In this document: positions 1 to 64,000 of the stretch, in pieces
How the letters are laid out: each line of letters begins with the position of its first letter
Numbering within the stretch: the first letter of the stretch is position 1
Source: Thermoflexus hugenholtzii JAD2
GTDB taxonomy: Bacteria; Chloroflexota; Anaerolineae; Thermoflexales; Thermoflexaceae
NCBI RefSeq assembly: GCF_900187885.1
Contig: NZ_FYEK01000003.1
Span: 186,001 to 250,000 of the forward strand
Reading direction: 5' to 3'
Length of the DNA: 64,000 nt
The notes under the pieces: generated by a model
Database searches by the model: none
What the model saw: the letters and a program-made list of their open reading frames with translations, nothing else
Told to the model about the DNA's origin: nothing
Made by a program: the position numbers and the translations under genes

Positions 1-1551
1 CAGATACCCCTGCCCGATCCCCAGGTTATACGTGTCACCGGTGGACCAGGTCTCCCCGAAGGTGCGGCGTTTCCATTCCGGGTCCGGCACCTGCCCAGCC
101 GCCTCCCCGGGCAGCTCCACGCCGGTGGGTTTCCCCAGGCCGAAGGCCCGCATATAGCGCACCAGGCGCTCGATCCCCAGCCCCTCGAAGACCGGCTCCC
201 CAGGCACGTCATAGCCCCCCGCCACTTTGTAGAAGAAGACGTTGCAGGAATCGGCCAGGGCATCCACCACATCCTGCCAGCCGTGTCCGGAGCGCAGCCA
301 ACAGAAGAAGCGCTGGGCCATCCCGGGATCGTTGGGGTAATACCGGTTGGGGATGAGGATCTCCCCGGGATCGAACAGGCGGGTCCGCGGGGTGATCACC
401 CCCTCCTGGAGGGCGGCGGCCGCCACAATGGGCTTAAAGGAGGATCCCGGCGCGAACTGGGAGGCGACGGCGTGGTTGAGCAACGGCCCGAAGGGATCCT
501 CCAGCAAGCGAGGATAGGCCTGGGGCAGATCCGGGCTGACGAACACGTTGTTGTCGTAGTCCGGGAGGCTGACCATGGCCAGGATCTCCCCGGTGGCCGG
601 CCGCATCACCAGGGCCACCCCCCGCCGCGTGATCTCTCGTCCGGCGATGCGGTTCAGCTCGTCCAGCTTGGCCTGCAACGCAGCCCGGGCCGCCGCCTGC
701 AGGTCGAGATCCAGGGTCAGCGTGACCTGAGCGCCCGGCTGCGGCGGGATCTCCGCCCGCACTCGCACCGGACGCCCTCGGGCGTCCTCCTCGACATAGC
801 GGGCGCCCTTCACGCCCCGCAACCAGCGCTCCAGCGCATACTCCAGGCCGCTGAGGCCCACCCGGTCCGTGGCCAGATCATACCCTTCCGCCTGATAGCG
901 CCCGGCTTGCTCCGCCGGGATCCGACCGATGAAGCCCACGACATGGGCGGTCAGCGCCCCGCTGGGATAGCGGCGCTCGAGGAAGGGTTCCACCCGGACG
1001 CCGGGCATTCGGACGGATTCCTCCATCAGCCGGAAGGCGAGCTCCCGGTCCACCGGCTCCTTCAGAACCAACGGGCGGAAGGGCGCCTCCCGGGCGGCGG
1101 CCTCGATCCGCTCCCGGAGCCCTTCGCGGCGCTGTCCGCGGGCGGAGGCCTCCTCGCGTTCCAGCGGCATGCCCAGCCAGGCGCTCAGCCGGCGGAGGAT
1201 GGCCTCCCGCTCCTCCGGCTCCTCCGGGAGATCGCCGGGGACCACCAGGATCCGGAAGGCAGGCTCGTTACGCACCAGCAGACGGCCCTGGCGATCCCGC
1301 AGGATCCCCCGCGGGGCCTCCAGGGGGATCACCCGCAGGCGACTGCGCTCCCCCAACGCCTGATAGCGAGGGGCCTCCCGGATCTGGAGCTGATACAGGC
1401 GATACCCCAGCCCCAGGAAGGCCAGAAAGAGGAAGAAGCCCCACAGGAGAAGACGGAGGGTGGGGGATGGACGAGGCGGCGGAGGCGGTCGGAACACCGC
1501 CACGCTGTCCAGCGCTTCCGGTTCCAGCCGGGATGGATAGGGCTCGGACAT
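1..1551 (-). CDS. mrdA: Penicillin-binding protein 2 (peptidoglycan transpeptidase), 3' end outside window
   Basis: This is the elongasome transpeptidase that cross-links peptidoglycan during side-wall growth. About 517 residues are visible and the C-terminus lies beyond the left edge. After a proline-rich cytoplasmic stretch there is one membrane anchor (LLLWGFFLFLAFLGLGYRLY), then a PBP dimerisation region and the transpeptidase domain. The catalytic motif is PGSSFKP (SxxK) and the second motif is DSCN (SxN). The KTG box would lie off the window. The ATG at 1551 begins MSEPYPSRLEPEALD. It is the last visible gene of a minus-strand mreB-mreC-mreD-mrdA run, 31 bases after mreD, which is the classical rod-shape arrangement. 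The homology is clear and the only limit is truncation by the window. Confidence 0.93.
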   Translation of the reverse strand, partial: MSEPYPSRLEPEALDSVAVFRPPPPPRPSPTLRLLLWGFFLFLAFLGLGYRLYQLQIREAPRYQALGERSRLRVIPLEAPRGILRDRQGRLLVRNEPAFRILVVPGDLPEEPEEREAILRRLSAWLGMPLEREEASARGQRREGLRERIEAAAREAPFRPLVLKEPVDRELAFRLMEESVRMPGVRVEPFLERRYPSGALTAHVVGFIGRIPAEQAGRYQAEGYDLATDRVGLSGLEYALERWLRGVKGARYVEEDARGRPVRVRAEIPPQPGAQVTLTLDLDLQAAARAALQAKLDELNRIAGREITRRGVALVMRPATGEILAMVSLPDYDNNVFVSPDLPQAYPRLLEDPFGPLLNHAVASQFAPGSSFKPIVAAAALQEGVITPRTRLFDPGEILIPNRYYPNDPGMAQRFFCWLRSGHGWQDVVDALADSCNVFFYKVAGGYDVPGEPVFEGLGIERLVRYMRAFGLGKPTGVELPGEAAGQVPDPEWKRRTFGETWSTGDTYNLGIGQGYL

Positions 1552-1582
1552 GGCGAAACCCTTCGGGATTCGAAAGCCCTCT

Positions 1583-2089
1583 TCATCCGCCCAGCTCCGG
1601 CCGCTCCGGGCGCGGCCGGAGCCGGCGCAGGGCCGGATAAAGCGCCAGCATCCCCAGGGTGTTCCAGAGGATCTCCGGGCCGATCACCTGGCGGAGGGCG
1701 TAGCCCGGATCCACCGGATATTGTAAAACCGCAAGCAGGATCCCTCGAACCCCTTCCATCAGCAAGGTGCCTCCGGCGGCCACCGCCGCCGGCATCACCA
1801 GACGGCCCCGGAAGACCGGGCGGCTCAATCCGTGGGCCAGCGGGACCACGGCGAGCAGCGCCAGGGCGCTCACGCCCAGAGGCCCTCCCGAGAACAGGTC
1901 TAGCCAGAGACCCCCGCCGACCGCCCATGCGAGCCCCTCCTCCAGGGAGCCCAGGAAGGCCACCGTGGCCACCACCAGGAAGACCAGGTTCGGCCGCCCC
2001 GGCTCGGGGATCCCGAGAGGGATCCACGTGGCCTGAAGAAGCGCGGCCAGCCCCAGGACCATCGCGGCCCATCCGATTCGGTTCCGCAT
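1583..2089 (-). CDS. mreD: Rod-shape-determining membrane protein MreD
   Basis: A small polytopic inner-membrane protein of the elongasome, 168 residues, with about five hydrophobic segments (for example MVLGLAALLQATWIPL and the AFLGSLEEGLAWAVGGGLWL region). Its length and GLWLDLFSGGPLG-type core fit MreD. It lies between mreC and mrdA with 19 and 31 base gaps, so it is almost certainly co-transcribed with them. MreD sequences are poorly conserved, so the call rests on topology plus gene order. It is expected to bridge MreC and PBP2/RodA at the membrane. Confidence 0.88.
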   Translation of the reverse strand: MRNRIGWAAMVLGLAALLQATWIPLGIPEPGRPNLVFLVVATVAFLGSLEEGLAWAVGGGLWLDLFSGGPLGVSALALLAVVPLAHGLSRPVFRGRLVMPAAVAAGGTLLMEGVRGILLAVLQYPVDPGYALRQVIGPEILWNTLGMLALYPALRRLRPRPERPELGG

Positions 2090-2108
2090 CGGTTGCCGTC
2101 CCTCATCC

Positions 2109-2939
2109 TCACGGAGCCGGTTCCATGCCCGGGAAGCTGGTGATCACCAACACATAGGTGATGCGTCGGGGATCGACGGCCGGGCGGACCCGGGCGCGCT
2201 GAAAGGGCTCGCCGCCTCCGGCGCTCAGCCGCTCCGTCACCTGGCCAATCACCAGCGCCCGGGGGATCTGCCCTCCGATGCCGGAGGTCAGCACGGTGTC
2301 CCCCGGGGGAATCTCCTCATCGGGGTTCACGAAATCCAGCAACAGGCTTCCATCCGGCTGGCCGATCACGATGCCGGTGGCCCGGCTGGTTTGCAACAGC
2401 GCGCTCACCTGGCTGCCCGCGTCGGTCAGCAGGCGCACCCGGGAGCGGTTCAGCCCGGCCTCCGCGATCCGGCCGATCAGGGCGGATCCCCGGGTGATCA
2501 CCGGCATCCCCTCTCGAACTCCCTGACGGGTCCCCACATCCAGGATCAGATAGCGCAGATAGGGATCGGTCTCATATCCGATCACCGTCGCGGCCACAAA
2601 GGTGGTCTGTGGGTTCTCCCGGACGATCCCCAACAGCGCCCGGAGCTCAGCGTTCTCCGTCGCCAGTTCCTGCAGCCGCAGGTTCTCCGTCCGGAGCTCC
2701 TCCACCAGATCCCTCAGGCGCTGGGCCTCCTGGCGGAGGTCGCGGATCTCCCGCAGGAAGGCAAAGGCTTCCACGGCCCCTCGCCCGATCCCGGAGAGGA
2801 GCTGCTGCAACGGCGTGAGGGGGATCATCACGATCTCCTCCACCGGCTGGAGCCATCCCAGGCCGTGGAGGAAAAGAAGGACGAGGGAGAGCCCGATCGC
2901 CAGCCCGGCGTTCCATGGCCGTCGGCTGCCGGGACGCAT
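2109..2939 (-). CDS. mreC: Rod-shape-determining protein MreC
   Basis: A bitopic periplasm/outer-face scaffold of the elongasome, 276 residues. A single N-terminal membrane helix (AIGLSLVLLFLHGLGWL) is followed by a coiled coil rich in Glu, Arg and Leu (about residues 65-105, EIRDLRQEAQRLRDLVEEL) and then the two beta-barrel MreC domain, with typical elements such as VIGYETDPYLRYLILDVGTR and the GSALIGRI turn. The start at 2939 is an ATG with GAGGTGAGG upstream. It lies 83 bases after mreB and is followed directly by mreD. It links the MreB filament to PBP2. Confidence 0.92.
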   Translation of the reverse strand: MRPGSRRPWNAGLAIGLSLVLLFLHGLGWLQPVEEIVMIPLTPLQQLLSGIGRGAVEAFAFLREIRDLRQEAQRLRDLVEELRTENLRLQELATENAELRALLGIVRENPQTTFVAATVIGYETDPYLRYLILDVGTRQGVREGMPVITRGSALIGRIAEAGLNRSRVRLLTDAGSQVSALLQTSRATGIVIGQPDGSLLLDFVNPDEEIPPGDTVLTSGIGGQIPRALVIGQVTERLSAGGGEPFQRARVRPAVDPRRITYVLVITSFPGMEPAP

Positions 2940-3021
2940 GCCCTCACCTCGTGTGGCCGAGAAGGGAGTGGGATGAAGGTCGCTGCAACGGTGTGCCGCT
3001 CATCTCGAGGCCGCCGCTCGC

Positions 3022-4116
3022 TTATCGGGCGATCGGCTGGCCGATGCGCACCGGCGATCGGGCCGGCCGGCCCCGATCCAGCGAGGTCAGCACCTGATGC
3101 CAGGTATCCAGGTCCTCCAGCACGCGGGCGGCCCCCATGGCCACCGCGCTGACCGGATCCGGAGGCACCCAGCACCGGATGCGGGTCTCCTCGGTCAGCC
3201 GTTGGGCGAGCCCCTTCAGCTGGGCGCCGCCGCCGACCACCGCGATGCCGGTCTCCATGATGTCCGCCACCAACTCCGGAGGGGTCTCGTCCAGGACGGA
3301 CTTCACCGTGTCCACGATGATGGAAACCACATCCCGCAGGGCCTCCCGGATCTCGATGCTGGAGACCTCGAAGGCATCGGGGAGGCCGGTCACCAGGTTC
3401 CGTCCGCGCACCACCATCGTCCGCTCCTCAGGCAGCGGGTAAGCGGAGCCGATCTCGATCTTCACCCGCTCCGCCATCCGCTCCCCGATGAGCAGGTTGT
3501 AGCGCTGACGCATATAGTTGATGATCGCCTCGTCCATCTCATCCCCAGCCACCCGGATCGACCGGCCGACCACGATCCCGCCCAGGGCGAAGACGGCTAC
3601 CTCCGTGGTGCCCCCGCCGATGTCCACCACCATGCTGCCCCGGGCCTCGGCGACGGGAAGGCCGATCCCGATGGCCGCCGCCAGGGGCTCCTCGATCAGG
3701 AAGGCCGCCCGGGCTCCGGCGGCCAGACAGGCGTCGTGGACCGCCCGGCGCTCCACCTCCGTGACCCCGCTGGGGATCCCGACGACCACCCGGGGGCGGG
3801 GAACCGGGACGGGCACCTGCTGGTGGGCCTTGCGGATGAACTCCCCGATCATCTCCCGGGTGACCTCGAATTCGGAGATCACTCCATCCCGCAGGGGGCG
3901 GATGGCCACGATGTGCGCCGGGGTGCGGCCCACCATCTCCTTGGCTGCTTTCCCCACCGCCAGCACCCGACGGGTCCGTCGATCGATCGCCACCCACGAC
4001 GGCTCATGGATGACAATTCCCTTCCCCCGCACGCATACCAGGGTTGTCGCCGTCCCCAGATCGATGCCGATGTCCAGAGAGAACAACCCCAACAGCGCAT
4101 CGATCGGATTCCACAC
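3022..4116 (-). CDS. mreB: Cell-shape actin homologue MreB
   Basis: An actin-fold ATPase that polymerises under the membrane and guides lateral wall synthesis. At 364 residues it is slightly longer than usual (about 340). The phosphate-1 motif is DIGIDLGTATTLV at residues 15-27, phosphate-2 is VVDIGGGTTEVAVF, and the adenosine motif is VVGGGAQLKGL. The start is a GTG at 4116 with a GGGAG Shine-Dalgarno; the ATG codons further in would remove the first strand. A C-terminal extension (LTSLDRGRPARSPVRIGQPIAR) is basic and absent from most MreBs. It is the upstream member of the shape cluster and sits 102 bases after ybeY. Confidence 0.95.
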   Translation of the reverse strand: MWNPIDALLGLFSLDIGIDLGTATTLVCVRGKGIVIHEPSWVAIDRRTRRVLAVGKAAKEMVGRTPAHIVAIRPLRDGVISEFEVTREMIGEFIRKAHQQVPVPVPRPRVVVGIPSGVTEVERRAVHDACLAAGARAAFLIEEPLAAAIGIGLPVAEARGSMVVDIGGGTTEVAVFALGGIVVGRSIRVAGDEMDEAIINYMRQRYNLLIGERMAERVKIEIGSAYPLPEERTMVVRGRNLVTGLPDAFEVSSIEIREALRDVVSIIVDTVKSVLDETPPELVADIMETGIAVVGGGAQLKGLAQRLTEETRIRCWVPPDPVSAVAMGAARVLEDLDTWHQVLTSLDRGRPARSPVRIGQPIAR

Positions 4117-4218
4117 GGATCGTTCGCTCCCTCGTTTGGAATGTTTCCCGGAACCCCCGGCTGCTCCGGGCGGCCGGGCTGAATTATAGGTTTGCCCGGC
4201 GGGCCCAGCAACCGCCTT

Positions 4219-4707
4219 TCAAGGGGCAACGTCCGGGAAGCCCAGGCGTTCCAGGATCGCCCGCTGGCGGGCCCACATCCGGCGCTGAGCAGCGGGCGTA
4301 TCGTGGTCATAGCCCAGAAGATGCAGGGCGCCGTGCACCACCAGCAGCGCCAGCTCCCCTTCCAGGGGATGCCCCTCCCGCTCTGCCTGGCGGGCCGCAT
4401 ACGGGAACGCGATCACGATGTCGCCCAGGTGCCGGACTCCGGGCCGGAGCTCCAAATCCATCGGGAAGGCCAGCACATCCGTGGGCGCATCCACACCCCG
4501 GTAACGCCGGTTGAGCGCCCGGATGCTCTCCTCATCGGTGAGGACCACGGTCAGCGTCGCCTTCCCCTCCAGGCCATGGTCCTGAAGGACCGCCCGGGCG
4601 GCCCGCCGGATCCCGGCCAGACGTCCCGGGGCCTGATAGGCCCGCGGAGCCCGGACTACGATCTCCGCGCGCGTGGATCCCATCCCGGCGGATCGAAGGC
4701 GCTTCAC
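4219..4707 (-). CDS. ybeY: Endoribonuclease YbeY (16S rRNA maturation/quality control)
   Basis: A single-domain zinc metalloendoribonuclease of 162 residues, acting in 16S rRNA 3' processing and ribosome quality control. The UPF0054 signature is clear: VVHGALHLLGYDHD supplies the three zinc-ligand histidines, preceded by the substrate-groove element TDVLAFPMDL. Translation starts at a GTG (4707) that overlaps the stop of the PgpH-like gene as GTGA, with AGGAGGG upstream, so the two are translationally coupled. Coupling of ybeY to a 7TM-HD gene is common in Gram-positive-type bacteria, where pgpH, ybeY and era cluster. Confidence 0.93.
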   Translation of the reverse strand: MKRLRSAGMGSTRAEIVVRAPRAYQAPGRLAGIRRAARAVLQDHGLEGKATLTVVLTDEESIRALNRRYRGVDAPTDVLAFPMDLELRPGVRHLGDIVIAFPYAARQAEREGHPLEGELALLVVHGALHLLGYDHDTPAAQRRMWARQRAILERLGFPDVAP

Positions 4708-6779
4708 GATGCCGATCCCTCCTCACGCCGTCCCGGGACCTCCGGATAGATCAGGCGAGGATGGAACATCCCCTGGAAAACCTGCAGGAAGGCCTCCCGG
4801 ATCCCCTGCAGCTCCTGCATGGTCAGGGGAGCGTCATCCAGCTGGCCCGACTGGATGCGCTCCTGGAACACCCGGTCCAGGATGCGCGCCAGCTCCTGGG
4901 GATCCTTCGGCCGCGCGGCCCGGACGGCGGCCTCGCAGCCGTCGGCCAGCATCACGATGGCGGTCTCCTTGCTCTGCGGGCGCGGTCCGCGGTAGCAGAA
5001 GGCCGCTCGATCCACCTTCTCCGGATCCCCCGCCTCTTGAACCGCCCGGTGATACGGGATGGTCACGCAGAGGGTGCCGTGATGCTCCTGGATGAAGGCC
5101 CGGATCCGCCGGGGAAGCCGGTGTCGTCGGGCCAGGGCCAGGCCGTCCTCCACGTGACGCATGATCGCCCGGGCGCTCTCGTGGGGGTCCATCCGCTCAT
5201 GGGGGTTGTCCCCATCCACCTGGTTTTCGACAAAGAGGTAGGGGCGAACCATCTTCCCGATGTCGTGATACAGGGCGCCCACGCGCGCCAGCAACGGGTC
5301 CGCCCCGATGCGCAAAGCGGCCTGCTCCGCCAGGTTGGCAACCATCAGGGTGTGATGATAGGTGCCGGGGGCGCGGATCATCAGCTGGTGGAGCAGCGGA
5401 TGGGTGGGGCGGGCCAGCTCCAGCAGATGGAGCGGGGTGGTGACGTCGAAGAGAACCCCCAGGATGATGAACCCCAGCAGGGCCAGGGTGGTGGAGAGCG
5501 CTCCCGCCAGCAACCCCATCCCCCCTACCCGCAACGCGTCGAGCGGTGGGACGATGCCGTCCTCCGCCATGGCGGCGATCCCGATCAGCCCGGTGATCAC
5601 CCCCGCGCTCAGCCCGGCGGCCAGCAGGGTCTGGAAGCGCTCCAGGCGGTGGAGGATCAGGATCGTCGTCCAGTTGGCCAGCAGCGAGGCGATCAGGAAG
5701 GCCGGCGTCCGGTCGGCGATCAGGCCGAACCATATCGAGCCGATGGCGCTGAACATCATGGCCGGCACCGTCCCCACGCCGGCGGCCAGCAGCATCCCCA
5801 GCGTGGCGGTGGGGAAGGCCCAGATCCAGTCCGGGGCGGAGGCCCGCAGCAGCCGGGCCCCGCCGAGGAACAGAAGGAAGAGCCCCGCCAGACCCAGCAG
5901 GCGCCGGGGGCGCTCGGCGATCTCCGGCGTGACCCGTCCCAGGGTCAGCCACAACCCGCCGGCCCCCAGGGCCGCGAGGATCCCTCGGGCGAGGGGCAGC
6001 GGCCATGGCGCAGGGCTGGGGATCAGCCCGTACTGCCGGAGGGCCTCCATGGTCAGCGCATCCAGGATATCCCCCTGCCGCACGATGGCCTCCCCGGCGC
6101 GGATCCGCCGGATTTGAGGGGGGATGGCCTCCCGGGCCTGGCGGCGCGCGGCCTCCGTGGCCTCGACATCCAGTGTGCTGTTGGGCACGATGAGCGGAGC
6201 GACCAGGGCGGCCACCAGTTCCGCCTCCTCCTCGTTCAGGCGCGCGCTGATACGACGGGGCAGCTGCCGGATCACTCCGGCCACTTCGTCCTCCCGAATG
6301 GGCTCCCGCATCACCTGGTCCAGCAGCGCCAGGGCCTCCCCGGCGATCATCTCCCAGCGGGTGGCCTCCAGGGTCAACAGGCGCTGGCGCTGGGTCGGCG
6401 AGAGCCCATGGCCCCGAAGGGCCTCCTCCAGCCGGCGGGCCCGCTCCTCCGGGGGCTGTTCCTCCTCCCGGATCCGGCGGATGGCCTCCAGGGTTTGCCG
6501 AAGGGCCTCCACCTGCCGGCGGGCGATCCGCGGATCTGGGCCGGTGTAGATCGGGGCGATGCGCGCGGCCGCCTCCTCGCGGGCTCGCTCGGTGAGGATG
6601 GCACTGGGGTAGCTCAGCTCATATGGGGCGAAGAGGGTCTGGGGGGCTGCTTGCCCGACCTGCCATGCCTGCGCCGCCTGGGTCTCCACCGGCCAGGCGA
6701 CCAGCGCCACGATCAGGACGGTGAAGATCAGCGCCCCGGAGATCCGTCCGAGCACCCGAATCCATCGGCGAAAGTCCAT
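4704..6779 (-). CDS. pgpH: PgpH-type 7TM-HD hydrolase (probable cyclic-di-AMP phosphodiesterase)
   Basis: A 691-residue membrane protein with the PgpH architecture. It has an N-terminal helix, an extracytoplasmic 7TMR-HDED region rich in Glu and Arg (about residues 60-240), seven membrane helices (about 255-445) and a C-terminal HD domain. The HD domain holds GTYHHTLMVANLAE, then GALYHDIGKM with the HD metal pair, and later IQEHHGT and IVMLADGCEA. In characterised homologues this domain hydrolyses c-di-AMP to pApA, and that substrate is inferred here. It is first in the minus-strand operon leading through ybeY into mreBCD, 24 bases after the bicupin gene. The ATG at 6779 places the first helix at the N-terminus. 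Confidence 0.87.
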   Translation of the reverse strand: MDFRRWIRVLGRISGALIFTVLIVALVAWPVETQAAQAWQVGQAAPQTLFAPYELSYPSAILTERAREEAAARIAPIYTGPDPRIARRQVEALRQTLEAIRRIREEEQPPEERARRLEEALRGHGLSPTQRQRLLTLEATRWEMIAGEALALLDQVMREPIREDEVAGVIRQLPRRISARLNEEEAELVAALVAPLIVPNSTLDVEATEAARRQAREAIPPQIRRIRAGEAIVRQGDILDALTMEALRQYGLIPSPAPWPLPLARGILAALGAGGLWLTLGRVTPEIAERPRRLLGLAGLFLLFLGGARLLRASAPDWIWAFPTATLGMLLAAGVGTVPAMMFSAIGSIWFGLIADRTPAFLIASLLANWTTILILHRLERFQTLLAAGLSAGVITGLIGIAAMAEDGIVPPLDALRVGGMGLLAGALSTTLALLGFIILGVLFDVTTPLHLLELARPTHPLLHQLMIRAPGTYHHTLMVANLAEQAALRIGADPLLARVGALYHDIGKMVRPYLFVENQVDGDNPHERMDPHESARAIMRHVEDGLALARRHRLPRRIRAFIQEHHGTLCVTIPYHRAVQEAGDPEKVDRAAFCYRGPRPQSKETAIVMLADGCEAAVRAARPKDPQELARILDRVFQERIQSGQLDDAPLTMQELQGIREAFLQVFQGMFHPRLIYPEVPGRREEGSAS

Positions 6780-6803
6780 CGCGCGAAACCCGTCCCCCCT
6801 TGC

Positions 6804-7481
6804 CTATATGTGCTCTACGTTCTCGACCCAGAGCAACACCGCCGGGCGCTCGCTCTCCCAGCGCCCGCGCGTGCCGGGAGGGAGGACCGCGAGTTCCCCG
6901 GGCGCCAGGATGCCCCGGGCCGGCTCCGGGAAGCCGGGCCCCTCGCCTTCCAGGGCCAGCTCGCCGCGCAACAGCAGCAGGAGCGCCGGGCCCCGAGCCT
7001 CCCACTCCGTGGAGCCCTCCCGGGTCCGAACCGCCAGATACCGCACCCCGCTGGCCTCCAGCAGGAACCGCGAGGAACCGGGCGGGGCGTCCTGGAGGGC
7101 TTCGTGGATGCGCACGATGACGGGCCGCTCCCCGGGCCCCTCCCGGATCCGAAAGTCCCCATTCCAGCGCAGCGGCTCCTCATCCCGTCGGAACAGGAGG
7201 ACCATGGAGGGCAGGCGGGAGCCGGACCAGTGCGCCATCCCCCGAGGGATCCAAAGCAGCTCATCGGGCCTCAGGGTGAACTCCTCCCCCCCGATCCCGA
7301 AGGTCACCAGCCCTTCATAGACCATGAAGACTTCGTCGAACTCCGGGTGGCGATGCTTCTGGACCTCCCCGTGGGAGCGGTAGACGTAAACCTGGACGCC
7401 ACCCAGCCGGGCGACCGGGTAGACCTGGAAGGGTTTCTGCAAGAGCTCGCGGATCTCCGGGATCGAGGCCCTGAAGATCAT
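6804..7481 (-). CDS. Two-domain cupin protein of unknown substrate
   Basis: A 225-residue bicupin. The N-terminal cupin (about residues 25-100) has the first motif HGEVQKHRHPEFDEVFMVYEG, with the metal-type HxH and Glu, and the second motif RPDELLWIPRGMAHWS. The C-terminal half (about 120-225) repeats the fold (LLLLRGELALEGEG, LAPGELAVLPPGT) but lacks the metal histidines, so only the first barrel is likely to bind metal. It overlaps the stop region of the upstream cation-efflux gene by four bases (ATGA), so they form one operon. The specific reaction cannot be told; homologues include mannose-6-phosphate-isomerase-like and regulatory cupins. Confidence 0.75.
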   Translation of the reverse strand: MIFRASIPEIRELLQKPFQVYPVARLGGVQVYVYRSHGEVQKHRHPEFDEVFMVYEGLVTFGIGGEEFTLRPDELLWIPRGMAHWSGSRLPSMVLLFRRDEEPLRWNGDFRIREGPGERPVIVRIHEALQDAPPGSSRFLLEASGVRYLAVRTREGSTEWEARGPALLLLLRGELALEGEGPGFPEPARGILAPGELAVLPPGTRGRWESERPAVLLWVENVEHI

Positions 7482-8893
7482 CCTTCTCCCCCTGAGGGTT
7501 CTCCGCGGGCGCCCTCCGGAGGCGATCCGGCGGGTTCCACATGGATGATCACGTGCTGGAGCTCCGGGAAGCGTCCGCGCAGGAGGCTTTCCACCTCCTC
7601 GGCCCGTCGATGGGCCTCCACCACGGACATCTCTGCGCCGGTCTGGCAGGTGAGGGCCAGATCGTAACCGCCCTCATGGGCGTAAAGATACACCTCCCGG
7701 CACGCTCCGACCCCGAAGACCCGTTCGATGGCCTCCCGGGCGGCCGCCTCCAGCTCCGCCGGGATCTCCCGGCCGGCCTGCCGCGGCGGACGGGATCGCG
7801 GTTCGATGTGGGTGGTCACCGAAAGCAGCCGGGGGAACCCTTCCCGGGCCCGCCGCTCCAGCTCCGTGACCCGCGCGTGCGCCTCCTCCACGGACAGGTC
7901 CTCATCCACCTCCACGTGGAGGCCGATGTGATAGCCCTCGGGTGTTTCCACGCCGTGAAGCTCATGCACGCCCAGGCCCAGCCCATCCGCCAGGCTCCGG
8001 ATCCTCACGCTCAGGGCCTCCCACTCCGAGGCCGGAGGCAGGCGCCCCGGCTCGACGTGCACGACCGCGTCAACCACGCCGGGGATCTCCGCTTTCAGGC
8101 GCTCCTCCACCTCCGTGGCAATGGCGTGGGCCTGCTCCGTGCTCATCGCCGGATCCACCTTCAGGTGCAGATCCACATACGTCGCGTCGGGGGTCCCCCG
8201 GCTGCGCACCTTATGGATCGCCCGCACACCCGGAACGGAGCGGGCTATCCGCTCGACCTCCTCGGGATCGACGGCCGCGCTGTCGGTCAGCACCAGGGCG
8301 GTGGACCGGAGGATCCGAAGCCCGGCGATCAGGATCACCCCCACCACTCCCAACGCCACCACCGGATCCAGCCATGGGACCCCCAGGCGGGCGGCGGCCA
8401 GGCTGGCCAGGACGGAGAGGGTGACGAAGACGTCGGTGCGGGTGTGCAGCGCGTCGGCCATCAGGATGCTGCTGCGCAGCCGTTCCCCCTGGCGGGATTC
8501 ATAGCGGGAGATGGCCAGGTTCACCGGCAGGGTGGCCAGCATGAGCATGAACAGCGGCCCGCTGACCTCCGGCTGTCCGCCGGTCAACAGCCGCTCGATC
8601 ACCCCCTGGATTACCTCCAGCGAGGCGAGGAGCAGGAAGAGGCCCAGGATCATCGCCGCGATGGCCTCGTATTTCCGATGGCCGTAGGGATGATTACGGT
8701 CCGGCGGGCGGGAGGCGATGGCGATCCCCACCAGCCCGATGATGTTCGCCGAGGCGTCCAGGCCGCTGTGGAAGGCATCGGCCAGGGCGCTCAGCGCCCC
8801 CGCCCGCAGCCCGATGAACAGCTTCGCCGCGGCCACCAGCAAGTTCGCGGCCAGGACGATCCACAGCACCCGCTGCACCTGCCGCTGATACAT
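7478..8893 (-). CDS. Cation diffusion facilitator with three tandem C-terminal dimerisation domains
   Basis: A 471-residue divalent-metal/proton antiporter of the CDF family. Six membrane helices fill residues 1-205. The transport site carries two HxxxD pairs, FHSGLDASAN in helix 2 and ADALHTRTDV in helix 5, which is the usual Zn/Fe/Mn set. The cytoplasmic part is unusual in holding three ferredoxin-like ZT-dimer repeats, recognisable by GVRAIHKVRSR...VDLHLKVD...HVEPG, GVHELHGVET...IGLHVEVD...HIEPR and CREVYLYAHE...LALTCQ...HVEPA; most family members have one. The ATG at 8893 has AGGAAGG upstream; starts further upstream add only non-hydrophobic sequence. The substrate metal is not predictable. 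Confidence 0.88.
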   Translation of the reverse strand: MYQRQVQRVLWIVLAANLLVAAAKLFIGLRAGALSALADAFHSGLDASANIIGLVGIAIASRPPDRNHPYGHRKYEAIAAMILGLFLLLASLEVIQGVIERLLTGGQPEVSGPLFMLMLATLPVNLAISRYESRQGERLRSSILMADALHTRTDVFVTLSVLASLAAARLGVPWLDPVVALGVVGVILIAGLRILRSTALVLTDSAAVDPEEVERIARSVPGVRAIHKVRSRGTPDATYVDLHLKVDPAMSTEQAHAIATEVEERLKAEIPGVVDAVVHVEPGRLPPASEWEALSVRIRSLADGLGLGVHELHGVETPEGYHIGLHVEVDEDLSVEEAHARVTELERRAREGFPRLLSVTTHIEPRSRPPRQAGREIPAELEAAAREAIERVFGVGACREVYLYAHEGGYDLALTCQTGAEMSVVEAHRRAEEVESLLRGRFPELQHVIIHVEPAGSPPEGARGEPSGGEG

Positions 8894-8937
8894 CCCGGAT
8901 CCTTCCTGAGCCCTCGGGGGTGAGGCGTTCGTGGAGG

Positions 8938-9705
8938 CTACCCCGATGCCGGCCGGTGGAGGTTGCCCAGGAAGAGCTGGAGCGTGTCCACTGGGACCGG
9001 GAAGATGATGGTGGAGTTCTTCTCCACGGAGATCTCCATAAGGGTTTGCAGGTAGCGGAGCTGGAGGGCGGCGGGTTCGGAGGCGATCATGCGGGCGGCC
9101 TCCACGAGGGTTTGGGCCGCCTGATACTCCCCCTCCGCGTGAATGATTTTTGCCCGCTTCTCCCGCTCCGCCTCCGCCTGGCGGGCCATCGCCCGCTGCA
9201 TCCCCTGCGGGAGCTCCACGTCCTTCACCTCCACCATCACCACCTTGATCCCCCACGAGTCCGTCGCCTCATCGAGGATCTGTCGCAGGTGCGCGTTCAC
9301 CTTGTCCCGATGGGCAAGCAGTTCGTCCAGCTCCGATTGGCCCAGGACGCTGCGCAGCGTGGTCTGGGCCAGGTTCCAGGTGGCCGCCTTGAAGTCCTCC
9401 ACCTGGGTGATGGCCTTCGCCGGATCGATGACCCGGTAGAAGACCACTGCGTTCACCTTCACCGTGACGTTGTCCCGGGTAATGGCCTCCTGGGGCGGCA
9501 CGTCGAAAGTCATCAGACGCAAGTTCACCCGGATCACCCGATCGATGATCGGGATGATGAAGAACAAGCCCGGACCTTTGGTCGCGTGATAGCGCCCCAA
9601 CCGGAGGATCACGCCCCGTTCCCATTCAGGCAGGATGCGAACGGCGGAGGCCAGTAGGGTCAGGGCGGCGACCAGGATGGGGACGCCGATGGTGATCCAT
9701 TCCAT
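8938..9705 (-). CDS. Slipin (SPFH/band 7 membrane protein)
   Basis: A stomatin-like membrane-domain organiser of 255 residues. It has an N-terminal hairpin-forming hydrophobic segment ([19 protein letters not shown]), then the SPFH core: [55 protein letters not shown] and [13 protein letters not shown] helical region rich in Ala and Glu ([21 protein letters not shown]) is the usual oligomerisation segment. The ATG at 9705 is fixed by a near-perfect AAAGGAGGTC ribosome site. No partner NfeD gene lies beside it, which is unusual for this group. It is divergent from the PHP gene. Confidence 0.9.
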
Positions 9706-9762
9706 TGAAGGACCTCCTTTCCGCAGGAGCTGATGTTCGAATTCCCCTGTCGTGCGGATCCC

Positions 9763-9776
9763 AATCTCATTGTAAC
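9763..9776 (-). promoter_or_regulatory. Extended -10 promoter for the slipin gene
   Basis: Reading the minus strand, TGTTACAAT provides an extended -10 (TGn plus TACAAT, the hexamer at 9769-9774) about 65 bases before the slipin start. No good -35 is seen at 17 bases, as is usual for extended -10 promoters. Motif match only. Confidence 0.4.
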
Positions 9777-9883
9777 ACATTGGGAGGCTCATCCCCAGAG
9801 GTCCGGCCTCCAGCCCGGCGACTTTGCGGCCTGAAGCAACCCGGGTTACGCTTCCCCCCGGTGATCTCGGGGGATGGGGGAAG

Positions 9884-10936
9884 ATGTTGATCGAGTGGGT
9901 CGGCAACTTCCATAGCCATACGCGGTTCTCCGATGGGACGGCCACCCATCTCCGGATCGCGGAGGCGGCGGCGCAAGCCGGCCTGGACGGGGTGGCGGTG
10001 ACGGATCACAACGTCTGGGTGAAGGGGCTCCAGGGATACTATGGGGAAGTCCTGCTCCTGGTCGGCGAGGAGGTCCACGATCCTTGCCGCCAGCCCCAGG
10101 TCAATCACGCCCTGATCCTGGGCCTTGGACGAGAGTTGGCTCCCTTGGCCGCTTCTCCTCAGGCCCTCATCGACGCCGCCCGGGAGCAGGGCGCCCTGGT
10201 CTTTCTCGCCCACCCGGTGGAGCATTCCCCTGGATGGCTCCAGCGTCGGATGGGAGAGCCTCCTCTCCCATGGGTGGATCGGGAGGTCTCGGGGTTCACA
10301 GGCCTGGAAGTATGGAACACCATGAGCGAATTCAAGGCGCGTCTCCGCACCCCCCTGCATGCGCTCTACTACGCCTTCTTCCCCGCCCGTTTCCTGCGGG
10401 GGCCGTTCCCCGAGGCCCTGCGCTGGTGGGAGCAGCTCTGGCTCCAGGGGATCCCAGCGGTGGCCATCGGCGGGGCGGACGCCCACGGCCATGCCTATAA
10501 GTTGGGTCCCCTGCGCCGCGTGCTCTTCCCTTACGAATGGCTGTTCCGGGCGGTCAACACCCATCTGTTGCTGGATCAGCCCCTCCCGCGCGAGCCGGAG
10601 GCGGACTGGGCGGTGATCCGGGCGGCCCTGCAGGCCGGCCGGGCCTGGGTGGCCAACGATCTTCTGGGGTCCTCCCGGGGTTTTCGCTTCGAGGCCCGCA
10701 GCGGCCATCGCCAGGCCACCATGGGGGAGGCCTTGCGGCGAGCGGGGGCGGTCCGGTTCGAGGCCAGCGCCCCGCTGCCGGGGGAGTTCCGCCTGATCCG
10801 CTTCGGGAGCGGGGTGGTGGCCCGCGGGCGCGGGCGACGTTTTCAGCATCTCATCGCCGAGCCCGGGATCTACCGGATGGAGGTCTATCGCCGCGGCCGC
10901 CTCTGGATCCTGACCAATCCCATCCGGGTGGAATGA
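9884..10936 (+). CDS. PHP-domain metal-dependent phosphoesterase-like protein
   Basis: A 350-residue protein of the polymerase-and-histidinol-phosphatase fold. The N-terminal metal motif is [15 protein letters not shown], followed by [25 protein letters not shown] and GADAHGH, which together supply the expected His/Asp ligands of a trinuclear site. The last 90 residues form a beta-rich domain ([17 protein letters not shown]) often present in this subgroup and thought to bind a ligand. The start chosen is the ATG at 9884, with GGGGGAAG upstream, which puts the metal motif near residue 10. It ends one base before the epimerase gene. The substrate is unknown; neighbouring envelope genes suggest a role in surface sugars. 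Confidence 0.8.
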
Positions 10937-10937
10937 T

Positions 10938-11909
10938 ATGCGGATCCTGGTGACCGGCGGCGCGGGCTTCATCGGCTCCCATCTCGTGGAGCGTCTCCTT
11001 CAGGAGGGTTATGCCGTCACCGTCCTGGACGATCTGAGCGGGGGGCGCCTGGAGAATCTGGGAGCGGTTCGGGATCATCCCCGCCTTCGCATCCTCATCG
11101 GAGACGTCACGGACCCTGTCACCCTTCGGCGGGCCCTCGAAGGCGTGGAGCGGGTGTTCCATCTGGCGGCGGTGGTGGGGGTGCCGCGGGTGCTGGCGGA
11201 TCCCCTGCGAACGATCCGGGTGAACGTCCGGGGGACGGAGATGGTCCTCGAGGCTTGCGCTGAGCGAGATCTCCCGGTCTGTCTCGCTTCTTCCTCGGAG
11301 GTCTACGGGAAAGGCATCCGCTGGCCAGCAGCGGAGGAGGATGACCTGCGGCTGGGCTCGCCGACGGTGGCCCGGTGGGCGTATGCTGCGAGCAAGCTGC
11401 TGGACGAGCATCTGGCGCTGGCCTGGGCTCGTCAGGGCCTGCGAGTCAGCGTGGTCCGCTATTTCAACGTCTACGGCCCGCGGGCGGACCCGGATGGCTA
11501 TGGCTATGTGATCGCCCGTTTCATGGATCAGGCCCTGCGAGGGGAGCCCCTCACGGTTTATGGGGACGGACGCCAGACCCGCTCCTTCATTTACGTGGAG
11601 GACGCGGTGGAGGGGACCCTGCGGGCGGGGTTCCTTCCGGAGGCGTTCGGGTGGATTTTCAACATCGGGCGTGCGGAGGAGATCTCCATCCGGGAGCTGG
11701 CGGAGAAAGTGCGTGCCATCACAGGGCGCTCGGTGCCGGTCCGGTTTGTGTCGTTCTCGGAAGCCTACGGTCCCGGTTTTGAGGAGACCCCTCGGCGCGT
11801 TCCGGAGGTCTCGCGGGCGCGGGCTTTGCTGGGCTTCGAGGCCCGTGTTACCCTGGATGAAGGTCTGCGACGAACCTGGGAATGGTGGCGAGTATGCCGA
11901 CGCGGTTGA
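10938..11909 (+). CDS. NAD-dependent sugar-nucleotide epimerase/dehydratase (extended SDR)
   Basis: A 323-residue extended short-chain dehydrogenase. The nucleotide-binding motif is TGGAGFIGSHL at the N-terminus and the acidic end of strand 2 is LDDLSGG. The catalytic residues are a Ser in LASSSEVYG and a YxxxK variant in WAYAASKLLDE. A C-terminal substrate region has FNVYGPRADPDGYG. It resembles UDP-glucose 4-epimerase and UDP-glucuronate epimerase/decarboxylase families, and the exact sugar cannot be fixed. It starts one base after the PHP gene ends, and its 3' end overlaps the O-antigen ligase gene by 28 bases. Confidence 0.87.
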   Translation: MRILVTGGAGFIGSHLVERLLQEGYAVTVLDDLSGGRLENLGAVRDHPRLRILIGDVTDPVTLRRALEGVERVFHLAAVVGVPRVLADPLRTIRVNVRGTEMVLEACAERDLPVCLASSSEVYGKGIRWPAAEEDDLRLGSPTVARWAYAASKLLDEHLALAWARQGLRVSVVRYFNVYGPRADPDGYGYVIARFMDQALRGEPLTVYGDGRQTRSFIYVEDAVEGTLRAGFLPEAFGWIFNIGRAEEISIRELAEKVRAITGRSVPVRFVSFSEAYGPGFEETPRRVPEVSRARALLGFEARVTLDEGLRRTWEWWRVCRRG

Positions 11910-14900
11910 GCCGGTGGTGCGATCGGGTTCTGGAAGCCGGGTGGCTGATGGCGGTGGTCATCGCCCCCCTGTTCTTCAACATCTACACCAGTCGGGTCTT
12001 CGAGCCGGACAAGCTCACCCTGGTGCGCTCCATCGCCCTGGTGATGGCGGCTGCCTGGCTGGTCAAGCTGGTCGAGGCCTGGGGGCAGCGGATTCCGCTC
12101 ACCCGGGCCCTTGGCTTCTCCGTGCGAACCCCTCTGGTTCTTCCGGCCCTGGCCTCAGCGGTCGTTTACCTGCTGGCCAGCCTCTTCTCCCTGGTCCCTT
12201 ACACCAGCTTCTTCGGTTCTTACCAGCGGCTGCAGGGGGCTTACAGCTGGCTCGCTTACCTGGTCATCTTCTTCAGCCTTCTGGGGGCCTTGCGCACCCG
12301 GGCCCAGTTCGAGCGGCTGGCCCTCACGATGGTGCTCGTCAGCTTGCCCGTGGCGGTCTACGGCCTGATCCAGCGTTACCGGCTGGATCCCCTGCCCTGG
12401 GGCGGTGATGTCACCAGCCGGGTGGCCTCCCATATGGGAAACGCCATCTTTGTGGCTGCGTATCTCATCATGGCCTTCATGTTCACCCTGGGACGGCTGG
12501 CCGAGACTTTCCATTCCATTCTGACCGCTGAGCCTCCTCGCAACAGCGATGTGGCTCGGGGAGCGATCTATGTCTTCATCGCCACGGCCCAGGCCGCTAC
12601 CATCTACTTCAGCTTCAGCCGGGGCCCCTGGCTGGGGCTGATGGGTGGTTTGTTCCTCTTCCTGGTGCTCTGGCTGGTGATCCGGCGCCAGCGGAAAGGG
12701 CTGTTCGCCGTCCTCGGCCTCTCCGCGCTCGGGTTTCTTTTTCTCATTCTCCTTAATATCCCGAACGGGCCGCTGGAGCCCCTCCGCGGATCCCCCTATA
12801 TCGGCCGGCTGGGCCATATCTTTGAGACCGAGACCGGCACGGGCAAGGTCCGTGTGCTGATCTGGCAGGGCGCGCTCCGGCTGGTGCTTCCCCACGAGCC
12901 GATCCAGGATCCCCAAGGCCGCCCGGATCCCTTTAACCTCCTCCGTCCCCTTATCGGCTATGGGGCCGAGTCCATGTATGTGGCCTACAACCGGTTCTAT
13001 CCGCCGGAGCTGGCGCATTACGAGGCCCGTAATGCCTCCCCGGATCGTTCTCACAATGAGACCTTCGATGCGCTGGTCCATACGGGCCTTCTGGGCTTCC
13101 TGGTTTATCAGTGGCTGTTCTTCTCGCTGTTCGCCTATGGGTTGCGCAGCCTGAACCTGATCCACGGGGGCCGGGATCGGATCCTGCTTCTGGGCCTCTG
13201 GGTGCTCGGGGCTGCGGTGACAGGGCTTTTCTTCGCCTTTCGATTCGGCTGGCACTTCATCGGGGTGGCGATCCCCGCGGGGACGGTGCTGGGGCTTCTG
13301 GTCTACCTGGTGTTTGCCACCCTGCGGGCTTCCGGGGAGCCTCCTATCCAGCATCCCCATCGCTTCATGCTGATCGCCCTGCTCGGGGCGGTCCTGGCCC
13401 ATTACATCGAGATCAACTTTGGCATCGCCATCGCCTCCACCCGCACCTGGTTCTGGGCTTTCGCGGCGATGATCGTCGTCCTCGGGGAGAGCTGGCTGAT
13501 GGAACCTGCCCTGGTGCGCGCTTCCTCCGCGCAACCGGCAATCCCGGCGCGCAAAGGGAAGGGTGCTGCGCGCCGGCCTCGCCGCGAGGAGCCTCTCCCC
13601 TCCCTGTCCCGTCCGTGGTGGCCGATGGTGGCGGCCCTTGGCCTGTTGATGGCCCTGATGCTGAGTTTGCTTTCCTATGAGTTCATCACCAACCAGGGCC
13701 AGCGGCTGGATGTTCTCCCCCTGATCATCACCAGCTTGACTCGTCTTCCTCTACAAGGGAATCGATTCTCTCCGTTCATTCTGGTGATGTTCCTGTTGAC
13801 CGCCGGCCTGGGCGCAGCGCTGGTGCTGGCCGAAGGGATCCGGCGCGAGTGGCTTCCGGCAGCGAAGTGGCCGGTGGCCCTGGGGCTGTATGGGCTGGTG
13901 GCCTTGGGAGGTTGGCTGGGATACACCCTCATCCACGCCGGCGCGTTGGCAGCCCTGATCGCCCGCGCGCCCCAGACTGTGGAGGATGTCCTGCGCCTGG
14001 CGGAGGGCGTGGCGGGCCTGTTCGACGGGCTGGTTCTCTTTCTCTTCGTGGTGCTGGTCCTGCTGGTTTTCCTGATCTCCCGGGAGGAGCCGGAGGCGGG
14101 GGAGCCATCGACCGGATTGGGGTTGCTGATGGCCCCTCCGGCATGGATCGCGGTGGCTCTCCTGGTCTGGACGGTCAACCTGAACCCGATCCGGGCCGAT
14201 GCGATCTACAAGCAGGGCGATCCTTGGGATAAGCAGGGACAGTGGGAGGTGGCCATCCTGCTTTATCGACGGGCCATCGAGTATGCGCCTCGGGAGGATT
14301 TTTACCACCTCTGGCTGGGACGGGCTTTGCTGGAGAAGGCTTCCCGAGCGCCGGAATCGGCCTCCCGGCAGATTCCAGAGGGCGTCTCTTTCGAGCGAGC
14401 TTTTCAAGCGCTCACCCTGGATCAGCTGGTGCGCTTGTCCCGAGGGGATCTTCTGGAGATCACCCGGGCGGTCCTGGAGCGGGCGCGCGATCTGAATCCA
14501 CTGAACACGGATCACACCGCCAACCTGGCGCGGATGCATCGGCGATGGGCCGATCTTCTGCTGGATCCCCGCTATTGTCGGACGCGCATCCATCTTCCGG
14601 AGATGCCGCCGGAGTTCGTCCGGCATGTGGAGCAGGCCAGCCGGTATTACGAGGAGGCGACCCGGCTCAGCCCGAACAATGCGGTTCTGTGGAACGAATG
14701 GGCCAGCGTGGACCTGTATCAGCGAAATGATCTGGATTCCGCCGAGCGCAAGCTGCAGCGCTCTCTGCAGCTGGACGATCGTTTCGATCAGACCTATCAG
14801 CTCTATGGGGATCTTCTGATGGTGCGCAGTGAGGTGGTGGCGGATCCCCAGGTCCAGCGGATGTCCATGGAGCGGGCGGAGGGTTTCTATCGTCGTCTGG

Positions 14901-15427
14901 TGGAGCTGCAGCCGGACCATGCAACGGGCTGGGCGGCTCTGGCTTACCTGCGGGATCAGCTGGGGAGGGCAGCGGAGGCCCAGGCGGCGCGGGCCCGTTT
15001 GGCGACGTTGCTCCAGACCCGGTCGGATGGATGGCAGTCTATCGGAGACTTTTTCCTGAGCCATGCGGATTGTGCGCTGGAGCGCTCGCGGGCGCAGCCG
15101 CTTTACCGGGAGGCGGCGGAGGCTTACGGGCGGGCTCTAACGGCCAACCCCGGCGCCCTCACAGCGGCCTTGCGGCGAGGGTATGCGTTGCGGGGAGCGG
15201 GGGATCTGGAGGGAGCGGTGGGAGTGTTCCGCCAGGCGCTGCAGATCGCGGGGGAGCATCCGGATGTCTGGCTGTTCTATCGGGAGCTGGCAGTGACGCT
15301 GGCGATGCTGGGCCGGAAGGCGGAGGCAGAGGAGGCGGCGGATCAGGCCTGGCGCCGTGCCCCCGCGGTGGAGCAGCCGGGCCTTCGGTCTCTTTTTACC
15401 CAGCTGGGCCTTTCAATCCGTCCGTAG
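11882..15427 (+). CDS. O-antigen ligase-like polymerase fused to TPR domain
   Basis: A 1181-residue membrane protein. Residues 20-510 contain about twelve membrane helices with a Wzy/WaaL-type loop (FNLLRPLIGYGAESMYVAYN and SHNETFDALVHTGLLGF, a signature of O-antigen ligases). A charged linker rich in Arg and Pro follows near 545-570, then further helices (about 580-780). The last 380 residues are tetratricopeptide repeats (for example VAILLYRRAIEYAPREDFYH, YYEEATRLSPNNAVLWNEWA and AYGRALTANPGALTAALRRG). It probably transfers or polymerises lipid-linked glycan, with the TPR part recruiting partners. An ATG at 11894 is an alternative start. It forms an operon with the epimerase. Confidence 0.86.
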   Translation: MVASMPTRLSRWCDRVLEAGWLMAVVIAPLFFNIYTSRVFEPDKLTLVRSIALVMAAAWLVKLVEAWGQRIPLTRALGFSVRTPLVLPALASAVVYLLASLFSLVPYTSFFGSYQRLQGAYSWLAYLVIFFSLLGALRTRAQFERLALTMVLVSLPVAVYGLIQRYRLDPLPWGGDVTSRVASHMGNAIFVAAYLIMAFMFTLGRLAETFHSILTAEPPRNSDVARGAIYVFIATAQAATIYFSFSRGPWLGLMGGLFLFLVLWLVIRRQRKGLFAVLGLSALGFLFLILLNIPNGPLEPLRGSPYIGRLGHIFETETGTGKVRVLIWQGALRLVLPHEPIQDPQGRPDPFNLLRPLIGYGAESMYVAYNRFYPPELAHYEARNASPDRSHNETFDALVHTGLLGFLVYQWLFFSLFAYGLRSLNLIHGGRDRILLLGLWVLGAAVTGLFFAFRFGWHFIGVAIPAGTVLGLLVYLVFATLRASGEPPIQHPHRFMLIALLGAVLAHYIEINFGIAIASTRTWFWAFAAMIVVLGESWLMEPALVRASSAQPAIPARKGKGAARRPRREEPLPSLSRPWWPMVAALGLLMALMLSLLSYEFITNQGQRLDVLPLIITSLTRLPLQGNRFSPFILVMFLLTAGLGAALVLAEGIRREWLPAAKWPVALGLYGLVALGGWLGYTLIHAGALAALIARAPQTVEDVLRLAEGVAGLFDGLVLFLFVVLVLLVFLISREEPEAGEPSTGLGLLMAPPAWIAVALLVWTVNLNPIRADAIYKQGDPWDKQGQWEVAILLYRRAIEYAPREDFYHLWLGRALLEKASRAPESASRQIPEGVSFERAFQALTLDQLVRLSRGDLLEITRAVLERARDLNPLNTDHTANLARMHRRWADLLLDPRYCRTRIHLPEMPPEFVRHVEQASRYYEEATRLSPNNAVLWNEWASVDLYQRNDLDSAERKLQRSLQLDDRFDQTYQLYGDLLMVRSEVVADPQVQRMSMERAEGFYRRLVELQPDHATGWAALAYLRDQLGRAAEAQAARARLATLLQTRSDGWQSIGDFFLSHADCALERSRAQPLYREAAEAYGRALTANPGALTAALRRGYALRGAGDLEGAVGVFRQALQIAGEHPDVWLFYRELAVTLAMLGRKAEAEEAADQAWRRAPAVEQPGLRSLFTQLGLSIRP

Positions 15428-15430
15428 GCC

Positions 15431-16855
15431 TTACTCGTCAGGGCTCACCCTGCGGTAAAGCTTCCACCCCGGCCAGGTGATCTCCAGCCGGAATCCGGTG
15501 GGAGGGCGCTGGCGGTAGCGGGTCTCCAGAGGTGTGGGGAATCCATCCTCCGTGTCCGGGACGAGAACGTAAGCGGCGAACCGGGCGGGCTGGCTCACGG
15601 CCAGGTCGAAGATCGGATCAGGGGGAAGGATGAAGGGGCATGCGGTGCCGGCCATGGCGATGATCCGATAGGCATGTCGATCATCTGTGAGCACGCTGCT
15701 GCAGGTCTGCGATCGTAGATAGGTTGCGATCTCTCGCTCCACGGTTTCCATCTCAGGCGAGTGTTTCTCAAACACGACGGTCCACCAGCGTTCCATCTCC
15801 CCCTGGCGGGTTGCGAACCATCCGGCGGGGATCTGGAGCAATGCCAGGAGGAGCAGGGGGAGTCCCCAGCGCCGAGGGGTTCGGGCGGGGATCCCGGAGA
15901 GGGCAAAGAGGATCCAGAGGCTCAGGCTCAGTTCGCGGGGGAAGGCCCAGCCCAGGTTCCAGGCGATCAGGTTCAGGGCCAGGGGGATCAGGTAGGCGGG
16001 CAGGCGTCGGGGCTGTCGCCGCGCGATCAGCAGGCCGGTCCCGATATATAGGGGGGTGCTGATCAGTCTTTCCAGGATCTCTCGACCCATGGGAGCGGGA
16101 GAAAGGAACGCTTCCTCCGGGCGCAGGGCGGCCAGCAGGCTGGAGCCTGGCTCATAGAGGAATCCCAGTGGCGCGCCGGTGAACAGCCATGCCAGATACA
16201 TCCATGCGCCGACGGATAAGGCGGAGGGGAAGAGCATGACCAGCAGGATGGCGATCCCATGTCGGATCCCGTGCAGGCGTGTGAAGAGGGGGGTGGAGAG
16301 GGCGAAGGCGATGGCGAAGGCGGGGGCATAGAAGCTGGCATAAAAGCTGAATCCGATCAGTAAAGCGGAGAGGAAGGCGGCGTCGGTCCGCCCATGCCGG
16401 GTGAATGCCAAATACAAGCGCCAGGACCAGAAGAAGAGAAGCAGGGCGCAGATCATCCCCAGACGCTGGGTGGCCAGGAACAGGCTGGTGGGGGTGGCGA
16501 TGGCGCTCAGCAGGAGTCCGGCTCGGATCCAGGCGGGAAAGGAGAGGATTTCGAGGCGTTTCCACACGCTCCAGGCCAGCAGGCCTCCGAGGAGGCTGGC
16601 CAGGGCGGTGGCGGTTGTCGGGGAGGGATGGATGAGAAGCATCAGGGCGGGTAATGGCGGGTAGGCGAATCCGATCCATTCCACCCGTCCTCGATCCCGG
16701 ATCAGCAGGGCCTTCTCGATGAGATGGGCGTGTTCGTTGCTCAGGAACCCGACCTGGAGTGTTGCCAGCCCGGTGATGAGAAAGGGCGTGCTCAGGATCC
16801 CGATGGTGAGCCCCTCTCGGAGTCTCTCCATCCAGGGATGTGCGCGGCTGTTCAT
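15431..16855 (-). CDS. Polytopic membrane protein, probable GT-C-type glycosyltransferase
   Basis: A 474-residue protein with about eleven hydrophobic segments across residues 15-350 and a soluble C-terminal domain (about 370-470). The early loop SNEHAHLIEKALLIRDRGRVEWIGFAYPPLPALML resembles the acidic first loop plus YPPL element of GT-C lipid-linked sugar transferases, but a canonical DE pair is not obvious. It follows the MshEN-glycosyltransferase gene. An upstream ATG at 16894 would overlap that gene by 29 bases; the ATG at 16855 is preferred because its product begins just before the first helix. Specific function unknown. Confidence 0.6.
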   Translation of the reverse strand: MNSRAHPWMERLREGLTIGILSTPFLITGLATLQVGFLSNEHAHLIEKALLIRDRGRVEWIGFAYPPLPALMLLIHPSPTTATALASLLGGLLAWSVWKRLEILSFPAWIRAGLLLSAIATPTSLFLATQRLGMICALLLFFWSWRLYLAFTRHGRTDAAFLSALLIGFSFYASFYAPAFAIAFALSTPLFTRLHGIRHGIAILLVMLFPSALSVGAWMYLAWLFTGAPLGFLYEPGSSLLAALRPEEAFLSPAPMGREILERLISTPLYIGTGLLIARRQPRRLPAYLIPLALNLIAWNLGWAFPRELSLSLWILFALSGIPARTPRRWGLPLLLLALLQIPAGWFATRQGEMERWWTVVFEKHSPEMETVEREIATYLRSQTCSSVLTDDRHAYRIIAMAGTACPFILPPDPIFDLAVSQPARFAAYVLVPDTEDGFPTPLETRYRQRPPTGFRLEITWPGWKLYRRVSPDE

Positions 16856-16865
16856 GCTCAGGGTT

Positions 16866-18731
16866 CTACCGCCGTAGCCAGTGGCTGATCCCATGGCGGG
16901 TTTTCTCCCAGTAGAAGGGCCGGGTGAAGAGCTGCCAGAGCGCCTTGTAGGCGGCGATACTGTGCAGAACCCAGTATACAGGCGTCAGCAAGGCCCATGG
17001 GATCAGGTCATAATTCCCTCGTTTGAAGCCGGCCAGCATGTTCAGGTAAATTGCGATGGCGTTGCCAAACAGTAGATTCAAGAGACTGATGTAAAGAACC
17101 GGGGGTGGGAAGAAGGGATCCAGGGTGCGGGTTTGTGTGATGATCCACCATAGGAACATGGCCCACATCCAGGGCGCGGACAGAAAGGTCAGTGGGGTTC
17201 CGCCCACCAGCAGGAGGAAGCCGGCAGCTTTCCGGAGCCCCACGCGTCGGATCAGCTGCCATGGGTTTCGCGTGTGAACTAGGGTGGTTTGCATGTAGCC
17301 TTTGATCCAGCGGGAGCGCTGGCGGATCCAGTTTCTGACCTGAGTGTTGGCCTCTTCGTAGGTGGTGCTGGGGATGACCCCAACCTCCCAGCCCTCTACG
17401 GCGGCCCGGATCCCCAGGTCAGCGTCCTCGGTGACGTTGAAAGGATCCCAGCCGCCGAGCATGCGCAGCCGTTCGGTGGGGAAATGATTGCTGGTCCCGC
17501 CAAGAGGAATCGGTAGCCCCAGTCGGTGTAGACCGGGAAGCATGTAGTCGAACCAGTATGAGTATTCCAGGGTGAACATGCGGGTCAGGAAGTTCTCTCT
17601 TGCGTTGAAATAGTTCAAGGCGGCCTGGACGCATGCGAGCCGTTCTCCGCCTTTCCGGAAGGCTAGCACGGCTTTCTTCAGCTGGTCAGGTTCTGGCTGA
17701 TCCTCTGCGTCGTAGATCACTAGGTAATCCCCCGTGGCAAAGAACAGGCCGACGTTGCAGGCTTTGGGTTTCGTCCGGGGAATTGCGTTCGGGATCCGGA
17801 TGAAGTAGACGTTCCCGGGAGGGCGCGCGGCTTTGGCTGCCTCCAGGGTTTCTTGGTCATCTTCCTCCAGCAGGAGGAGGATCTCCAGCTTTTCCCTCGG
17901 GTAATCCAGGCGGGCCAGATTGGTCAGCAACGTCTGGATGATCTCGGCCTCCCGATATACCGGAACCAGGATCGTGTAGCGAGGAAGCTCGTCATCTTTC
18001 AAGGTCCGGATGTCTTCTTCCCGGATTGCGATCTCCCGCTCGTAGCGGGCGCCTACCATTGAGACGGCGAATTTGAAGAGAATGCTTGCGAGGAAAAAGA
18101 TATTGATCGCAGCATTGATGGCGATCAGGGTTGCTCGGGGGGCGATGCCCAGGGCGAGGAGAGTTCCGACGAGAAGCAGCGTCATGACTAAGAACTGACC
18201 GCGGGTGAAAACCGTGTGGGCGGACTCCTCTGGCCGGCGGTAGCAAAGGCCATAGGTGGCGGTGGTGAGGATCTCCGTTCGGAAGGCTCGAAGCAGGATC
18301 TGCCGGATATCCCATTCAGTGGTGGCTCGGATCCGGGCGATGGGTTGTCCGAACAAGCGTTGGGCTTCTTCCAGGACGATGGGGTCCGGCCGGCGAGCAG
18401 TGGCGATCTCCAGGCCTTCTTCTAGCTGGCGGAGGGGGATCAACTGGTGGGCCAGCATCTGCTCCGGTGGGAACTGGTGGAGCAGTTCCATGTCGGGAGG
18501 CTCCTGGAGGAGGTCCACAAAGGGGATTCCCCAGAGCTCGGCCAGCGTGCGGTAGAGGTCGTAGCGGCGCACCAGGCCGCGGGACAGGAGGATCTGTCCG
18601 AGCGGCTCCCGGGTGCGGGCCTGGATCTCCAGCGCCCATTCCAGATCTTCCGGGCGGAGCAGGCCGCGGGCGACCAGCGCCTCCCCCAGTCGAAGCGGAC
18701 GATGAGAAGTCTGTTCCAGAATGCCTTCCAT
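16866..18731 (-). CDS. Membrane glycosyltransferase family 2 (cellulose-synthase-like) with N-terminal MshEN c-di-GMP-type domain
   Basis: A 621-residue processive GT2. Residues 10-80 hold two copies of the MshEN pattern, RLGEALVARGLLRPEDLEWA and PLGQILLSRGLVRRYDLYRT, a known c-di-GMP-binding module of type II/IV secretion ATPases. A membrane pair (about 185-225) precedes the catalytic domain, which shows LVPVYREAEII, DAEDQPEPDQL (DxD-like), NVTEDADLG (TED) and the product-channel QRSRWIKGY (QxxRW). Several C-terminal helices would form the export channel. It is followed upstream in the genome by a BcsB-like gene in the same direction, so it is likely to make and export a beta-glycan under c-di-GMP control. 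The regulatory claim is inferred from the domain. Confidence 0.85.
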   Translation of the reverse strand: MEGILEQTSHRPLRLGEALVARGLLRPEDLEWALEIQARTREPLGQILLSRGLVRRYDLYRTLAELWGIPFVDLLQEPPDMELLHQFPPEQMLAHQLIPLRQLEEGLEIATARRPDPIVLEEAQRLFGQPIARIRATTEWDIRQILLRAFRTEILTTATYGLCYRRPEESAHTVFTRGQFLVMTLLLVGTLLALGIAPRATLIAINAAINIFFLASILFKFAVSMVGARYEREIAIREEDIRTLKDDELPRYTILVPVYREAEIIQTLLTNLARLDYPREKLEILLLLEEDDQETLEAAKAARPPGNVYFIRIPNAIPRTKPKACNVGLFFATGDYLVIYDAEDQPEPDQLKKAVLAFRKGGERLACVQAALNYFNARENFLTRMFTLEYSYWFDYMLPGLHRLGLPIPLGGTSNHFPTERLRMLGGWDPFNVTEDADLGIRAAVEGWEVGVIPSTTYEEANTQVRNWIRQRSRWIKGYMQTTLVHTRNPWQLIRRVGLRKAAGFLLLVGGTPLTFLSAPWMWAMFLWWIITQTRTLDPFFPPPVLYISLLNLLFGNAIAIYLNMLAGFKRGNYDLIPWALLTPVYWVLHSIAAYKALWQLFTRPFYWEKTRHGISHWLRR

Positions 18732-18800
18732 GGCTGGAGATCGTTGGCCCGGGATTGCGAGGGTTTGGGATGCTGGAATCGAAGGCCATCGATGGATTCT

Positions 18801-18879
18801 GTATGGCTATGCGAACCCGTTCTGGGCTGGCCCTTCGGCCCTCTTTATCCAGATCCCGGTTTATGACTATGCGAATCCG
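18801..18879. repeat. Two imperfect 19-bp direct repeats 60 bp apart
   Basis: GTATGGCTATGCGAACCCG at 18801 and TTATGACTATGCGAATCCG at 18861 differ at four positions and are exactly 60 bases apart. The second copy overlaps the 3' end of the BcsB-like gene. No function is evident. Confidence 0.4.
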
Positions 18880-20830
18880 CGGGGCGCCCGGACCCCTCTA
18901 AACCCGCCGGCCGCCTCCGCACGACCCGCGGATACGCCCAGATCAAAAACCCCAGCACCCCCACCAGCACCACCCCCAGTGCCCACGGCCAGAGTCGCTC
19001 CCACACCCCTCCCCCCACCGGCGGCAACGGCTCCACTCGCCACCCACTCCCCCGCACCCGCCACGCCACCGGCTCGCTCCCCACCGGCCACAGCCACACA
19101 TCCCCCTGTAACCCAAACCACCCCAGCTCCCGGTCCATCCCCTCCACCCATCGGCCGAGATCCACCTCCCGCCCCCATCGCGTCAGCACCAGCACCTCCC
19201 TCCCCCGATCCTCGAAGGCCTCCAGAACCAGAAACGCACGCCCCGGATCCACCCGGAACCCCTCCCGCCCGTCCACATCCACCAACCGAAACGGACGAGG
19301 ATCCAGCGGCAGATCCAGGCCCGCCAGCCCCTCCGCCTCCTCCGTGATCAGCGCCAGCCCCCCGGAGGTCCGCACCGCCTCCTCCCATGGACGCACCTCC
19401 GGACGCAGGGGACGACGCGTCGCCTGCTGCAACATCACCACCAGATCCGCCGCCGCCTGAAGGGTCGACGCGTTCAGCGGACGCAGGCCCACCCCAAACC
19501 CCGGCATCAAGCTCTGGGGGAAGCGCTCGAAGCCCGGCGGCAGATTCTGCCCCCGCTGAAACTCCAGGCTCGAGCGCCCATCGATGAACACCATGATCGG
19601 ATGCGCCCCCACCCGACACTCCCCTCCCGGCGGCGTGTAATCCACCCGGACGCTCACTGTGTTGTCCCGCCGCCACAACCCATCCGGAAACGCGATCCGC
19701 CGATCGAAGGCGCCGACCGGCAGCGGCTCCGCCGCCACCAGCCCCCCGTTCAGGAAGACCAACAGGCTCGCCGTCCCACCCTCCGGAACCGGGGTGGCGC
19801 GGCCGACGAGGCGCAGGCGCACTCCTCGAACCGGGCCGCCGAGATCCGCCTGGGAGAGGAACAGCCGGGCCTCCATCGGCCCCGAACCCCGCATCTGAAT
19901 CTGAGGCCAGCCGAGCTCGGCCAGGGTCACCGGCCCGGATATGCCCTCCTCAGCGGGAGCGATCCGTTGCGGGATCACCTCCGGAAACGCCATCACCTCC
20001 CCATACCGGATCACCCCCTCCGCCAGCTCCACCACCCGCTCCGGTGGGGCCTGGATCTCCAGAGCCGGGAACGCGTCCTCCGCATCGAAACGCAGACGAA
20101 GGCGAGCCTCCCCCCGGCGGATCTCGATCCGACGACGCCAGGGATCCGCTGCGCCTGCAAAGGCCCCCTCCCCCAACTGAATGGAGACCGTCAGGGGATG
20201 CCGGCCGGCCAAACGCGCGCCGAGGGCGACCAAGCGCAAGGCCGCCGTCGCCTCTTCCGGCCCGGGATCCGCGGGAAGGTTGATCTCCAGCACGCGCAGA
20301 TCCGGCGGCCAGAATCCGGCGATCGTCCGGGGCGGCTCCGGGGATCCTTCCAGACGCACCCGCAGGTCCTCCAGCTCCACCCGCTCGCTGGAGCCCGCCG
20401 CGCAGATGTCCAGCCGCGGCGGGGGGATCAGCCGCCACACCAGCGTCAACCGCCCCCGGGTCACCGGCGCCCCCCGCAAGGAGACCGTCAACGTCCGCTC
20501 GGCCAGCCCCAGCGGGACCCAGGTCAACGTGCGCACGCCATCCCCGATCTCCAGCCGCCCGCCGTTCAGGCCGGGCGTGCTGCGCAGGCGACCGATCAGC
20601 TCGACCGGCCGCAGGCCCTGCGGCACCGGGATCGTCACCCACTGCTCCCCGGAAGGCGCGCTCAGCACCAGAGGCTCCGAAACCCCCAGCTCCCGGAGGG
20701 AGATCTCCCATGCCGCCGGCGAACCCTCCTGAAGGGGACTCGTCGGGATCGAAAGGGAAGGGAAACGCACGAAGCCCACCAGAGACAAGGCAAGGACCCA
20801 ACGTTTGGCTGATTGCTTCAACGCTCTCAT
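18845..20830 (-). CDS. BcsB-like exopolysaccharide export/synthase accessory protein
   Basis: A 661-residue exported protein. After a basic start (MRALKQSAKRW) comes a signal-type hydrophobic segment (VLALSLVGFVRF). The body is beta-rich and repeated in the BcsB manner: jelly-roll elements followed by flavodoxin-like segments, with typical phrases such as RLVGRATPVPEGGTASLLVF, FPDGLWRRDNTVSVRVDYTP and IMVFIDGRSSLEF. One C-terminal membrane helix (WPWALGVVLVGVLGFLIWAY) ends in a short basic and His/Ser tail. BcsB guides nascent cellulose across the envelope and activates the synthase. It lies just upstream of the MshEN-GT2 in the same direction. The ATG at 20830 was chosen because the next upstream ATG adds an uncharacteristic leader. 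Confidence 0.8.
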   Translation of the reverse strand: MRALKQSAKRWVLALSLVGFVRFPSLSIPTSPLQEGSPAAWEISLRELGVSEPLVLSAPSGEQWVTIPVPQGLRPVELIGRLRSTPGLNGGRLEIGDGVRTLTWVPLGLAERTLTVSLRGAPVTRGRLTLVWRLIPPPRLDICAAGSSERVELEDLRVRLEGSPEPPRTIAGFWPPDLRVLEINLPADPGPEEATAALRLVALGARLAGRHPLTVSIQLGEGAFAGAADPWRRRIEIRRGEARLRLRFDAEDAFPALEIQAPPERVVELAEGVIRYGEVMAFPEVIPQRIAPAEEGISGPVTLAELGWPQIQMRGSGPMEARLFLSQADLGGPVRGVRLRLVGRATPVPEGGTASLLVFLNGGLVAAEPLPVGAFDRRIAFPDGLWRRDNTVSVRVDYTPPGGECRVGAHPIMVFIDGRSSLEFQRGQNLPPGFERFPQSLMPGFGVGLRPLNASTLQAAADLVVMLQQATRRPLRPEVRPWEEAVRTSGGLALITEEAEGLAGLDLPLDPRPFRLVDVDGREGFRVDPGRAFLVLEAFEDRGREVLVLTRWGREVDLGRWVEGMDRELGWFGLQGDVWLWPVGSEPVAWRVRGSGWRVEPLPPVGGGVWERLWPWALGVVLVGVLGFLIWAYPRVVRRRPAGLEGSGRPADSHSHKPGSG

Positions 20831-20883
20831 GGGACCCACCGTTCCAGATGATGAGTGCAGGATCATGCCCTCCAACTGTAGAC

Positions 20884-20889
20884 ATTATA
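20884..20889 (-). promoter_or_regulatory. -10 element for the BcsB-like gene
   Basis: TATAAT on the minus strand, 54 bases before the BcsB-like start codon, in the 241-base divergent gap with the DNA ligase gene. No convincing -35 is present. Confidence 0.4.
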
Positions 20890-21072
20890 GACAAACCCTC
20901 AAGCCAGGCGCTTATCTTCGGATCTGTCCACAGCTTCACGTTTGCTCCCTCCATCTCCAAGAAAGGGAACATAGGGCTGTCCGGCCCGAGAGGATGGCGG
21001 AGTGCCCGCTCGCCCGTTTGGATTATCATGAGAGTGACGAGCTCTCACCCTCAAGCATCAGGAGACCGGCCG

Positions 21073-22815
21073 ATGCGGTTCGCGGAGCTGGTGGAGTATT
21101 TCGAGCGATTGGAGGCCACGACCAAGCGCCTGGAGATGTTCGATATCCTCAGCGAGCTCTTCCGGGCGTGCGACCGGGAGGAGATCGACAAAGTGGTCTA
21201 CTTCTGCCAGGAGCAGCTGCTGCCGCCCTTCCGCGGGGTTGAGATCGGCATGGCCGAGAAGCTGATCCTGCGGGCCATCGCCCGGGCCACCGAGGCAACG
21301 GAGGCGCAGGTCAGCCGGCTGAACAAGGAGCGCGGGGATCCGGGGCTGGTGGTCGAGGAGCTGCTCCGACAGCGGAACGCCCGCTCCGCCGGCCTCCGTG
21401 TCTCGGAGGTCTATGAGACCCTCCTGCGCATTGCGGAGACCACCGGGGAGGGCAGCGTGGAGCGCAAGGTGGGGATGCTGGCGGAGCTCCTCCAGGCCTC
21501 CTCCCCCAAGGAGGCCCGCTACATCGCCCGCTTCGTCCTGGGGCGCTTGCGTCTGGGCGTGGGCGACCCTACCATCCTGGACGCTCTGTCGAAGGCGGTG
21601 GCCGGCGACCGCAGCCTGCGCCCGGAGCTGGAGCGGGCGTATAACCTGTGCTCCGACCTGGGCCTGGTGGCCCGCACCCTCTTCGAGCAGGGCATCGAGG
21701 GGATCCGCGCCTTCCGCATCCGCGTCGGGCATCCGATCCGCCCTGCCCTGGCCGAGCGGCTCCCCAGCGCCGAGGAAATCGTCGGGAAGCTGGGCCGGTG
21801 CGCCGTCGAGGTGAAGCTGGATGGGTTCCGCTGTCAGATCCACAAGGACGGGGACCGGGTGGAGATCTTCTCCCGAAACCTGGAGCGCACCACCCCCATG
21901 TTCCCCGAGCTCATCGAAGCGGTCCGCCAGCAGATCGACGCCCGGGAGGCCATCCTGGAGGGCGAGGCGGTGGCCGTCAACGAGGAGACCGGCGAGATCT
22001 ATCCTTTCCAGGTGACCGTCCAGCGCAAGCGCAAGCATGGTGTGGAGGAGATGATGCGGGAATACCCGCTGGTCCTGTTCGCCTTCGATCTCCTCTACGC
22101 CGACGGCCACGATTACACCCCGGAGTCCTACTCCGCGCGCTTCGAGGCCCTCTCCCGGCGGATCCGTCCCGACGGCCGCATCCGCCTGGTGGATCGCATC
22201 GTCACGGACGACCCGCGGGCGATCCAGCGGTTTTTCGACGAGGCCATCGCCCGGGGCATGGAGGGGATCGTGGCCAAGCGCCTGGACGCCCCCTATCAGG
22301 CGGGGGCCCGCGGGTTCCACTGGATCAAGCTCAAGCGCTCCTACAAAGGCGAGCTGACGGATACCATCGACGTCGTGGTGGTAGGTTACTTCCGGGGTCG
22401 GGGGATGCGAGCGAAGCTCGGCATCGGGGCCCTGCTGGGTGCGGTTTACGATCCCGATTCGGACACCTTCAAGACGGTGGCCAAGATCGGCAGCGGCCTC
22501 ACCGAGGAGGAATGGGTGCGGCTCCGGGAGATGCTGGATGCCATCCGCGTGGAGCACCGGCCGGCCCGGGTGGAGTCCCTCCTGGATGCCGATGTGTGGG
22601 TGGAGCCTCGCTATGTGCTGACGGTGCTGGCCGACGAGATCACCCGCTCGCCGGTCCACACCTGTGGCCGGACCGACGAGGAGCCCGGCTACGCCCTGCG
22701 CTTCCCACGGGTGGTGGGGTGGATCCGGGAGGACAAAGGCCCGGAGGACGCGACCACGGTGAAGGAGATCCTCTCCATGTTCCAGATGCAGAAGCGAGTG
22801 CAGCTGGCCGGATGA
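21073..22815 (+). CDS. ATP-dependent DNA ligase, archaeal type
   Basis: A 580-residue ligase with the full archaeal/eukaryotic domain order. It has an N-terminal DNA-binding domain (about 1-200, including IARFVLGRLRLGVGDPTILDAL), an adenylation domain with motif I EVKLDGFR (nucleophile Lys248), motif III-like LVLFAFDLLY, motif IV EGIVAKRL and motif V WIKLKRSY, and an OB-fold domain ending in motif VI-like LRFPRVVGWIREDK. It seals nicks using ATP via an enzyme-AMP intermediate. Bacteria normally rely on NAD-dependent LigA; a full-length archaeal-type enzyme suggests ancient transfer and fits a thermophile. The ATG at 21073 removes an unconserved upstream extension. No Ku or polymerase partner lies beside it. 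Confidence 0.93.
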   Translation: MRFAELVEYFERLEATTKRLEMFDILSELFRACDREEIDKVVYFCQEQLLPPFRGVEIGMAEKLILRAIARATEATEAQVSRLNKERGDPGLVVEELLRQRNARSAGLRVSEVYETLLRIAETTGEGSVERKVGMLAELLQASSPKEARYIARFVLGRLRLGVGDPTILDALSKAVAGDRSLRPELERAYNLCSDLGLVARTLFEQGIEGIRAFRIRVGHPIRPALAERLPSAEEIVGKLGRCAVEVKLDGFRCQIHKDGDRVEIFSRNLERTTPMFPELIEAVRQQIDAREAILEGEAVAVNEETGEIYPFQVTVQRKRKHGVEEMMREYPLVLFAFDLLYADGHDYTPESYSARFEALSRRIRPDGRIRLVDRIVTDDPRAIQRFFDEAIARGMEGIVAKRLDAPYQAGARGFHWIKLKRSYKGELTDTIDVVVVGYFRGRGMRAKLGIGALLGAVYDPDSDTFKTVAKIGSGLTEEEWVRLREMLDAIRVEHRPARVESLLDADVWVEPRYVLTVLADEITRSPVHTCGRTDEEPGYALRFPRVVGWIREDKGPEDATTVKEILSMFQMQKRVQLAG

Positions 22816-22994
22816 TCCCGGAGCGGTGCACCCTCTATGAGCGCTTCGGCTCCGTAGTCGCTCGGTGGTCGCGCGCCCAATTTCGCGATATGCCTTAAGA
22901 GGAATTCACCGGTGGAAACCAGCAGGGGGGCCATCGCAACGCGCCAGGGATCGGGCGGGACGGCGGATCCCATGGCCACGGAGGCAGATTCTCG

Positions 22995-24326
22995 ATGGAA
23001 TATCCGGTCTGGGTGGTTCCCTTCCTCACGGCCCCCATGCTGATCCCCCTGGTGGCAATTCCCCATGTGATCGTCGCCCAGTTCGCCGTCGGGGGCGGCT
23101 TCCTCCTGGCGGACGGCGTGACGTGGGCCTATCGGCATCGTCGGGCAGACATCCTGGCTTACCTGCGGGATCTCGCCCGCTTCTTCGTGCTGCTCACGAT
23201 TGTCTTCGGGGCCGTCACCGGGGTGGGCATCTGGTGGACCATCGGGCTCACCGCGCCGGAGAGCACCAGCGCCCTCATCCACGTCTTCGTCTTCGGCTGG
23301 GCGACCGAGTGGGTGGTCTTCGTCCTGGAGATCGTCTCTGCCTTCGCCTTTTATTACCTCTGGGATCGGCTGCGGCCCCGGGAGCACATGGCGATGGGCT
23401 GGATCTACGCCGCCTCGGCCTGGCTCAGCCTCGTGCTCATCACCGGGATCACCTCCTTCATGCTCACGACAGGCCGCTGGACCCCGGAGCGGGATTTCTT
23501 CACCGCCTTCTTCAACCCCTCCTTCCTGCCCCAGGTGCTGATCCGGACCAGCGGGTCGCTGGCCATCGCCGCCTTGTGGATCGGGGTGCACCTCTCCTTC
23601 CGGGCCCCGGAGCCCTTGCGCGAGGAGATGGTCCCTCGCCTCTCCCGCTGGGCCATGGCGGGCATGGCGCTGATCCTGGTGGGCGGGCTCGGCTACTTCG
23701 CCGTGCTGCCGGATCACGCGCGGCTGAACATGATCCGGGCGCCGCTGCTGCTGATCATGACCGCTTTGAATTTCGGGGCCACGCTGATCGCCTTGACGGC
23801 CTTCGGCCTGGGTCACCTGCGGGGCGGCCGCTGGATCAACCCGCCGGAGGCGCTGCTGATGCTCCTCATCGGCGCAGTGGCCATCACCAGCGGGGAGTTC
23901 CTCCGGGAAGGAGCGCGCAAACCGTATCGCATTGAGGGCTACATTTTCTCCCCAGGCGTCCGCGTCGCGGAGGTCCCCACGCTGCAACGGGACGGCCTCA
24001 TCGCTCATTCCCCCTGGTTGCAACGATATCTGCAGGAGAATCTGGGGTTGCCGGAGGAAGCCCTGCGGGATCCGGCCCGCCTGCCGGAGCCCCTGAAGGT
24101 TCAGGTCGGGGAAGCCCTTTACAACTATCATTGCGCCGCGTGTCACGCCCTGGATGGCTACAACGGGATGCGCCCGCTGATCCAGCCCTGGACCTCGGAG
24201 ATCATCGCTGATGCCGTCCGGCATCTGCATCGGACCAACCCGGCCATGCCGCCGTGGCTGGGGAACGAGGCGGAGCGGGAGGCCCTGATCGCCTATCTCG
24301 TCACGTTGCAGAAAGGAGGGCCGTGA
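22995..24326 (+). CDS. bd-type oxidase subunit I-like protein with C-terminal cytochrome c domain
   Basis: A 443-residue membrane protein. Residues 10-310 contain eight or so helices resembling the CydA four-helix core: LVAIPHVIVAQFAVGGGFLL has the heme-ligand-type His, and VFGWATEWVVFVLEIVSAF has the conserved helix-3 Glu. The quinol-binding Q-loop of classical CydA is missing. The C-terminal 90 residues form a monoheme cytochrome c with CAACH near residue 384 and a likely axial Met in NPAMPPWLGN. This suggests electrons enter from a c-type carrier rather than quinol. It is co-transcribed with the next gene (TGATG overlap). The ATG at 22995 follows GGAGG. Oxygen reductase activity is inferred. 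Confidence 0.78.
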   Translation: MEYPVWVVPFLTAPMLIPLVAIPHVIVAQFAVGGGFLLADGVTWAYRHRRADILAYLRDLARFFVLLTIVFGAVTGVGIWWTIGLTAPESTSALIHVFVFGWATEWVVFVLEIVSAFAFYYLWDRLRPREHMAMGWIYAASAWLSLVLITGITSFMLTTGRWTPERDFFTAFFNPSFLPQVLIRTSGSLAIAALWIGVHLSFRAPEPLREEMVPRLSRWAMAGMALILVGGLGYFAVLPDHARLNMIRAPLLLIMTALNFGATLIALTAFGLGHLRGGRWINPPEALLMLLIGAVAITSGEFLREGARKPYRIEGYIFSPGVRVAEVPTLQRDGLIAHSPWLQRYLQENLGLPEEALRDPARLPEPLKVQVGEALYNYHCAACHALDGYNGMRPLIQPWTSEIIADAVRHLHRTNPAMPPWLGNEAEREALIAYLVTLQKGGP

Positions 24327-25369
24327 TGCCTCCCATCCCGAAGCCCGATCCCCTGGGGATGCCGATCCCGGCCGGTTACCTGTTCGCCCTTAAGGTCTTC
24401 GGCTTCTTCCTGCACATGGCCTTCATGCAGCTCTGGCTCGCCGGGCTGCCGGTCGCAGTGGTCCTCTGGCGGTTCCGTCCCCATGTCGCCGAGCGCCTGA
24501 TCGCCGCCATGCCCTTCGCCATGGCCTTCGGGATCAACGCCGGCATCGTCCCGCTGCTCTTCCTGCAGACCCTCTATCCCCAGTTCTTCTACCCGGCCAC
24601 CATCCTGCAGGCCTGGTTCTGGTTCCTGATCATCCCGCTGCTCCTCATCGCCTACACCGCGGTTTACCTGGCGGCCTTCGGGCGCTGGCGGGTCCTCGCC
24701 AGCCTGATCGCCGCGCTCCTGCTGACGTGGATCGGCGCCCAGTTCGCCGCGGCCATGACGCTGACCGCCCAGCCCGAGGGATGGATGGGGATCTTCCGCG
24801 CCACGGCGACAGGGGGCGCCGTCCACGGATTCGCCCTCGCCCTGGATCGGGAGGCGCTCCTCCGGCTGGGGCTGATGGCGGGGATGGCCTTCGGCACGGT
24901 GGCGGCCTTCCTGGCCGGGCTCGCCGGTTTCGGGCGCCGGGATTCGGAATTTGCTGCCCAGGTCCGGCCGCTGGTCCCTCTGCTATATGTCATCGGCCTG
25001 GGGCTCTTCGGCCTGGCCGGGAGCCTTTACGCGCCGACGGTGGCGGATCGGCTGCCGGCGGCGCTGCAGGGGGCGGCAGCCTTCAGCATGCCCCTCGCGA
25101 CCCTGCTCGCCGGGCTCTATGGGGTCCGTCCGGGTCGTGGGGCGGCGGGGGCGCTCATTCTCGCGCAGCTCGGCGTGCTCCTGAGCAACGCCATCGCTCG
25201 GCAAGTTGTCCAAGCTGCGGAGATCGGTCAGTGGGTGGATTTGGGGCAAGTTCCCGTGCGTGGGGAATGGGGAAGCGTGGCCCTCTTCCTGGTCACCCTC
25301 CTTCTGGGGCTCGGCGTCTTAGCCTGGATCCTCCGCACGGCCTGGGTTCGGGTGCGGGAGGCTCCTTAA
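24326..25369 (+). CDS. Second membrane subunit of the bd-like/heme-c module
   Basis: A 347-residue polytopic protein with about nine hydrophobic segments and no heme c motif. It begins at an ATG that overlaps the stop of the preceding gene (TGATG), with AAAGGAGGG upstream, so both are made together. It has a His in helix 1 (KVFGFFLHMAFMQL) and a large hydrophobic core reminiscent of a CydA/CydB-like partner rather than a transporter (AMPFAMAFGINAGIVPLLFL, TAVYLAAFGRW). The family is not securely recognised, and its role as partner subunit is inferred from the overlap. Confidence 0.6.
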   Translation: MPPIPKPDPLGMPIPAGYLFALKVFGFFLHMAFMQLWLAGLPVAVVLWRFRPHVAERLIAAMPFAMAFGINAGIVPLLFLQTLYPQFFYPATILQAWFWFLIIPLLLIAYTAVYLAAFGRWRVLASLIAALLLTWIGAQFAAAMTLTAQPEGWMGIFRATATGGAVHGFALALDREALLRLGLMAGMAFGTVAAFLAGLAGFGRRDSEFAAQVRPLVPLLYVIGLGLFGLAGSLYAPTVADRLPAALQGAAAFSMPLATLLAGLYGVRPGRGAAGALILAQLGVLLSNAIARQVVQAAEIGQWVDLGQVPVRGEWGSVALFLVTLLLGLGVLAWILRTAWVRVREAP

Positions 25370-25387
25370 TCCAGACCTCGTCAATGG

Positions 25388-25420
25388 GCTGGGGGGGGAG
25401 CCTGCCGACTCCCCCCCAGC
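25388..25420. terminator. Bidirectional hairpin between convergent genes
   Basis: GCTGGGGGGGGA pairs with TCCCCCCCAGC (one G bulge) around a ten-base loop. It lies between the oxidase-like operon (plus, ending 25369) and the phosphodiesterase fusion (minus, ending 25434). A short TTGTTT follows on plus. It probably terminates both transcripts. Confidence 0.6.
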
Positions 25421-25433
25421 TTGTTTGCATCCG

Positions 25434-28400
25434 CTACGGTGTCACGGTCGGGCATCCGGTCCCGGTGCAGACGATGCGACCCTGGATGGCCGGGGCCACT
25501 GGGCTGGTGGCCTGAACGTAAGCCTCCAGGACCTGGTCCATCAGCTCGCGGGTGTAAGCCCGGCCGATCAGCACCGGATAGCCATCCCCGCCTGAGGCCA
25601 TGAAGTCGTTCATAGCGATGGTGTAGGTCGCCGCGGTGGAGAAGTCCACGGCGGGGCCGGTGCAGGAGCCATCCGCCGCCTGGCGCACGGCGCTCACCAC
25701 TCGGCTGCCGGCCGGCGCGCCGATGTTATAGGTGAAGCACAGACCCGAGACCTGAGGGAACCGGCCGTCCGCGGCGGGCATGCGGGAGACGCCGTTCTCC
25801 AGGATGGCCTTGAGCTCCGCACCGTTGACCTGAAGGGTCACCACCACGTTGCCGAAGGGCAGCACCTCCAGGATGTATCCCCGTCGGATGTTGAAGAACC
25901 CGGTCGCCGCATCCACATCGCCCATCCGGGTGAGATCCGCCCGCAGGCCCCCAGAGTTGGTGACGGCGAAATCCACCCCATACGTGAACCGCATGGCGTC
26001 CGTCACCAGGTTCCCGATCCTCGACTCGCAGGTGCGACCCAGCGGGTTGCCACAGGCGTCCGCCCGCGGGATGGCGACCCTTGAGAGGCCGACGACCTGG
26101 TTGAGGATGGGCGCGAGCTCCGCCTGCAGTTCGTCCAGACGGGCCTGGATGGCCGGATCAGGAGCCATGCCGATGTTCCATGGGAGATGATAATCGGCGG
26201 TCTTGTAGACCACGCGCCGCGTGTCCGCATCCACCACCAGCCGGACCCGGGTGAAGCGGCGCCCGTATTCCAGGCTCTCGACAACGAGGACCCCGTTGGG
26301 CCGCAAGGTGTTCACCAGCGCATGGGTGTGGCCGCCGATCAGCAGGTCGAACCCCCGCACCTGATCCGCCAGATCAATCAGCGGCCCGGTCGGCGCATCC
26401 AGCGGGCCCATCGCGCCCAGATGCCCGACCCCGACGATCACCCGGACCCCACGGGCGCGCAGCCGGTCCGCCTCCCGCTGGATGGCTGGCAGGGGATCGG
26501 TGACGATGAAGTTCTCCATCCGGCCGGGGAAGACCAACTGAGGAGTATCCGGGGTGGTGAAGCCGATCACGCCGATGGGCACCCCATCGACCTCAAAGAC
26601 CCAGGACGGCTTCCACTCCGCCGGGGTGCGCAACGTGCTCTGATCCACCACGTTCGCGGAGAGATAGGGATACCGCGCCAGCGGGATCAGGACCGTGCGC
26701 AGATAGGTGGCCCCACGGTCGAACTCATGGTTCCCCAGGACGTCCGCATGGAGCCCCATCATGTTCCAGATCTCAATGGTCGGCCGGTCCCCGAAGAAAT
26801 TGGAGATGGGCGGGGTGGCCCCCACCGAGTCCCCTGCGGCCAGGAGGAGGGTCTCCCCGCGCGCCTCCGCCCGGAACCGGTCGAACCACGCCTTCAGGAA
26901 GGCCGCGCCGCCGATGGGGAAGAAAGGCCCCACCGTGTCCGCCCGCTCGCTCCGCGGCAGCAGGTTGCCGTGGAAGTCGTTGACGGTCAGGATGGTGATC
27001 TCTTTCCATTTCACATCGTGATGGGTGCGGCCCTGCCCCTCGAAGAGCTCATACAGGATGCGCCCGCTGGCGTTGCGCGGCCCGGGGATCCCCAGGTAGA
27101 AGGCGATGGTGGGCGCGAAGTCGATGGCCCGCACGCCGGAGATCCGCATGGGGCGGATGCCCGGACCGGCGGCGACGAAGACAGCGTGCATATTGATGTT
27201 GTGCTCCAGGTCCACCAGGTCCGGCATGTAACCGTGTTGCCCGAAGAAGGGGGCGTCGGCGATCTTCACGCCCGGCGTGGGGGCGTCGAACTGGTAGGGC
27301 GGGAAGAGCACCACCACCACGTCCCCGCTGCGGTTCGGATGCAGGGAATCCCCGCCGGGGAGGTTCCGGAGCTCCTCTTTCTTGAAGATGCGATCCACCA
27401 CCTTCGCCGAGGGGTTTTCTGGATCCCGGAGGTTCATGAAGGCCTCGATGGCCGCGTTGCGCACTTCCTCGTAGGTGATCCCGGGCGGCAATGAGGGGTT
27501 CACGTAGATCTGCACCGTCCCACCGGCCCAGCAGGCCTTGGCCAGGTCTGTGGTCGCCGCGCCGCAGTTGCTGGTGGCCATGGCGCCGCTGGCGTGCAGG
27601 GAGACGCCCTTCACGCTGGCCTCATACAGCACGCGGCGGGCGTTGACCGCCTTCCACTGGGGGGCGAAGCCGTGGTCGGAGGAGACGAAGACGGCGGCGC
27701 CGGGCATCCGGCGTCGGGCCAGGGCCAGGGTGGCGTCAGCCCCCTGATAGGCCCGGCGGATGAAGCCCTCCCGGACCGCCACCCGGCCATCGGGCACCCC
27801 ATCCCGGTCCGCATCATCGTAGACCGGGTTCGGCGTCCCGTCAGGCGCCATGGGGGTCACCAGGGCCATGAACTGATGGGAGAACTCATCGGTGACAGGA
27901 TAGCCCAGGAAGAGGACCTCCGTGTCCGGCTGGGCGACGGTGAGGATGTATTCCAGGATGCGGTGATGGGCTTCCTCCCAGAGCAGCCCCTGCTCCACAT
28001 AAGTTTCCTCATCCACCAGACCGGCTTCCAGCGGCGCATAGTCCGCCGCTGTGGCCGTCGGGAAGTCCCGCGCGAGGGTCTCCTCGAAGGCCCGGGAGCC
28101 CTCCGCGCCCCGAGCATTGAAGGAGGCGTTGATCCGGGTCACCGAGGTGAAGTAAAGGCGGAAGCGGGAGAGGTCCGACGTCAGATCGATCACCTTGACG
28201 TAGAAGCCGGCGGTCTGGCCTGCGCGGGGGCCGGTGAGGGAGACTTTGATATCCGCCCACTCCCCCTGCCGAAGGTTCGCGGCCACCACGCTCGCATCCT
28301 TATCGGTGTCCAGGATCACCCGATCGTAAGTGATCCGCCCATCATCGGTGCTGTCGTAGATCAGCACGTGATACGTCCGATGGGGGTTCACAGCGGTCAC

Positions 28401-29093
28401 CGTGGAGGTGATCACCAGCACCGTCTCCATCGGCGGGCTGAAGGACGGGGGAAGGTTCGTCCAGCCCGCCGCCGGCTGGAGGTCCACCCGCTCGTAAGCC
28501 AGACCGAAGGCCTGAGCCCCGGCAGGCTGCCCGGGAAGGTCGTAGTTCACCAGGACTCCCCGCATGGAGAAGAAGCTGCGGTAATCCACCACCGGCCCCT
28601 GGAGAGGCGGATTCAGGTTGCGGGCACCCACCCACTCCACGGAGGCGACCTTCTTGCCGGCCCGCTCCGCTGCCTGGAGCAAGGTGTCCGCCTGGAGGAT
28701 CCCGAAGGTCGCGAAGGAGGTCCTGCTGGTGAACGCATCCCCGGTGCGGTGGAAGGTGTTGTTGGTGGAGCCGTGCTCGCCGGGGCCGGTGCCCGTGGCC
28801 AGGGTATACCAGCCCACGCCGGTGTTGGGCGGGAAGGCCTGGATCAGGCCGTTCTCCCCCACCGCGCCCCGGTGCAGGAGCTCGGCGAAGGTCGGCATGA
28901 ACCTTTCCCGAGCGTAACGCTCCATCAGGTCCGGTCGCATCCCGTCCGCGGCGAAGATGATGATGCGGTCCACCGTGGGCTTGGTCGGCGGGGTCGAGGC
29001 CGCCGGCCCTGCCGGGACCGCCCCGACCCAGATCATCGCGGCCGCCGCCAGCGCCATCGCCCGGCGCATCCAGCGTGCGGAATGGGCAAACAT
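25434..29093 (-). CDS. Secreted fusion: alkaline-phosphatase-superfamily phosphodiesterase + 5'-nucleotidase
   Basis: A 1219-residue exported protein made of two enzymes. Residues 1-35 are a signal peptide ([22 protein letters not shown]). About residues 42-690 form a type I phosphodiesterase/nucleotide pyrophosphatase domain: [11 protein letters not shown] (metal Asp), [20 protein letters not shown] (nucleophile Thr region), [10 protein letters not shown] and FGQHGYM, with an inserted beta-sandwich region near 235-335. About 700-1200 is a UshA-type nucleotidase: [29 protein letters not shown], then the substrate domain with NSGGLRADL and [13 protein letters not shown] combined enzyme could take nucleotides or dinucleotides to nucleoside plus phosphate outside the cell. 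The ATG at 29093 has AAAGGGGG upstream. It lies downstream of a secreted protease gene. Confidence 0.88.
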
Positions 29094-29120
29094 CTCAACC
29101 CCCTTTCGGAAGAGGGGACA

Positions 29121-29146
29121 GGGTGGCGGCCGTGCGGCCGCCACCC
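29121..29146. terminator. GC-rich hairpin between protease and phosphodiesterase-fusion genes
   Basis: GGGTGGCGGCC and GGCCGCCACCC form an 11-bp perfect stem around a four-base loop. No T-tract follows on minus, so it may be an attenuating or mRNA-processing hairpin rather than a strong terminator. Confidence 0.45.
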
Positions 29147-29170
29147 CAAGGGCCTCCGAGGGGATCGCCT

Positions 29171-30070
29171 TCACGGCGCGATCCCGAATCCCTCCAGAAA
29201 CTCGAGCAGAAACTCGAGCGAATCCGAGATATCCGTCCGGTAGGCGAAGGCGGCGCCCTTGCAGTTGGCGTTGAGGACGAAGGAGTTGACCCCGACGATC
29301 ACCTCCGTCCCATCCTCTGTGCGGTGGAGCACCGGCCCGCCGGAGTCCCCGAAGCAGGTGCCGCCCGGCCCCACGCCCTTCCCGGGGCTATTGGAGTAAT
29401 GCAGGTTGTAGCCGTCGGTGAGGGCGCTGCGGAGGTTGACCAGGCTCACCGTCCCCACATAGCGGGTGCGCTCGGCGAGGAGCCACGGCCTCACCAGCTG
29501 CAGGCCGTAGCCCACCACGGTGAACTGCACGTCCTGCAGCCCCCGCCGGGTGGCCAGGCGGTCCAGGTAGCCCTCCGGGGCGATGTGGCCATATTGTCCC
29601 TGCGTCGCGTCCGCCGGGAGGGGCTCCTCGAACCTCACCACCCCGATGTCATGGGTGTTCGGGATGATGAGGTAACCGGTCCACTCGGGGTGCGCATAGG
29701 GCGTCCCCCAGTATCCCCCAGCGCAGGGATAGCCGGTGAAAGAGCCCTCGCAGGACTCCCCAGGATCCCAGGCAGGATCCCGTTCGATTGGCCCCGGATC
29801 GAACCAGACCTGGGCATAGGCGGGGGCGAAGCCGAGCTCGGGGTCGAAGCCGGTGCAGTGGCCGGCCGTCAGCAGCACCGTGGGCGAGACCAGGGCCCCG
29901 GTGCAGCGCCAAAGGGGGACTTTGACCTCATCATAGAAGACCACGAGGCCCACGTAGGGGTGACCGTATCCATCTGGCTGGCCGTATTGCACGGCCGCAG
30001 CGGGGGCCGCGCGGAGCAGCCCCACCATCCCCAGGACCAGCGCCAGGATCAACAGGATCCGGAACCGCAT
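29171..30070 (-). CDS. Secreted trypsin-like serine protease (S1 family)
   Basis: A 299-residue chymotrypsin-fold protease with a signal peptide ([26 protein letters not shown]). The triad is complete: His in LTAGHC, Asp in THDIGVVRF and Ser in [10 protein letters not shown]. Paired cysteines near the His and Ser (WRCTGALV...[12 protein letters not shown]...NANC) would give the usual disulfides. No propeptide activation site is obvious, as is common in bacterial members with a short N-terminus. It lies between the GYD-domain gene and the phosphodiesterase fusion on the same strand, with a 77-base gap to the latter. The substrate is unknown. Confidence 0.9.
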
Positions 30071-30167
30071 GGGAACCTCCTCCTACAGGGTTTGGAAACA
30101 GCAGGCATCGACCGAAAAACCGGACGGTCTTCCGCGGCAGGCTCCGCCGCAGTCCTCCCCGGGCCGT

Positions 30168-30458
30168 CTATGGGGCGATGGCCTTGAAGCGCTCCCAGGG
30201 GATCAGCACCCAGGTCTCCGTGGTGGCGTGACCCAGAGTGCGGATCACCGCGCTGGCCCGGGCCGCCACCTCCTCGTTGGGCGCCTCGATGATGTCCAGG
30301 TAATCGCACGGCCCGAGGACGGCGTAGCTGGCCACCCAGCGGGCCTCCGGGACCTGGGCCTGGAGGGCCTCGCTCACCTTCGCGCCCAGCTCCTGGATCG
30401 CCCCCGGGCGAGCCAGGGCTTCCGGCGAGAGCCGCGTGAGAATGGCATAGAAGGCCAT
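30168..30458 (-). CDS. GYD-domain protein
   Basis: A 96-residue single-domain protein of the GYD family, a dimeric alpha-beta-barrel (ferredoxin-like) fold named for a Gly-Tyr-Asp motif, here GPCDYLDIIEAPNEE. The N-terminal FYAILTRLSPEA strand and the C-terminal TETWVLIPWERFKAI strand complete the fold. No enzymatic function is established for the family. It has a long (about 180-base) leader behind a TATAAT element and a symmetric AT-rich site, the same site found in front of the CHRD gene. Confidence 0.75.
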   Translation of the reverse strand: MAFYAILTRLSPEALARPGAIQELGAKVSEALQAQVPEARWVASYAVLGPCDYLDIIEAPNEEVAARASAVIRTLGHATTETWVLIPWERFKAIAP

Positions 30459-30644
30459 CGCTCACCGCCTCAAGAAGAAGGGACTCAAAAGTGGCGGTCG
30501 TTTTCGGGGAGGCACAACGGGCACAGCACTTGAGCGAGGGCTGAAACTCAAAACCATCTGGCCCGCACTCACCCAGCGACGGAGGATCATGCTCCCCTCC
30601 CTCACAGGATTCGGGGATCCTGCCATCGCACTCTTCACAGCCCA

Positions 30645-30650
30645 ATTATA
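30645..30650 (-). promoter_or_regulatory. -10 element upstream of the GYD gene
   Basis: A perfect TATAAT on minus in an otherwise GC-rich region, giving a leader of about 180 bases. The -35 is weak (ACCCAT at 17 bases), which fits activator dependence. Confidence 0.4.
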
Positions 30651-30690
30651 TCGCGATCTCGAAATTCATGGGTTTGAAAATAGTCAAAAT

Positions 30691-30708
30691 GGTTAATTTA
30701 TTTTAACC
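30691..30708. promoter_or_regulatory. AT-rich palindrome GGTTAA-N6-TTAACC, candidate operator
   Basis: A perfect 6-6-6 inverted repeat located about 41 bases upstream of the GYD -10. On minus it reads GGTTAAAATAA, matching sites in front of the CHRD gene. Probably a regulator-binding site; the protein is unknown. Confidence 0.4.
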
Positions 30709-30771
30709 TTACTGGCGAGACTTTGTGCGGGATTCAAGCAAACCGAAGGGATGCATCGCTCGGGAGTTAAA

Positions 30772-30802
30772 GGTGGGGCGGACCCCGAAGGTCCGCCCCA
30801 CC
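30772..30802. terminator. Perfect 13-bp stem hairpin downstream of the CHRD gene
   Basis: GGTGGGGCGGACC and GGTCCGCCCCACC enclose a five-base loop, 98 bases beyond the CHRD stop codon on minus. There is no long T-tract on either strand. The stability suggests it terminates CHRD transcription or insulates the GYD promoter. Confidence 0.55.
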
Positions 30803-30899
30803 CGGTTGAGGATCCTCTTAGGGGAGGTGCTTTCACACGCGGAGATAGAGGTTGAGAGCGCGACCATCCAGCGGGCCCGCCCGACCGAGAGGATTAAGA

Positions 30900-31469
30900 T
30901 TAAGATTTGAACGCTGGAAAGGCTCGGTGATCGATCTGCCCTCGGATCTCCCCGGAAAGCATGTCGCAGGGGCCGGTGTTGGGGGGATCTTTTCCATCGT
31001 TAGTGTGCACGTTCACATAGGCGTTGCCGCTGGCCATCGCCTCGAGCAAGTCATGAAGGGATTTCCCGGCCAGCGGGCCCGTCAGGTGAGCTGCGGTGAT
31101 CGTCCCTTCCGCCAGCACGCCGTCGAAACGGCCCCCGCCCGGCGGCACCGGCCCGAAGAGAAAGACCACCACCGGGCCGTTGACCCCGCGCGCGCCCAGG
31201 TGGATGTGGGCCATGAACACGTTGTGGATGTTGGCAACGATCAGCTTGTAGTGAATCGCCGATCCATCCGGCGCGACCTCAAACAGGGCCACGCCCCGCG
31301 CCCGGGTCGGCACCGGCGGGACTTCCTCGCTCCCCGAGAGGACGGCGACGAAATTCCCCGGGAAAGCCTCCCGTCCCCCAGAGGCCATCGCCCGTGAGGA
31401 AGGAACCGGAGCCATCCCCAGGAGCCCAAGGAGCATCAGGATCCCCAGCCACCGTATACGCCCCATCAT
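30900..31469 (-). CDS. Secreted CHRD-domain protein
   Basis: A 189-residue exported protein. Signal peptide MMGRIRWLGILMLLGLLGMAPVPSSRA, then one CHRD domain. CHRD is the fold first noted in chordin and widespread in bacterial exported proteins. Signature strands are NFVAVLSGSEEVPPVPTRARGVALFEV, LIVANIHNVFMAHIHLG and the C-terminal AYVNVHTNDGKDPPNTGPC. The conserved histidines (AHIHLG, VNVHT) may bind metal. Function in bacteria is unknown. It has its own promoter with upstream GGTTAAAAT sites. Confidence 0.85.
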   Translation of the reverse strand: MMGRIRWLGILMLLGLLGMAPVPSSRAMASGGREAFPGNFVAVLSGSEEVPPVPTRARGVALFEVAPDGSAIHYKLIVANIHNVFMAHIHLGARGVNGPVVVFLFGPVPPGGGRFDGVLAEGTITAAHLTGPLAGKSLHDLLEAMASGNAYVNVHTNDGKDPPNTGPCDMLSGEIRGQIDHRAFPAFKS

Positions 31470-31508
31470 CCCCTCCTTTCCGATCCCGGAAGGTGAGCTC
31501 CGACTCTA

Positions 31509-31538
31509 ATTTTAGTCCAAAATTAGGATAATCATCAA
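31509..31538 (-). promoter_or_regulatory. Promoter of the CHRD gene
   Basis: On minus, TTGATG (-35, 31533-31538) and TAAAAT (-10, 31509-31514) are 18 bases apart, about 40 bases before the start codon, in an AT-rich stretch. Confidence 0.5.
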
Positions 31539-31546
31539 TATCAGAA

Positions 31547-31580
31547 ATTTTAACCGAATTTTTGTAAGATTATTTTAACC
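31547..31580 (-). promoter_or_regulatory. Two GGTTAAAAT direct repeats upstream of the CHRD promoter
   Basis: GGTTAAAAT occurs at 31572-31580 and 31547-31555 on minus, 25 bases apart, ending nine bases before the -35. The same sequence forms half of the palindrome before the GYD gene, which suggests one activator for both. Confidence 0.4.
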
Positions 31581-31645
31581 AGCGAATGCTTCATGGATTC
31601 CCCTCCTGCAGCGCCGACCTACCCCCTCGATCCGATGAAGAAAAC

Positions 31646-31673
31646 CGCGGGGCAGCCAAGTGGCTGCCCCGCG
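31646..31673 (-). terminator. Rho-independent terminator of the phosphodiesterase gene at 31.7-33.4 kb
   Basis: CGCGGGGCAGCCA pairs perfectly with TGGCTGCCCCGCG and is followed on minus by GGTTTTC, 26 bases after the stop codon. Confidence 0.8.
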
Positions 31674-31698
31674 TCAGCGACGATTCCGGTTCGGATCC

Positions 31699-33432
31699 TC
31701 AGCGGTCTGCTCCGCGGGATCCTCGCCGGGTGAGGGCTTGAGGGATCCAGCGCCCGGCGCGGCCGATGCTGGCCCCCAGGGCCGGGCCCACCAGGGCCAT
31801 CGGCACACCCGCCGGATCCGGGAGGCCGGGCAGGCTCGGGTAGAAGGCGCTCAGGGTCAGCAGATCCAGGTAATACTTGAACCCCCACCCCAGGTCCGGA
31901 AGGCCCCAGGGGAAGGAAACCCCATACGCCCAGTAGAAGAGCAACACCTGGAAGGCGAAGAGCAGCGCGATCCCCCCATACGCCCGCAGGATCCCTTCCA
32001 GAGCCTCCCCCCAGCGGCGTCCCTTCCAGATCCCAAGAAGCAGCGCCACGGCCATCAGACCCAGCAGGGCATCCAGCACCCGGGCCATAAAGAAGGCCTC
32101 GATTTGGGCCTCGGTGTTGAACACCGAGAGGGACCATCGGTATCCGCGCCCGAAGTAAAGCCCCCACACGATCCCCAGGAAGAGCAGCGCCCCCGCCAGG
32201 ACCCCGGCGCGATGGGGCGGTCGGAACAGAAGGGCCGCCCCGATGGCGATCAGCGCCAGGCCGAGCAGGGCCACAGGGGTCCGCCTCAGGCGATCCCGCA
32301 CCAGCCGCTCCCCATACGCCCGATCCAGCGCCCGAGCCGCCGCTTCATTGAAAGCGGAAAGATCCGCCGCTGTGACCACCTCCGGGAAGGACGTCGGCGG
32401 CCGTCCCAGGACCGCCTCCACCCGATGGATCAAGGCGGCCCGCTGCCCCGCCGAGGCCCGGGCGATGGCGTCCAGGGCTTCTGAAGGCCCTTCCAGCGCT
32501 TCCAGCAGCGGGCGCCCCATCGCGTGCGTCGGGATCGGAACGCCCAGCAGGGCCGCCACGGTGGGCGCGATGTCCGCCTGGGCCCCCTGCCCTTCCACGC
32601 CCGCCCGGATCCCTTTCCCGACCATCACCAGGGGCACCTCCTTGACGATGGGCTCCCAGCCGCCGTGGCCGCCTGGGTCGATGTGGCCGTGATCGGTGGT
32701 CACGATCAGGGTCTCGCGGCTCAGGTCCATCGCCGTCGCCACCCGGGCCAGCCGCGCATCCGTCCGCCGGACGATCTCCCGATAGGCGGGGGAAGCGCCT
32801 CCGAAGGCGTGGCCGTATTCGTCCGGCCCAGCGAAGTAGATAAGGACCAGACGGGCCTGGGGGTCCTTCAGCAGGTCCAGCCCGCGGGCCAGGATCGCCT
32901 CATCCAGGCGATCGACCTCCTCGGGGCGATCCAGGGGCACATCAGGCACCTCCGGACGATCGAACCAGGGACCGAAGAGCTCCTTCCACCCCCCTGTGCC
33001 GGTTCCCACCACCCGAAGGCCCGCCCCGCGCGCCTCCCGGAAGATCGAGTCCACCGGGACGGGGCCCTGGAACCAGTTCGTGGTGACCCCGCTGAGGCCT
33101 TGCCATGCGCCGCTGCCGATGACCGTCCACCCCGGATATGAGAGAGAGGGCTCACCGACCCGGACGATGTAGCGAGCCCCCTGGGCGGCCAGCCGGTTCA
33201 GGGTCGGCATGGCCGCAGCCGCCGTGTCCCGGCGCAGGCCGTCGATGACCACCAGGACCACCCGATCGGTTAAGGGGGGCGTGGAGGGCGGCGCGGGAAG
33301 ATCCGCTGCGAGGTAGGGGCTTCGATACGCCACCACGCTGTTCCAGGAAAACAACGCCAACCGAACGCTGCCCCAGCCCATCAGGCTCAGGATCAGGATG
33401 AGGGAAAGCCCCCCAAGCGCCCGCCGTCCCAT
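31699..33432 (-). CDS. Membrane-anchored alkaline-phosphatase-superfamily phosphodiesterase
   Basis: A 577-residue protein. An N-terminal anchor (GLSLILILSLMGWGSVRLALF) leads to a type I phosphodiesterase domain (about 55-340) facing outside. Metal and nucleophile elements are VVLVVIDGLRRDTA, PSLSYPGWTVIGSG (Ser or Thr nucleophile region), IYFAGPDEYGHAFG, IVTTDHGHIDPGGHGG and later PIPTHAMGRPL. The last 200 residues contain about six membrane helices, an architecture shared with PigN-like/LtaS-type relatives but with the anchor at the C-terminal side. The ATG at 33432 fits AGGAGGAGGG better than the GTG two codons earlier. The substrate could be a lipid-linked or nucleotide phosphodiester. 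Confidence 0.82.
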   Translation of the reverse strand: MGRRALGGLSLILILSLMGWGSVRLALFSWNSVVAYRSPYLAADLPAPPSTPPLTDRVVLVVIDGLRRDTAAAAMPTLNRLAAQGARYIVRVGEPSLSYPGWTVIGSGAWQGLSGVTTNWFQGPVPVDSIFREARGAGLRVVGTGTGGWKELFGPWFDRPEVPDVPLDRPEEVDRLDEAILARGLDLLKDPQARLVLIYFAGPDEYGHAFGGASPAYREIVRRTDARLARVATAMDLSRETLIVTTDHGHIDPGGHGGWEPIVKEVPLVMVGKGIRAGVEGQGAQADIAPTVAALLGVPIPTHAMGRPLLEALEGPSEALDAIARASAGQRAALIHRVEAVLGRPPTSFPEVVTAADLSAFNEAAARALDRAYGERLVRDRLRRTPVALLGLALIAIGAALLFRPPHRAGVLAGALLFLGIVWGLYFGRGYRWSLSVFNTEAQIEAFFMARVLDALLGLMAVALLLGIWKGRRWGEALEGILRAYGGIALLFAFQVLLFYWAYGVSFPWGLPDLGWGFKYYLDLLTLSAFYPSLPGLPDPAGVPMALVGPALGASIGRAGRWIPQALTRRGSRGADR

Positions 33433-33555
33433 GGCCACCCTCCTCCTGAAGGATCTCCTTCGACGTTCTATAATAGAGGCGATCGTTTGACATCACGAAC
33501 CCACGGGATACGCAATCTGAATGATGCTTGCCCTGCTTTCGATAGGAGGCGGCCC

Positions 33556-34098
33556 ATGACGTTCGATGCGGTGCTGGTGCTGGGTGCATTGGCCAGCGGT
33601 TATATCGGAGGAAGTAGAGGGCTGATCAAACAGGCCCTCAGCCTGGTTTTCGTCTATTTCTCACTGCTATTCGCCCTGAGCCTTCAGGACACGCTGGTGG
33701 GCGCCTTCACGCGCGCAGTGGGAGTCATCACCATCGAGACCGCTATCTTCTTCTACATTGTCCTCTTCCTGGTCTCCTACATCCTCCTGGAGATCGTGAG
33801 CTTCATCTCCTACCGGGCGACGCGGATCCTCTTCCTTGGATTCCTGGACCCCGCCCTGGGAGGGCTGCTGGGGATCATCTGGTGGCTGGTCTTCGTGGGG
33901 GCAGTCCTGACGATGATCTTCTACAGCCTGACAGTGCCCTGGACCTGGCGGCTGGCCCCGATCGCCGCCGCCCTGCGGGCGGACTTCGAGGCTTCCATAA
34001 CACTGCCCACCCTGGCGATGCTGTTCAAGACCTACGCCATCGCCCCGCTCCGGCTGGTTATGAACCCGCTCCCGGCAATCCTGACCGGATGGCCTTAA
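33556..34098 (+). CDS. CvpA-family membrane protein
   Basis: A 180-residue protein with four membrane helices in the CvpA arrangement: FDAVLVLGALASGYIGGSRG (helix plus the conserved Gly-rich turn), AIFFYIVLFLVSYILLEIVSF and LGGLLGIIWWLVFVGAVLTM. Members were named for colicin V production and are also linked to envelope stress and biofilm, with the molecular role unclear. The ATG at 33556 follows TAGGAGGC. It is 19 bases before the sensor kinase gene, so it is probably co-transcribed. Confidence 0.8.
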   Translation: MTFDAVLVLGALASGYIGGSRGLIKQALSLVFVYFSLLFALSLQDTLVGAFTRAVGVITIETAIFFYIVLFLVSYILLEIVSFISYRATRILFLGFLDPALGGLLGIIWWLVFVGAVLTMIFYSLTVPWTWRLAPIAAALRADFEASITLPTLAMLFKTYAIAPLRLVMNPLPAILTGWP

Positions 34099-34117
34099 CT
34101 ATTAGTCCGGAGGAACG

Positions 34118-35197
34118 ATGTGGGCCATCGAGCTCCGCTGGGTGGTTGTGCTCCTGGTCCTCTACACCGCTGCAGTCTTCCTCATCGGCCGATGGCACGC
34201 TCGCCGCTCCGGCTTTCGTTTCCCCATGGATCCTGCCCCTCTGGGTTTCCTCCGGTTGAGCCCGGATCTCCGCTATATGGAGGCCAATCCGGCCGCGCAG
34301 CAGATCCTGGGGCTGAACGCTCCACAGGGGAGGCTCCCCGAGGCCAGCTGGCATGCTTGGCTGGAGGAGGATCTCCAAGCCGTGCGGACCACGGGGGTTG
34401 GCCGATCTCGTTTGGTCCCCTTGACCGGGGAGCGCGCCCTGCGCTGGTGGGTGGTGCCGGAACCGTCCGGCGCGTTGCTGTTTGTAATAGAAGACCGAGC
34501 AGCTTATTCGGGATTTCAGTCGCTGCGGCGGCTCGTGGCCGGGCTGGCCCATGAGCTCCGCACGCCTCTGGCCACCTTGCTCACCCACCTGCAGGTCCTC
34601 CAGCTCCCGACCGTCACCCCGGAAATCCGCGCTCAATCCCTTCGCATTCTCGAGGAAGAGACCCGCCGGATGATCCGCATGGTCCACGCCGTGCTGGACC
34701 TGGGTCAGCTGAGCAGCGGGGAACCTTTGGCCCTCCGCCCCCTCTCCATCGCTGTGGTGGCCGAAGCCGCCGTGGCGGAGAAGCTCCCCGAGGCCCAGGC
34801 CCGCCAGCAATCTCTGAGCCTCGAGATCGAGAAAGAGCTACCCCCAGTATGGGGAGACGCGGATCGCTTGAAGCAGGCTTTCCTGAACTTGCTGGACAAC
34901 GCCATCCGTTACAGCCGCCCCGGAGATCGCATCGCAGTGATCCTCCGACCCGTCCCGGAAGGAGTGCAGTGCGAGGTGATCGACACCGGCCCCGGGATCC
35001 CCCCGGAGCATCTTCCCTACATCACCGAGCCGTTCTATCGCGGGGAAGCCCCGGAGGCTACAGGGGCCGGGCTGGGGCTGGCCATCGTGGCCGAGATCCT
35101 TCGTCACCATCACGCCCATCTGGAGCTCGAGAGCCGGACAGAGGGAGAGACGGGGACATGCGTGCGCTTCGTCCTGCCCGCGGCGAAAGAGGCCTGA
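34118..35197 (+). CDS. Sensor histidine kinase (PhoR/WalK-like architecture)
   Basis: A 359-residue kinase. One N-terminal membrane helix (RWVVVLLVLYTAAVFLIG) is followed by a PAS-like region (about 40-125), the HisKA domain with phospho-acceptor His in AGLAHELRTPLATLL, and the HATPase domain with the N box LLDNAIRY, G1 VIDTGPGIPPEH, F box ITEPFYRG and G2 ATGAGLGLAIV. All catalytic boxes are present. No response regulator is adjacent; the nearest is the NarL-type gene 6.4 kb away, whose usual partners are of a different kinase class. The start has GGAGG six bases upstream. Confidence 0.9.
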   Translation: MWAIELRWVVVLLVLYTAAVFLIGRWHARRSGFRFPMDPAPLGFLRLSPDLRYMEANPAAQQILGLNAPQGRLPEASWHAWLEEDLQAVRTTGVGRSRLVPLTGERALRWWVVPEPSGALLFVIEDRAAYSGFQSLRRLVAGLAHELRTPLATLLTHLQVLQLPTVTPEIRAQSLRILEEETRRMIRMVHAVLDLGQLSSGEPLALRPLSIAVVAEAAVAEKLPEAQARQQSLSLEIEKELPPVWGDADRLKQAFLNLLDNAIRYSRPGDRIAVILRPVPEGVQCEVIDTGPGIPPEHLPYITEPFYRGEAPEATGAGLGLAIVAEILRHHHAHLELESRTEGETGTCVRFVLPAAKEA

Positions 35198-36654
35198 GAA
35201 CGAAGTGGGCACTTCCTCTTCGCCGCTTGGGGGAAGCAGCGCTCCTGCTCGGCCTGCTGCTGGCCCTGGGGATCGTGGCCCCTTCCGGCCAGGTGATCCT
35301 CCGCCTGGGACCCGTTTCCGACGCGCCCTGGCCTCGCTTCGCCGTTCACCCTCCCTCCCCGCGCCCCGGGGATGTGGTCCGGGTGGAGGTGATCGATCGC
35401 ATCCCGTGGGGTTACATCCTGCTCACTGTGAACGGCGAGCCGGCGGCCCTGGAGCAGATCGAGGCCATGCCGGCATCCGGGATCTGGCGCTGGCGCTGGC
35501 GGTTCCAGATGCCGGCGGAAGCGGTGGAGCTCGCCTTTTATCGAGACTGCCACGAAGGATGCCGACTGCGAGGGCGTCTGGCGCTCGGCGATCCCGAGCC
35601 TATCCCGAAGCCTCCTCCCCTGCCCACCAAACTGGGTCTGGTCTTCCCCCACCCCGAGCGAGACTGGAAAGGGCGCGCCGGATGGGCCGTGGAGCTGACC
35701 TATGCGCGACAAGCGGAGGATCCCGATTGGGGGATCGATGCCCTGGCCGCCCGGGTGGCGCGGGATCAGGGGCGCGGCCTGCGGGTTCTGGTGCGCGTGG
35801 ATTACGACCGGGGACAAACCCTTCCACCCCCCGGGGATCTGGAGGGGCTGAGGCGCTATCTGCGCTATCTGGAACGCCTGGCGCGGGACGAACGGCTCCA
35901 AGGGGTATACGCCTACTTCCTGGGGAGTGGTCCGAACGAGGCGGCCAGCAACCGCCTGAGCCCGGAGCGCCCGATCTCCCCGGCCTGGTATGCCCGAATC
36001 TTCAACGGCTACGGCGAATCGCCGATCCGCACCGACAACGCGGTAGCGGTCCTCCGGGCAGCAAATCCCCGAGCGCGCCTGCTCATAGGGCCGGTGCGGC
36101 CCTTCGTCCGGGATCAGGATGGCGAGCGACCGAGTCGGGTGAACGTCCCCTGGCTGAACTATTTCAACACCATGGTGGCCTTCATCGATGAGGCCGCACG
36201 GGCGAGGGCGGCGATGGGGCAGTGGAACCCTGGCCCGGACGGCTTCGCGCTCCACGTGCCGGGATGGCCGGAAGCCGCCCGGGCGGCGGGGTATCCCGAA
36301 GCGGAGGAACCGCGCCTGGACCTTCGGGATGCGGCCGGGGCGCGCCTGGGGTTCCGCGCGCTGTATGACTGGCTGGACATCATCAACGCGTATCCCACCA
36401 CGCGGGGCCTCCCCGTCTTCATCACCTCCTCGAACACCTACATACCTGACGAGGGGGTCCCGCCGGCGCACAACTACCCCCGAGGCTGGTTGACCGCGGC
36501 TTGGTCTGTTATCGCAAGCGAGCCGCAGGTGCAGGCCTTCTGCTGGTTCCTGGATGAGGATCCTCAGTGGACTGACTTCAGCCTGTGGCGGGGGAAAGGG
36601 CGTCTGCGCGACGCCGCCGCCGAGTTCGAGGCTCTGCTCACTACCGGGTCGTGA
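35158..36654 (+). CDS. Exported protein of unknown function, glycosidase-like barrel suspected
   Basis: A 498-residue protein overlapping the kinase gene by 40 bases. N-terminal basic residues and a hydrophobic segment (EAALLLGLLLALGIVAPSGQ) suggest export. A beta domain follows (about 55-145, DVVRVEVIDRIPWGYILLTV), then an alpha/beta region to the end with motifs such as GVYAYFLGSGPNEA, LNYFNTMVAFIDEA, LPVFITSSNTYIP and QAFCWFLDEDPQW. The GPNEA near mid-domain and the late strand resemble the acid/base and nucleophile strands of clan-A glycosidases, but that is weak. The ATG at 35158 was chosen for its GAGGGAGAG ribosome site and signal segment. Confidence 0.65.
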   Translation: MRALRPARGERGLRTKWALPLRRLGEAALLLGLLLALGIVAPSGQVILRLGPVSDAPWPRFAVHPPSPRPGDVVRVEVIDRIPWGYILLTVNGEPAALEQIEAMPASGIWRWRWRFQMPAEAVELAFYRDCHEGCRLRGRLALGDPEPIPKPPPLPTKLGLVFPHPERDWKGRAGWAVELTYARQAEDPDWGIDALAARVARDQGRGLRVLVRVDYDRGQTLPPPGDLEGLRRYLRYLERLARDERLQGVYAYFLGSGPNEAASNRLSPERPISPAWYARIFNGYGESPIRTDNAVAVLRAANPRARLLIGPVRPFVRDQDGERPSRVNVPWLNYFNTMVAFIDEAARARAAMGQWNPGPDGFALHVPGWPEAARAAGYPEAEEPRLDLRDAAGARLGFRALYDWLDIINAYPTTRGLPVFITSSNTYIPDEGVPPAHNYPRGWLTAAWSVIASEPQVQAFCWFLDEDPQWTDFSLWRGKGRLRDAAAEFEALLTTGS

Positions 36655-36823
36655 AGAAGAGCGGATCCTTCAGACTGCTTGAGACCCTGTTTTTCCCTAT
36701 TCTGCGAACAAGCGACCCCCAGAAAAAACTATAATAAATTAGATTGATTAAGGGCAATTTGTTTGTAAGCAAGGGAGATCCGAGCACGGATATGGAGGCA
36801 TGGAGTTTTCACACATGGCTTCC

Positions 36824-37417
36824 CTATCCAGACCAACGCCGCATCATCATAATCATCATATCCTGAACCCAAAAGATTACACTGCTTGTTACAATGAATG
36901 TCATCGCCACAATTATCCACCACAAGATCTTACGAATAGATTCGTGAAATCCTGAAAAACAATCAAATCCTGGACACAGATGCCCAATCTGAGAAGCGAT
37001 CATCCACAAAATAAGGCCACCGATGGTCCAGCTCAACGCGGTAGTTGCAGCCCATGCTATTGTTTTCCAAGAAAGGATTTTTGAAGAAAATAGAGATCCT
37101 TGAAAAATGCCTAGAATCGACCCAAACAATACAAATTGCAGTAATGCTAATAAGTCAGTATTAAGAATATCCTGCAAGAGCCACTCCAGTCTCATCCACA
37201 GTGCCCCGCTACATATCCCGGCTCCAATACCCAAAAGCGATCCCCACCGAAGAGGATAGCGAAACCAATGTCGTCCTTTAAGCAAAGTCCACACTCCACC
37301 TATGCCAGCCCAGTAGATTATTCCAAACAACGATCGATCAAGCTGCAAAACAGATATAATATTCCAAACAATACCGCTCCATAACCACCAAAATATACCA
37401 AATAAAAGAACGAGCAT
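36824..37417 (-). CDS. AT-rich orphan membrane protein
   Basis: A 197-residue protein not recognised as any family. It has about six strongly hydrophobic segments (MLVLLFGIFWWLWSGIVWNI, the YPLRWGSLLGIGAGICSGAL region, LLALLQFVLFGSILGIF, IAWAATTALSWTIGGLILW, IVAMTFIVTSSVIFWV). Base composition is far lower in G+C than the flanks, which suggests recent acquisition. The ATG at 37417 has AAGGAGGAGC upstream. It lies 13 bases after the secreted-protein gene at 37.4-37.9 kb and is probably co-transcribed with it, perhaps as a transport or immunity partner (speculation). Confidence 0.6.
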   Translation of the reverse strand: MLVLLFGIFWWLWSGIVWNIISVLQLDRSLFGIIYWAGIGGVWTLLKGRHWFRYPLRWGSLLGIGAGICSGALWMRLEWLLQDILNTDLLALLQFVLFGSILGIFQGSLFSSKILSWKTIAWAATTALSWTIGGLILWMIASQIGHLCPGFDCFSGFHESIRKILWWIIVAMTFIVTSSVIFWVQDMMIMMMRRWSG

Positions 37418-37430
37418 GTAAAGCTCCTCC

Positions 37431-37892
37431 TTATTGGTGGAGGTAGACCGCATTCATCAAAGAAGAAAGTGGAGATAAATCAATCAATGTTCCAACACAA
37501 ACATGAACCTTGTCCCAAGTATACGAATATCCTTTAAGAGCTGATGGTCCAAACCATATGATAAATTGATCTGTTGAATAATACCTCAAGCTATCGGGAT
37601 TTTGCCCATAATTCATGTTATATACTAACGTATAATCAATATCAGGATCATTATCGCAATAATATTGTCCTTGATAATAATAACTTGGATAAGTTTTGTT
37701 TATGCTTCCATCCGCTTTCTCGATCATCTGAGCCCACAGCCATCCACCTCCACCGCCAGGATCCTCCGCAACCGGAGCAGGTGAAGGAGGCAGAGGGCTG
37801 TCCGCCAGAGCAAACGGACCTGTGAGATCGGTGACCCAAATCCCTAGTAGAATCAACCCCACAACTCCCTTTATAGCGTCGCGGACCTTCAT
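37431..37892 (-). CDS. AT-rich orphan secreted protein, Tyr/Asn-rich
   Basis: A 153-residue exported protein with a signal peptide ([25 protein letters not shown]). A Pro/Gly linker ([20 protein letters not shown]) leads to a Tyr- and Asn-rich domain ([24 protein letters not shown]) with two cysteines. No family is recognised. The start has GGGAGGAAT upstream. A 58-nt two-hairpin element lies 65 bases before the start, and the same element occurs in the same relative place before the unrelated exported-protein gene at 42.48 kb. Confidence 0.6.
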
Positions 37893-37957
37893 CGGATTCC
37901 TCCCATCTAGAGGTTGTGAAAGTCACCCTCATCTTAGCCTTTGCACCTCGGTTTCAC

Positions 37958-38015
37958 AACCGTATTTTCCACAGGCTCCCCCCTGTGTTTTTCCTTAGGG
38001 GCCCACCTGTGGAAA
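37958..38015 (-). promoter_or_regulatory. Shared two-hairpin leader element, copy A
   Basis: On minus, an imperfect hairpin (TTTCC...GGAAA arms) is followed by CACAGG-N6-CCTGTG and then GAAAATACGGTT. It aligns without gaps to copy B at 42362-42419 over 58 bases with 43 identities. The six-base loop of hairpin 2 differs completely while both stems of hairpin 2 are identical. Confidence 0.6.
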
Positions 38016-38241
38016 CCACCGGGGCTTGCTCTTCTGGAGCGCCGCACACCCCTTGGGATCCAAGCGCTGCGAAAGGGGAAAACCCGAAGAAAGGGTCCGC
38101 GGGGAGGCCTGGACCAGAAAGTCGAGGGGAAGCCTCATTCTCCAACTTCGGGGGTGCACACCCAGAGCACATCGCCTACGTCCACGATCCCTTCTCCAAA
38201 AGGGCGCTCAGTCGGAACGCCATGCGCCCCAGCCGCTCCCC

Positions 38242-38252
38242 TCTGGTATCAT
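38242..38252 (+). promoter_or_regulatory. Extended -10 promoter of zwf
   Basis: TGGTATCAT (TGn plus TATCAT at 38247-38252) lies 33 bases before the zwf ATG. Motif only. Confidence 0.35.
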
Positions 38253-38284
38253 GTCCCGCAAAGCCTGAATCCCGGTGGCTCAGG

Positions 38285-39802
38285 ATGGAACGACCGGTTT
38301 CTTACCCGCCCATCGCCCTCGTTCTCTTCGGCGCCAGCGGCGATCTGGTCTGGCGCAAGCTGGCCCCCGCCCTCTTCGATCTCTACGGAGACGGCTGGCT
38401 GCCGGAGGGCTGGACGGTGCTGGGGGTCGGGCGGAGCCCGCTGAACGACGAGTCCTTCCGCGCTCGCCTCCTGGACGGCATCCGCCGCTTCGCCCGCCGC
38501 CGCCCCGACGAGTCCCTCTGGAGCGACTTCGCCGGCCGGCTCTTCTACCTCCAGGGGGATTACGATGATCCCACTCTCTACGCATCGCTGCGCCAGCGGC
38601 TCGAGGCCCTGGGCGATGAGACGGCCCAGCACGTCTTTTATCTGGCGGTGCCCCCCGGCGTCACCGAGACCATTGTGGACCACCTCAGCGCGGCCGGCCT
38701 GGTGAAGGACCCCTCGCACCACCGCGTGGTGATCGAGAAGCCCTTCGGCCACGACCTGCCTTCCGCCCGCCGGCTCAACGCCCGCCTGCGCCAGTTCCTG
38801 GAAGAGGATCAGATCTACCGCCTGGACCACTACCTGGGCAAGGACACGGTGCAGAACATCCTGGCCCTGCGCTTCGCCAACGCCTTCTTCGAGCCGGTGT
38901 GGAACCGCCAGTATATCGACCATGTGCAGATCACCGTCGCCGAGACGGTGGGGGTCGAACACCGGGGCGGCTACTACGACCAGACCGGCGCCCTCCGCGA
39001 CATGGTCCAGAGCCACCTGCTGCAGATCCTCTGCCTGATCGCCATGGAGCCCCCCGTCTCCCTCACACCGGAGGAGATCCACCACAAGAAGCTCGAGGTG
39101 CTGCGGGCCATCCGCCCCATCCCTCCGGATCAGGTCCACCTTTACGCCGTGCGCGGCCAATATGGTCAGGGCCGCCCGGCCGGTGAGAAGATCCCCGCCT
39201 ATCGGGAGGAGCCTGGTGTGGATCCGCAGTCGAACACCGAAACCTACGTGGCCTTGAAGCTCTTCATCGACAACTGGCGCTGGCAGGGAGTGCCCTTCTA
39301 CCTGCGCACCGGCAAGCGCCTCCCGGTCCGGGCTTCCGAGGTCTCCATCACCTTCCGGCCGGTGCCCCACCGGGCGTTCCCGGAGTCCGCCGTCCGCTCC
39401 TGGCAGCCCAACCGCCTGATCCTGCGCCTGCAGCCCGCAGAAGGCGTCCTCTTCCGCTTCCAGGCCAAAGTCCCGGGCCCGGTGATGCGCCTCCAGCCGG
39501 TGGACATGCACTTTCTCTACGAGGAGATGTTCGGGAGCCGGCCACCGGAGGCCTATGAGACCCTGCTCCTGGATCTCATCCGTGGAGACACCACCCAATC
39601 CCTGGACGCCGCCTGGGTGGAGGCCGCGTGGGAGGTGATCCAGCCCATCCTGGAGGCCTGGTCCGCCCAGCCCCCCACGGACTTCCCGAACTATCCGGCC
39701 GGCACGTGGGGCCCGTCGGCGGCGGAGGCCCTCATCGCCCGCGACGGTCGATCCTGGGATCTCCCCACCATCCTGGATCCTGTGGGAGCGACGCCCGGAT
39801 GA
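38285..39802 (+). CDS. zwf: Glucose-6-phosphate 1-dehydrogenase
   Basis: A 505-residue enzyme of the oxidative pentose phosphate pathway that oxidises glucose-6-phosphate to 6-phosphogluconolactone with NADP or NAD. The coenzyme motif is [19 protein letters not shown] near residue 14, EKPFGHDL is conserved, and the substrate motif [10 protein letters not shown] contains the active-site His and Lys. The ATG at 38285 places the Rossmann motif correctly. Its stop overlaps the start of pgl (ATGA), so the first two steps of the pathway are coupled. The usual Ala of GASGDLA is Val here, a minor variation. Confidence 0.96.
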
Positions 39803-40521
39803 TCCGCGTCTTCCCCGATGCGGAAGCGCTGAGCCGGGCCGCGGCGGCCCTTTTCGCCCGCGCCGCGCGACGCACTGTCCGAAACAGCGGACGGTTCATC
39901 GTCGCCCTCTCCGGCGGGCAGACACCACGCCGGACTTACGAACGGCTGGCCTGCCCGGAATGCCGCGACGCGGTCCCCTGGGAGGCCGTGCACATCTTCT
40001 GGGGGGATGAGCGCTGCGTGCCCTTCGAGGATCCCCGGAGCAACGCCCGGATGGCCCACGAGGCCCTCTTGCGCTATGTCCCCATCCCTGCCCATCAGAT
40101 CCATCCGATTCGGTGCGAGGGGGACCCGGAGACAGCCGCCGCCCGCTATGAGGCGCTTTTGCGTTCGTTCTTCGTAGAAGCGCCCCCGCGCTTCGATCTG
40201 ATCCTCCTGGGCCTGGGGGAGGACGGCCACACGGCCTCCCTGTTCCCTTTTCATCCGGCGGTGACGGAGCAGAGACGCTGGGTGGCAGCCGTGCCAGAAG
40301 CGGATCCACCGCGGGTGACCCTGACGCTGCCGATCCTGAACCAGGCCCGCCGAGTGGTCTTCCTGGTGACCGGGGCCCGCAAGGCCGGGATCCTGCGGGA
40401 GGTGCTTCAGGAACCCCCCGATCCCCTCCGCCGGCCCGCCCAGGGGGTCCGCCCGGGGCCGGGCCGCGTGCTGTGGCTGGTGGACGCCGCGGCCGCGTCG
40501 GAGCTCCTCTCCCCTCGGTGA
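39799..40521 (+). CDS. pgl: 6-phosphogluconolactonase
   Basis: A 240-residue hydrolase of the DevB/SOL type that opens 6-phosphogluconolactone. Conserved elements are [35 protein letters not shown] and [17 protein letters not shown]. The start overlaps the zwf stop by four bases (ATGA). Unlike many Chloroflexota loci, gnd and opcA are not seen here, so the pair may feed NADPH alone or supply an oxidative branch completed elsewhere. Confidence 0.94.
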
Positions 40522-40600
40522 GTGGGGAAGAAGCCCGCTTTCCGAACCGCTCCGGGAAGCGGCGGATGCCGAGGGGACCGGCAACCGAAAAGCCGATGGG

Positions 40601-41563
40601 TCAGGGCAAGGGAGGAGCAGGCGAAGACCCCGGACCTCCCGTCGTGAAGCGGAACCGGTAAGGGCGCTCGCCCCATCGGAAGATCCGCACCTCCACCGGG
40701 GCCTGAGGGCGCAGAGGAAACTCCGGATCGAAAGAGAGCCCCATGTCCTGCCAGTGCGTGATGCCCGGGATCGCTTCCCCGGTATCCGCATATCGAACGG
40801 AGATCCCACCTCCGCCTCCGGATCCGAAGAGGAGCTCCCGGATCCGCCCGCCCCGCGGAGGACCGAGCTCCACCACGATGACGATATCCGGAGGCACTTC
40901 GCGCGCCCCAGCCGGGGGGATGGTTCGAGGGACCTGCGGGGTGGTCATCCACCCGACGAAGGCCCCCAGCAGGAAGAGGGGGAAGGCCGGCGCGATGCCG
41001 GCTCGAAGGAACGCCTTCCCTCGCCCAGGGGACTCCTGGAGGATCCACCCCCACACGGCTCGAAACCCTGCCGTCAGACCGGCGGCTCCGGCTACCCCAT
41101 ACAGGAGCAGCAGCACCCCGGCCGTCCAATGGGGGAAGATCGCGCTCGGGCCAGGGGTTAACCCTCGTCCCCATCCGGATAAGGCTCCGATCATCCAGAC
41201 CACCGGGCCCATCCACAACCCAGCGGAGAGGAGGAAAGCGCTCCGCCAGAACCAGCGGGACCATAGGCCGTGGTCGTGTTCCCAGCCCCGCGCCGCCAGT
41301 ATCCAGCCGAGGAGCCCCATCAGCATCCACATCAGCACCACTGGAGGAGAGAAGAACAGGAGCGGGTCATCCGGATCCCCGATCGCCGGAGGCCAGAGCG
41401 CTGTCCCGATCAACGCCGTCCCGCCCAAGATGGCTGCACCGACGGGGAAGACCGTCCGCAGCGCCCGCCACCGGCGGGCTCGAATCCATCGATGAGAGAG
41501 GGGAAGAGAACAAGCGGGGCCAACCGATGGACCCACCGTCTCCGTCCAGGCGTGGAGAAGCAA
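40601..41563 (-). CDS. Unknown polytopic membrane protein with C-terminal soluble domain
   Basis: Up to 320 residues with about five membrane helices between residues 35 and 230 (AAILGGTALIGTALW, PPVVLMWMLMGLLGWILAA, LLLLYGVAGAAGLTAG) and a C-terminal beta-rich domain with a Gly run (LFGSGGGGGISVRYADTGEAI). No family is recognised. The start is uncertain: the longest frame opens with a TTG at 41563, and a GTG nine codons later is equally plausible. It is divergent from the NarL-type regulator gene. Confidence 0.5.
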   Translation of the reverse strand: MLLHAWTETVGPSVGPACSLPLSHRWIRARRWRALRTVFPVGAAILGGTALIGTALWPPAIGDPDDPLLFFSPPVVLMWMLMGLLGWILAARGWEHDHGLWSRWFWRSAFLLSAGLWMGPVVWMIGALSGWGRGLTPGPSAIFPHWTAGVLLLLYGVAGAAGLTAGFRAVWGWILQESPGRGKAFLRAGIAPAFPLFLLGAFVGWMTTPQVPRTIPPAGAREVPPDIVIVVELGPPRGGRIRELLFGSGGGGGISVRYADTGEAIPGITHWQDMGLSFDPEFPLRPQAPVEVRIFRWGERPYRFRFTTGGPGSSPAPPLP

Positions 41564-41607
41564 AAGGGACCACTTCGGTCCGAGTCGCCTGGCCGTCCCC
41601 CCTCGGA

Positions 41608-41618
41608 CGTGCTATAGT
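41608..41618 (+). promoter_or_regulatory. Extended -10 promoter of the NarL-type regulator
   Basis: TGCTATAGT (TGn plus TATAGT, hexamer 41613-41618) lies 35 bases before the regulator ATG. The -35 is poor. Confidence 0.4.
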
Positions 41619-41652
41619 TGGAGCGGACGAATCCAGAGGCCGACAATCGGAG

Positions 41653-42315
41653 ATGGAGCCGATCCGCATCCTGGTGGCGGATGATCACCCGCCCCTGCGT
41701 CTGGGCCTGCGGATATTGCTCGAGCAGCAACCGGGGATGCAGGTGGTTGCGGAAGCGGGGGATGGGGAAACGGCTCTGACGCTGTTGGAAGACATCCGCC
41801 CCGATGTGGCCATCCTCGACATCCGCCTGCCCCGTCGCGACGGCCTCGCCCTCGCCCGGGAGATCCGGGAACGCGGCTGGCCCATCCGCATCCTGCTGCT
41901 GAGCGCCTATGAGGAGGCCGACCTGGTCCGCCAGGCGCTGGCCCTCGGCGTGGAGGGATACCTCCTCAAACACGAAGGCCTTGAGGCCATCGTCACGGCG
42001 GTCCGAAGCGTGGCGCGGGGCCTAACTGCCTTCAGCCCGGAGATCCTCGCCCGCGCTCAGGAGCTGTCCTCCCGGGGATCGGAAGGGCTGACCGAACGGG
42101 AGCGGGAGGTCCTGGCCCTGGTGGCCGAAGGGCTCACCCGCCGGGCCATCGCCGAACGCCTGGGGATCTCCCCGCGGACCGTGGACTATCATCTGAACCA
42201 GATCTTCCAGCGGCTGAGGGTGAACAGCCAGGCCGCGGCGGTTTGCGAGGCGATCCGCCGGGGATGGCTCCGGATCCCATCCGGCGATTCGCCGGAGGCG
42301 CATGGGTCTGGGTGA
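41653..42315 (+). CDS. NarL/FixJ-type response regulator
   Basis: A 220-residue two-domain regulator. The receiver domain (1-120) has the acidic pair DD at residues 10-11, phospho-acceptor Asp56 in AILDIRLP, a Ser in LLLSAYEE and the conserved Lys in GYLLKHEG. The C-terminal LuxR-type helix-turn-helix is LTEREREVLALVAEGLT followed by AIAERLGISPRTVDYHLNQI. No HisKA_3-type partner kinase is adjacent, so its signal is unknown. It is divergent from the unknown membrane protein gene. Confidence 0.92.
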   Translation: MEPIRILVADDHPPLRLGLRILLEQQPGMQVVAEAGDGETALTLLEDIRPDVAILDIRLPRRDGLALAREIRERGWPIRILLLSAYEEADLVRQALALGVEGYLLKHEGLEAIVTAVRSVARGLTAFSPEILARAQELSSRGSEGLTEREREVLALVAEGLTRRAIAERLGISPRTVDYHLNQIFQRLRVNSQAAAVCEAIRRGWLRIPSGDSPEAHGSG

Positions 42316-42361
42316 AGGATTCGCGCGCTCCGGACGCTTCGCGCATCCGGATGCCGGGGGT

Positions 42362-42419
42362 CTTCCCCAGGGGGCCCCCTGGGGAAATTCACAGGCCCTC
42401 CCCTGTGGAAAATACCGTT
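42362..42419 (+). promoter_or_regulatory. Shared two-hairpin leader element, copy B
   Basis: A perfect 24-base palindrome (half TTCCCCAGGGGG, 42363-42386) is followed by CACAGG-N6-CCTGTG (42390-42407) and then GAAAATACCGTT. It lies 60 bases before the exported-protein gene at 42480, the same place and orientation as copy A. It could alternatively terminate the upstream regulator gene, but no T-tract follows. Confidence 0.6.
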
Positions 42420-42479
42420 GCGCACCATTGATCGATTGAGGACAATGAATTCAGGAAATCCCACTGTGGGAGGAAAGCC

Positions 42480-43214
42480 ATGTCCAAGCTGCGCGCAATG
42501 GGATGGCGCATTCTGCTGGCCCTGGCGCTGGGTCTGGGCAGCCTGGGGGCAGGCCCGGTCGCCGGTCCTACACCCCCGCAGACCGAACTGGACCCTCCCC
42601 GTTGCTTCCCCCACGCCCAGCTTTGGGAGCTGGCTCAGCGTGCCCATGAGAACCCGAATCTATGGCCATCAGAGGAACCATCAAAGAAAATAGAAATATT
42701 AGAACGACTATCATCTCCATCTTGCGAGGCAGATGCCTGGTGGATTATGTATTACTTCCTGGTTTTAGATGGATACGATCGCAACAAAGCCATCGAAATC
42801 ATCCAAGGAGCCAAAATCGAGCGGGAGCAACATTTTCGCCAGTTGGAGAAACTAGAAAAGGGAGAGGTTGCACCGTTTCAGGGATCCTGCACACAACCCG
42901 TAGAGGAAGGTGCTCCTACTGGCGGGGTGAGCTTCTGCACGTTCGTTGAAGAGGATTGGAACTGTGATGGCGACCCCAGCGACCGGGAGTATGATTTCCT
43001 TTTCCCGATGCCCTGCTATGGAAACCCAGGTTATCTTCGATGGAGATCTAATAATTGGCAAGTTGCGTGGACATTTCGAATCATATATGGTGGTAACTTG
43101 CTCGGCCATGATCTTTGCAACTACTCAAAGTGGCTGTGTATAGGGGACCGGGGAGTCAACCTTGCCGGGGGCCCGACCCAGGTGCGAAACAGCCTAGAGC
43201 TGCGACATCCATGA
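42480..43214 (+). CDS. Cysteine-rich exported protein, founder of a tandem paralogue family
   Basis: A 244-residue protein. Signal peptide ILLALALGLGSLGAGPVAG, then a mature region with eight cysteines (RCFPH, SPSCEAD, GSCTQP, SFCTF, WNCDGD, MPCYG, DLCNYSKWLC), so probably disulfide-linked. No known family. Base composition changes along the gene: the first 130 bases and the VAPFQGSCTQP-to-SFCTF stretch are GC-rich and almost identical to the next gene, while the middle is AT-rich and diverged. A GGGAGGAAA ribosome site precedes the ATG, and the shared leader element lies further upstream. Confidence 0.6.
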   Translation: MSKLRAMGWRILLALALGLGSLGAGPVAGPTPPQTELDPPRCFPHAQLWELAQRAHENPNLWPSEEPSKKIEILERLSSPSCEADAWWIMYYFLVLDGYDRNKAIEIIQGAKIEREQHFRQLEKLEKGEVAPFQGSCTQPVEEGAPTGGVSFCTFVEEDWNCDGDPSDREYDFLFPMPCYGNPGYLRWRSNNWQVAWTFRIIYGGNLLGHDLCNYSKWLCIGDRGVNLAGGPTQVRNSLELRHP

Positions 43215-43278
43215 ACCTGAGAGAAATTACGGAATTGAGGCCTAACTTCATGACGCGATATATTGGGAGGGAAAAGCC

Positions 43279-43737
43279 ATGTCCAAGCGGCGCGCGGTTG
43301 GGGGGCGCCTCCTGCTGGCCCTGGCGCTGGGTCTGGGCAGCCTGGGGGCAGGCCCGGTCGCCGGTCCTACACCTCCCCACACCGAACTGGACCCTCCCCG
43401 TTGCTTCCCCCACGCCCAGCTCCGAGAACTGGCTCAACATTTCCATGATCACCCAAACTTTTCGCCTTCAAAGGAAATAGATGAGCGAATAATGTCTCCA
43501 TTTTGCGAACCAGATTTTTGGTGGATTGGTTATTACTTTCTGATTTTAGATGGTTATGATCATGATCACGCTCTTGAAATCATTCAAGGAGTCAAGATCG
43601 AACGGGAGCAGCATCTTCGCCAGTTGGAGAAGGGAGAGGTTGCACCGTTTCAGGGATCCTGCACACAACCCGTAGAGGAAGGTGCTCCTACTGGCGGGGT
43701 GAGCTTCTGCACGTTCGGTGAAGAAGATATGATTTGA
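43279..43737 (+). CDS. Truncated tandem paralogue of the preceding exported protein
   Basis: A 152-residue protein whose signal peptide and first 45 residues nearly match the 42.48 kb gene (CFPHAQLRELAQ), as does the segment VAPFQGSCTQPVEEGAPTGG. It then stops at FGEEDMI, where the longer paralogue continues for about 90 residues. The missing 3' part reappears, decayed, at 45.28-45.50 kb, so this is probably the 5' half of a gene split by an insertion. It could still make a secreted four-cysteine protein. Ribosome site GGGAGGGAAAA. Confidence 0.55.
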   Translation: MSKRRAVGGRLLLALALGLGSLGAGPVAGPTPPHTELDPPRCFPHAQLRELAQHFHDHPNFSPSKEIDERIMSPFCEPDFWWIGYYFLILDGYDHDHALEIIQGVKIEREQHLRQLEKGEVAPFQGSCTQPVEEGAPTGGVSFCTFGEEDMI

Positions 43738-43779
43738 TGTAGATTAAGAAAACAGCAAATTCAATCCAGGAGGACAGCC

Positions 43780-44334
43780 ATGATAAGGAATTTTGAGAAT
43801 CTCAACATTTGGGCACTACCTCTCAACAAATATCTTTTTGCAATTTTGTTGGTTTCTTTGGGTTTGTTCTCTCTGATAATTGCTCATTATGCTTATGCGA
43901 ATTACGATTTCTGTGGAGCTCGTCCAGGAACTTACTCATCTTGTAATAATTACATGTCATTTCAGGACGCTCTTGCCTATGCAGAACACCGAATGATCGA
44001 CACATTTCGGCCTCCAGATCCGTATCATATTACTTTCATCATGACTTCATGGTATCCAAAAGTCTATCGAGGAGCCCCAATTTATACGTGCTACTGGATT
44101 ATGGATAATTTTAATAGCAGGATGATTTACCGAAATTGTGACTATAATGGTCGATATCTAAACGATTACTCAAATATTACCATATCAACAGGCGTTACGG
44201 CCGGTTATTATCCCGGAAGGGATCCGACAACCACTCTGGAGATTCGCAATGCGGATCCCTTCACATGCGCATCCAGGCCATGGGATTGCAGGGTATATGC
44301 TCAAGCGAGCTCTTTCTATGTTATCTGGCCCTAA
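43780..44334 (+). CDS. AT-rich orphan exported protein
   Basis: A 184-residue protein with one N-terminal hydrophobic segment (YLFAILLVSLGLFSLIIAHYAYA) that may be a signal peptide or anchor. The mature part is rich in Tyr, Asn and Asp with five cysteines (YDFCGARPG, SSCNNY, YTCYW, RNCDYNG, TCASRPWDC). No family recognised. Codon use is strongly AT-biased compared with the flanks. An AGGAGG ribosome site supports the start. It lies in the stretch that interrupts the split paralogue. Confidence 0.55.
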   Translation: MIRNFENLNIWALPLNKYLFAILLVSLGLFSLIIAHYAYANYDFCGARPGTYSSCNNYMSFQDALAYAEHRMIDTFRPPDPYHITFIMTSWYPKVYRGAPIYTCYWIMDNFNSRMIYRNCDYNGRYLNDYSNITISTGVTAGYYPGRDPTTTLEIRNADPFTCASRPWDCRVYAQASSFYVIWP

Positions 44335-44346
44335 TGGAGGTGCACG

Positions 44347-44868
44347 ATGAAACTCCGTCCTCTCGCTGTCCTGTTGTCTCTACTTTGGATCCCTTTGGTG
44401 CTTCTGATGTTCGGATCTGTACGCGCTCCAATGCCCGTTCATGCGGTTCAGGAGCCCCCGTTTGGAGTGTCCGGCGAGCCTTTAGAGTCGGCTCTCCGCC
44501 GGATCTCCTTCCCGATTTGGCTTCCCACCTGGCTGCCCTTTACGCCCACAACGCCCCTCGCCTTCGTCATCAACCATCCCAATGGGGTCCAGACCATTCA
44601 CATCGATTATGTGGATCCTCAAAGTCGGGCTTTTGTGGAGATATCCATCACAAATCATCCTGTAAATACGATATCAGAGCGTTATAAATTGCAGAAAGTA
44701 ATCGTAAATGGGGAATACGAAGGAGTTTTCGTCGATAATGGGATAGTTCAGATGTTGTCCTGGAATCAAGAGGGGATTTCCATTATGATCACCGCCTCAC
44801 GATCCGATCATCCCTATCCGATTTCTATACTTTTACAGATCGCAGCGCATCTGAAGCGCGTCCAATAA
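44347..44868 (+). CDS. Exported protein with DUF4367-like C-terminal domain
   Basis: A 173-residue protein with a signal or anchor segment (LAVLLSLLWIPLVLLMFGSV). The domain FPIWLPTWLPFTPTTPLAFV...VNGEYEGVFVDNG...LSWNQEGISIMITAS...LLQIAAHLKRV follows the pattern seen in DUF4367 proteins and the C-terminal part of anti-sigma-associated lipoproteins: a 'polypyrimidine-like' proline start, an ING/VNG strand, an SW-x-GI strand and a final helix. Function unknown. It starts 13 bases after the previous gene and is probably co-transcribed. Confidence 0.6.
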   Translation: MKLRPLAVLLSLLWIPLVLLMFGSVRAPMPVHAVQEPPFGVSGEPLESALRRISFPIWLPTWLPFTPTTPLAFVINHPNGVQTIHIDYVDPQSRAFVEISITNHPVNTISERYKLQKVIVNGEYEGVFVDNGIVQMLSWNQEGISIMITASRSDHPYPISILLQIAAHLKRVQ

Positions 44869-44969
44869 ATTGTTTAATAAAAATCGAATGATAGGCTCAT
44901 CCCTTCCAATGATCGGAGATTGGGGGTATACTCTGCGGGGGAGAGGAAATCCGAGGGGGAGGGCGAGGC

Positions 44970-45265
44970 ATGGACCGTGAAGCGGTCCGGGAGGTTTTTC
45001 TCCCAGGTCGGGAAGATTGCCCGGAATACTTGAGGAAGATGCGGTGGAAGGAGAGGGTGAAATGCACTTGTTGCGGATCTTTGAAAATTTGGGCGGATGG
45101 TTACACTCGGAAAGGGGCTCGGAAGTATGAATGTTGTGAGTGGGGAAGATATTTGAACGATCTGACTGGGACGATTTTTGAGGGCCATCATTTCCAGATT
45201 GAGGAAATGTTTTACATGTGAAGGAGATGGAGGCAAAGTCAACCTTCCGGATTTCTGAAGAATTG
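44970..45265 (+). pseudogene. Decayed IS1595-like transposase, N-terminal zinc-ribbon part
   Basis: An 83-codon frame (to 45221) encodes the start of a transposase: RWKERVKCTCCGSLKIWADG, KGARKYECCEWGRYLNDLTG and TIFEGHHFQIEEMF. It matches the zinc-ribbon plus 'NDLTGTIF' pattern of IS1595-type DDE transposases, with the second CxxC degraded to CCEW. After a stop, the sequence continues in another frame with STFRISEELGRDG, resembling the following helix. The catalytic DDE domain is absent, so it is inactive. No terminal inverted repeats were identified. Confidence 0.6.
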
Positions 45266-45275
45266 GGTCGGGATG

Positions 45276-45500
45276 GTGAATCGATTCTTCTTCCCGACGC
45301 CCTGGTATGGAAACCCAGATGATCTTTGATGGCGATCGAATAATGGATATGTTGCGTGGGCATTTCGAGTCTTATATGGTGGTAGCTTGCTCGGCCATGA
45401 TTTTTGCAACTACTCAAAGTGGCTGTGTATAGGGGATCAAGGAGTCACTGCTGCCGGAGGCCCGACCCGGGTGCGAGACAGCCTGGAGCTGTGACATCCT
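45276..45500 (+). pseudogene. 3' fragment of the cysteine-rich exported-protein family
   Basis: The sequence is collinear with the last 70 codons of the 42.48 kb gene. The read-through frame gives FPTPWYGNPDDL-stop-WRSNNGYVAWAF, then LLGHDFCNYSKWLCIGD and GGPTRVRDSLEL-stop. The internal TGA and the terminal TGA both replace CGA codons of the intact paralogue. It begins at about the residue where the truncated paralogue at 43.28 kb ends, lacking only about a dozen codons between them. Confidence 0.65.
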
Positions 45501-45548
45501 TGAGTCGGAGGGCATTCGAGGGCAGCCTTTCGAACCGCTCGCAGGGTG

Positions 45549-45625
45549 CGTGGGTTCCAGAGGATGGGGCTCGGGGCGGGTCTGCGCGGGGTCCCGCCCC
45601 GCCCCGGGAGGCGCTCGAACCCACG
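45549..45625. repeat. 77-base nested inverted repeat
   Basis: Outer arms CGTGGGTTC and GAACCCACG enclose inner arms GGGGCGGG and CCCGCCCC. It could be a termination structure or a mobile-element end. A tRNA was considered and rejected because the arms do not form a cloverleaf. Confidence 0.45.
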
Positions 45626-45685
45626 GTGCTTCCCCCACGCTGAACTTGGAGTTGGCCCGAACCGCTCATCGCTCATGGGGAAAGA

Positions 45686-46120
45686 TCAGATCCCTGGTCC
45701 GCCCATCTGCGCCAGCGCCCGCCGGATCTCTGCGGCGACCTCGGAGAGGGGACGTTCCCGGCGGACCACCGGCGGCCGGGCCAGCCGTAACCCATCCCCC
45801 ACCCAGCGGGGGATCACATGCACGTGAAGGTGGAAGATCTCCTGGCCCCCGGCCCGCCCGTTGCTCTGAACCAGGTTCAGGCCGTCCGGGGAGAAGGCCT
45901 GGCGGATCGCCCGGGCCACCCGAACGGCCGTGCGCATCACCGCCGCCGCGTCCTCCTCATCGATATCGAAAACCGTGGCCGCATGGCGCTTGGGGATGAC
46001 CAAGGTGTGGCCCGGGTTGGCCGGGTTGATGTCCAAGAAGGCCATCGTCCGCTCATCCTCGTAGACGATCTCCGCCGGCTGCCGGCGCGCCACGATGTCG
46101 CAGAACACACACCCGCTCAT
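45686..46120 (-). CDS. HIT-family nucleotide hydrolase/transferase
   Basis: A 144-residue protein of the histidine-triad family (HinT/Fhit branch). It has the zinc-binding-like CVFC start (MSGCVFCDIVAR), the core DINPANPGHTLVIPKRH and the catalytic triad FHLHVHVIPR. It probably hydrolyses AMP-linked substrates; the physiological one is unknown. It is divergent from the hydrogenase maturation operon. Confidence 0.92.
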   Translation of the reverse strand: MSGCVFCDIVARRQPAEIVYEDERTMAFLDINPANPGHTLVIPKRHAATVFDIDEEDAAAVMRTAVRVARAIRQAFSPDGLNLVQSNGRAGGQEIFHLHVHVIPRWVGDGLRLARPPVVRRERPLSEVAAEIRRALAQMGGPGI

Positions 46121-46173
46121 CGATGGCCCTCCTCGATGAAAGTCTCCCGCTCGACCCGGGAGCCCGGGCTTTC

Positions 46174-46179
46174 ATTTTA
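46174..46179 (-). promoter_or_regulatory. -10 element of the HIT gene
   Basis: TAAAAT on minus, 54 bases before the start, with TTTCCG at 17 bases as a weak -35. Confidence 0.35.
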
Positions 46180-46337
46180 TCGGCTTTCCGCATCGTCGGA
46201 AACCGCCCTCGGGCCCTGGGCGCCGAGGCGCCGGCCAGGGCTGGCAGGGCAAACCCGGGCGGCCACAGTTCACGGATGCCCCATGTGCCTCCGCGAGAAG
46301 AGCAGAGATATACTTCGTCATGGGAGCGAGGACGCCC

Positions 46338-46727
46338 ATGCACGAGCTGGCGATCACCCAAGCCATCCTGTCCATCGTGCTGGAGGCGGCGGAGGCCGCC
46401 GGGGCGCGCCGGGTCACTGCGGTGGAGCTGACGGTGGGCGCGCTGACCGGCTACGTCGATGACTCCATCCGCTTCTACTTCGAACGGCTCAGCGAAGGCA
46501 CCCTCGCCGAAGGCGCCCTCCTGCGCATCCGCAGGGAGCCCGGGGAGGGACGCTGTCGGGCCTGCGGCGGCGCGTTCCCCGTGGAGCCTCCGCTTCTGCC
46601 CGCTTGTCCCCTCTGCGGCAGCCCGGACATCTGGATCACGGGAGGGAACCGCTGTCTCGTGGAGCGCATCGAGGTGGAAGATGGCGACCCACATCCCGGT
46701 GGTGAAGGCCATCCTCAGCGCCAATGA
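46338..46727 (+). CDS. hypA: Hydrogenase nickel-insertion protein HypA
   Basis: A 129-residue nickel chaperone that works with HypB to load Ni into the hydrogenase large subunit. The N-terminal MHELAITQ provides the nickel ligand His2 and the Glu next to it, and the zinc site is CRACGG...CPLCGS. The ATG at 46338 is required to expose MHE; the frame extends six codons upstream. It heads the maturation operon and overlaps hypB by 47 bases. Confidence 0.95.
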   Translation: MHELAITQAILSIVLEAAEAAGARRVTAVELTVGALTGYVDDSIRFYFERLSEGTLAEGALLRIRREPGEGRCRACGGAFPVEPPLLPACPLCGSPDIWITGGNRCLVERIEVEDGDPHPGGEGHPQRQ

Positions 46728-47355
46728 CGCGGTCGCCGCGGAGAACCGAGCGGCTTTCGACGCCGCCGGCCTCCTCGCGGTCAACCTGATGTCCTCCCCC
46801 GGGGCCGGCAAAACCAGCCTGATCCTCGCCACCCTGGAGCGCCTCCCCCCTTCCCTGCGCGCCGGGGTGATCGAGGGAGACATCGCCTCCACCCTGGACG
46901 CCGAGCGCATCGCCGCCCGGAACATCCCGGTGGTGCAGATCAACACCGGCGGGGCGTGCCATCTGGACGCCCCCATGGTCCGCTCCGCCCTCCCCCATCT
47001 CCCCCTTCCCGACCTCGACCTGCTGTTCATCGAGAACGTGGGGAACCTGGTCTGCCCGGCGGAGTTCGACCTGGGCGCCCATCTCCGCATCGTGGTCGCC
47101 AGCGTCCCCGAAGGCCACGACAAGCCCTACAAGTATCCGGGGATGTTCCAGAAGGCCGATGCCGTCGTGCTCAACAAAGTCGATCTCATGCCCCACATCG
47201 ACTTCGACCTCTCCGCCTTCCAGCACGGCCTGTCGATCCTCCGCCCGGGGATCCCACTCTTCCTCCTGTCGTGTCGGACCGGCCAGGGCGTGGATGAGTG
47301 GGTGGGATGGCTGACGGCGCATCTTCGGGCGCGCCGAGGGGATCATGGCGGCTGA
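46681..47355 (+). CDS. hypB: Hydrogenase nickel-incorporation GTPase HypB
   Basis: A 224-residue SIMIBI-class GTPase. P-loop SSPGAGKTSL, switch ligand site GGACHLDA (Cys and His for metal), NVGNLVCPAEFDLG and the guanine motif NKVDL. The N-terminus lacks both the CxxCGC nickel site and a polyhistidine stretch seen in some HypBs, so nickel storage is unlikely. It overlaps hypA by 47 bases and hypF by 11 bases, indicating tight translational coupling. Confidence 0.95.
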   Translation: MATHIPVVKAILSANDAVAAENRAAFDAAGLLAVNLMSSPGAGKTSLILATLERLPPSLRAGVIEGDIASTLDAERIAARNIPVVQINTGGACHLDAPMVRSALPHLPLPDLDLLFIENVGNLVCPAEFDLGAHLRIVVASVPEGHDKPYKYPGMFQKADAVVLNKVDLMPHIDFDLSAFQHGLSILRPGIPLFLLSCRTGQGVDEWVGWLTAHLRARRGDHGG

Positions 47356-49753
47356 ACGGCGACGGCTGCGGGTGGAGATCCAGGGCGCCGTGCAGGGCGT
47401 GGGGTTCCGTCCTTACATCTACCGGCTGGCCACCGAGCTGGGCCTGGCCGGGTGGGTCCGGAATGATCCCCAGGGGGTGTTCATCGAGGTGGAAGGCCCC
47501 CCGCACGCCCTGGCGCGCTTCCTGGAGCGCCTCCCCCACGAAGCCCCTCCCCGCGCCCGCATCCACAGCCTGCACGTTTTCCATCTGGATCCGGTCGGCT
47601 ATGCCGGCTTCGAGATCCGCCACAGCGAGGGCGAAGGAGATAAAACAGTCCTCATCCTCCCGGACATCGCCACATGCCCGCGCTGTCTCTCCGAGATCCT
47701 GGACCCTGCGGATCGCCGCTATCGCTATCCGTTCACCAACTGCACCGATTGCGGACCGCGCTGGACCATCGTGGAGGCCCTGCCCTACGACCGGCCCCAC
47801 ACCACCATGCGCCGGTTCCGTATGTGCTCGGACTGCCAGAGGGAGTATGAGAACCCGTTGGACCGCCGGTTCCACGCCCAGCCCAACGCCTGTCCGCGCT
47901 GCGGCCCGACCCTCGCGTTCTACGCGCGGGAGCCCTCCGCTGATCGGGATGGGGAGGATCACCCCGACTTCCCCTCTCAGGTGGGGGAATACCGCCGGAT
48001 CGCCCGGGGGGACGCGGCGCTGCGCCGGGCAGCGGCCGCTCTGCGCGCAGGCCAGATCGTGGCCGTCAAAGGGCTGGGGGGATTCCACCTCATGGTCGAC
48101 GCGCGGAACGAGGAGGCCATCGCCCGGCTGCGGGCCCGCAAGCCCCGCCGCGACAAGCCCTTCGCCCTGATGGCCCGGGACCTCGATCAGGTCCGCGCGA
48201 TGTGCGAGACCTCGCCGGAGATCGAGGCACTGCTTGCCGGGCCGGAGGCCCCCATTGTGCTGCTCCCCCGCCGGCCCGGAGCCCCGGTGGCCTCCAACGT
48301 GGCCCCCGGGAACCCCTACCTGGGGGTGATGCTCCCCTACACGCCGCTGCACCATCTGCTGCTGCGGGAGCTGGACTTCCCGGTGGTGGCCACCAGCGGC
48401 AACCTGACCGACGAGCCCATCTGCACCGACGAACGGGAGGCCTTCCAGCGGCTGGCCCGCGTCGCCGACGCCTTTCTGATCCACAACCGCCCCATCGCCC
48501 GTCACGCCGACGACAGCGTGATGGTCTGGATGCGGGGGGAGCCCCGGATCCTGCGTCGGGCTCGCGGCTTCGCGCCGCTGCCCATCCTCCTGAGCCGGCC
48601 GCTGCCCACCTTGCTGGCCGTGGGCGGGCACCTCAAGAACACCATCGCCCTCAGCGTCGGCCGCCAGGTGTTCCTGAGCCCCCACATCGGCGACCTGGAC
48701 ACGGCGGAGGCCCTCCGGACCTTCGAGCGCATGATCGGGGATTTCCTCCGCCTGTATGAGGCGGAGTCGGTCGCCATCGCCCACGATCTGCACCCGGACT
48801 ACGCCTCGACGATCTGGGCGCAACGGGCCGCCGCCGGGGACCTCCCCTTGCCGGTCCGGCTTCCCGCTCCGCTGCCCCTTCTCCCGATCCAGCACCATCA
48901 CGCCCATCTGGCGGCCTGTCTGGCCGATCACGGCGTGGAAGGCCCGGCCCTGGGGGTCACCTGGGATGGCACCGGCTACGGACCGGATGGGACCATCTGG
49001 GGCGGCGAGTTCCTGTGGGGGGACGCCTCCGGCTTCCGGCGCGTCGCCAGCCTGCGGCCCTTCCCCCTGCCCGGAGGGGACGCGGCGGTCCACGAGCCCC
49101 GACGGGTGGCCTTCGCACTGCTGTGGGAGATGGTCGGCGAGGCGGCGATGGAATGGGAGGATCTCCCGCCGGTGCGGGCGCTGCGCCCGGCCGAACGCCA
49201 GGCCCTGGCCCGCATGATGGCCCGCGGGCTGAACGCCCCGCGCACCTCCAGCATGGGGCGGCTGTTCGACGCGGTGGCGGCCATGCTGGATCTGCACCAG
49301 CAGGTGAGCTTCGAAGGCCAGGCCGCCATGGCACTGGAGTTCCTCGCCGATCCCGCCGAGCGGCGCGCCTATCCGCTTCCCCTGGTCGAAAACCCGGGGG
49401 GAGAGCCTGCCTGGATCCTGGACTGGCGCCCCCTCTTGGAGGCCATCCTGGAGGACCTGCGGCGGGGGACGGATCGAGACCGGATCGCTGCGCGCTTCCA
49501 CCAGGCGCTGGTGGAGGCCATCGTCGCCGTGGCCCGGGCCGTGGGGGAGCCACGGGTGGCGCTGACCGGCGGCTGCTTCCAGAATCGTTATCTGACCGAA
49601 GAGGCCGCCCGACGTCTGGAAGAGGAAGGCTTCACCGTCCTCCTGCACCGCCAGGTCCCCCCCAACGATGGGGGGATCAGCCTGGGCCAGATTCTGATCG
49701 CCGCGGCCCGTCTGGAGGGCGCTTCCGATCCGTTTCCGACAGGAGGTGTATGA
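47345..49753 (+). CDS. hypF: Carbamoyltransferase HypF (CN ligand synthesis)
   Basis: An 802-residue enzyme that converts carbamoyl phosphate to the thiocarbamate on HypE, the source of cyanide ligands. Domains in order: acylphosphatase (VQGVGFRPYIYRL, residues 10-90), zinc-finger region with four CxxC pairs (CPRC, CTDC, CSDC, CPRC, about 115-195), YrdC-like domain (AVKGLGGFHLMVDA, about 220-390) and Kae1-like domain (GVTWDGTGYGPDGTIWGGEF, about 410-800). Length is typical. It ends sharing bases with hypC. Confidence 0.96.
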   Translation: MAAERRRLRVEIQGAVQGVGFRPYIYRLATELGLAGWVRNDPQGVFIEVEGPPHALARFLERLPHEAPPRARIHSLHVFHLDPVGYAGFEIRHSEGEGDKTVLILPDIATCPRCLSEILDPADRRYRYPFTNCTDCGPRWTIVEALPYDRPHTTMRRFRMCSDCQREYENPLDRRFHAQPNACPRCGPTLAFYAREPSADRDGEDHPDFPSQVGEYRRIARGDAALRRAAAALRAGQIVAVKGLGGFHLMVDARNEEAIARLRARKPRRDKPFALMARDLDQVRAMCETSPEIEALLAGPEAPIVLLPRRPGAPVASNVAPGNPYLGVMLPYTPLHHLLLRELDFPVVATSGNLTDEPICTDEREAFQRLARVADAFLIHNRPIARHADDSVMVWMRGEPRILRRARGFAPLPILLSRPLPTLLAVGGHLKNTIALSVGRQVFLSPHIGDLDTAEALRTFERMIGDFLRLYEAESVAIAHDLHPDYASTIWAQRAAAGDLPLPVRLPAPLPLLPIQHHHAHLAACLADHGVEGPALGVTWDGTGYGPDGTIWGGEFLWGDASGFRRVASLRPFPLPGGDAAVHEPRRVAFALLWEMVGEAAMEWEDLPPVRALRPAERQALARMMARGLNAPRTSSMGRLFDAVAAMLDLHQQVSFEGQAAMALEFLADPAERRAYPLPLVENPGGEPAWILDWRPLLEAILEDLRRGTDRDRIAARFHQALVEAIVAVARAVGEPRVALTGGCFQNRYLTEEAARRLEEEGFTVLLHRQVPPNDGGISLGQILIAAARLEGASDPFPTGGV

Positions 49754-50034
49754 TGTGCCTGGGCGTGCCGGGGAAAGTGGTGGAAGTGAACGAGATGACG
49801 GCCCTGGTGGACTTCTGGGGGGTGCGCAAGCCGGTGATGCTCCACGTTGTGGACGAGCCCGTCTCGCCGGGGGACTACGTCCTGGTCCATGTGGGCTTTG
49901 CCATCCGCCGCATCCCTCCGGAGGAGGTGGAGAACACCCTCGCCTTCTACGAGGCCCTGCTCCGGACGACGGAGGAGGATCTGCTGCGCGCCGAGATCCG
50001 GGATGAGCTGCGCTCGATGGAGGAAGGGCCATGA
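49753..50034 (+). CDS. hypC: Hydrogenase assembly chaperone HypC
   Basis: A 93-residue chaperone that carries the Fe(CN)2CO precursor with HypD. The second of two adjacent ATGs (49753) is chosen because the mature N-terminus must begin with the ligand Cys (MCLGVPGKV); the first would give MMCLG. The ribosome site is AGGAGG. OB-fold sequence VDFWGVRKPVMLHVVDEPV and DYVLVHVGFAIRRI are typical. It ends overlapping hypD (ATGA). Confidence 0.95.
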   Translation: MCLGVPGKVVEVNEMTALVDFWGVRKPVMLHVVDEPVSPGDYVLVHVGFAIRRIPPEEVENTLAFYEALLRTTEEDLLRAEIRDELRSMEEGP

Positions 50035-51173
50035 TCCGGGCGCGCATGGCGAAGCCTTCCGAGCGGCTGGAGTTCCGGGATCCGGAACGGGTGCAGGCCT
50101 TCCGGCAGGCCCTGGACCGGCTGTGCCGGGATCTGCCGAAGCCCATCTCGATCATGCACGTTTGCGGCACCCACGAACAGAGCATCGCCCGCTTCGGCCT
50201 CCGGAGCCTGCTTCCGCCCAACCTCCGGGTGATCATGGGGCCCGGCTGCCCGGTGTGCGTGACCGACATGCCGGAGGTGGACGAGGCCGTTTACCTGGCC
50301 GAGCAGGGAGTGATCCTGGCCACCTTCGGGGACATGTTCCGGGTGCCCGGGACCCGCAAGTCCCTGGCGGAGGCGAAGGCGGAGGGCGCGGACGTCCGGG
50401 TGATCTACAGCCCGTGGGAGGCGCTGCAGATCGCCCGGGAGACCGACCGGGAGGTGGTCTTCTTCGCCACCGGCTTTGAGACCACCGCGGTGGCCACCGC
50501 TGCCGTCATCCTCTCCGGCCCTCCGAAGAACTTCTCCGTCCTGTCCGCCCACAAATACATCCCGCCGGTGATGGAGATCGTGGCCGAGATGCCCCAGACC
50601 CGGGTGCAGGGCTTCCTGGCCGCCGGCCACGCCGCCACCATCACCGGGTGGAAGATCTTCGAGCGCTTCGTGGCCCGCCACGGCATCCCGGTGGTGGTGG
50701 CCGGCTTCGAACCCCTGGACATCCTGAGCGCCCTGGTGCAGCTGGTGGAGCTGATCCGTCGGGGGGAGAAGCGGGTGGTCAACGCCTATCCGCGCTGCGT
50801 CACGCCGGAGGGCAACCGCAACGCCCAGAGGCTGCTGTGGGAGGTCTTCGAGACCGAGAGCGGGGTCTGGCGGGGCATCGCCTACGTCCCCAACGGCAAC
50901 CTGCGCCTGCGGCGGAAATACGCCTGGGTGGACGCCCGGGCCCGCTTCGAGATCCGGCTCTCCGAATGGCTGGGCGACGCCCCGCCCCGTCTCACCCAAG
51001 AGTGCCTCTGCGGCAACATCATGGCCGGCATCGCCACACCCTACGATTGCCGGCTCTTCGGCAAAGAGTGCACGCCCGAGACCCCGGTAGGCGCCTGCAT
51101 GGTGAGCAGCGAGGGGGCCTGCCGCATCTGGTATGAATACGGCGGCCACGTGACCGGGCCGGCCTCCGCATAG
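50031..51173 (+). CDS. hypD: Hydrogenase Fe-ligand assembly protein HypD
   Basis: A 380-residue iron-sulfur protein that builds the Fe(CN)2CO unit with HypC and HypE. The active cysteines are in MHVCGTHEQ and GPGCPVCVT, GFETT is conserved, and the C-terminal cluster region has ECLCGNIMAG...YDCRLFGKECTPETPVGAC. The start overlaps hypC by four bases; an internal ATG (50046) is an alternative. All expected motifs are intact. Confidence 0.95.
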   Translation: MIRARMAKPSERLEFRDPERVQAFRQALDRLCRDLPKPISIMHVCGTHEQSIARFGLRSLLPPNLRVIMGPGCPVCVTDMPEVDEAVYLAEQGVILATFGDMFRVPGTRKSLAEAKAEGADVRVIYSPWEALQIARETDREVVFFATGFETTAVATAAVILSGPPKNFSVLSAHKYIPPVMEIVAEMPQTRVQGFLAAGHAATITGWKIFERFVARHGIPVVVAGFEPLDILSALVQLVELIRRGEKRVVNAYPRCVTPEGNRNAQRLLWEVFETESGVWRGIAYVPNGNLRLRRKYAWVDARARFEIRLSEWLGDAPPRLTQECLCGNIMAGIATPYDCRLFGKECTPETPVGACMVSSEGACRIWYEYGGHVTGPASA

Positions 51174-51189
51174 GGAGGAGAATCGAGCG

Positions 51190-52044
51190 ATGACGACCCA
51201 GATCCTCGAGCTCTATCACATCCGGGTGCGCCGGGAGGGCGCCGTCGGCGTCATCCAGATGGACCGTCCAGAACGGTTCAACGCCCTGGACGTGGCGATG
51301 GCGCGGGACCTGCGGAAGGCGGCCCTGCAGCTCGCCCGCGACCCCGAGATCCGCTGCGTCATCCTGGCCGGGACGGATCGGGCCTTCTGCAGCGGGGCGG
51401 ACCTGAAATACGTCCGGGAGCGGGAGCATCCGGAGGATTTCTCCTACCTGCAACCCGAGGCCCGGCCGGTGGAGGGCGGATACGGGCGGAGCTTTAAGGA
51501 GATCCTGGAGTATCTGCACAGCACCATCTCCGAGATCCGCCGCGCGCCCAAGCCCTTCATCGCCGCCGTCAAGGGGGTGGCCGCGGCAGGGGGGCTGGGC
51601 CTGGCCATGGCCTGCGATCTGGTCTTCGCCTCCGATCGGGCCGCCTTCGAATGGGCCTACTCCAAGACCAGCCTCACAGGAGCGGAAAGCACGACCTTCC
51701 TCCTCCCCCGCCTCATCGGCCTGCGGCGGACGATGGAGATGGTCTTCCTCAACCCGCGCCTCACCGCCCAAGAGGCCCTGGCCTGGGGCCTGATCAACGG
51801 CATCTTCCCCTTCGAGACGTTCGATCAGGAAGTGGAGGCCATCGCCCAGCGGCTGGCCCGCGGGCCCACCCGGGCCTGGGCCATCACCAAGGCCCTCATC
51901 AACGAAGCCCTGGGCATCGATCGGCTGGACAGCCATATGGCCAAGGAGCTGCGACACCTGGTGGAGATCGCGGAGACGCCGGACTTCGCCGAGGGCCTCT
52001 CGGCGTTCTTCGAGAAGCGAGAACCCCGGTTTCACGGAGCGTGA
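51190..52044 (+). CDS. Crotonase-fold protein (enoyl-CoA hydratase/isomerase family) inside the hyp operon
   Basis: A 284-residue crotonase-superfamily protein. The CoA and oxyanion elements are present (FNALDVAMARDL, CSGADLKY, AVKGVAAAGGLGLAMACDLV, LPRLIGLRRTMEMVFL). The two glutamates of classical enoyl-CoA hydratases are not in place: the first position reads GGLGLAM instead of GGCELAM, and the second falls in EWAYSKTSLTGAES, closer to isomerase-type members. It is therefore more likely an isomerase or specialised enzyme. It lies 16 bases after hypD and four bases before hypE, so it is co-expressed with maturation genes, but no link to hydrogenase assembly is known to me. Confidence 0.8.
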   Translation: MTTQILELYHIRVRREGAVGVIQMDRPERFNALDVAMARDLRKAALQLARDPEIRCVILAGTDRAFCSGADLKYVREREHPEDFSYLQPEARPVEGGYGRSFKEILEYLHSTISEIRRAPKPFIAAVKGVAAAGGLGLAMACDLVFASDRAAFEWAYSKTSLTGAESTTFLLPRLIGLRRTMEMVFLNPRLTAQEALAWGLINGIFPFETFDQEVEAIAQRLARGPTRAWAITKALINEALGIDRLDSHMAKELRHLVEIAETPDFAEGLSAFFEKREPRFHGA

Positions 52045-52048
52045 GACC

Positions 52049-53098
52049 ATGCGCGCGGAAAGCTTGAGCGCCTGCCCCATCCCACCCCTGTCTTACCGCA
52101 CGGTGTTGCTGGGCCACGGGAGCGGGGGCCGGTTGATGCACGAGTTGATCGAGAAGGTGTTCCGCCCCCTCCTCCTGCCGCCGGATATGCGCGTGCTCAA
52201 CGACGCCGCCGTCATGACGGTCGACGGGCTGCAGCTGGCCTTCACCACCGACGCCTTCGTTGTGGACCCCATCGTGTTCCCCGGGGGCGATATCGGTCGG
52301 CTGGCGGTCAACGGGACCATCAACGATCTGGCGGTGAGCGGGGCGCGCCCCCTGTTCCTCAGCGCCGCCTTCATCCTGGAGGAGGGCCTGCCCATCGAGA
52401 CCCTGTGCCAAATCGTGGACTCCATGCGCCAAGCCGCCGCGGAGGCCGGCGTCCCCATCGTCACCGGCGACACCAAAGTGGTCAACCGGGGGAAGGCGGA
52501 CAAGATCTTCATCACCACCACCGGCATCGGCATTGTGGAATACGAGGGGACGCTCTCCGCGGACCAGGCCCGGCCCGGGGACGTGGTGCTCCTGAACGGC
52601 CCCATCGCCGCCCACGGCATCGCGGTGATGCTGGCCCGGGAGCAGATCGAGTTCGAGCAGCCCATCCGGTCCGACACCGCGCCGCTTCACACCCTGGTGG
52701 CTGCCATGCTCCGCGCCAGCCCTCGCATCCGCTGCATGCGCGACGCCACCCGGGGCGGCCTGGCCAGCGCCCTCAACGAGATCGCCATGAGCTCCCGCGT
52801 GGGCATCCAGCTGGATGAGGCGCGCATCCCCATCCAGGATGAAGTGAAAGGCGCCTGCGAGCTGCTGGGCCTGGATCCTCTCCATGTGGCCAACGAGGGG
52901 AAGCTGGTGGCCATCGTCGCCCGGGAGGACGCGGAGCGGGTGCTGGAGGCCATGCGCGCCCACCCCCTGGGCCAGGAAGCCACCGTGATCGGAGAGGTCG
53001 TGGAGGACCCCCGCCACCTGGTCCTGCTACGAACCCGAGTGGGCGGCTTCCGGGTGGTCAGCATGCCCGCCGGCGAACCCCTCCCCCGAATCTGCTAA
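52049..53098 (+). CDS. hypE: Hydrogenase maturation protein HypE
   Basis: A 349-residue PurM-like ATPase that dehydrates the C-terminal thiocarbamate to thiocyanate. It begins with the conserved LGHGSGGRLMHELI and NDAAVM motifs, and ends with the required C-terminal PRIC, whose Cys receives the carbamoyl group from HypF. Length is standard. It is the last maturation gene, followed by a 142-base gap containing the CRP-type palindrome. Confidence 0.96.
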   Translation: MRAESLSACPIPPLSYRTVLLGHGSGGRLMHELIEKVFRPLLLPPDMRVLNDAAVMTVDGLQLAFTTDAFVVDPIVFPGGDIGRLAVNGTINDLAVSGARPLFLSAAFILEEGLPIETLCQIVDSMRQAAAEAGVPIVTGDTKVVNRGKADKIFITTTGIGIVEYEGTLSADQARPGDVVLLNGPIAAHGIAVMLAREQIEFEQPIRSDTAPLHTLVAAMLRASPRIRCMRDATRGGLASALNEIAMSSRVGIQLDEARIPIQDEVKGACELLGLDPLHVANEGKLVAIVAREDAERVLEAMRAHPLGQEATVIGEVVEDPRHLVLLRTRVGGFRVVSMPAGEPLPRIC

Positions 53099-53111
53099 GC
53101 AGAGCCCCGCA

Positions 53112-53133
53112 AATTGTGAATAAAATCACAATT
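53112..53133. promoter_or_regulatory. Perfect CRP/FNR-family palindrome upstream of hydrogenase structural genes
   Basis: AATTGTGA-N6-TCACAATT: both eight-base arms match exactly and contain the TGTGA-N6-TCACA core of CRP-type sites. It is AT-rich against a GC-rich background. Its centre is about 65 bases upstream of the start point implied by CATAAT at 53176-53181, near the class I activator position. The cognate regulator is not in the window. Confidence 0.6.
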
Positions 53134-53240
53134 CGTCGCTGTGCTTTCTCACTGGCCGCGCCGAATAGGAGCGTTCATAATTGATTTAAGGAACGCCTGG
53201 ACTTTCGCCCGGCCCTTGGTATCAGAGGGAGGAGAGCGCC

Positions 53241-54395
53241 ATGGCAAACCCCGAGGCCCCGATCCCCGTTCCGAACTCGGTGTGGCGAATCGAGAAAGCC
53301 CGATTGCAGGACCTGATCGATGCACTCCGCCGGCAGGGCTACACCGTCATCGGCCCTTGCATCCGGGAAGGGGCCATCGTTTACGATGAGATCCACCAGA
53401 TCTCGGATCTCCCCATTGGATGGACCGATGAGCAGGACGGCGGGCACTACCGTCTGAAGCGTCGGGAGGATGCTTCCTTCTTCGGCTACGCGGTCGGGCC
53501 CCACTCCTGGAAGCGCTTCCTGCATCCCCCGGTTCTCTCCCTGGGCCAAGCGCGCCGCAACGGCGCGGGATTCGAGTGGATCGTCCCCTCGGATCCTCCG
53601 CCTCGCTATGCGTTCCTGGGGGTCCGGGCTTGCGAGCTCCACGCCATCACGATCCTGGATCGGGTGTTCATGGGCGGGCCGTATGTGGACCCGACGTATC
53701 AGGCCCGTCGGGAGGGGATTTTCCTGATCGCCGTGCAGTGCGCCGTCGCCGGCGGCACATGCTTCTGCGCCTCCATGGGCACCGGGCCCAAGGCCCCACC
53801 GGGCGCGGACCTCATCCTCACCGAGCTGGCGGAGGCCTTCATCGTCGAGATCGGGACGGAGCGGGGCGCGGCGCTGATGGCCGGCATCCCCCGCGCGCCC
53901 GCTACGGAGGCCGACCGGGTCGCGGTGGAGGCGCAGCTCGCCGCCACCGCCCGCGCCATGGGCCGGCAGATGGACACCACCGACCTGCCTGCCCTGCTCT
54001 ACCGCAACCTGGAACATCCCCGCTGGGAGGAGGTGGCCCAGCGCTGCCTCACCTGCGGGAACTGCACCATGGTCTGCCCCACCTGCTTCTGCTTCACCGT
54101 GGAGGACGTCAGCGACCTGACCGGCACCCGCGCCGAGCGGGTGCGCCGCTGGGATTCGTGCTTCACCACCGAGTTCACCTACACCGCCGGCCGCCCCATC
54201 CGCCAGAGCGCGAAGGCCCGTTACCGCCAGTGGCTAACCCACAAGCTGGCCTCCTGGTGGGAGCAGTTCGGGACCTCAGGATGCGTCGGCTGCGGGCGCT
54301 GCATCACCTGGTGCCCGGTGGGGATCGATCTGACCGAAGAGGTGGCCGCCATCCGCAGGACCGACGGCGCCACCCCCGAGGCGGAGAGGAGGTGA
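53241..54395 (+). CDS. hydB: Group 3b [NiFe] hydrogenase beta subunit (4Fe-4S protein)
   Basis: A 384-residue iron-sulfur subunit of the cytosolic NAD(P)-linked hydrogenase (sulfhydrogenase). Two ferredoxin-type clusters are near the C-terminus: [12 protein letters not shown] plus CFC (about residue 269) and [12 protein letters not shown] (about 348). Earlier cysteines in VRACELHA and [10 protein letters not shown] fit the HydB family. It passes electrons between the delta/alpha core and the gamma flavoprotein. First structural gene, with AGGGAGGAG upstream. Confidence 0.93.
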
Positions 54396-54399
54396 TCCG

Positions 54400-54879
54400 A
54401 TGTCCAAAGCAGCGATCCTGGAGGCCCTGCGCCAGCATCCCTTCACCCACGACATGGAGGAGGCCTGGAAAGAGGTCCTGGCGGAGATGGCGCGGCTGCA
54501 GACCTACCCGCCGGACGCGCTGCTGCTGCGGGAGGGACGCGCCGCCGATGCCTTCTTCCTCATCGTGGATGGCCTGGTGGCCATCGAGATGTTCGTGCCC
54601 GAGCGGGGAACCCTGCGTCTGCAAACCGTGAGCCCCGGGGAAGTCGTTGGCTGGTCGTGGGCGCTCCCGCCTTACCGCTGGGAGTTCGACGCCCGCGCCC
54701 TCGCCGAAACCACCGCCGTGGTCCTGGACGCTGCCGCCTTGCGAGCCCGGATGAGCCAGGACTGCGCCCTCGCTGCCTGGATCCTGAGCCGCCTGCTCGC
54801 CGTGGTCGCCGGCCGCCTGAAAGCGACCCGCTTGCAGCTGCTGGATCTCTACGCCCCGCCGGAGCGGAGGACGCCATGA
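54400..54879 (+). CDS. Cyclic-nucleotide-binding-domain protein without HTH, in hydrogenase operon
   Basis: A 159-residue protein with a cNMP-binding fold ([21 protein letters not shown] and [29 protein letters not shown]), then a C-helix. No DNA-binding domain follows, so it is not a CRP-type transcription factor. The phosphate-binding cassette lacks the canonical RxS/T, so nucleotide binding is uncertain. It sits between beta and gamma genes and overlaps the latter by four bases, suggesting it acts on the enzyme itself. Confidence 0.85.
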
Positions 54880-55745
54880 TCCCTTCTCCCATCTATACCT
54901 ACCCATGGGCGCCGACGCTGGAGCGCTTCCTCCCTGCCCCCTATCCGGTCACCGGGATCCGCCGGGAGACTGGGGACACGGTGACGTTGCGCCTGCGCCC
55001 TCCGGAGGGCCGCCCGCCGGCCTTCCAGCCCGGCCAGTTCAACATGCTCTACCTGTTCGGCATCGGCGAGGTCCCGATCTCCATCAGCGGGGTCCATCCC
55101 CGCAGCGGGGACCTGGAGCACACGGTGCGGGCGGTCGGATCCGTCACGCGGGCCCTGGCTCGGCTCCGGAAGGGGGACGTGGTGGGCGTGCGGGGTCCCT
55201 TCGGGAGGGGCTGGCCCCTTGAGGAGGCCAAAGGCCATGATATCCTGATCCTCGCCGGGGGCATCGGGCTGGCGCCCCTGCGTCCCGCCCTCCAGCACAT
55301 CCTGGCTCATCGCTCCGAATACGAGCAGGTGGTGCTCCTCTACGGAGCCCGCACGCCCGCCGACCTGCTGTATCCGGCGGAGCTGGAACGCTGGCGGGGG
55401 CGGCTGGATCTGCAAGTCTTGGTGACCGTGGACCGCGGGGATGAGGCCTGGCGGGGGCACATCGGGGTGGTCACCACGCTGCTCCCTCTGGCCGAGCGGC
55501 TGATGGACCTCCGGAGGGCGTTCATCCTGATGTGCGGCCCCGAGGTCATGATGCGTGTGGCGGCCCGCGAGCTGGAGGATCGCAAGGTGCCCCCGGAGCG
55601 CATCTTTCTATCTCTGGAGCGGAACATGAAATGTGCCGTGGGGTTCTGCGGCCACTGCCAGTTCGGCCCTGTCTTCATCTGCCGGGACGGCCCGGTGTTC
55701 CCCCTGGGCCGCGTCCGCCCGCTCCTGGAGGTGCGGGAGCTGTAA
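54876..55745 (+). CDS. hydG: Hydrogenase gamma subunit (FAD/NAD(P) oxidoreductase)
   Basis: A 289-residue ferredoxin-reductase-like flavoprotein that exchanges electrons with NAD(P). FAD domain (1-105, [22 protein letters not shown]), NAD domain with [15 protein letters not shown], and a C-terminal [2Fe-2S] site formed by Cys253, 258, 261 and 269 ([11 protein letters not shown]...FIC). This fits the HydG subunit of group 3b enzymes. Its ATG overlaps the preceding stop (ATGA). Confidence 0.93.
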
Positions 55746-55788
55746 GGACTCGCGTTCGTTTCGATCCAAAACCGGGAAGGAGGACGCG

Positions 55789-56592
55789 ATGGCGCGTCGT
55801 CGCAAGCCCAAGCTGGCAGTCTGGAAGTTCGCCTCCTGCGATGGCTGCCAGCTGACCCTCCTGGACTGCGAGGATGAGCTGCTCACCCTGGCGGATGAGC
55901 TGGAGATCGCATACTTCCTGGAAGCCTCCCGGGCGGTCGTGCGCGGGCCCTATGACCTCTCCCTGGTCGAGGGGAGCATCTCCACCCCGGAGCAGGTGGA
56001 ACAGATCCGGGAGATCCGGCGCCAGAGCCGCTTCCTGGTGACCATCGGGGCCTGCGCCACCGCGGGTGGGATCCAGGCCCTGCGCAATTTCGCCGATGTG
56101 CGGGATTTTCTGGAGCAGGTCTACGCCCGACCGGAATACATCCGCACCCTGGAGAAATCCCTGCCCGCCTCCGCCTATGTGCCGGTGGATTTCGAGCTGC
56201 GGGGCTGCCCGATCGGGAAAGGCCCCCTGCTGGAGCTGATCAGCGCCTTCCTGAACGGGCGACGGCCCCAGATCCCGAACTACAGCGTGTGTGTCGAATG
56301 CAAGCGCCACGGGACGGTTTGCGTGATGGTCGCCCAGGGAACCCCCTGCCTGGGCCCGATCACCCAGGCCGGCTGCGGGGCCTTGTGCCCGGCGTATCGC
56401 CGCGGCTGCTACGGATGCTTCGGCCCGATGGAGACCCCCAACCCCCACAGCCTGGGGAACTGGTTGCTCGCGCGCGGGATGGCCGCGCCGGACCTGGTGC
56501 GGCTGCTCCGCACCTTCAACGCCTATGCCCCCGCCTTCAAGGAGGCAGGAGAGCGCTATGCCGGGATCGCGGAAGCTGACCGTTCGGGTTGA
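55789..56592 (+). CDS. hydD: [NiFe] hydrogenase small (delta) subunit
   Basis: A 267-residue small subunit. The proximal cluster motif begins at Cys17 and Cys20 ([18 protein letters not shown]), followed by IGACATAGG and RGCPIGK. C-terminal cysteines ([34 protein letters not shown]) provide medial and distal [4Fe-4S] ligands. No twin-arginine signal, consistent with a cytoplasmic enzyme. It overlaps the alpha gene by 35 bases. Confidence 0.95.
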
Positions 56593-57856
56593 GGCCCTGG
56601 CGCGGGTGGAAGGGGAAGGCGCCCTGCACCTGCGGGTTCACAACGGACAGGTGCGTGAGCTCCGCCTGGAGATCTATGAGCCCCCGCGGTTCTTCGAGGC
56701 CTTCCTGCGAGGCCGCCGCTTGGAGGAGGCGCCGGACATCACGGCGCGGATCTGCGGGATCTGCCCGGTGGCCTACCAGATGAGCGCGTGCAACGCCCTG
56801 GAAAGCCTCCTCGGTCTATCCGTGCGAGGCCCCCTTCGGGACCTGCGGCTGTTGCTTTACTACGGGGAATGGATCGAAAGCCATGCCCTCCACATGTTTC
56901 TGCTGCACCTGCCGGACTTCCTGGGTTATGAGAGCGCCCTCCACATGGCCCGGGATCACCCGGAGTGGGTGCAGAAGGGGCTTCAGATCAAGAAGGCGGG
57001 GAATGCCCTGCTGGCCCGCATCGGCGGCCGCGAGGTTCACCCCATCAACGTCCGCGTCGGGGGCTTCTATTCCGTCCCCTCGCGCCGCGCCCTCCTGGAA
57101 CACCAGGAGGATCTTGCCCGCGCTCGCGATCTCATGATTGAAGCCCTCCGCTGGATGGCCGGCCTGGAGTTTCCGGAGTTCGAGGAGGATTACGAGTTCG
57201 TGGCCCTTTCTCATCCCGAGGAATACGCCATCCTGGAGGGTCAGGTTCGTTTCAGCCATGGGCGGCTGGCCCCGGTCTCCGCCTTTGAGGAGATCATCGA
57301 GGAGATCCACATGCCCTACAGCAACGCCCTGCACGCGGTGATCCGGGGGCGCGGCAGCTATATGGTCGGCCCCCTGGCCCGGTTCAACCTGAACTTCTCC
57401 CAGCTCTCCCCCCTGGCCCAAGAGGTGGCGGCATCCATCGGCCTGATGCCGCCGGTGCGCAACCCCTTCCGCAGCCTCCTCGTCCGCGGCATCGAGGTGA
57501 TTCACGCCTGCGAGGAGGCCATGCGCCTCATCGACCGCTATGAGCCGCCGGATCGCCCCTTCGAGCCCTTCGAGGTCCAGGCGGGGACCGGCTTTGGGGC
57601 CAGCGAGGCCCCGCGCGGGCTCCTGTATCACCGCTATCGGATCAACGCGGAAGGCCTCATCGAGGAAGCGCGGATCATCCCGCCCACCTCCCAGAACCAG
57701 CGCCGCATCGAGGACGATCTGCGCAAACTGGTGCCGCAGCTGCTCTCCCTGCCCCGGGATGCCCTCACGTGGCGCTGCGAGCAGGCCATCCGGAACTACG
57801 ATCCCTGCATCTCCTGCGCCACGCACTTCTTGCGGTTGGAGCTTGTGGAGGAATGA
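56558..57856 (+). CDS. hydA: [NiFe] hydrogenase large (alpha) subunit
   Basis: A 432-residue catalytic subunit holding the NiFe(CN)2CO centre. The L1 motif is ARICGICP with Cys65 and Cys68, and L2 is DPCISCATH with Cys417 and Cys420. The nine residues after His423 (FLRLELVEE) are the short C-terminal peptide expected to be removed by the downstream endopeptidase. The absence of membrane parts and the partner genes place it in group 3b. Start ATG 56558 has AAGGAGG upstream; earlier ATGs do not. Confidence 0.96.
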
Positions 57857-58350
57857 GCACGGGTCCCCGCTGGGCGCTCATCGGCCTCGGAAATCCGATG
57901 CGAAGGGATGATGGAGCAGGCCCGTGGGTGGCCGCGCAGCTTCGAGGAAGGGGCTGGCCGGATCTCCGGATCATCCGGATGGAGCTCCCGGATCCGATGA
58001 TGCTGGCCGAGGCATGGGAGGAGGCGGAGATCGCCTGGATCGTGGACGCGGTGGAGGCCGATGCGCCGCCCGGAACACTCCTTCGGATCCGAGGCGATCG
58101 TCTCCGGACGGATCTCCGTCCGCGCGGGCTCTCCACCCACGGGTTGGATCTGCTGGAAGCGATCGCCCTGGCCCGGACGCTGGGGCCATCCCCCCGACGG
58201 GTGATCCTCTATGGGATCATCGGGGCGGACTTCGGGTTCGGAGAGGGGCTGTCCCCCGCCGTGGAGGCCGGCGCCCGCCGCCTCCTCCGCCGGCTGGAGC
58301 GCCTGATCACCCGGCTGAATAAAATATCCAGCGAGTCCCACTCCGGATGA
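57853..58350 (+). CDS. Hydrogenase maturation endopeptidase (HyaD/HycI family)
   Basis: A 165-residue nickel-dependent C-terminal processing protease. It has the family start LIGLGNPMRRDDGAGPWVA with the metal-binding Asp region, DAVEADAPPGTL and STHGLDLLEAI with the conserved His. It overlaps the alpha-subunit stop (ATGA), which supports a role in cleaving the FLRLELVEE tail. It ends the operon, and the diverged CRISPR repeat lies 22 bases further on. Confidence 0.92.
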   Translation: MSTGPRWALIGLGNPMRRDDGAGPWVAAQLRGRGWPDLRIIRMELPDPMMLAEAWEEAEIAWIVDAVEADAPPGTLLRIRGDRLRTDLRPRGLSTHGLDLLEAIALARTLGPSPRRVILYGIIGADFGFGEGLSPAVEAGARRLLRRLERLITRLNKISSESHSG

Positions 58351-58372
58351 GATCATCTCCCACAAATGGTGC

Positions 58373-58409
58373 CTTGCAGCGCCGAGGGCCGCTTTCAGGG
58401 GATTGCGGA
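58373..58409 (+). repeat. Isolated diverged CRISPR repeat (R0)
   Basis: A 37-base copy of the array repeat with 31 identities, in the same orientation, 455 bases before the first true repeat and 22 bases after the hydrogenase operon. Differences are at repeat positions 8, 15, 16, 20, 36 and 37. No second repeat follows at spacer distance. On the opposite strand it would be an anti-repeat to the crRNA. Confidence 0.7.
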
Positions 58410-58536
58410 TTGGGTTACTTTGTCCATCATTTTCTCCACCCGGATTTACCCGCTGCCCCGCGCGCCGGCGACGCATCCGGCGCATCGGCCCGTCCTCCCT
58501 CTGAGAGGACCCGAACGTTTGGGCGATCTAAACAGT

Positions 58537-58579
58537 CCGCGAATCCCCTTATCCCCGCAAAACCCGGGGGGATTCGCGG
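58537..58579. repeat. Leader hairpin 1
   Basis: CCGCGAATCCCC (58537-58548) pairs with GGGGATTCGCGG (58568-58579). Confidence 0.55.
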
Positions 58580-58681
58580 AAATTGATGAAAACCAACCGA
58601 AAGGGACACCCATATATCCGGTCCCGAGTCCCCCGATCCGCCAGATATGGGGGTTCCCCAGAGGGGCATCGGGGCGGGTTT

Positions 58682-58724
58682 CCGCGAATCGCCCGGAAAG
58701 CCGATTTCCGGGGGGGATTCGCGG
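58682..58724. repeat. Leader hairpin 2, same arms as hairpin 1
   Basis: CCGCGAATC (58682-58690) pairs with GATTCGCGG (58716-58724). The same-span repeat of arms 145 bases after hairpin 1 makes chance unlikely. Confidence 0.5.
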
Positions 58725-58750
58725 CCTCGACGATGGCTTGGGAAACATCC

Positions 58751-58779
58751 TTGACAAACCGACGAGAAAGTGGTAAAAA
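58751..58779 (+). promoter_or_regulatory. CRISPR array promoter
   Basis: TTGACA (58751-58756) and TAAAAA (58774-58779) are 17 bases apart and about 86 bases before the first repeat. A perfect -35 in a GC-rich genome supports transcription on plus. Confidence 0.6.
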
Positions 58780-58864
58780 TAGAGCCAGAAGCCGGAAGGG
58801 GATAAGCGGACCGGAGGATCCGGCTCATAAAGGGGAACCCTCAACGGAAAGAGGCTTCGGGGCC

Positions 58865-59735
58865 CTTGCAGTGCCGAGACCCGTTTTCAGGGGATTGCGA
58901 CGCGGGATCCCCGGGGGCGCCGAAGCGATGCCGGCCCGCAAACTTGCAGTGCCGAGACCCGTTTTCAGGGGATTGCGACGCTGACTTTGGCCACAGGTCG
59001 ATTTGTCTCCATTCGGATATTCTTGCAGTGCCGAGACCCGTTTTCAGGGGATTGCGACTTGGTGGTGGGGCTGATGTCCAGCTCCCGCAGCGAACTTCTT
59101 GCAGTGCCGAGACCCGTTTTCAGGGGATTGCGACGGGGTCCGGTTGCGGATCATGGATTCCTCCCCTCCTTCAGGATCTCCTTGCAGTGCCGAGACCCGT
59201 TTTCAGGGGATTGCGACCCATTTTATGGAGGAGTTCGATCGCGCGCTCTCCGGCAATCTTGCAGTGCCGAGACCCGTTTTCAGGGGATTGCGACCTACGC
59301 CTGTTCGAATCTGCGCTTTATGAATTGAGCCGAGTGGTCTTGCAGTGCCGAGACCCGTTTTCAGGGGATTGCGACGGCGCTCCTTCCGAACCGCTTCGGC
59401 GGCGAGATAATCTCCCTTGCAGTGCCGAGACCCGTTTTCAGGGGATTGCGACACAGTCATTTGATTTGCCCGATTCCTCTTTGAGCAGAGACCTCTTGCA
59501 GTGCCGAGACCCGTTTTCAGGGGATTGCGACGCGGCCCAGCGAATGATATCGGCTGGGATGTTTCCTTCTTGCAGTGCCGAGACCCGTTTTCAGGGGATT
59601 GCAACGTCGGGGCGATCTGTCGGGTCGCCCTCACCCGTTTTCAGAGGATTGCGAAGTGGACCTCTTCTCCCGGGCGTTGAATCTCATTGGGGGTCATCCT
59701 TGCAGTGCCGAGACCCGTTTTCAGGGGATCGCAAC
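58865..59735 (+). CRISPR. CRISPR array, twelve repeats of 37 bp
   Basis: Repeat unit begins CTTGCAGTGCCGAGACCC and ends TTTTCAGGGGATTGCGAC. Repeats start at 58865, 58943, 59022, 59098, 59181, 59258, 59339, 59416, 59495, 59569, about 59619 and 59699. The first nine are identical. The tenth has one change (GCAAC end). The eleventh has lost its 5' part and is preceded by only 13 bases of spacer. The twelfth has two changes. Intact spacers are 37-46 bases. The repeat carries a short CCC/GGG stem and an ATTGCGAC 3' end, typical of type I or III systems. No cas gene lies in the window. The last repeats decay away from the leader. Confidence 0.96.
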
Positions 59736-59775
59736 TCCCTCCTTTCACCCCGATCGGCTGGAACGCATCGCTCGG

Positions 59776-60570
59776 ATGGAAGCGGGGCACTTCTGGTTTG
59801 TCGGGCGCCGGGCTATCCTCCAGCACTGGCTGAGACGGATCGCCCTCCCGGCGGAGGGGCTGGTTCTGGATGCAGGCTGTGGAACCGGGTGGACGGTCCG
59901 CTGGCTGGCCGATCAGGGTTTCCGCGTGATGGGCGTGGATGTGCTGTCGGATGGCCTAAGAGATTTAAAGGCCCGGGCGCCTTCCCTGGCTCTGGTCCAG
60001 GGCGACGCCAGGCGGCTTCCTCTTCGCGCGGGCGGCGTATTCGCAGTCCTGCTGCTGGACGTTCTGGAGCACCTGGAGGATCACGAGGCGCTGCAGGAGG
60101 CGCAGCGCGTGCTGAAGCCCGGGGGATGGGTGCTCCTCTCCGTCCCCGCCTTCCCGTGGCTCTGGAGCGCCCGGGATCGGGAGGCCGGGCATCGCCGGCG
60201 TTACACCCCAATGATGCTTCGAAGCCGCTTGAAGGAAGCAGGATTTCGCATTATAGACATGCGGTTTTACATGTTCCTGCTCTTCCCCCTGATCCTGGCA
60301 AGCCGATGGGCCGGGCGCCACCACCCGGGATTCCAGGGCTTCGAGGAGCGTCCTTCCCGATGGTTGAACCGCCTGCTGCTCCAGGTGGTGCGCCTGGAAG
60401 TCGCCATGGGGCGCTGGATACGATGGCCCTGGGGTTCAACCCTGCTCGCGCTGGCGCGCAAGGATCCCCTTTGCCAGAGTCGGAACCCCGGGTTGGATGG
60501 GGCATCGCCTCAGGCGGGCGAAGATGCAGGCGCCCCTGAACCTCCCTCATCAAAGGCCGGCGCACCATGA
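59776..60570 (+). CDS. Class I SAM-dependent methyltransferase, N-terminus possibly clipped by the CRISPR array
   Basis: A protein of at least 264 residues. SAM motif I is LVLDAGCGTGWTVRWLAD with acidic GVDVLS, followed by QGDARRLPL, LLLDVLEHLEDHE and LKPGGWVLLSVPAFPWLW, and a C-terminal region with two hydrophobic stretches. The family normally has about 25 residues before the HFWFVGRR motif. Matching sequence (HPDRLERIARMEAGHFWF) extends upstream of the ATG at 59776 to within a few codons of the last repeat at 59735, with no ATG or ribosome site there. The true start may lie in or be removed by the array. It overlaps the aldolase gene by four bases. Confidence 0.75.
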   Translation: MEAGHFWFVGRRAILQHWLRRIALPAEGLVLDAGCGTGWTVRWLADQGFRVMGVDVLSDGLRDLKARAPSLALVQGDARRLPLRAGGVFAVLLLDVLEHLEDHEALQEAQRVLKPGGWVLLSVPAFPWLWSARDREAGHRRRYTPMMLRSRLKEAGFRIIDMRFYMFLLFPLILASRWAGRHHPGFQGFEERPSRWLNRLLLQVVRLEVAMGRWIRWPWGSTLLALARKDPLCQSRNPGLDGASPQAGEDAGAPEPPSSKAGAP

Positions 60571-61430
60571 ATGAAATCACAAGTCCCCTGAGGAGTTTCG
60601 ATCTTTTCCTGTTCTCCACCGACCCGGATCTGATCCGCCCAGCGATAGCAGGCGGAGCGGCCGGCGTGGTGGTGGATTGGGAGCATATCGGCAAGGCGGA
60701 ACGCCAGGCGGGCTTCGACACCCAGATCAACCACGACACCCCGGAGGACCTGCGACGGGTTCGCGCCTGCACGACTGCCCGCGTCCTGTGCCGGATCAAC
60801 GCCTTCGGCCCTTGGACCCAAAAGGAGATCGAGGCCGCCGTGCAGGCCGGCGCTGACGAGATCCTGCTCCCCATGGTCCGCTCCGTAGAGGAGGTAGAGC
60901 GGGCCCTGGAATGGATCAGGGGACGATGTGGGCTCGGGATCCTGATCGAAACGCGAAAGGCGGTGGCTATTTGCGAGCGCCTGGCCTGTCTTCCCCTCAC
61001 CCGGGCTTACCTGGGGCTGCACGATCTGGCTATCGAGCGAAGAACCCCCAACCCGTTCCGGGCGATCTCGGATGGGCTTGTGGAGCGGGTCCGGTCCGCC
61101 TTCTCCATCCCCTTCGGCTTCGCGGGGCTCACCCTTCCGGATCGCGGCTTTCCCATCCCCTGTCGTCTGCTGATCGCGGAGATGGCCCGACTGGGCTGTT
61201 CGTTCTCGTTCCTACGGCGTTCCTTCTTGCGCGATATCGTGGGCCGGGATCCCCGGATGGAGATCCCACGGATCCTGGAGGCGCTGCGGGAGGCTTTCCG
61301 GCAACCGCCTCCGACACGGGAGGCTATGCATCAGGAGCTCCTGCGCGTCATCGAGGAAGCGGACGCTTTGTTTTCAAACCGCAATCGGATGGTGCGTTTA
61401 TGGCCGATCTCCAGGGCGCGCCTATCCTGA
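60567..61430 (+). CDS. HpcH/HpaI aldolase/citrate lyase-like protein
   Basis: A 287-residue (beta/alpha)8 enzyme. Characteristic elements are GAAGVVVDWEHIGK, RVLCRINAFG, AGADEILLPMVRSVEEVE, GLGILIETRKAV (metal Glu) and AYLGLHDLAIERR (metal Asp). Such enzymes cleave or form 2-keto-3-deoxy acids with a divalent metal. It starts overlapping the methyltransferase stop and lies in a glycan operon, suggesting synthesis of an unusual keto-deoxy sugar, though substrate is unknown. Confidence 0.8.
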   Translation: MNEITSPLRSFDLFLFSTDPDLIRPAIAGGAAGVVVDWEHIGKAERQAGFDTQINHDTPEDLRRVRACTTARVLCRINAFGPWTQKEIEAAVQAGADEILLPMVRSVEEVERALEWIRGRCGLGILIETRKAVAICERLACLPLTRAYLGLHDLAIERRTPNPFRAISDGLVERVRSAFSIPFGFAGLTLPDRGFPIPCRLLIAEMARLGCSFSFLRRSFLRDIVGRDPRMEIPRILEALREAFRQPPPTREAMHQELLRVIEEADALFSNRNRMVRLWPISRARLS

Positions 61431-62350
61431 TCACCGGCGGGGCTGGCTTCATCGGCGCCCACCTGACGCGCCGCCTGCTGGAGGCCGGGGCGCGGGTCCA
61501 CCTCATCGTCCGACCGAGCACCGATCTCAGGCGCCTGGCCGGGATGATGGATCAGGTTTCGATCCACCGCGGGGACCTCTTGGATGCGGGAGAGGTGCGG
61601 GAGGTGGTAGCGAACGTGCGCCCCCGCTGGATTTTCCATCTCGCCTTCCGACGCGGGCATCCGCACACGCCAGAGGAACGCCTGGGGTTCCTGCGGTCCA
61701 GTCTCATGGGCACCGCGCACCTGCTGGAGGCGGCGCGGGATAGCGGAATCACCCGTTTGATCCACATCGGAAGCTCCCTGGAATACGGCCCGTATCCGCG
61801 GGCGATCCGTGAGCGGGACCCTTTGCGCCCGACAACCGACCGGGGAGTTGCGAAGGCCGCGGCCAGCCTGCTGGTGGCTTTTTACGCCCGGGCCTTTGGA
61901 CTGCCCGCGGTTATCCTTCGCCCATTTTCCGTCTATGGGCCCGGCCAGCCTCCGGAGCAGCTCATCCCCACGCTGCTCCGCGCCGCCCTCACCGGGGAGG
62001 AGGTCCGCCTGACCGTGCCCGGTTATCGGCATGATTTCGTCTTCGTCGAGGACGTGGTGGAGGCATGCCTGCGCGCCGTCGCGCGATCGGTCCGGCCGGG
62101 GGAAGCCTTCAACATCGGCACCGGCATCCAGTGGACCAATGAGGAGGTGGCCGCATGGGTGGAATCCATCACCGGCCGACCCCTTCGCCTGCGGATCGGC
62201 GCCCATCCTCCTAGCCCGCCGGACACCTCCTGTTGGGTTGCGGATATCCGGAAGGCCCAACGCCGACTGCAATGGTCACCCCGGTGGGATCTGCCCGCCG
62301 GCTTGCGAAGGACCCTGGAATGGATGCAACGCCATGGAGATCCGGCCTGA
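61400..62350 (+). CDS. NAD-dependent sugar-nucleotide epimerase/dehydratase
   Basis: A 316-residue extended SDR. Coenzyme motif LITGGAGFIGAHLTRRL. The catalytic Ser is in HIGSSLEYG; the usual YxxxK is replaced by a segment reading GVAKAAASLL, so the Tyr is missing and mechanism may differ. Substrate region PFSVYGPGQPPEQLIP and C-terminal WVADIRKAQRRLQWSPRWDL are typical. It overlaps the aldolase by 31 bases and the GT2 by 17 bases. Confidence 0.85.
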   Translation: MADLQGAPILITGGAGFIGAHLTRRLLEAGARVHLIVRPSTDLRRLAGMMDQVSIHRGDLLDAGEVREVVANVRPRWIFHLAFRRGHPHTPEERLGFLRSSLMGTAHLLEAARDSGITRLIHIGSSLEYGPYPRAIRERDPLRPTTDRGVAKAAASLLVAFYARAFGLPAVILRPFSVYGPGQPPEQLIPTLLRAALTGEEVRLTVPGYRHDFVFVEDVVEACLRAVARSVRPGEAFNIGTGIQWTNEEVAAWVESITGRPLRLRIGAHPPSPPDTSCWVADIRKAQRRLQWSPRWDLPAGLRRTLEWMQRHGDPA

Positions 62351-63116
62351 GATCAGCGTGGTCATTCCGATCTTCCGGAACCGGGAAACCCTCTATCCCC
62401 TGTATGCACGCCTGCAATCCGTCCTGGACGGGGCGGGCTGGTCCTGGGAACTGATCGCCGTCCACGACGCCTGCCCCGAGGGCTCCCTAAAGGTGCTGCG
62501 GGAGCTCGCCGCGAACGACGAACGGGTTCGGATCCTGGATCTCCCTCGAAACGTCGGCCAGCATCGCGCCATCTGGATTGGCTTGCATGAAGTGCGAGGT
62601 CGGTATGTGGTGGTAATGGACGCGGACCTTCAAGATCCACCCGAGGCGATCCCGCTCCTTCGTCGGACGCTGGAGGACAGCGGGGGCCGCTGTTCGGTTG
62701 TCTTCGCTGGACGGCGCGGGCGCTATGAAGGGATCACCCGGTTGCTCACCTCCTGGCTGTTCAAGAGGGTGCTTTATCTGGTGTGCGGGGTGCCCGTGGA
62801 CGCGGGGGCCTTCTGCCTCATGGAGCGCCGGGTGGTAGAGACCTTGAGGCGCTGGGATCCGCCGGAACCGCACCTGCCCACGCTCATCGCCTGTGCCGGA
62901 TTCCCCGCCTGTGTCATCCCGGTTCTCCGCTCCCCACGCCCCAGTGGGCGCTCCGCATATACGGCCCGGATGCGCTGGCGCCTGGGCTGGCGGATCCTGC
63001 GCTCCGCGTGGGCGCTGAAACGGAACCCCGCGCGATTCCTTCGCCATGCCTCCCCGCCTCCGTTCGGACCCGGAGAGGGAATCCCTGGGGGCTGCAACCA
63101 TCCCGACGGGCCATGA
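62334..63116 (+). CDS. Glycosyltransferase family 2 (DPM1/GtrB-like)
   Basis: A 260-residue GT2. SVVIPIFRNRETLYPLYARL forms the nucleotide-binding start and VMDADLQDPPE the DxD metal motif. RPSGRSAYTARMRWRLGWRI is the typical post-catalytic helix. It lacks the two C-terminal membrane helices of GtrB, so it is a soluble or peripheral enzyme that probably charges a polyprenyl phosphate for a GT-C. It overlaps neighbours on both sides. Confidence 0.85.
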   Translation: MEIRPEISVVIPIFRNRETLYPLYARLQSVLDGAGWSWELIAVHDACPEGSLKVLRELAANDERVRILDLPRNVGQHRAIWIGLHEVRGRYVVVMDADLQDPPEAIPLLRRTLEDSGGRCSVVFAGRRGRYEGITRLLTSWLFKRVLYLVCGVPVDAGAFCLMERRVVETLRRWDPPEPHLPTLIACAGFPACVIPVLRSPRPSGRSAYTARMRWRLGWRILRSAWALKRNPARFLRHASPPPFGPGEGIPGGCNHPDGP

Positions 63117-63841
63117 GGATGATCAATCCGATCGAAGCGCACAACCGGCTCCAGCAGGAATATTTCGGACGTCGCATCAAACCGACGATGCGGCCGGAGC
63201 GGACTCCTTACGTACTCCGACAAGTAGAGGAGGTCATCCGCTTCGGCGATCTCCGGCCGGGGGAAGTGATCCTGGACGTGGGGTGCGGGATGGGACGCCA
63301 CGCATTCCTCCTGGCCGAGCGGGGCTTCCGAGTAGAGGGTCTGGAGCTTTCCCCGTTCCTGATCGAGCGAATGCGAGAATTCGACGGCGGACGCTATAAC
63401 ATTCCAGTTTACTGTGCGGACATCCACTGTTGTCCGCCCGAGCTACATGGACGTTACGATGCTCTGGTCGGCTTTTTCGTCCTGCATCATCTTGCTGACT
63501 TACCGCAAGCCTTCCGCTCCATGGCCCGGCTCCTAAGGCCAGGAGGCCGCGTGGTCTTCCTTGAGCCCAATCCCCTCAACCCGCTCTATTACATCCAGAT
63601 CCTCATCACCCCCGGGATGTCTTGGTCTGCGGAACGGGGGATTTTAAACATGCGCCCTCACCAGATCTCCCGGGCGATGGAGCAGGCGGGCCTGCGGTTG
63701 ACCGCAACGGCGCGCTACGGCTTTTTCCCTCCCTTCTTGTCCAACCATCCATGGGGAGGCCTTCTGGAGCGGATCCTGGAGAAAGCGCTGCTGTGGCGTC
63801 CCTTCCTGCCCTTCCAGCTGTTCCGAGGGGAACCGCGATGA
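63113..63841 (+). CDS. Class I SAM-dependent methyltransferase
   Basis: A 242-residue methyltransferase. SAM motif VILDVGCGMGRHAFLLAERG with GLELS, then LVGFFVLHHLADLPQAF and LRPGGRVVFLEPNPLNPLYY. It overlaps the GT2 stop (ATGA) and the next start likewise. It probably methylates a sugar or lipid of the operon's product. Confidence 0.85.
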   Translation: MRMINPIEAHNRLQQEYFGRRIKPTMRPERTPYVLRQVEEVIRFGDLRPGEVILDVGCGMGRHAFLLAERGFRVEGLELSPFLIERMREFDGGRYNIPVYCADIHCCPPELHGRYDALVGFFVLHHLADLPQAFRSMARLLRPGGRVVFLEPNPLNPLYYIQILITPGMSWSAERGILNMRPHQISRAMEQAGLRLTATARYGFFPPFLSNHPWGGLLERILEKALLWRPFLPFQLFRGEPR

Positions 63842-64000
63842 GAAAGGTGCTTCTGACAGCCTTGCTCTTCCTCGTCAGCCTATACCTGAGCCTCGCCGCC
63901 GGCATCAACAGGGGGGATGAGGCATGGTTTCTACAGGTCATGCGGCGGGTTCATCAGGGAGACGTGCTGTATCGAGACGTTTTCTACGGAGCCGGTCCCC
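63838..64000 (+). CDS. GT39/ArnT-like membrane glycosyltransferase, N-terminal part (cut by window end)
   Basis: 54 residues are visible. First helix KVLLTALLFLVSLYLSLAAG, then INRGDEAWFLQVMRRVHQGDVLYRDVFYGAGP, matching the acidic DE first loop and 'G-x-x-YRD' element of GT-C enzymes that use polyprenyl-phosphate sugars. Start overlaps the methyltransferase stop (ATGA). Confidence 0.7.
   Translation, partial: MRKVLLTALLFLVSLYLSLAAGINRGDEAWFLQVMRRVHQGDVLYRDVFYGAGP

Follow-up and report, generated by a model that had tools for sequence, protein, structure and literature searches.

Introduction

The cytochrome bd superfamily is divided into three families, qOR, OR-C, and OR-N (PMC13189123), and our use of this classification also draws on PMC10839748 and PMC8509429. 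OR-N members are proposed, in PMC10839748 and PMC12342949, to pair as CydAA′. According to a 2021 review, all characterized bd-type enzymes are quinol oxidases, and one with another electron donor is wanted (PMC8509429). We found no paper describing a tested OR-C enzyme in the literature searched, outside which most subscription papers lie. The OR-C family was reportedly defined by Murali, Gennis, and Hemp in 2021; its members carry heme c at the C terminus of CydA. The same 2021 work is said to show that an archaeal CydAA′ (Caldivirga) oxidizes quinol though it is not a canonical CydAB.

Here, we analyze a pair of adjacent genes in a 64,000-nucleotide stretch of Thermoflexus hugenholtzii JAD2 DNA (contig NZ_FYEK01000003.1, positions 186,001 to 250,000 of the forward strand; "the window"). 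Subunit I has the CydA core of four helices, with ligands for the active-site hemes, that marks the bd superfamily; of the features of canonical qOR, it lacks the Q-loop and, from the pair of heme b558 ligands (H186 and M393 of Escherichia coli CydA), H186. It has no quinol site and ends in a c-type heme domain, which are traits of OR-C. As far as we found, the pair would be an addition to a family described from genome sequences with no assayed member, the assignment being made by features. The CydA paralogue that appears to serve as its partner and the clean loss of the b558 histidine are the added points.

Results

Gene layout and neighborhood

The locus comprises the following features:

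22995..24326, plus strand: subunit I gene, 443 aa (ATG at 22995, stop at 24324-24326), with a CydA-type core and a C-terminal monoheme cytochrome c domain
24326..25369, plus strand: subunit II gene, 347 aa (ATG at 24326, stop at 25369), polytopic and without CxxCH
25392..25417, plus strand: terminator-like stem-loop 23 bases 3′ of subunit II, identified by pattern scan only

The two genes overlap by one base (TGATG). The pattern scan returned four terminator-like sites in the stretch against 1.6 expected, and a search for a sigma-70-like promoter found none. An ATP-dependent DNA ligase gene lies upstream on the plus strand and a fused phosphodiesterase/5′-nucleotidase gene downstream on the opposite strand; with these flanks, the neighborhood offers no respiratory context.

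The downstream gene (25434-29174, minus strand) is a 1,246-aa frame in which a type I phosphodiesterase domain is joined to a calcineurin-like phosphoesterase/5′-nucleotidase, and a frame of similar size lies downstream of the pair at another locus (L033). Elsewhere in the window, a family 2 glycosyltransferase gene (16866-18731, minus strand) encodes a fused N-terminal MshEN domain, a cyclic-di-GMP-binding type, and adjoins a gene for a weakly BcsB-like protein (18845-20875). These two may possibly form a cyclic-di-GMP-controlled polysaccharide synthase.

Subunit I retains active-site ligands of CydA

Subunit I, with eight predicted transmembrane helices, matched Cyt_bd_oxida_I (PF01654) over residues 20 to 222 above the curated cutoff (E = 1.8e-13). 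Ligand positions were compared in a 74-row alignment of 14 relatives, 28 divergent Chloroflexota CydA-type sequences, and 32 canonical CydA sequences (CydA and AppC of E. coli among them). The divergent Chloroflexota set, which we take to be OR-N, is called OR-N-like below; both the OR-C and the OR-N labels were set by features, not by reference sequences. The ligand counts omit L032 (a frameshifted subunit I with a 1,330-base match), the second copy in genome G238, and loci L113, L114, and L117. Because 4 of the 14 rows are Thermoflexus-type, a count of 14/14 refers to sequences and not to independent events. A second alignment of the relatives (A3) has 15 rows, the second Thermus plasmid having been added. 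The key positions in subunit I are as follows:

23064..23066, plus strand: H24 codon, lining up with H19 of E. coli CydA; histidine throughout (relatives 14/14, OR-N-like sequences 28/28, canonical sequences 32/32)
23307..23309, plus strand: E105 codon, lining up with E99 of E. coli CydA; glutamate throughout the relatives (14/14) and the canonical set (32/32)
23541..23543, plus strand: codon of I183, at the site of E. coli CydA H186; histidine lost
23904..23924, plus strand: residues 304-310, carrying the RE..RKP motif, whose E305 lines up with E445 of E. coli CydA; motif in all 14 relatives

The columns of E. coli CydA H19 (the axial ligand of an active-site heme), E99, H126, E445, and R448 held the identical residue in 14/14 relatives, and the E107 column held Glu or Asp in all 14. 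E305 and R308 of subunit I were likewise present throughout. An earlier note, made from the sequence of this DNA, had described the CydA His and Glu pattern as kept; this is borne out at the five identical columns but fails at H186. H186 and M393 are the ligands of heme b558. The H186 column contained no histidine in any of the 14 relatives (I, L, M, A, or F instead), versus His in 28/28 OR-N-like and 32/32 canonical sequences. The M393 column was a gap in 7 of the 14 and held Met only in the four Thermoflexus-type rows, where it may be an alignment accident. The stretch between H186 and E445 spans 259 residues in E. coli CydA versus 122 between I183 and E305 here. Being 137 residues shorter, it leaves too little room for a Q-loop, and we therefore conclude that the loop is gone, as the earlier note had claimed.

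Two other enzyme types were considered and rejected. Neither subunit matched the heme-copper oxidase family COX1 (PF00115), and hhalign comparisons with COX1 gave E values of 0.14 and 0.22. The membrane urate oxidase PuuD also carries a fused cytochrome c; its N-terminal domain is PF06181, and no urate oxidase domain appeared among Pfam matches to E = 10 for 11 subunit I rows.

A cytochrome c domain is fused to subunit I

The C-terminal domain reported by the earlier note, with its CAACH heme motif, was confirmed:

24102..24299, plus strand: residues 370-435, forming a cytochrome c domain that matches PF13442 (cbb3 type) at E = 1.3e-9

The motif reads C380-A-A-C383-H384. These two cysteines, H384, and M418 were invariant across 15 rows, and M418 is the probable distal heme ligand. 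PF13442 was matched in 11/11 rows of alignment A1, and CxxCH was present in 14/14 relatives. Loops presumed inside contain 3, 3, 2, and 2 Lys plus Arg residues versus 0, 0, 2, and 2 in those presumed outside, with helix ends set by hand. On these charges, the c domain is placed outside, and the fused heme c would accordingly face the presumed periplasm. Taken together, these features suggest that subunit I has kept the O2 site, has lost quinol entry, and would hold heme c in its place.

The same observations bear on two readings in which quinol still takes part. The pair could remain a quinol oxidase, with quinol bound at another site, such as the subunit I-subunit II interface, and heme c acting as a relay or sink; the archaeal CydAA′ mentioned above is a reported precedent for quinol oxidation by a noncanonical pair. 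With the Q-loop and the b558 histidine lost in 14/14 relatives and heme c gained in all of them, we consider this unlikely. A quinone:cytochrome c oxidoreductase on a bd-like scaffold, resembling alternative complex III, is a role suggested for a Nitrospina bd-like protein in PMC3578206. It is very improbable for the present pair, which has no quinol site left and lacks the b558 histidine that the OR-N-like sequences keep.

Profile comparison groups subunit II with CydA

No Pfam or NCBIfam family matched subunit II. In hhalign comparisons, its profile matched those of OR-N-like CydA (E = 3.8e-10), subunit I (E = 1.1e-6), and canonical CydA (E = 1.9e-5), with controls (subunit I or II against COX1, cytochrome b, and reversed profiles) at E = 0.0057 and upward. 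The match to CydB (E = 0.046 or 0.16) was at control level, and subunit II was rejected as a CydB. The earlier note was thus right that subunit II does not resemble CydB but overlooked its resemblance to CydA. Swapping the order of comparison reduced the match between subunits I and II from E = 1.1e-6 to 3.6e-4 and weakened none of the others. A separate profile run of subunit I against subunit II gave E = 6.2e-7 over 269 columns (profile positions 21-331 of I versus 31-328 of II).

When the subunit II profile was compared with single sequences, which is less sensitive than comparing two profiles, the groups did not separate clearly: median E values were 0.007 for canonical CydA, 0.067 for OR-N-like CydA, 0.1 for CydB, 0.2 for "other" proteins, and 0.28 for subunit I. 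The null set of 215 polytopic frames used here was partly mislabeled, several CydB sequences and further copies of subunits I and II being counted under "other."

His30 in the first transmembrane helix of subunit II was invariant across 16 rows and aligned with the histidine that the CydA groups have in TM1. R292, also invariant, coincided with the RE..RKP motif of subunit I. The window subunit II has no Glu at the E99 position. We conclude from the profile comparisons that subunit II is a CydA paralogue that appears to have lost most ligands; it may keep one heme, on His30. By the same hhalign E values, the second subunit being a CydA paralogue, the pair resembles a CydA plus CydA′ arrangement. 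The OR-N-like group was the closest to both subunits by profile comparison.

Predicted structures

Structure prediction, a check proposed in the earlier note, yielded weak models (mean pLDDT 57.2 and 53.5), and these nevertheless matched solved CydA chains first for subunit I. The AlphaFold models were built from close-sequence alignments of three (A7) and four (A8) rows, with plasmid and genome-search relatives left out. For subunit I, Foldseek placed solved CydA chains at ranks 1 to 10 (E = 1.2e-5 to 3.1e-3). VIA-align gave CydA Z scores of 14.1 to 15.7 (rmsd 4.0 to 4.5 over 261 to 271 residues), with the next row at Z = 11.4. The model supports a predicted CydA fold for subunit I, heme positions aside. 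For the weak model of subunit II, CydA chains took Foldseek ranks 1 to 3 (E = 0.05 to 0.14), and in VIA-align short helical bundles came first, ahead of CydA chains, which took ranks 34 and 48; this mixed outcome does not show a separate fold for subunit II. Sequence searches of solved structures returned only cytochrome c domains for subunit I and nothing useful for subunit II.

Distribution and phylogeny of the pair

Subunit I has its nearest named relatives at three metagenome-assembled-genome loci with 87 to 93% identity, two of them titled Thermoflexus. Across 400 Chloroflexota genomes, 12 had matches at E ≤ 1e-30, at 13 loci, and a subunit II gene directly followed in 13/13. Among 72,556 plasmid records, four matched: two from Thermus thermophilus (about 29% identity for the Thermus thermophilus relative), one from Methylosinus sp. 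C49, and one from Agrobacterium tumefaciens. All four have a second polytopic gene directly 3′ of subunit I; the match of the Agrobacterium second gene to the Chloroflexota query covers only 29%. No relatives were found in viral contigs scanned with alignments A1 and A2. One genome (G238, contig C1) carries two copies of the pair (L095 and L096), and a separate gene of regulator size lies upstream of each copy.

In a quick tree of the relatives, canonical CydA, and OR-N-like CydA, which carried a long-branch warning, the relatives fell together on one side of a branch, separate from the other two sets (SH-aLRT support of 99 for the relatives, 100 for canonical CydA, and 84 for OR-N-like CydA). 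The phylogeny within the bd superfamily that the earlier note had called for thus returned a separate group. OR-N CydAA′ of Nitrospira and Nitrospina likewise lacks the canonical Q-loop and is proposed to pair two CydA paralogues. In contrast to the pair, the OR-N-like sequences keep the b558 histidine (28/28) and have no CxxCH among those listed. In several, a cytochrome b gene also separates the paralogues, whereas the window genes are directly joined. In this other layout, divergent CydA paralogues flank a bc1-type cytochrome b gene (PF00033) at four Chloroflexota loci:

L080, 3536-8273: CydA-cytochrome b-CydA′
L083, 2749-7650: CydA-cytochrome b-CydA′
L091, 3470-8192: CydA-cytochrome b-CydA′
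L093, 3385-8004: CydA-cytochrome b-CydA′

Regulatory genes accompany the pair in several relatives. Four of five Chloroflexota upstream candidate ORFs tested matched Crp-type regulators. Genes downstream of the pair in Methylosinus matched a kinase and a Fis-type response regulator; downstream in Agrobacterium, a kinase was matched and a response regulator is known from the record annotation. On the Methylosinus sp. C49 plasmid pMSC49c (L040, 9983-20399), the pair, a small c-type cytochrome, and the kinase/response regulator genes lie downstream of feoB and adjoin a methanobactin (copper-uptake) cluster.

Such regulators would suit an enzyme that uses another acceptor (NO or peroxide) or serves in detoxification and not as a respiratory oxidase, as would the rarity of the family (12/400 genomes) and the four COX1 genes with which this genome is already equipped. 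We nonetheless judge this improbable: the active-site ligands are those of the O2-reducing CydA, and no NO-cycle or peroxide gene adjoins the pair in the window. Regulatory neighbors in some genomes might also be read as a sign of a noncatalytic or sensory heme protein. That reading is scarcely credible, since the active-site ligands are invariant across phyla and purifying selection acts on both genes (dN/dS of 0.08 to 0.11 for subunit I and 0.09 to 0.22 for subunit II against three Thermoflexus-type relatives).

Other oxidases and possible donors in the genome

The T. hugenholtzii genome contains one PF01654 gene, four strong heme-copper COX1 matches, two NrfD-type proteins, and seven Cytochrom_C matches, including subunit I. 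Cytochromes that could act as donors are therefore available among the other c-type cytochromes, and the pair would add a further terminal oxidase to the four COX1 proteins. In the available text of the paper on the T. hugenholtzii genome, cytochrome c oxidase appears and no bd-type oxidase is named (PMC8129789).

Discussion

The pair is probably a cytochrome c-dependent, quinol-independent, copper-free O2 reductase of the bd superfamily, of the OR-C type. The earlier note had suggested that cytochrome c or another donor feeds a bd-type core, and this remains the best-supported reading, with the active-site ligands kept, the b558 ligand and Q-loop lost, and a heme c fused; the paralogy of subunit II and the loss of the b558 ligand had escaped it. 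We infer a mechanism in which H24, E105, and E305, the conserved CydA ligands of subunit I, would bind two high-spin hemes, and the fused heme c would replace both heme b558 and the Q-loop. A cytochrome c located in the periplasm or the membrane would donate electrons to the fused heme c, which would hand them on to the di-heme site for copper-free reduction of O2 to water. Subunit II would stand in for CydB in a pseudosymmetric heterodimer. More tentatively, and at somewhat less than an even chance, the pair may be a copper-free cytochrome c oxidase built of two CydA paralogues in which heme c outright replaces b558 and the quinol site, leaving a minimal "di-heme plus c" reductase.

With canonical bd oxidases (qOR; E. 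coli CydAB and AppCB), the pair shares the H19, E99, E107, H126, E445, and R448 positions and the predicted CydA fold of subunit I; it differs in having no Q-loop, no H186, a fused heme c, and a partner that is not CydB-like. In the archaeal CydAA′ of Caldivirga, two CydA paralogues replace CydA and CydB, as in the pair. In contrast to that system, the pair is bacterial, heme c is fused, and quinol oxidation is not expected.

With the quinol machinery gone, heme c gained, and the active site kept, the pair is a clear candidate, found in a thermophile, for a bd-type enzyme with a nonquinol donor, and the plasmid relatives in Thermus thermophilus, a genetically workable species, make the donor question testable. 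It would also present a case of a second CydA replacing CydB in bacteria and of a cytochrome c oxidase with no need for copper; the CydA-paralogue partner is the part most worth following. The methanobactin genes beside the Methylosinus pair, a single case, hint at a role in copper starvation. If the proposed function is true, the pair would be the first member of the bd superfamily shown to draw electrons from a donor other than quinol and would give a copper-starved cell a cytochrome c oxidase that it could use.

Follow-up and report, generated by a model that had tools for sequence, protein, structure and literature searches.

A solitary diverged CRISPR repeat in Thermoflexus hugenholtzii JAD2 as a probable relic of an array upstream of a type III-A cas operon

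Background

A single diverged copy of a CRISPR repeat, here called R0, stands alone behind a hydrogenase gene cluster and ahead of the leader of a CRISPR array in the window, that is, the whole stretch of 64,000 nucleotides of Thermoflexus hugenholtzii JAD2 DNA analysed here (contig NZ_FYEK01000003.1, positions 186,001 to 250,000). How did one repeat come to lie outside the array, and does it have a function there? A sequence-only reading of the window had offered three possibilities: a remnant left by an earlier array, the repeat of a CreA-type, crRNA-like regulatory RNA, or an anti-repeat. We compared the locus with the other CRISPR-cas loci of this genome and with other genomes of the genus.

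Results and Discussion

Sequence and position of the solitary repeat

R0 has the sequence CTTGCAGCGCCGAGGGCCGCTTTCAGGGGATTGCGGA and the array repeat has the sequence CTTGCAGTGCCGAGACCCGTTTTCAGGGGATTGCGAC; the two align on the same strand without gaps and are identical at 31 of 37 positions, whereas Markov simulations that kept the dinucleotide content of the window scored no better than 24/37 against the repeat at any of 7.7 million positions. The earlier claim of a solitary, full-length diverged repeat of 37 bases in the orientation of the array was thus borne out. The distance of 455 bases that had been given between R0 and the leader is correct as a figure, but it is counted to the first array repeat at 58865, and the leader and a cas2 remnant lie inside that span. 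R0 begins 22 bases past the stop codon of a hydrogenase maturation protease gene, in the sense orientation. When a 33-base pattern was searched with up to three mismatches allowed, R0 itself was the only hit in this genome, and the eight other genomes of the genus gave no hit; such a lack of conservation in close relatives is one half of what the sequence-only reading had named as evidence against its proposal.

At 37 °C the predicted fold energy is -11.5 kcal/mol for R0 and -12.0 kcal/mol for the array repeat, values similar enough that R0 could still be processed by Cas6; the two are less alike at 65 °C. Six of the eight bases of the presumed crRNA tag are kept. R0 is similar to the worn end repeats of other arrays and differs from the last repeat of the window array at eight positions. 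We also considered R0 as an orthologue of the terminal repeat at C27 of the same genome, with which it shares three changes (positions 8, 15 and 37), but the two have no common flank and this candidate was rejected.

An empty site in relatives and a severed methyltransferase gene

The junction at which R0 is found is intact elsewhere in the genus. In five genomes (G001, G002, G004, G006 and G008), a methyltransferase (MTase) gene begins a few bases past the protease gene, and no repeat, leader or array is present at this protease-MTase junction. The region of the protease gene in the window matches the DNA of G004 and G006 at 93% identity as far as 58329, and the homology with G001 stops at 58369 and restarts at 59736, directly behind the last repeat. 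The intervening island of about 1.36 kb runs from R0, three unmatched bases past the homologous host sequence, to the last repeat (59735), and by this comparison it is specific to this Thermoflexus lineage. The island cuts the MTase gene after the second codon, and R0 begins four bases past the start codon (Table 1). Codon counts compared in the relatives indicate that roughly 7-10 host bases were apparently lost at the site; a target-site duplication was sought at the island edges, but none was recognisable and the host loss fits the alignment better. A complete cas locus at this site, which would represent an intermediate, was not found in nine genomes of the genus.

Note that the MTase body lies in an open frame fused to the array end (59575-60570). 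Transcription from the leader would pass through the array into the MTase operon, and if Cas6 cut within the last repeat, the mRNA of the operon could begin there.

Table 1. Features of the island and its host flanks (positions in the window)
Feature	Position	Strand	Comparison or assignment
Left host flank: hydrogenase maturation protease gene, with which the hydrogenase cluster ends	57871-58350	+	NCBIfam TIGR00072, 108 bits
Start of the severed MTase gene (ATGGTGC)	58366-58372	+	Aligned with the intact junctions of five relatives in the genus
R0, the diverged single repeat at the left edge of the island	58373-58409	+	31/37 against the array repeat
Unmatched 26 bases, perhaps a truncated spacer or array trailer	58410-58435	+	No match above shuffled controls
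Remnant of the cas2 3' end, truncated, with a 2-base deletion	58436-58531	+	86/96 against the cas2 gene at ~781 kb of G004:C1
CRISPR leader, 'alpha' type	about 58532-58864	+	About 88% identical to the G004 780k leader over the whole length
CRISPR array, 12 repeats of 37 nt	58865-59735	+	Eleventh repeat (59619) degenerate, half-destroyed
MTase gene body, joined directly to the last array repeat	59736-60570	+	Pfam Methyltransf_11/23/25; homologous to G001/G002 from 59736

Contents of the island

The 26 bases directly behind R0 showed no match above shuffled controls in ten CRISPR-bearing loci of the genus, and their derivation from the trailer or a spacer of another array among these was rejected. 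The cas2 remnant that follows them is identical to the cas2 gene of the genome's own C27 locus at 77 of 96 positions, and its frame is shifted by the deletion. The G004 gene used as the reference was assigned to Cas2 (Pfam, TIGR01573) and stands directly behind cas1. Together, the cas2 tail and the leader correspond at about 88% identity to the end of a type III-A locus in G004, another Thermoflexus, where cas2, leader and array follow one another. The leaders of C27 and C18 in the same genome and of the G004 1835k array form a second type, to which the window leader is far less similar (57-81% identity by bin in the case of C27). A promoter scan gave a sigma-70-like match inside the window leader at 58751-58780. 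No significant spacer common to the window array and the other arrays examined was found.

Palindromic elements like GTAGGGGCGACCCGTCGGGTCGCCCCTAC were observed inside or just behind the array ends of several genomes (window 59604-59640, the array ends of L024 and L022, L082 at 9650 and L083 at 2061), and the variant in the window occupies the place where the repeat at 59619 has its 5' half destroyed.

Regulatory or cis-acting functions of R0

If R0 were the repeat part of a crRNA-like regulator of the CreA/CreR type, the bases following it would guide a Cas complex to a promoter. CreTA, which has been described for type I-B and perhaps other systems, typically has degenerate ectopic repeats (PMC9458426), and R0 is likewise a degenerate repeat outside an array, with its full length, most of the presumed tag and the predicted fold energy at 37 °C kept. 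However, a scan confined to sites of the sigma-70 type detected no promoter-like site in 58150-58750, the first one being the leader promoter that starts at 58751. When the 40 bases that follow R0 were taken as a pseudo-spacer, they gave longest exact matches of 10-12 nt to the genome's own cas loci, within the range of shuffled sequence, and the exact matches to these loci and the window were at chance level; from 58436 these bases enter the cas2 pseudogene. R0 is also not linked to an intact cas operon, its system is III-A, and it is absent from all relatives. We therefore regard a regulator of this type as most improbable, and on the sequences compared a regulatory function of R0 is unsupported. 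An anti-repeat or tracrRNA, which goes with a type II or V effector and RNase III-type processing, would not be expected beside cas genes like those examined here, which are type III-A with Cas6; R0 also has the orientation of the array itself. Solitary repeat units are also known from viral genomes as Racr, often directly behind a predicted promoter (PMC10651486); R0 shares with them the single repeat-like unit but is chromosomal and stands beside its own array.

R0 might instead act in cis, Cas6 cutting it in a readthrough mRNA of the hydrogenase genes and trimming or destabilising the 3' end. Its sense orientation close behind the protease stop codon would suit such a role, as would the presence of a Cas6 gene in the genome, but R0 is not conserved and was placed there by an insertion that the relatives do not have, and we consider this explanation very unlikely.

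Comparison with other CRISPR-cas loci of the genus

The cas genes examined that accompany repeats of the window-array family are type III-A with Cas6. The genome's own type III-A locus at C27 carries Csm1, Csm2, Csm3, Csm4, Cas6 and Cas1, and its cas genes share 92% identity with those of the G004 locus, although the cas2 end, leader and array of the two loci differ. Because of this combination, the window island probably descends from a cas2-leader-array end that once stood at the cas locus of this lineage or of a near relative, whether by copying within the genome or by acquisition from another strain. The C27 leader beside cas2 (L030, oriented ~12100-12730) looks chimeric, with a 5' part resembling the G004 780k leader and a 3' part resembling the C18 and G004 1835k leaders, which suggests recombination between arrays. 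A second cas1 gene of the genome, on a different contig (C71; L033, 6579-7574), is closest to type I-B Cas1 (TIGR03641, 411 bits), and a search of the surrounding 19 kb gave no repeat of the window-array family.

In G001 (C80), a full array that ends in a tail of degenerate repeats lies in direct orientation upstream of cas6, and the cas operon, cas2 and a second leader and array follow. At the corresponding position in G008 (C41), upstream of cas6, there is a clear degenerate repeat (27/37) with two weaker copies at about array spacing, and there are no repeats upstream of cas6 in C27 and G004. Upstream arrays thus do decay in the genus until isolated repeats are left, and the order of repeat, cas genes, cas2, leader and array exists there. 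The window shows the same order as the G001 locus, without cas6 through most of cas2.

R0 as a relic of an upstream array

We consider it likely, with a probability of roughly 0.6, that R0 is a non-functional relic, namely the last repeat of an array that once stood upstream of a type III-A cas operon, in a locus now lying inside the MTase gene with the intervening cas genes lost. The ancestral layout would have been, in one orientation, an array, cas6 and the following genes through cas1 and cas2, a leader and a second array. A type III-A locus of this kind, or a piece of one, would have come to lie inside the MTase gene behind the hydrogenase genes. Before or after landing, everything from R0 to the last ~96 bases of cas2 would have been lost, presumably by deletion, and the leader and the downstream array would have stayed. 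Both look as if type III-A proteins encoded at other loci of this genome could use them.

The proposal of the sequence-only reading that R0 is a relic of an older array is supported by its place at the left edge of a lineage-specific island, near a cas2 remnant: its similarity to the repeat is well above chance, and the remains that adjoin it (cas2 fragment, leader and array) are those of a CRISPR-cas locus. R0 has its full length and only point mutations, lies close to a CRISPR locus and is oriented as the array is; in these respects it is like the degenerate terminal or trailer repeats of decayed arrays, such as those upstream of cas6 in G008 and behind arrays of G001 and G008, but it differs from them in lying upstream of a leader, with a cas2 pseudogene between, at the edge of a lineage-specific insertion. 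The remaining island is like other orphan (cas-less) arrays in having a leader and an array without adjacent cas genes, and in that its repeats are close matches to those of an intact locus at another place in the genome; it differs in that the cas2 stub betrays its origin and that a gene is interrupted. Against the relic reading, the nine genomes yielded no intermediate at this site, the predicted fold energy of R0 at 37 °C leaves room for processing by Cas6, the 26 bases after R0 match nothing and no second repeat is detectable in the sequence next to it, and both ends of the island fall at repeat boundaries, which simple insertion and deletion do not predict.

Flush repeat edges of the island

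The flush edges may be due to chance or to the movement of a repeat-bounded unit. In the latter case, the truncated cas2, leader and array would have been excised or copied with a repeat at each end, by recombination between repeats or a reaction of the Cas1-Cas2 type, and joined into a chromosome break, R0 being the left terminus. The left edge at R0, with three unmatched bases between, and the right edge at the last repeat would follow directly, and arrays have been gained elsewhere too, since the site of the C18 array is empty in G001 and G008, and arrays at different G001/G008 loci have identical terminal spacers and seem to have been copied around. The apparent loss of host bases at the site, in place of a target-site duplication, speaks against such a unit, as do the eight differences between R0 and the last repeat and the lack of a spacer common to the window array and any other array examined. 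We also know of no established mechanism for relocating repeat-bounded units of this size. On balance this explanation is unlikely, and it is doubtful indeed that leader-array units can in general relocate as pieces with a repeat at either end, by recombination or Cas1-Cas2 chemistry that depends on the repeats, with R0 as a left terminus.

The C18 array (L031, 3640-5780) lies between two genes whose homologues in G001 and G008 stand only about 100-180 bases apart, and is, as far as these sequences indicate, another lineage-specific array gain. The arrays of L082 (G008:C7) and of L083, L084 and L086 (G001) lie at different loci, yet their terminal spacers (54 and 43 nt) are identical and they have degenerate repeats at their ends in common, suggesting that arrays were copied between loci.

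Conclusions

With R0 read as the relic of an upstream array, the comparison with the empty site shows a way in which an array linked to cas genes can give rise to one without them, the traces being a cas2 stub and a single worn repeat. Degenerate repeats that stand alone near an array should therefore not be taken for regulatory RNAs without further evidence. Should a mechanism lie behind the flush repeat ends of the island, it would bear on the spread of orphan arrays within genomes.
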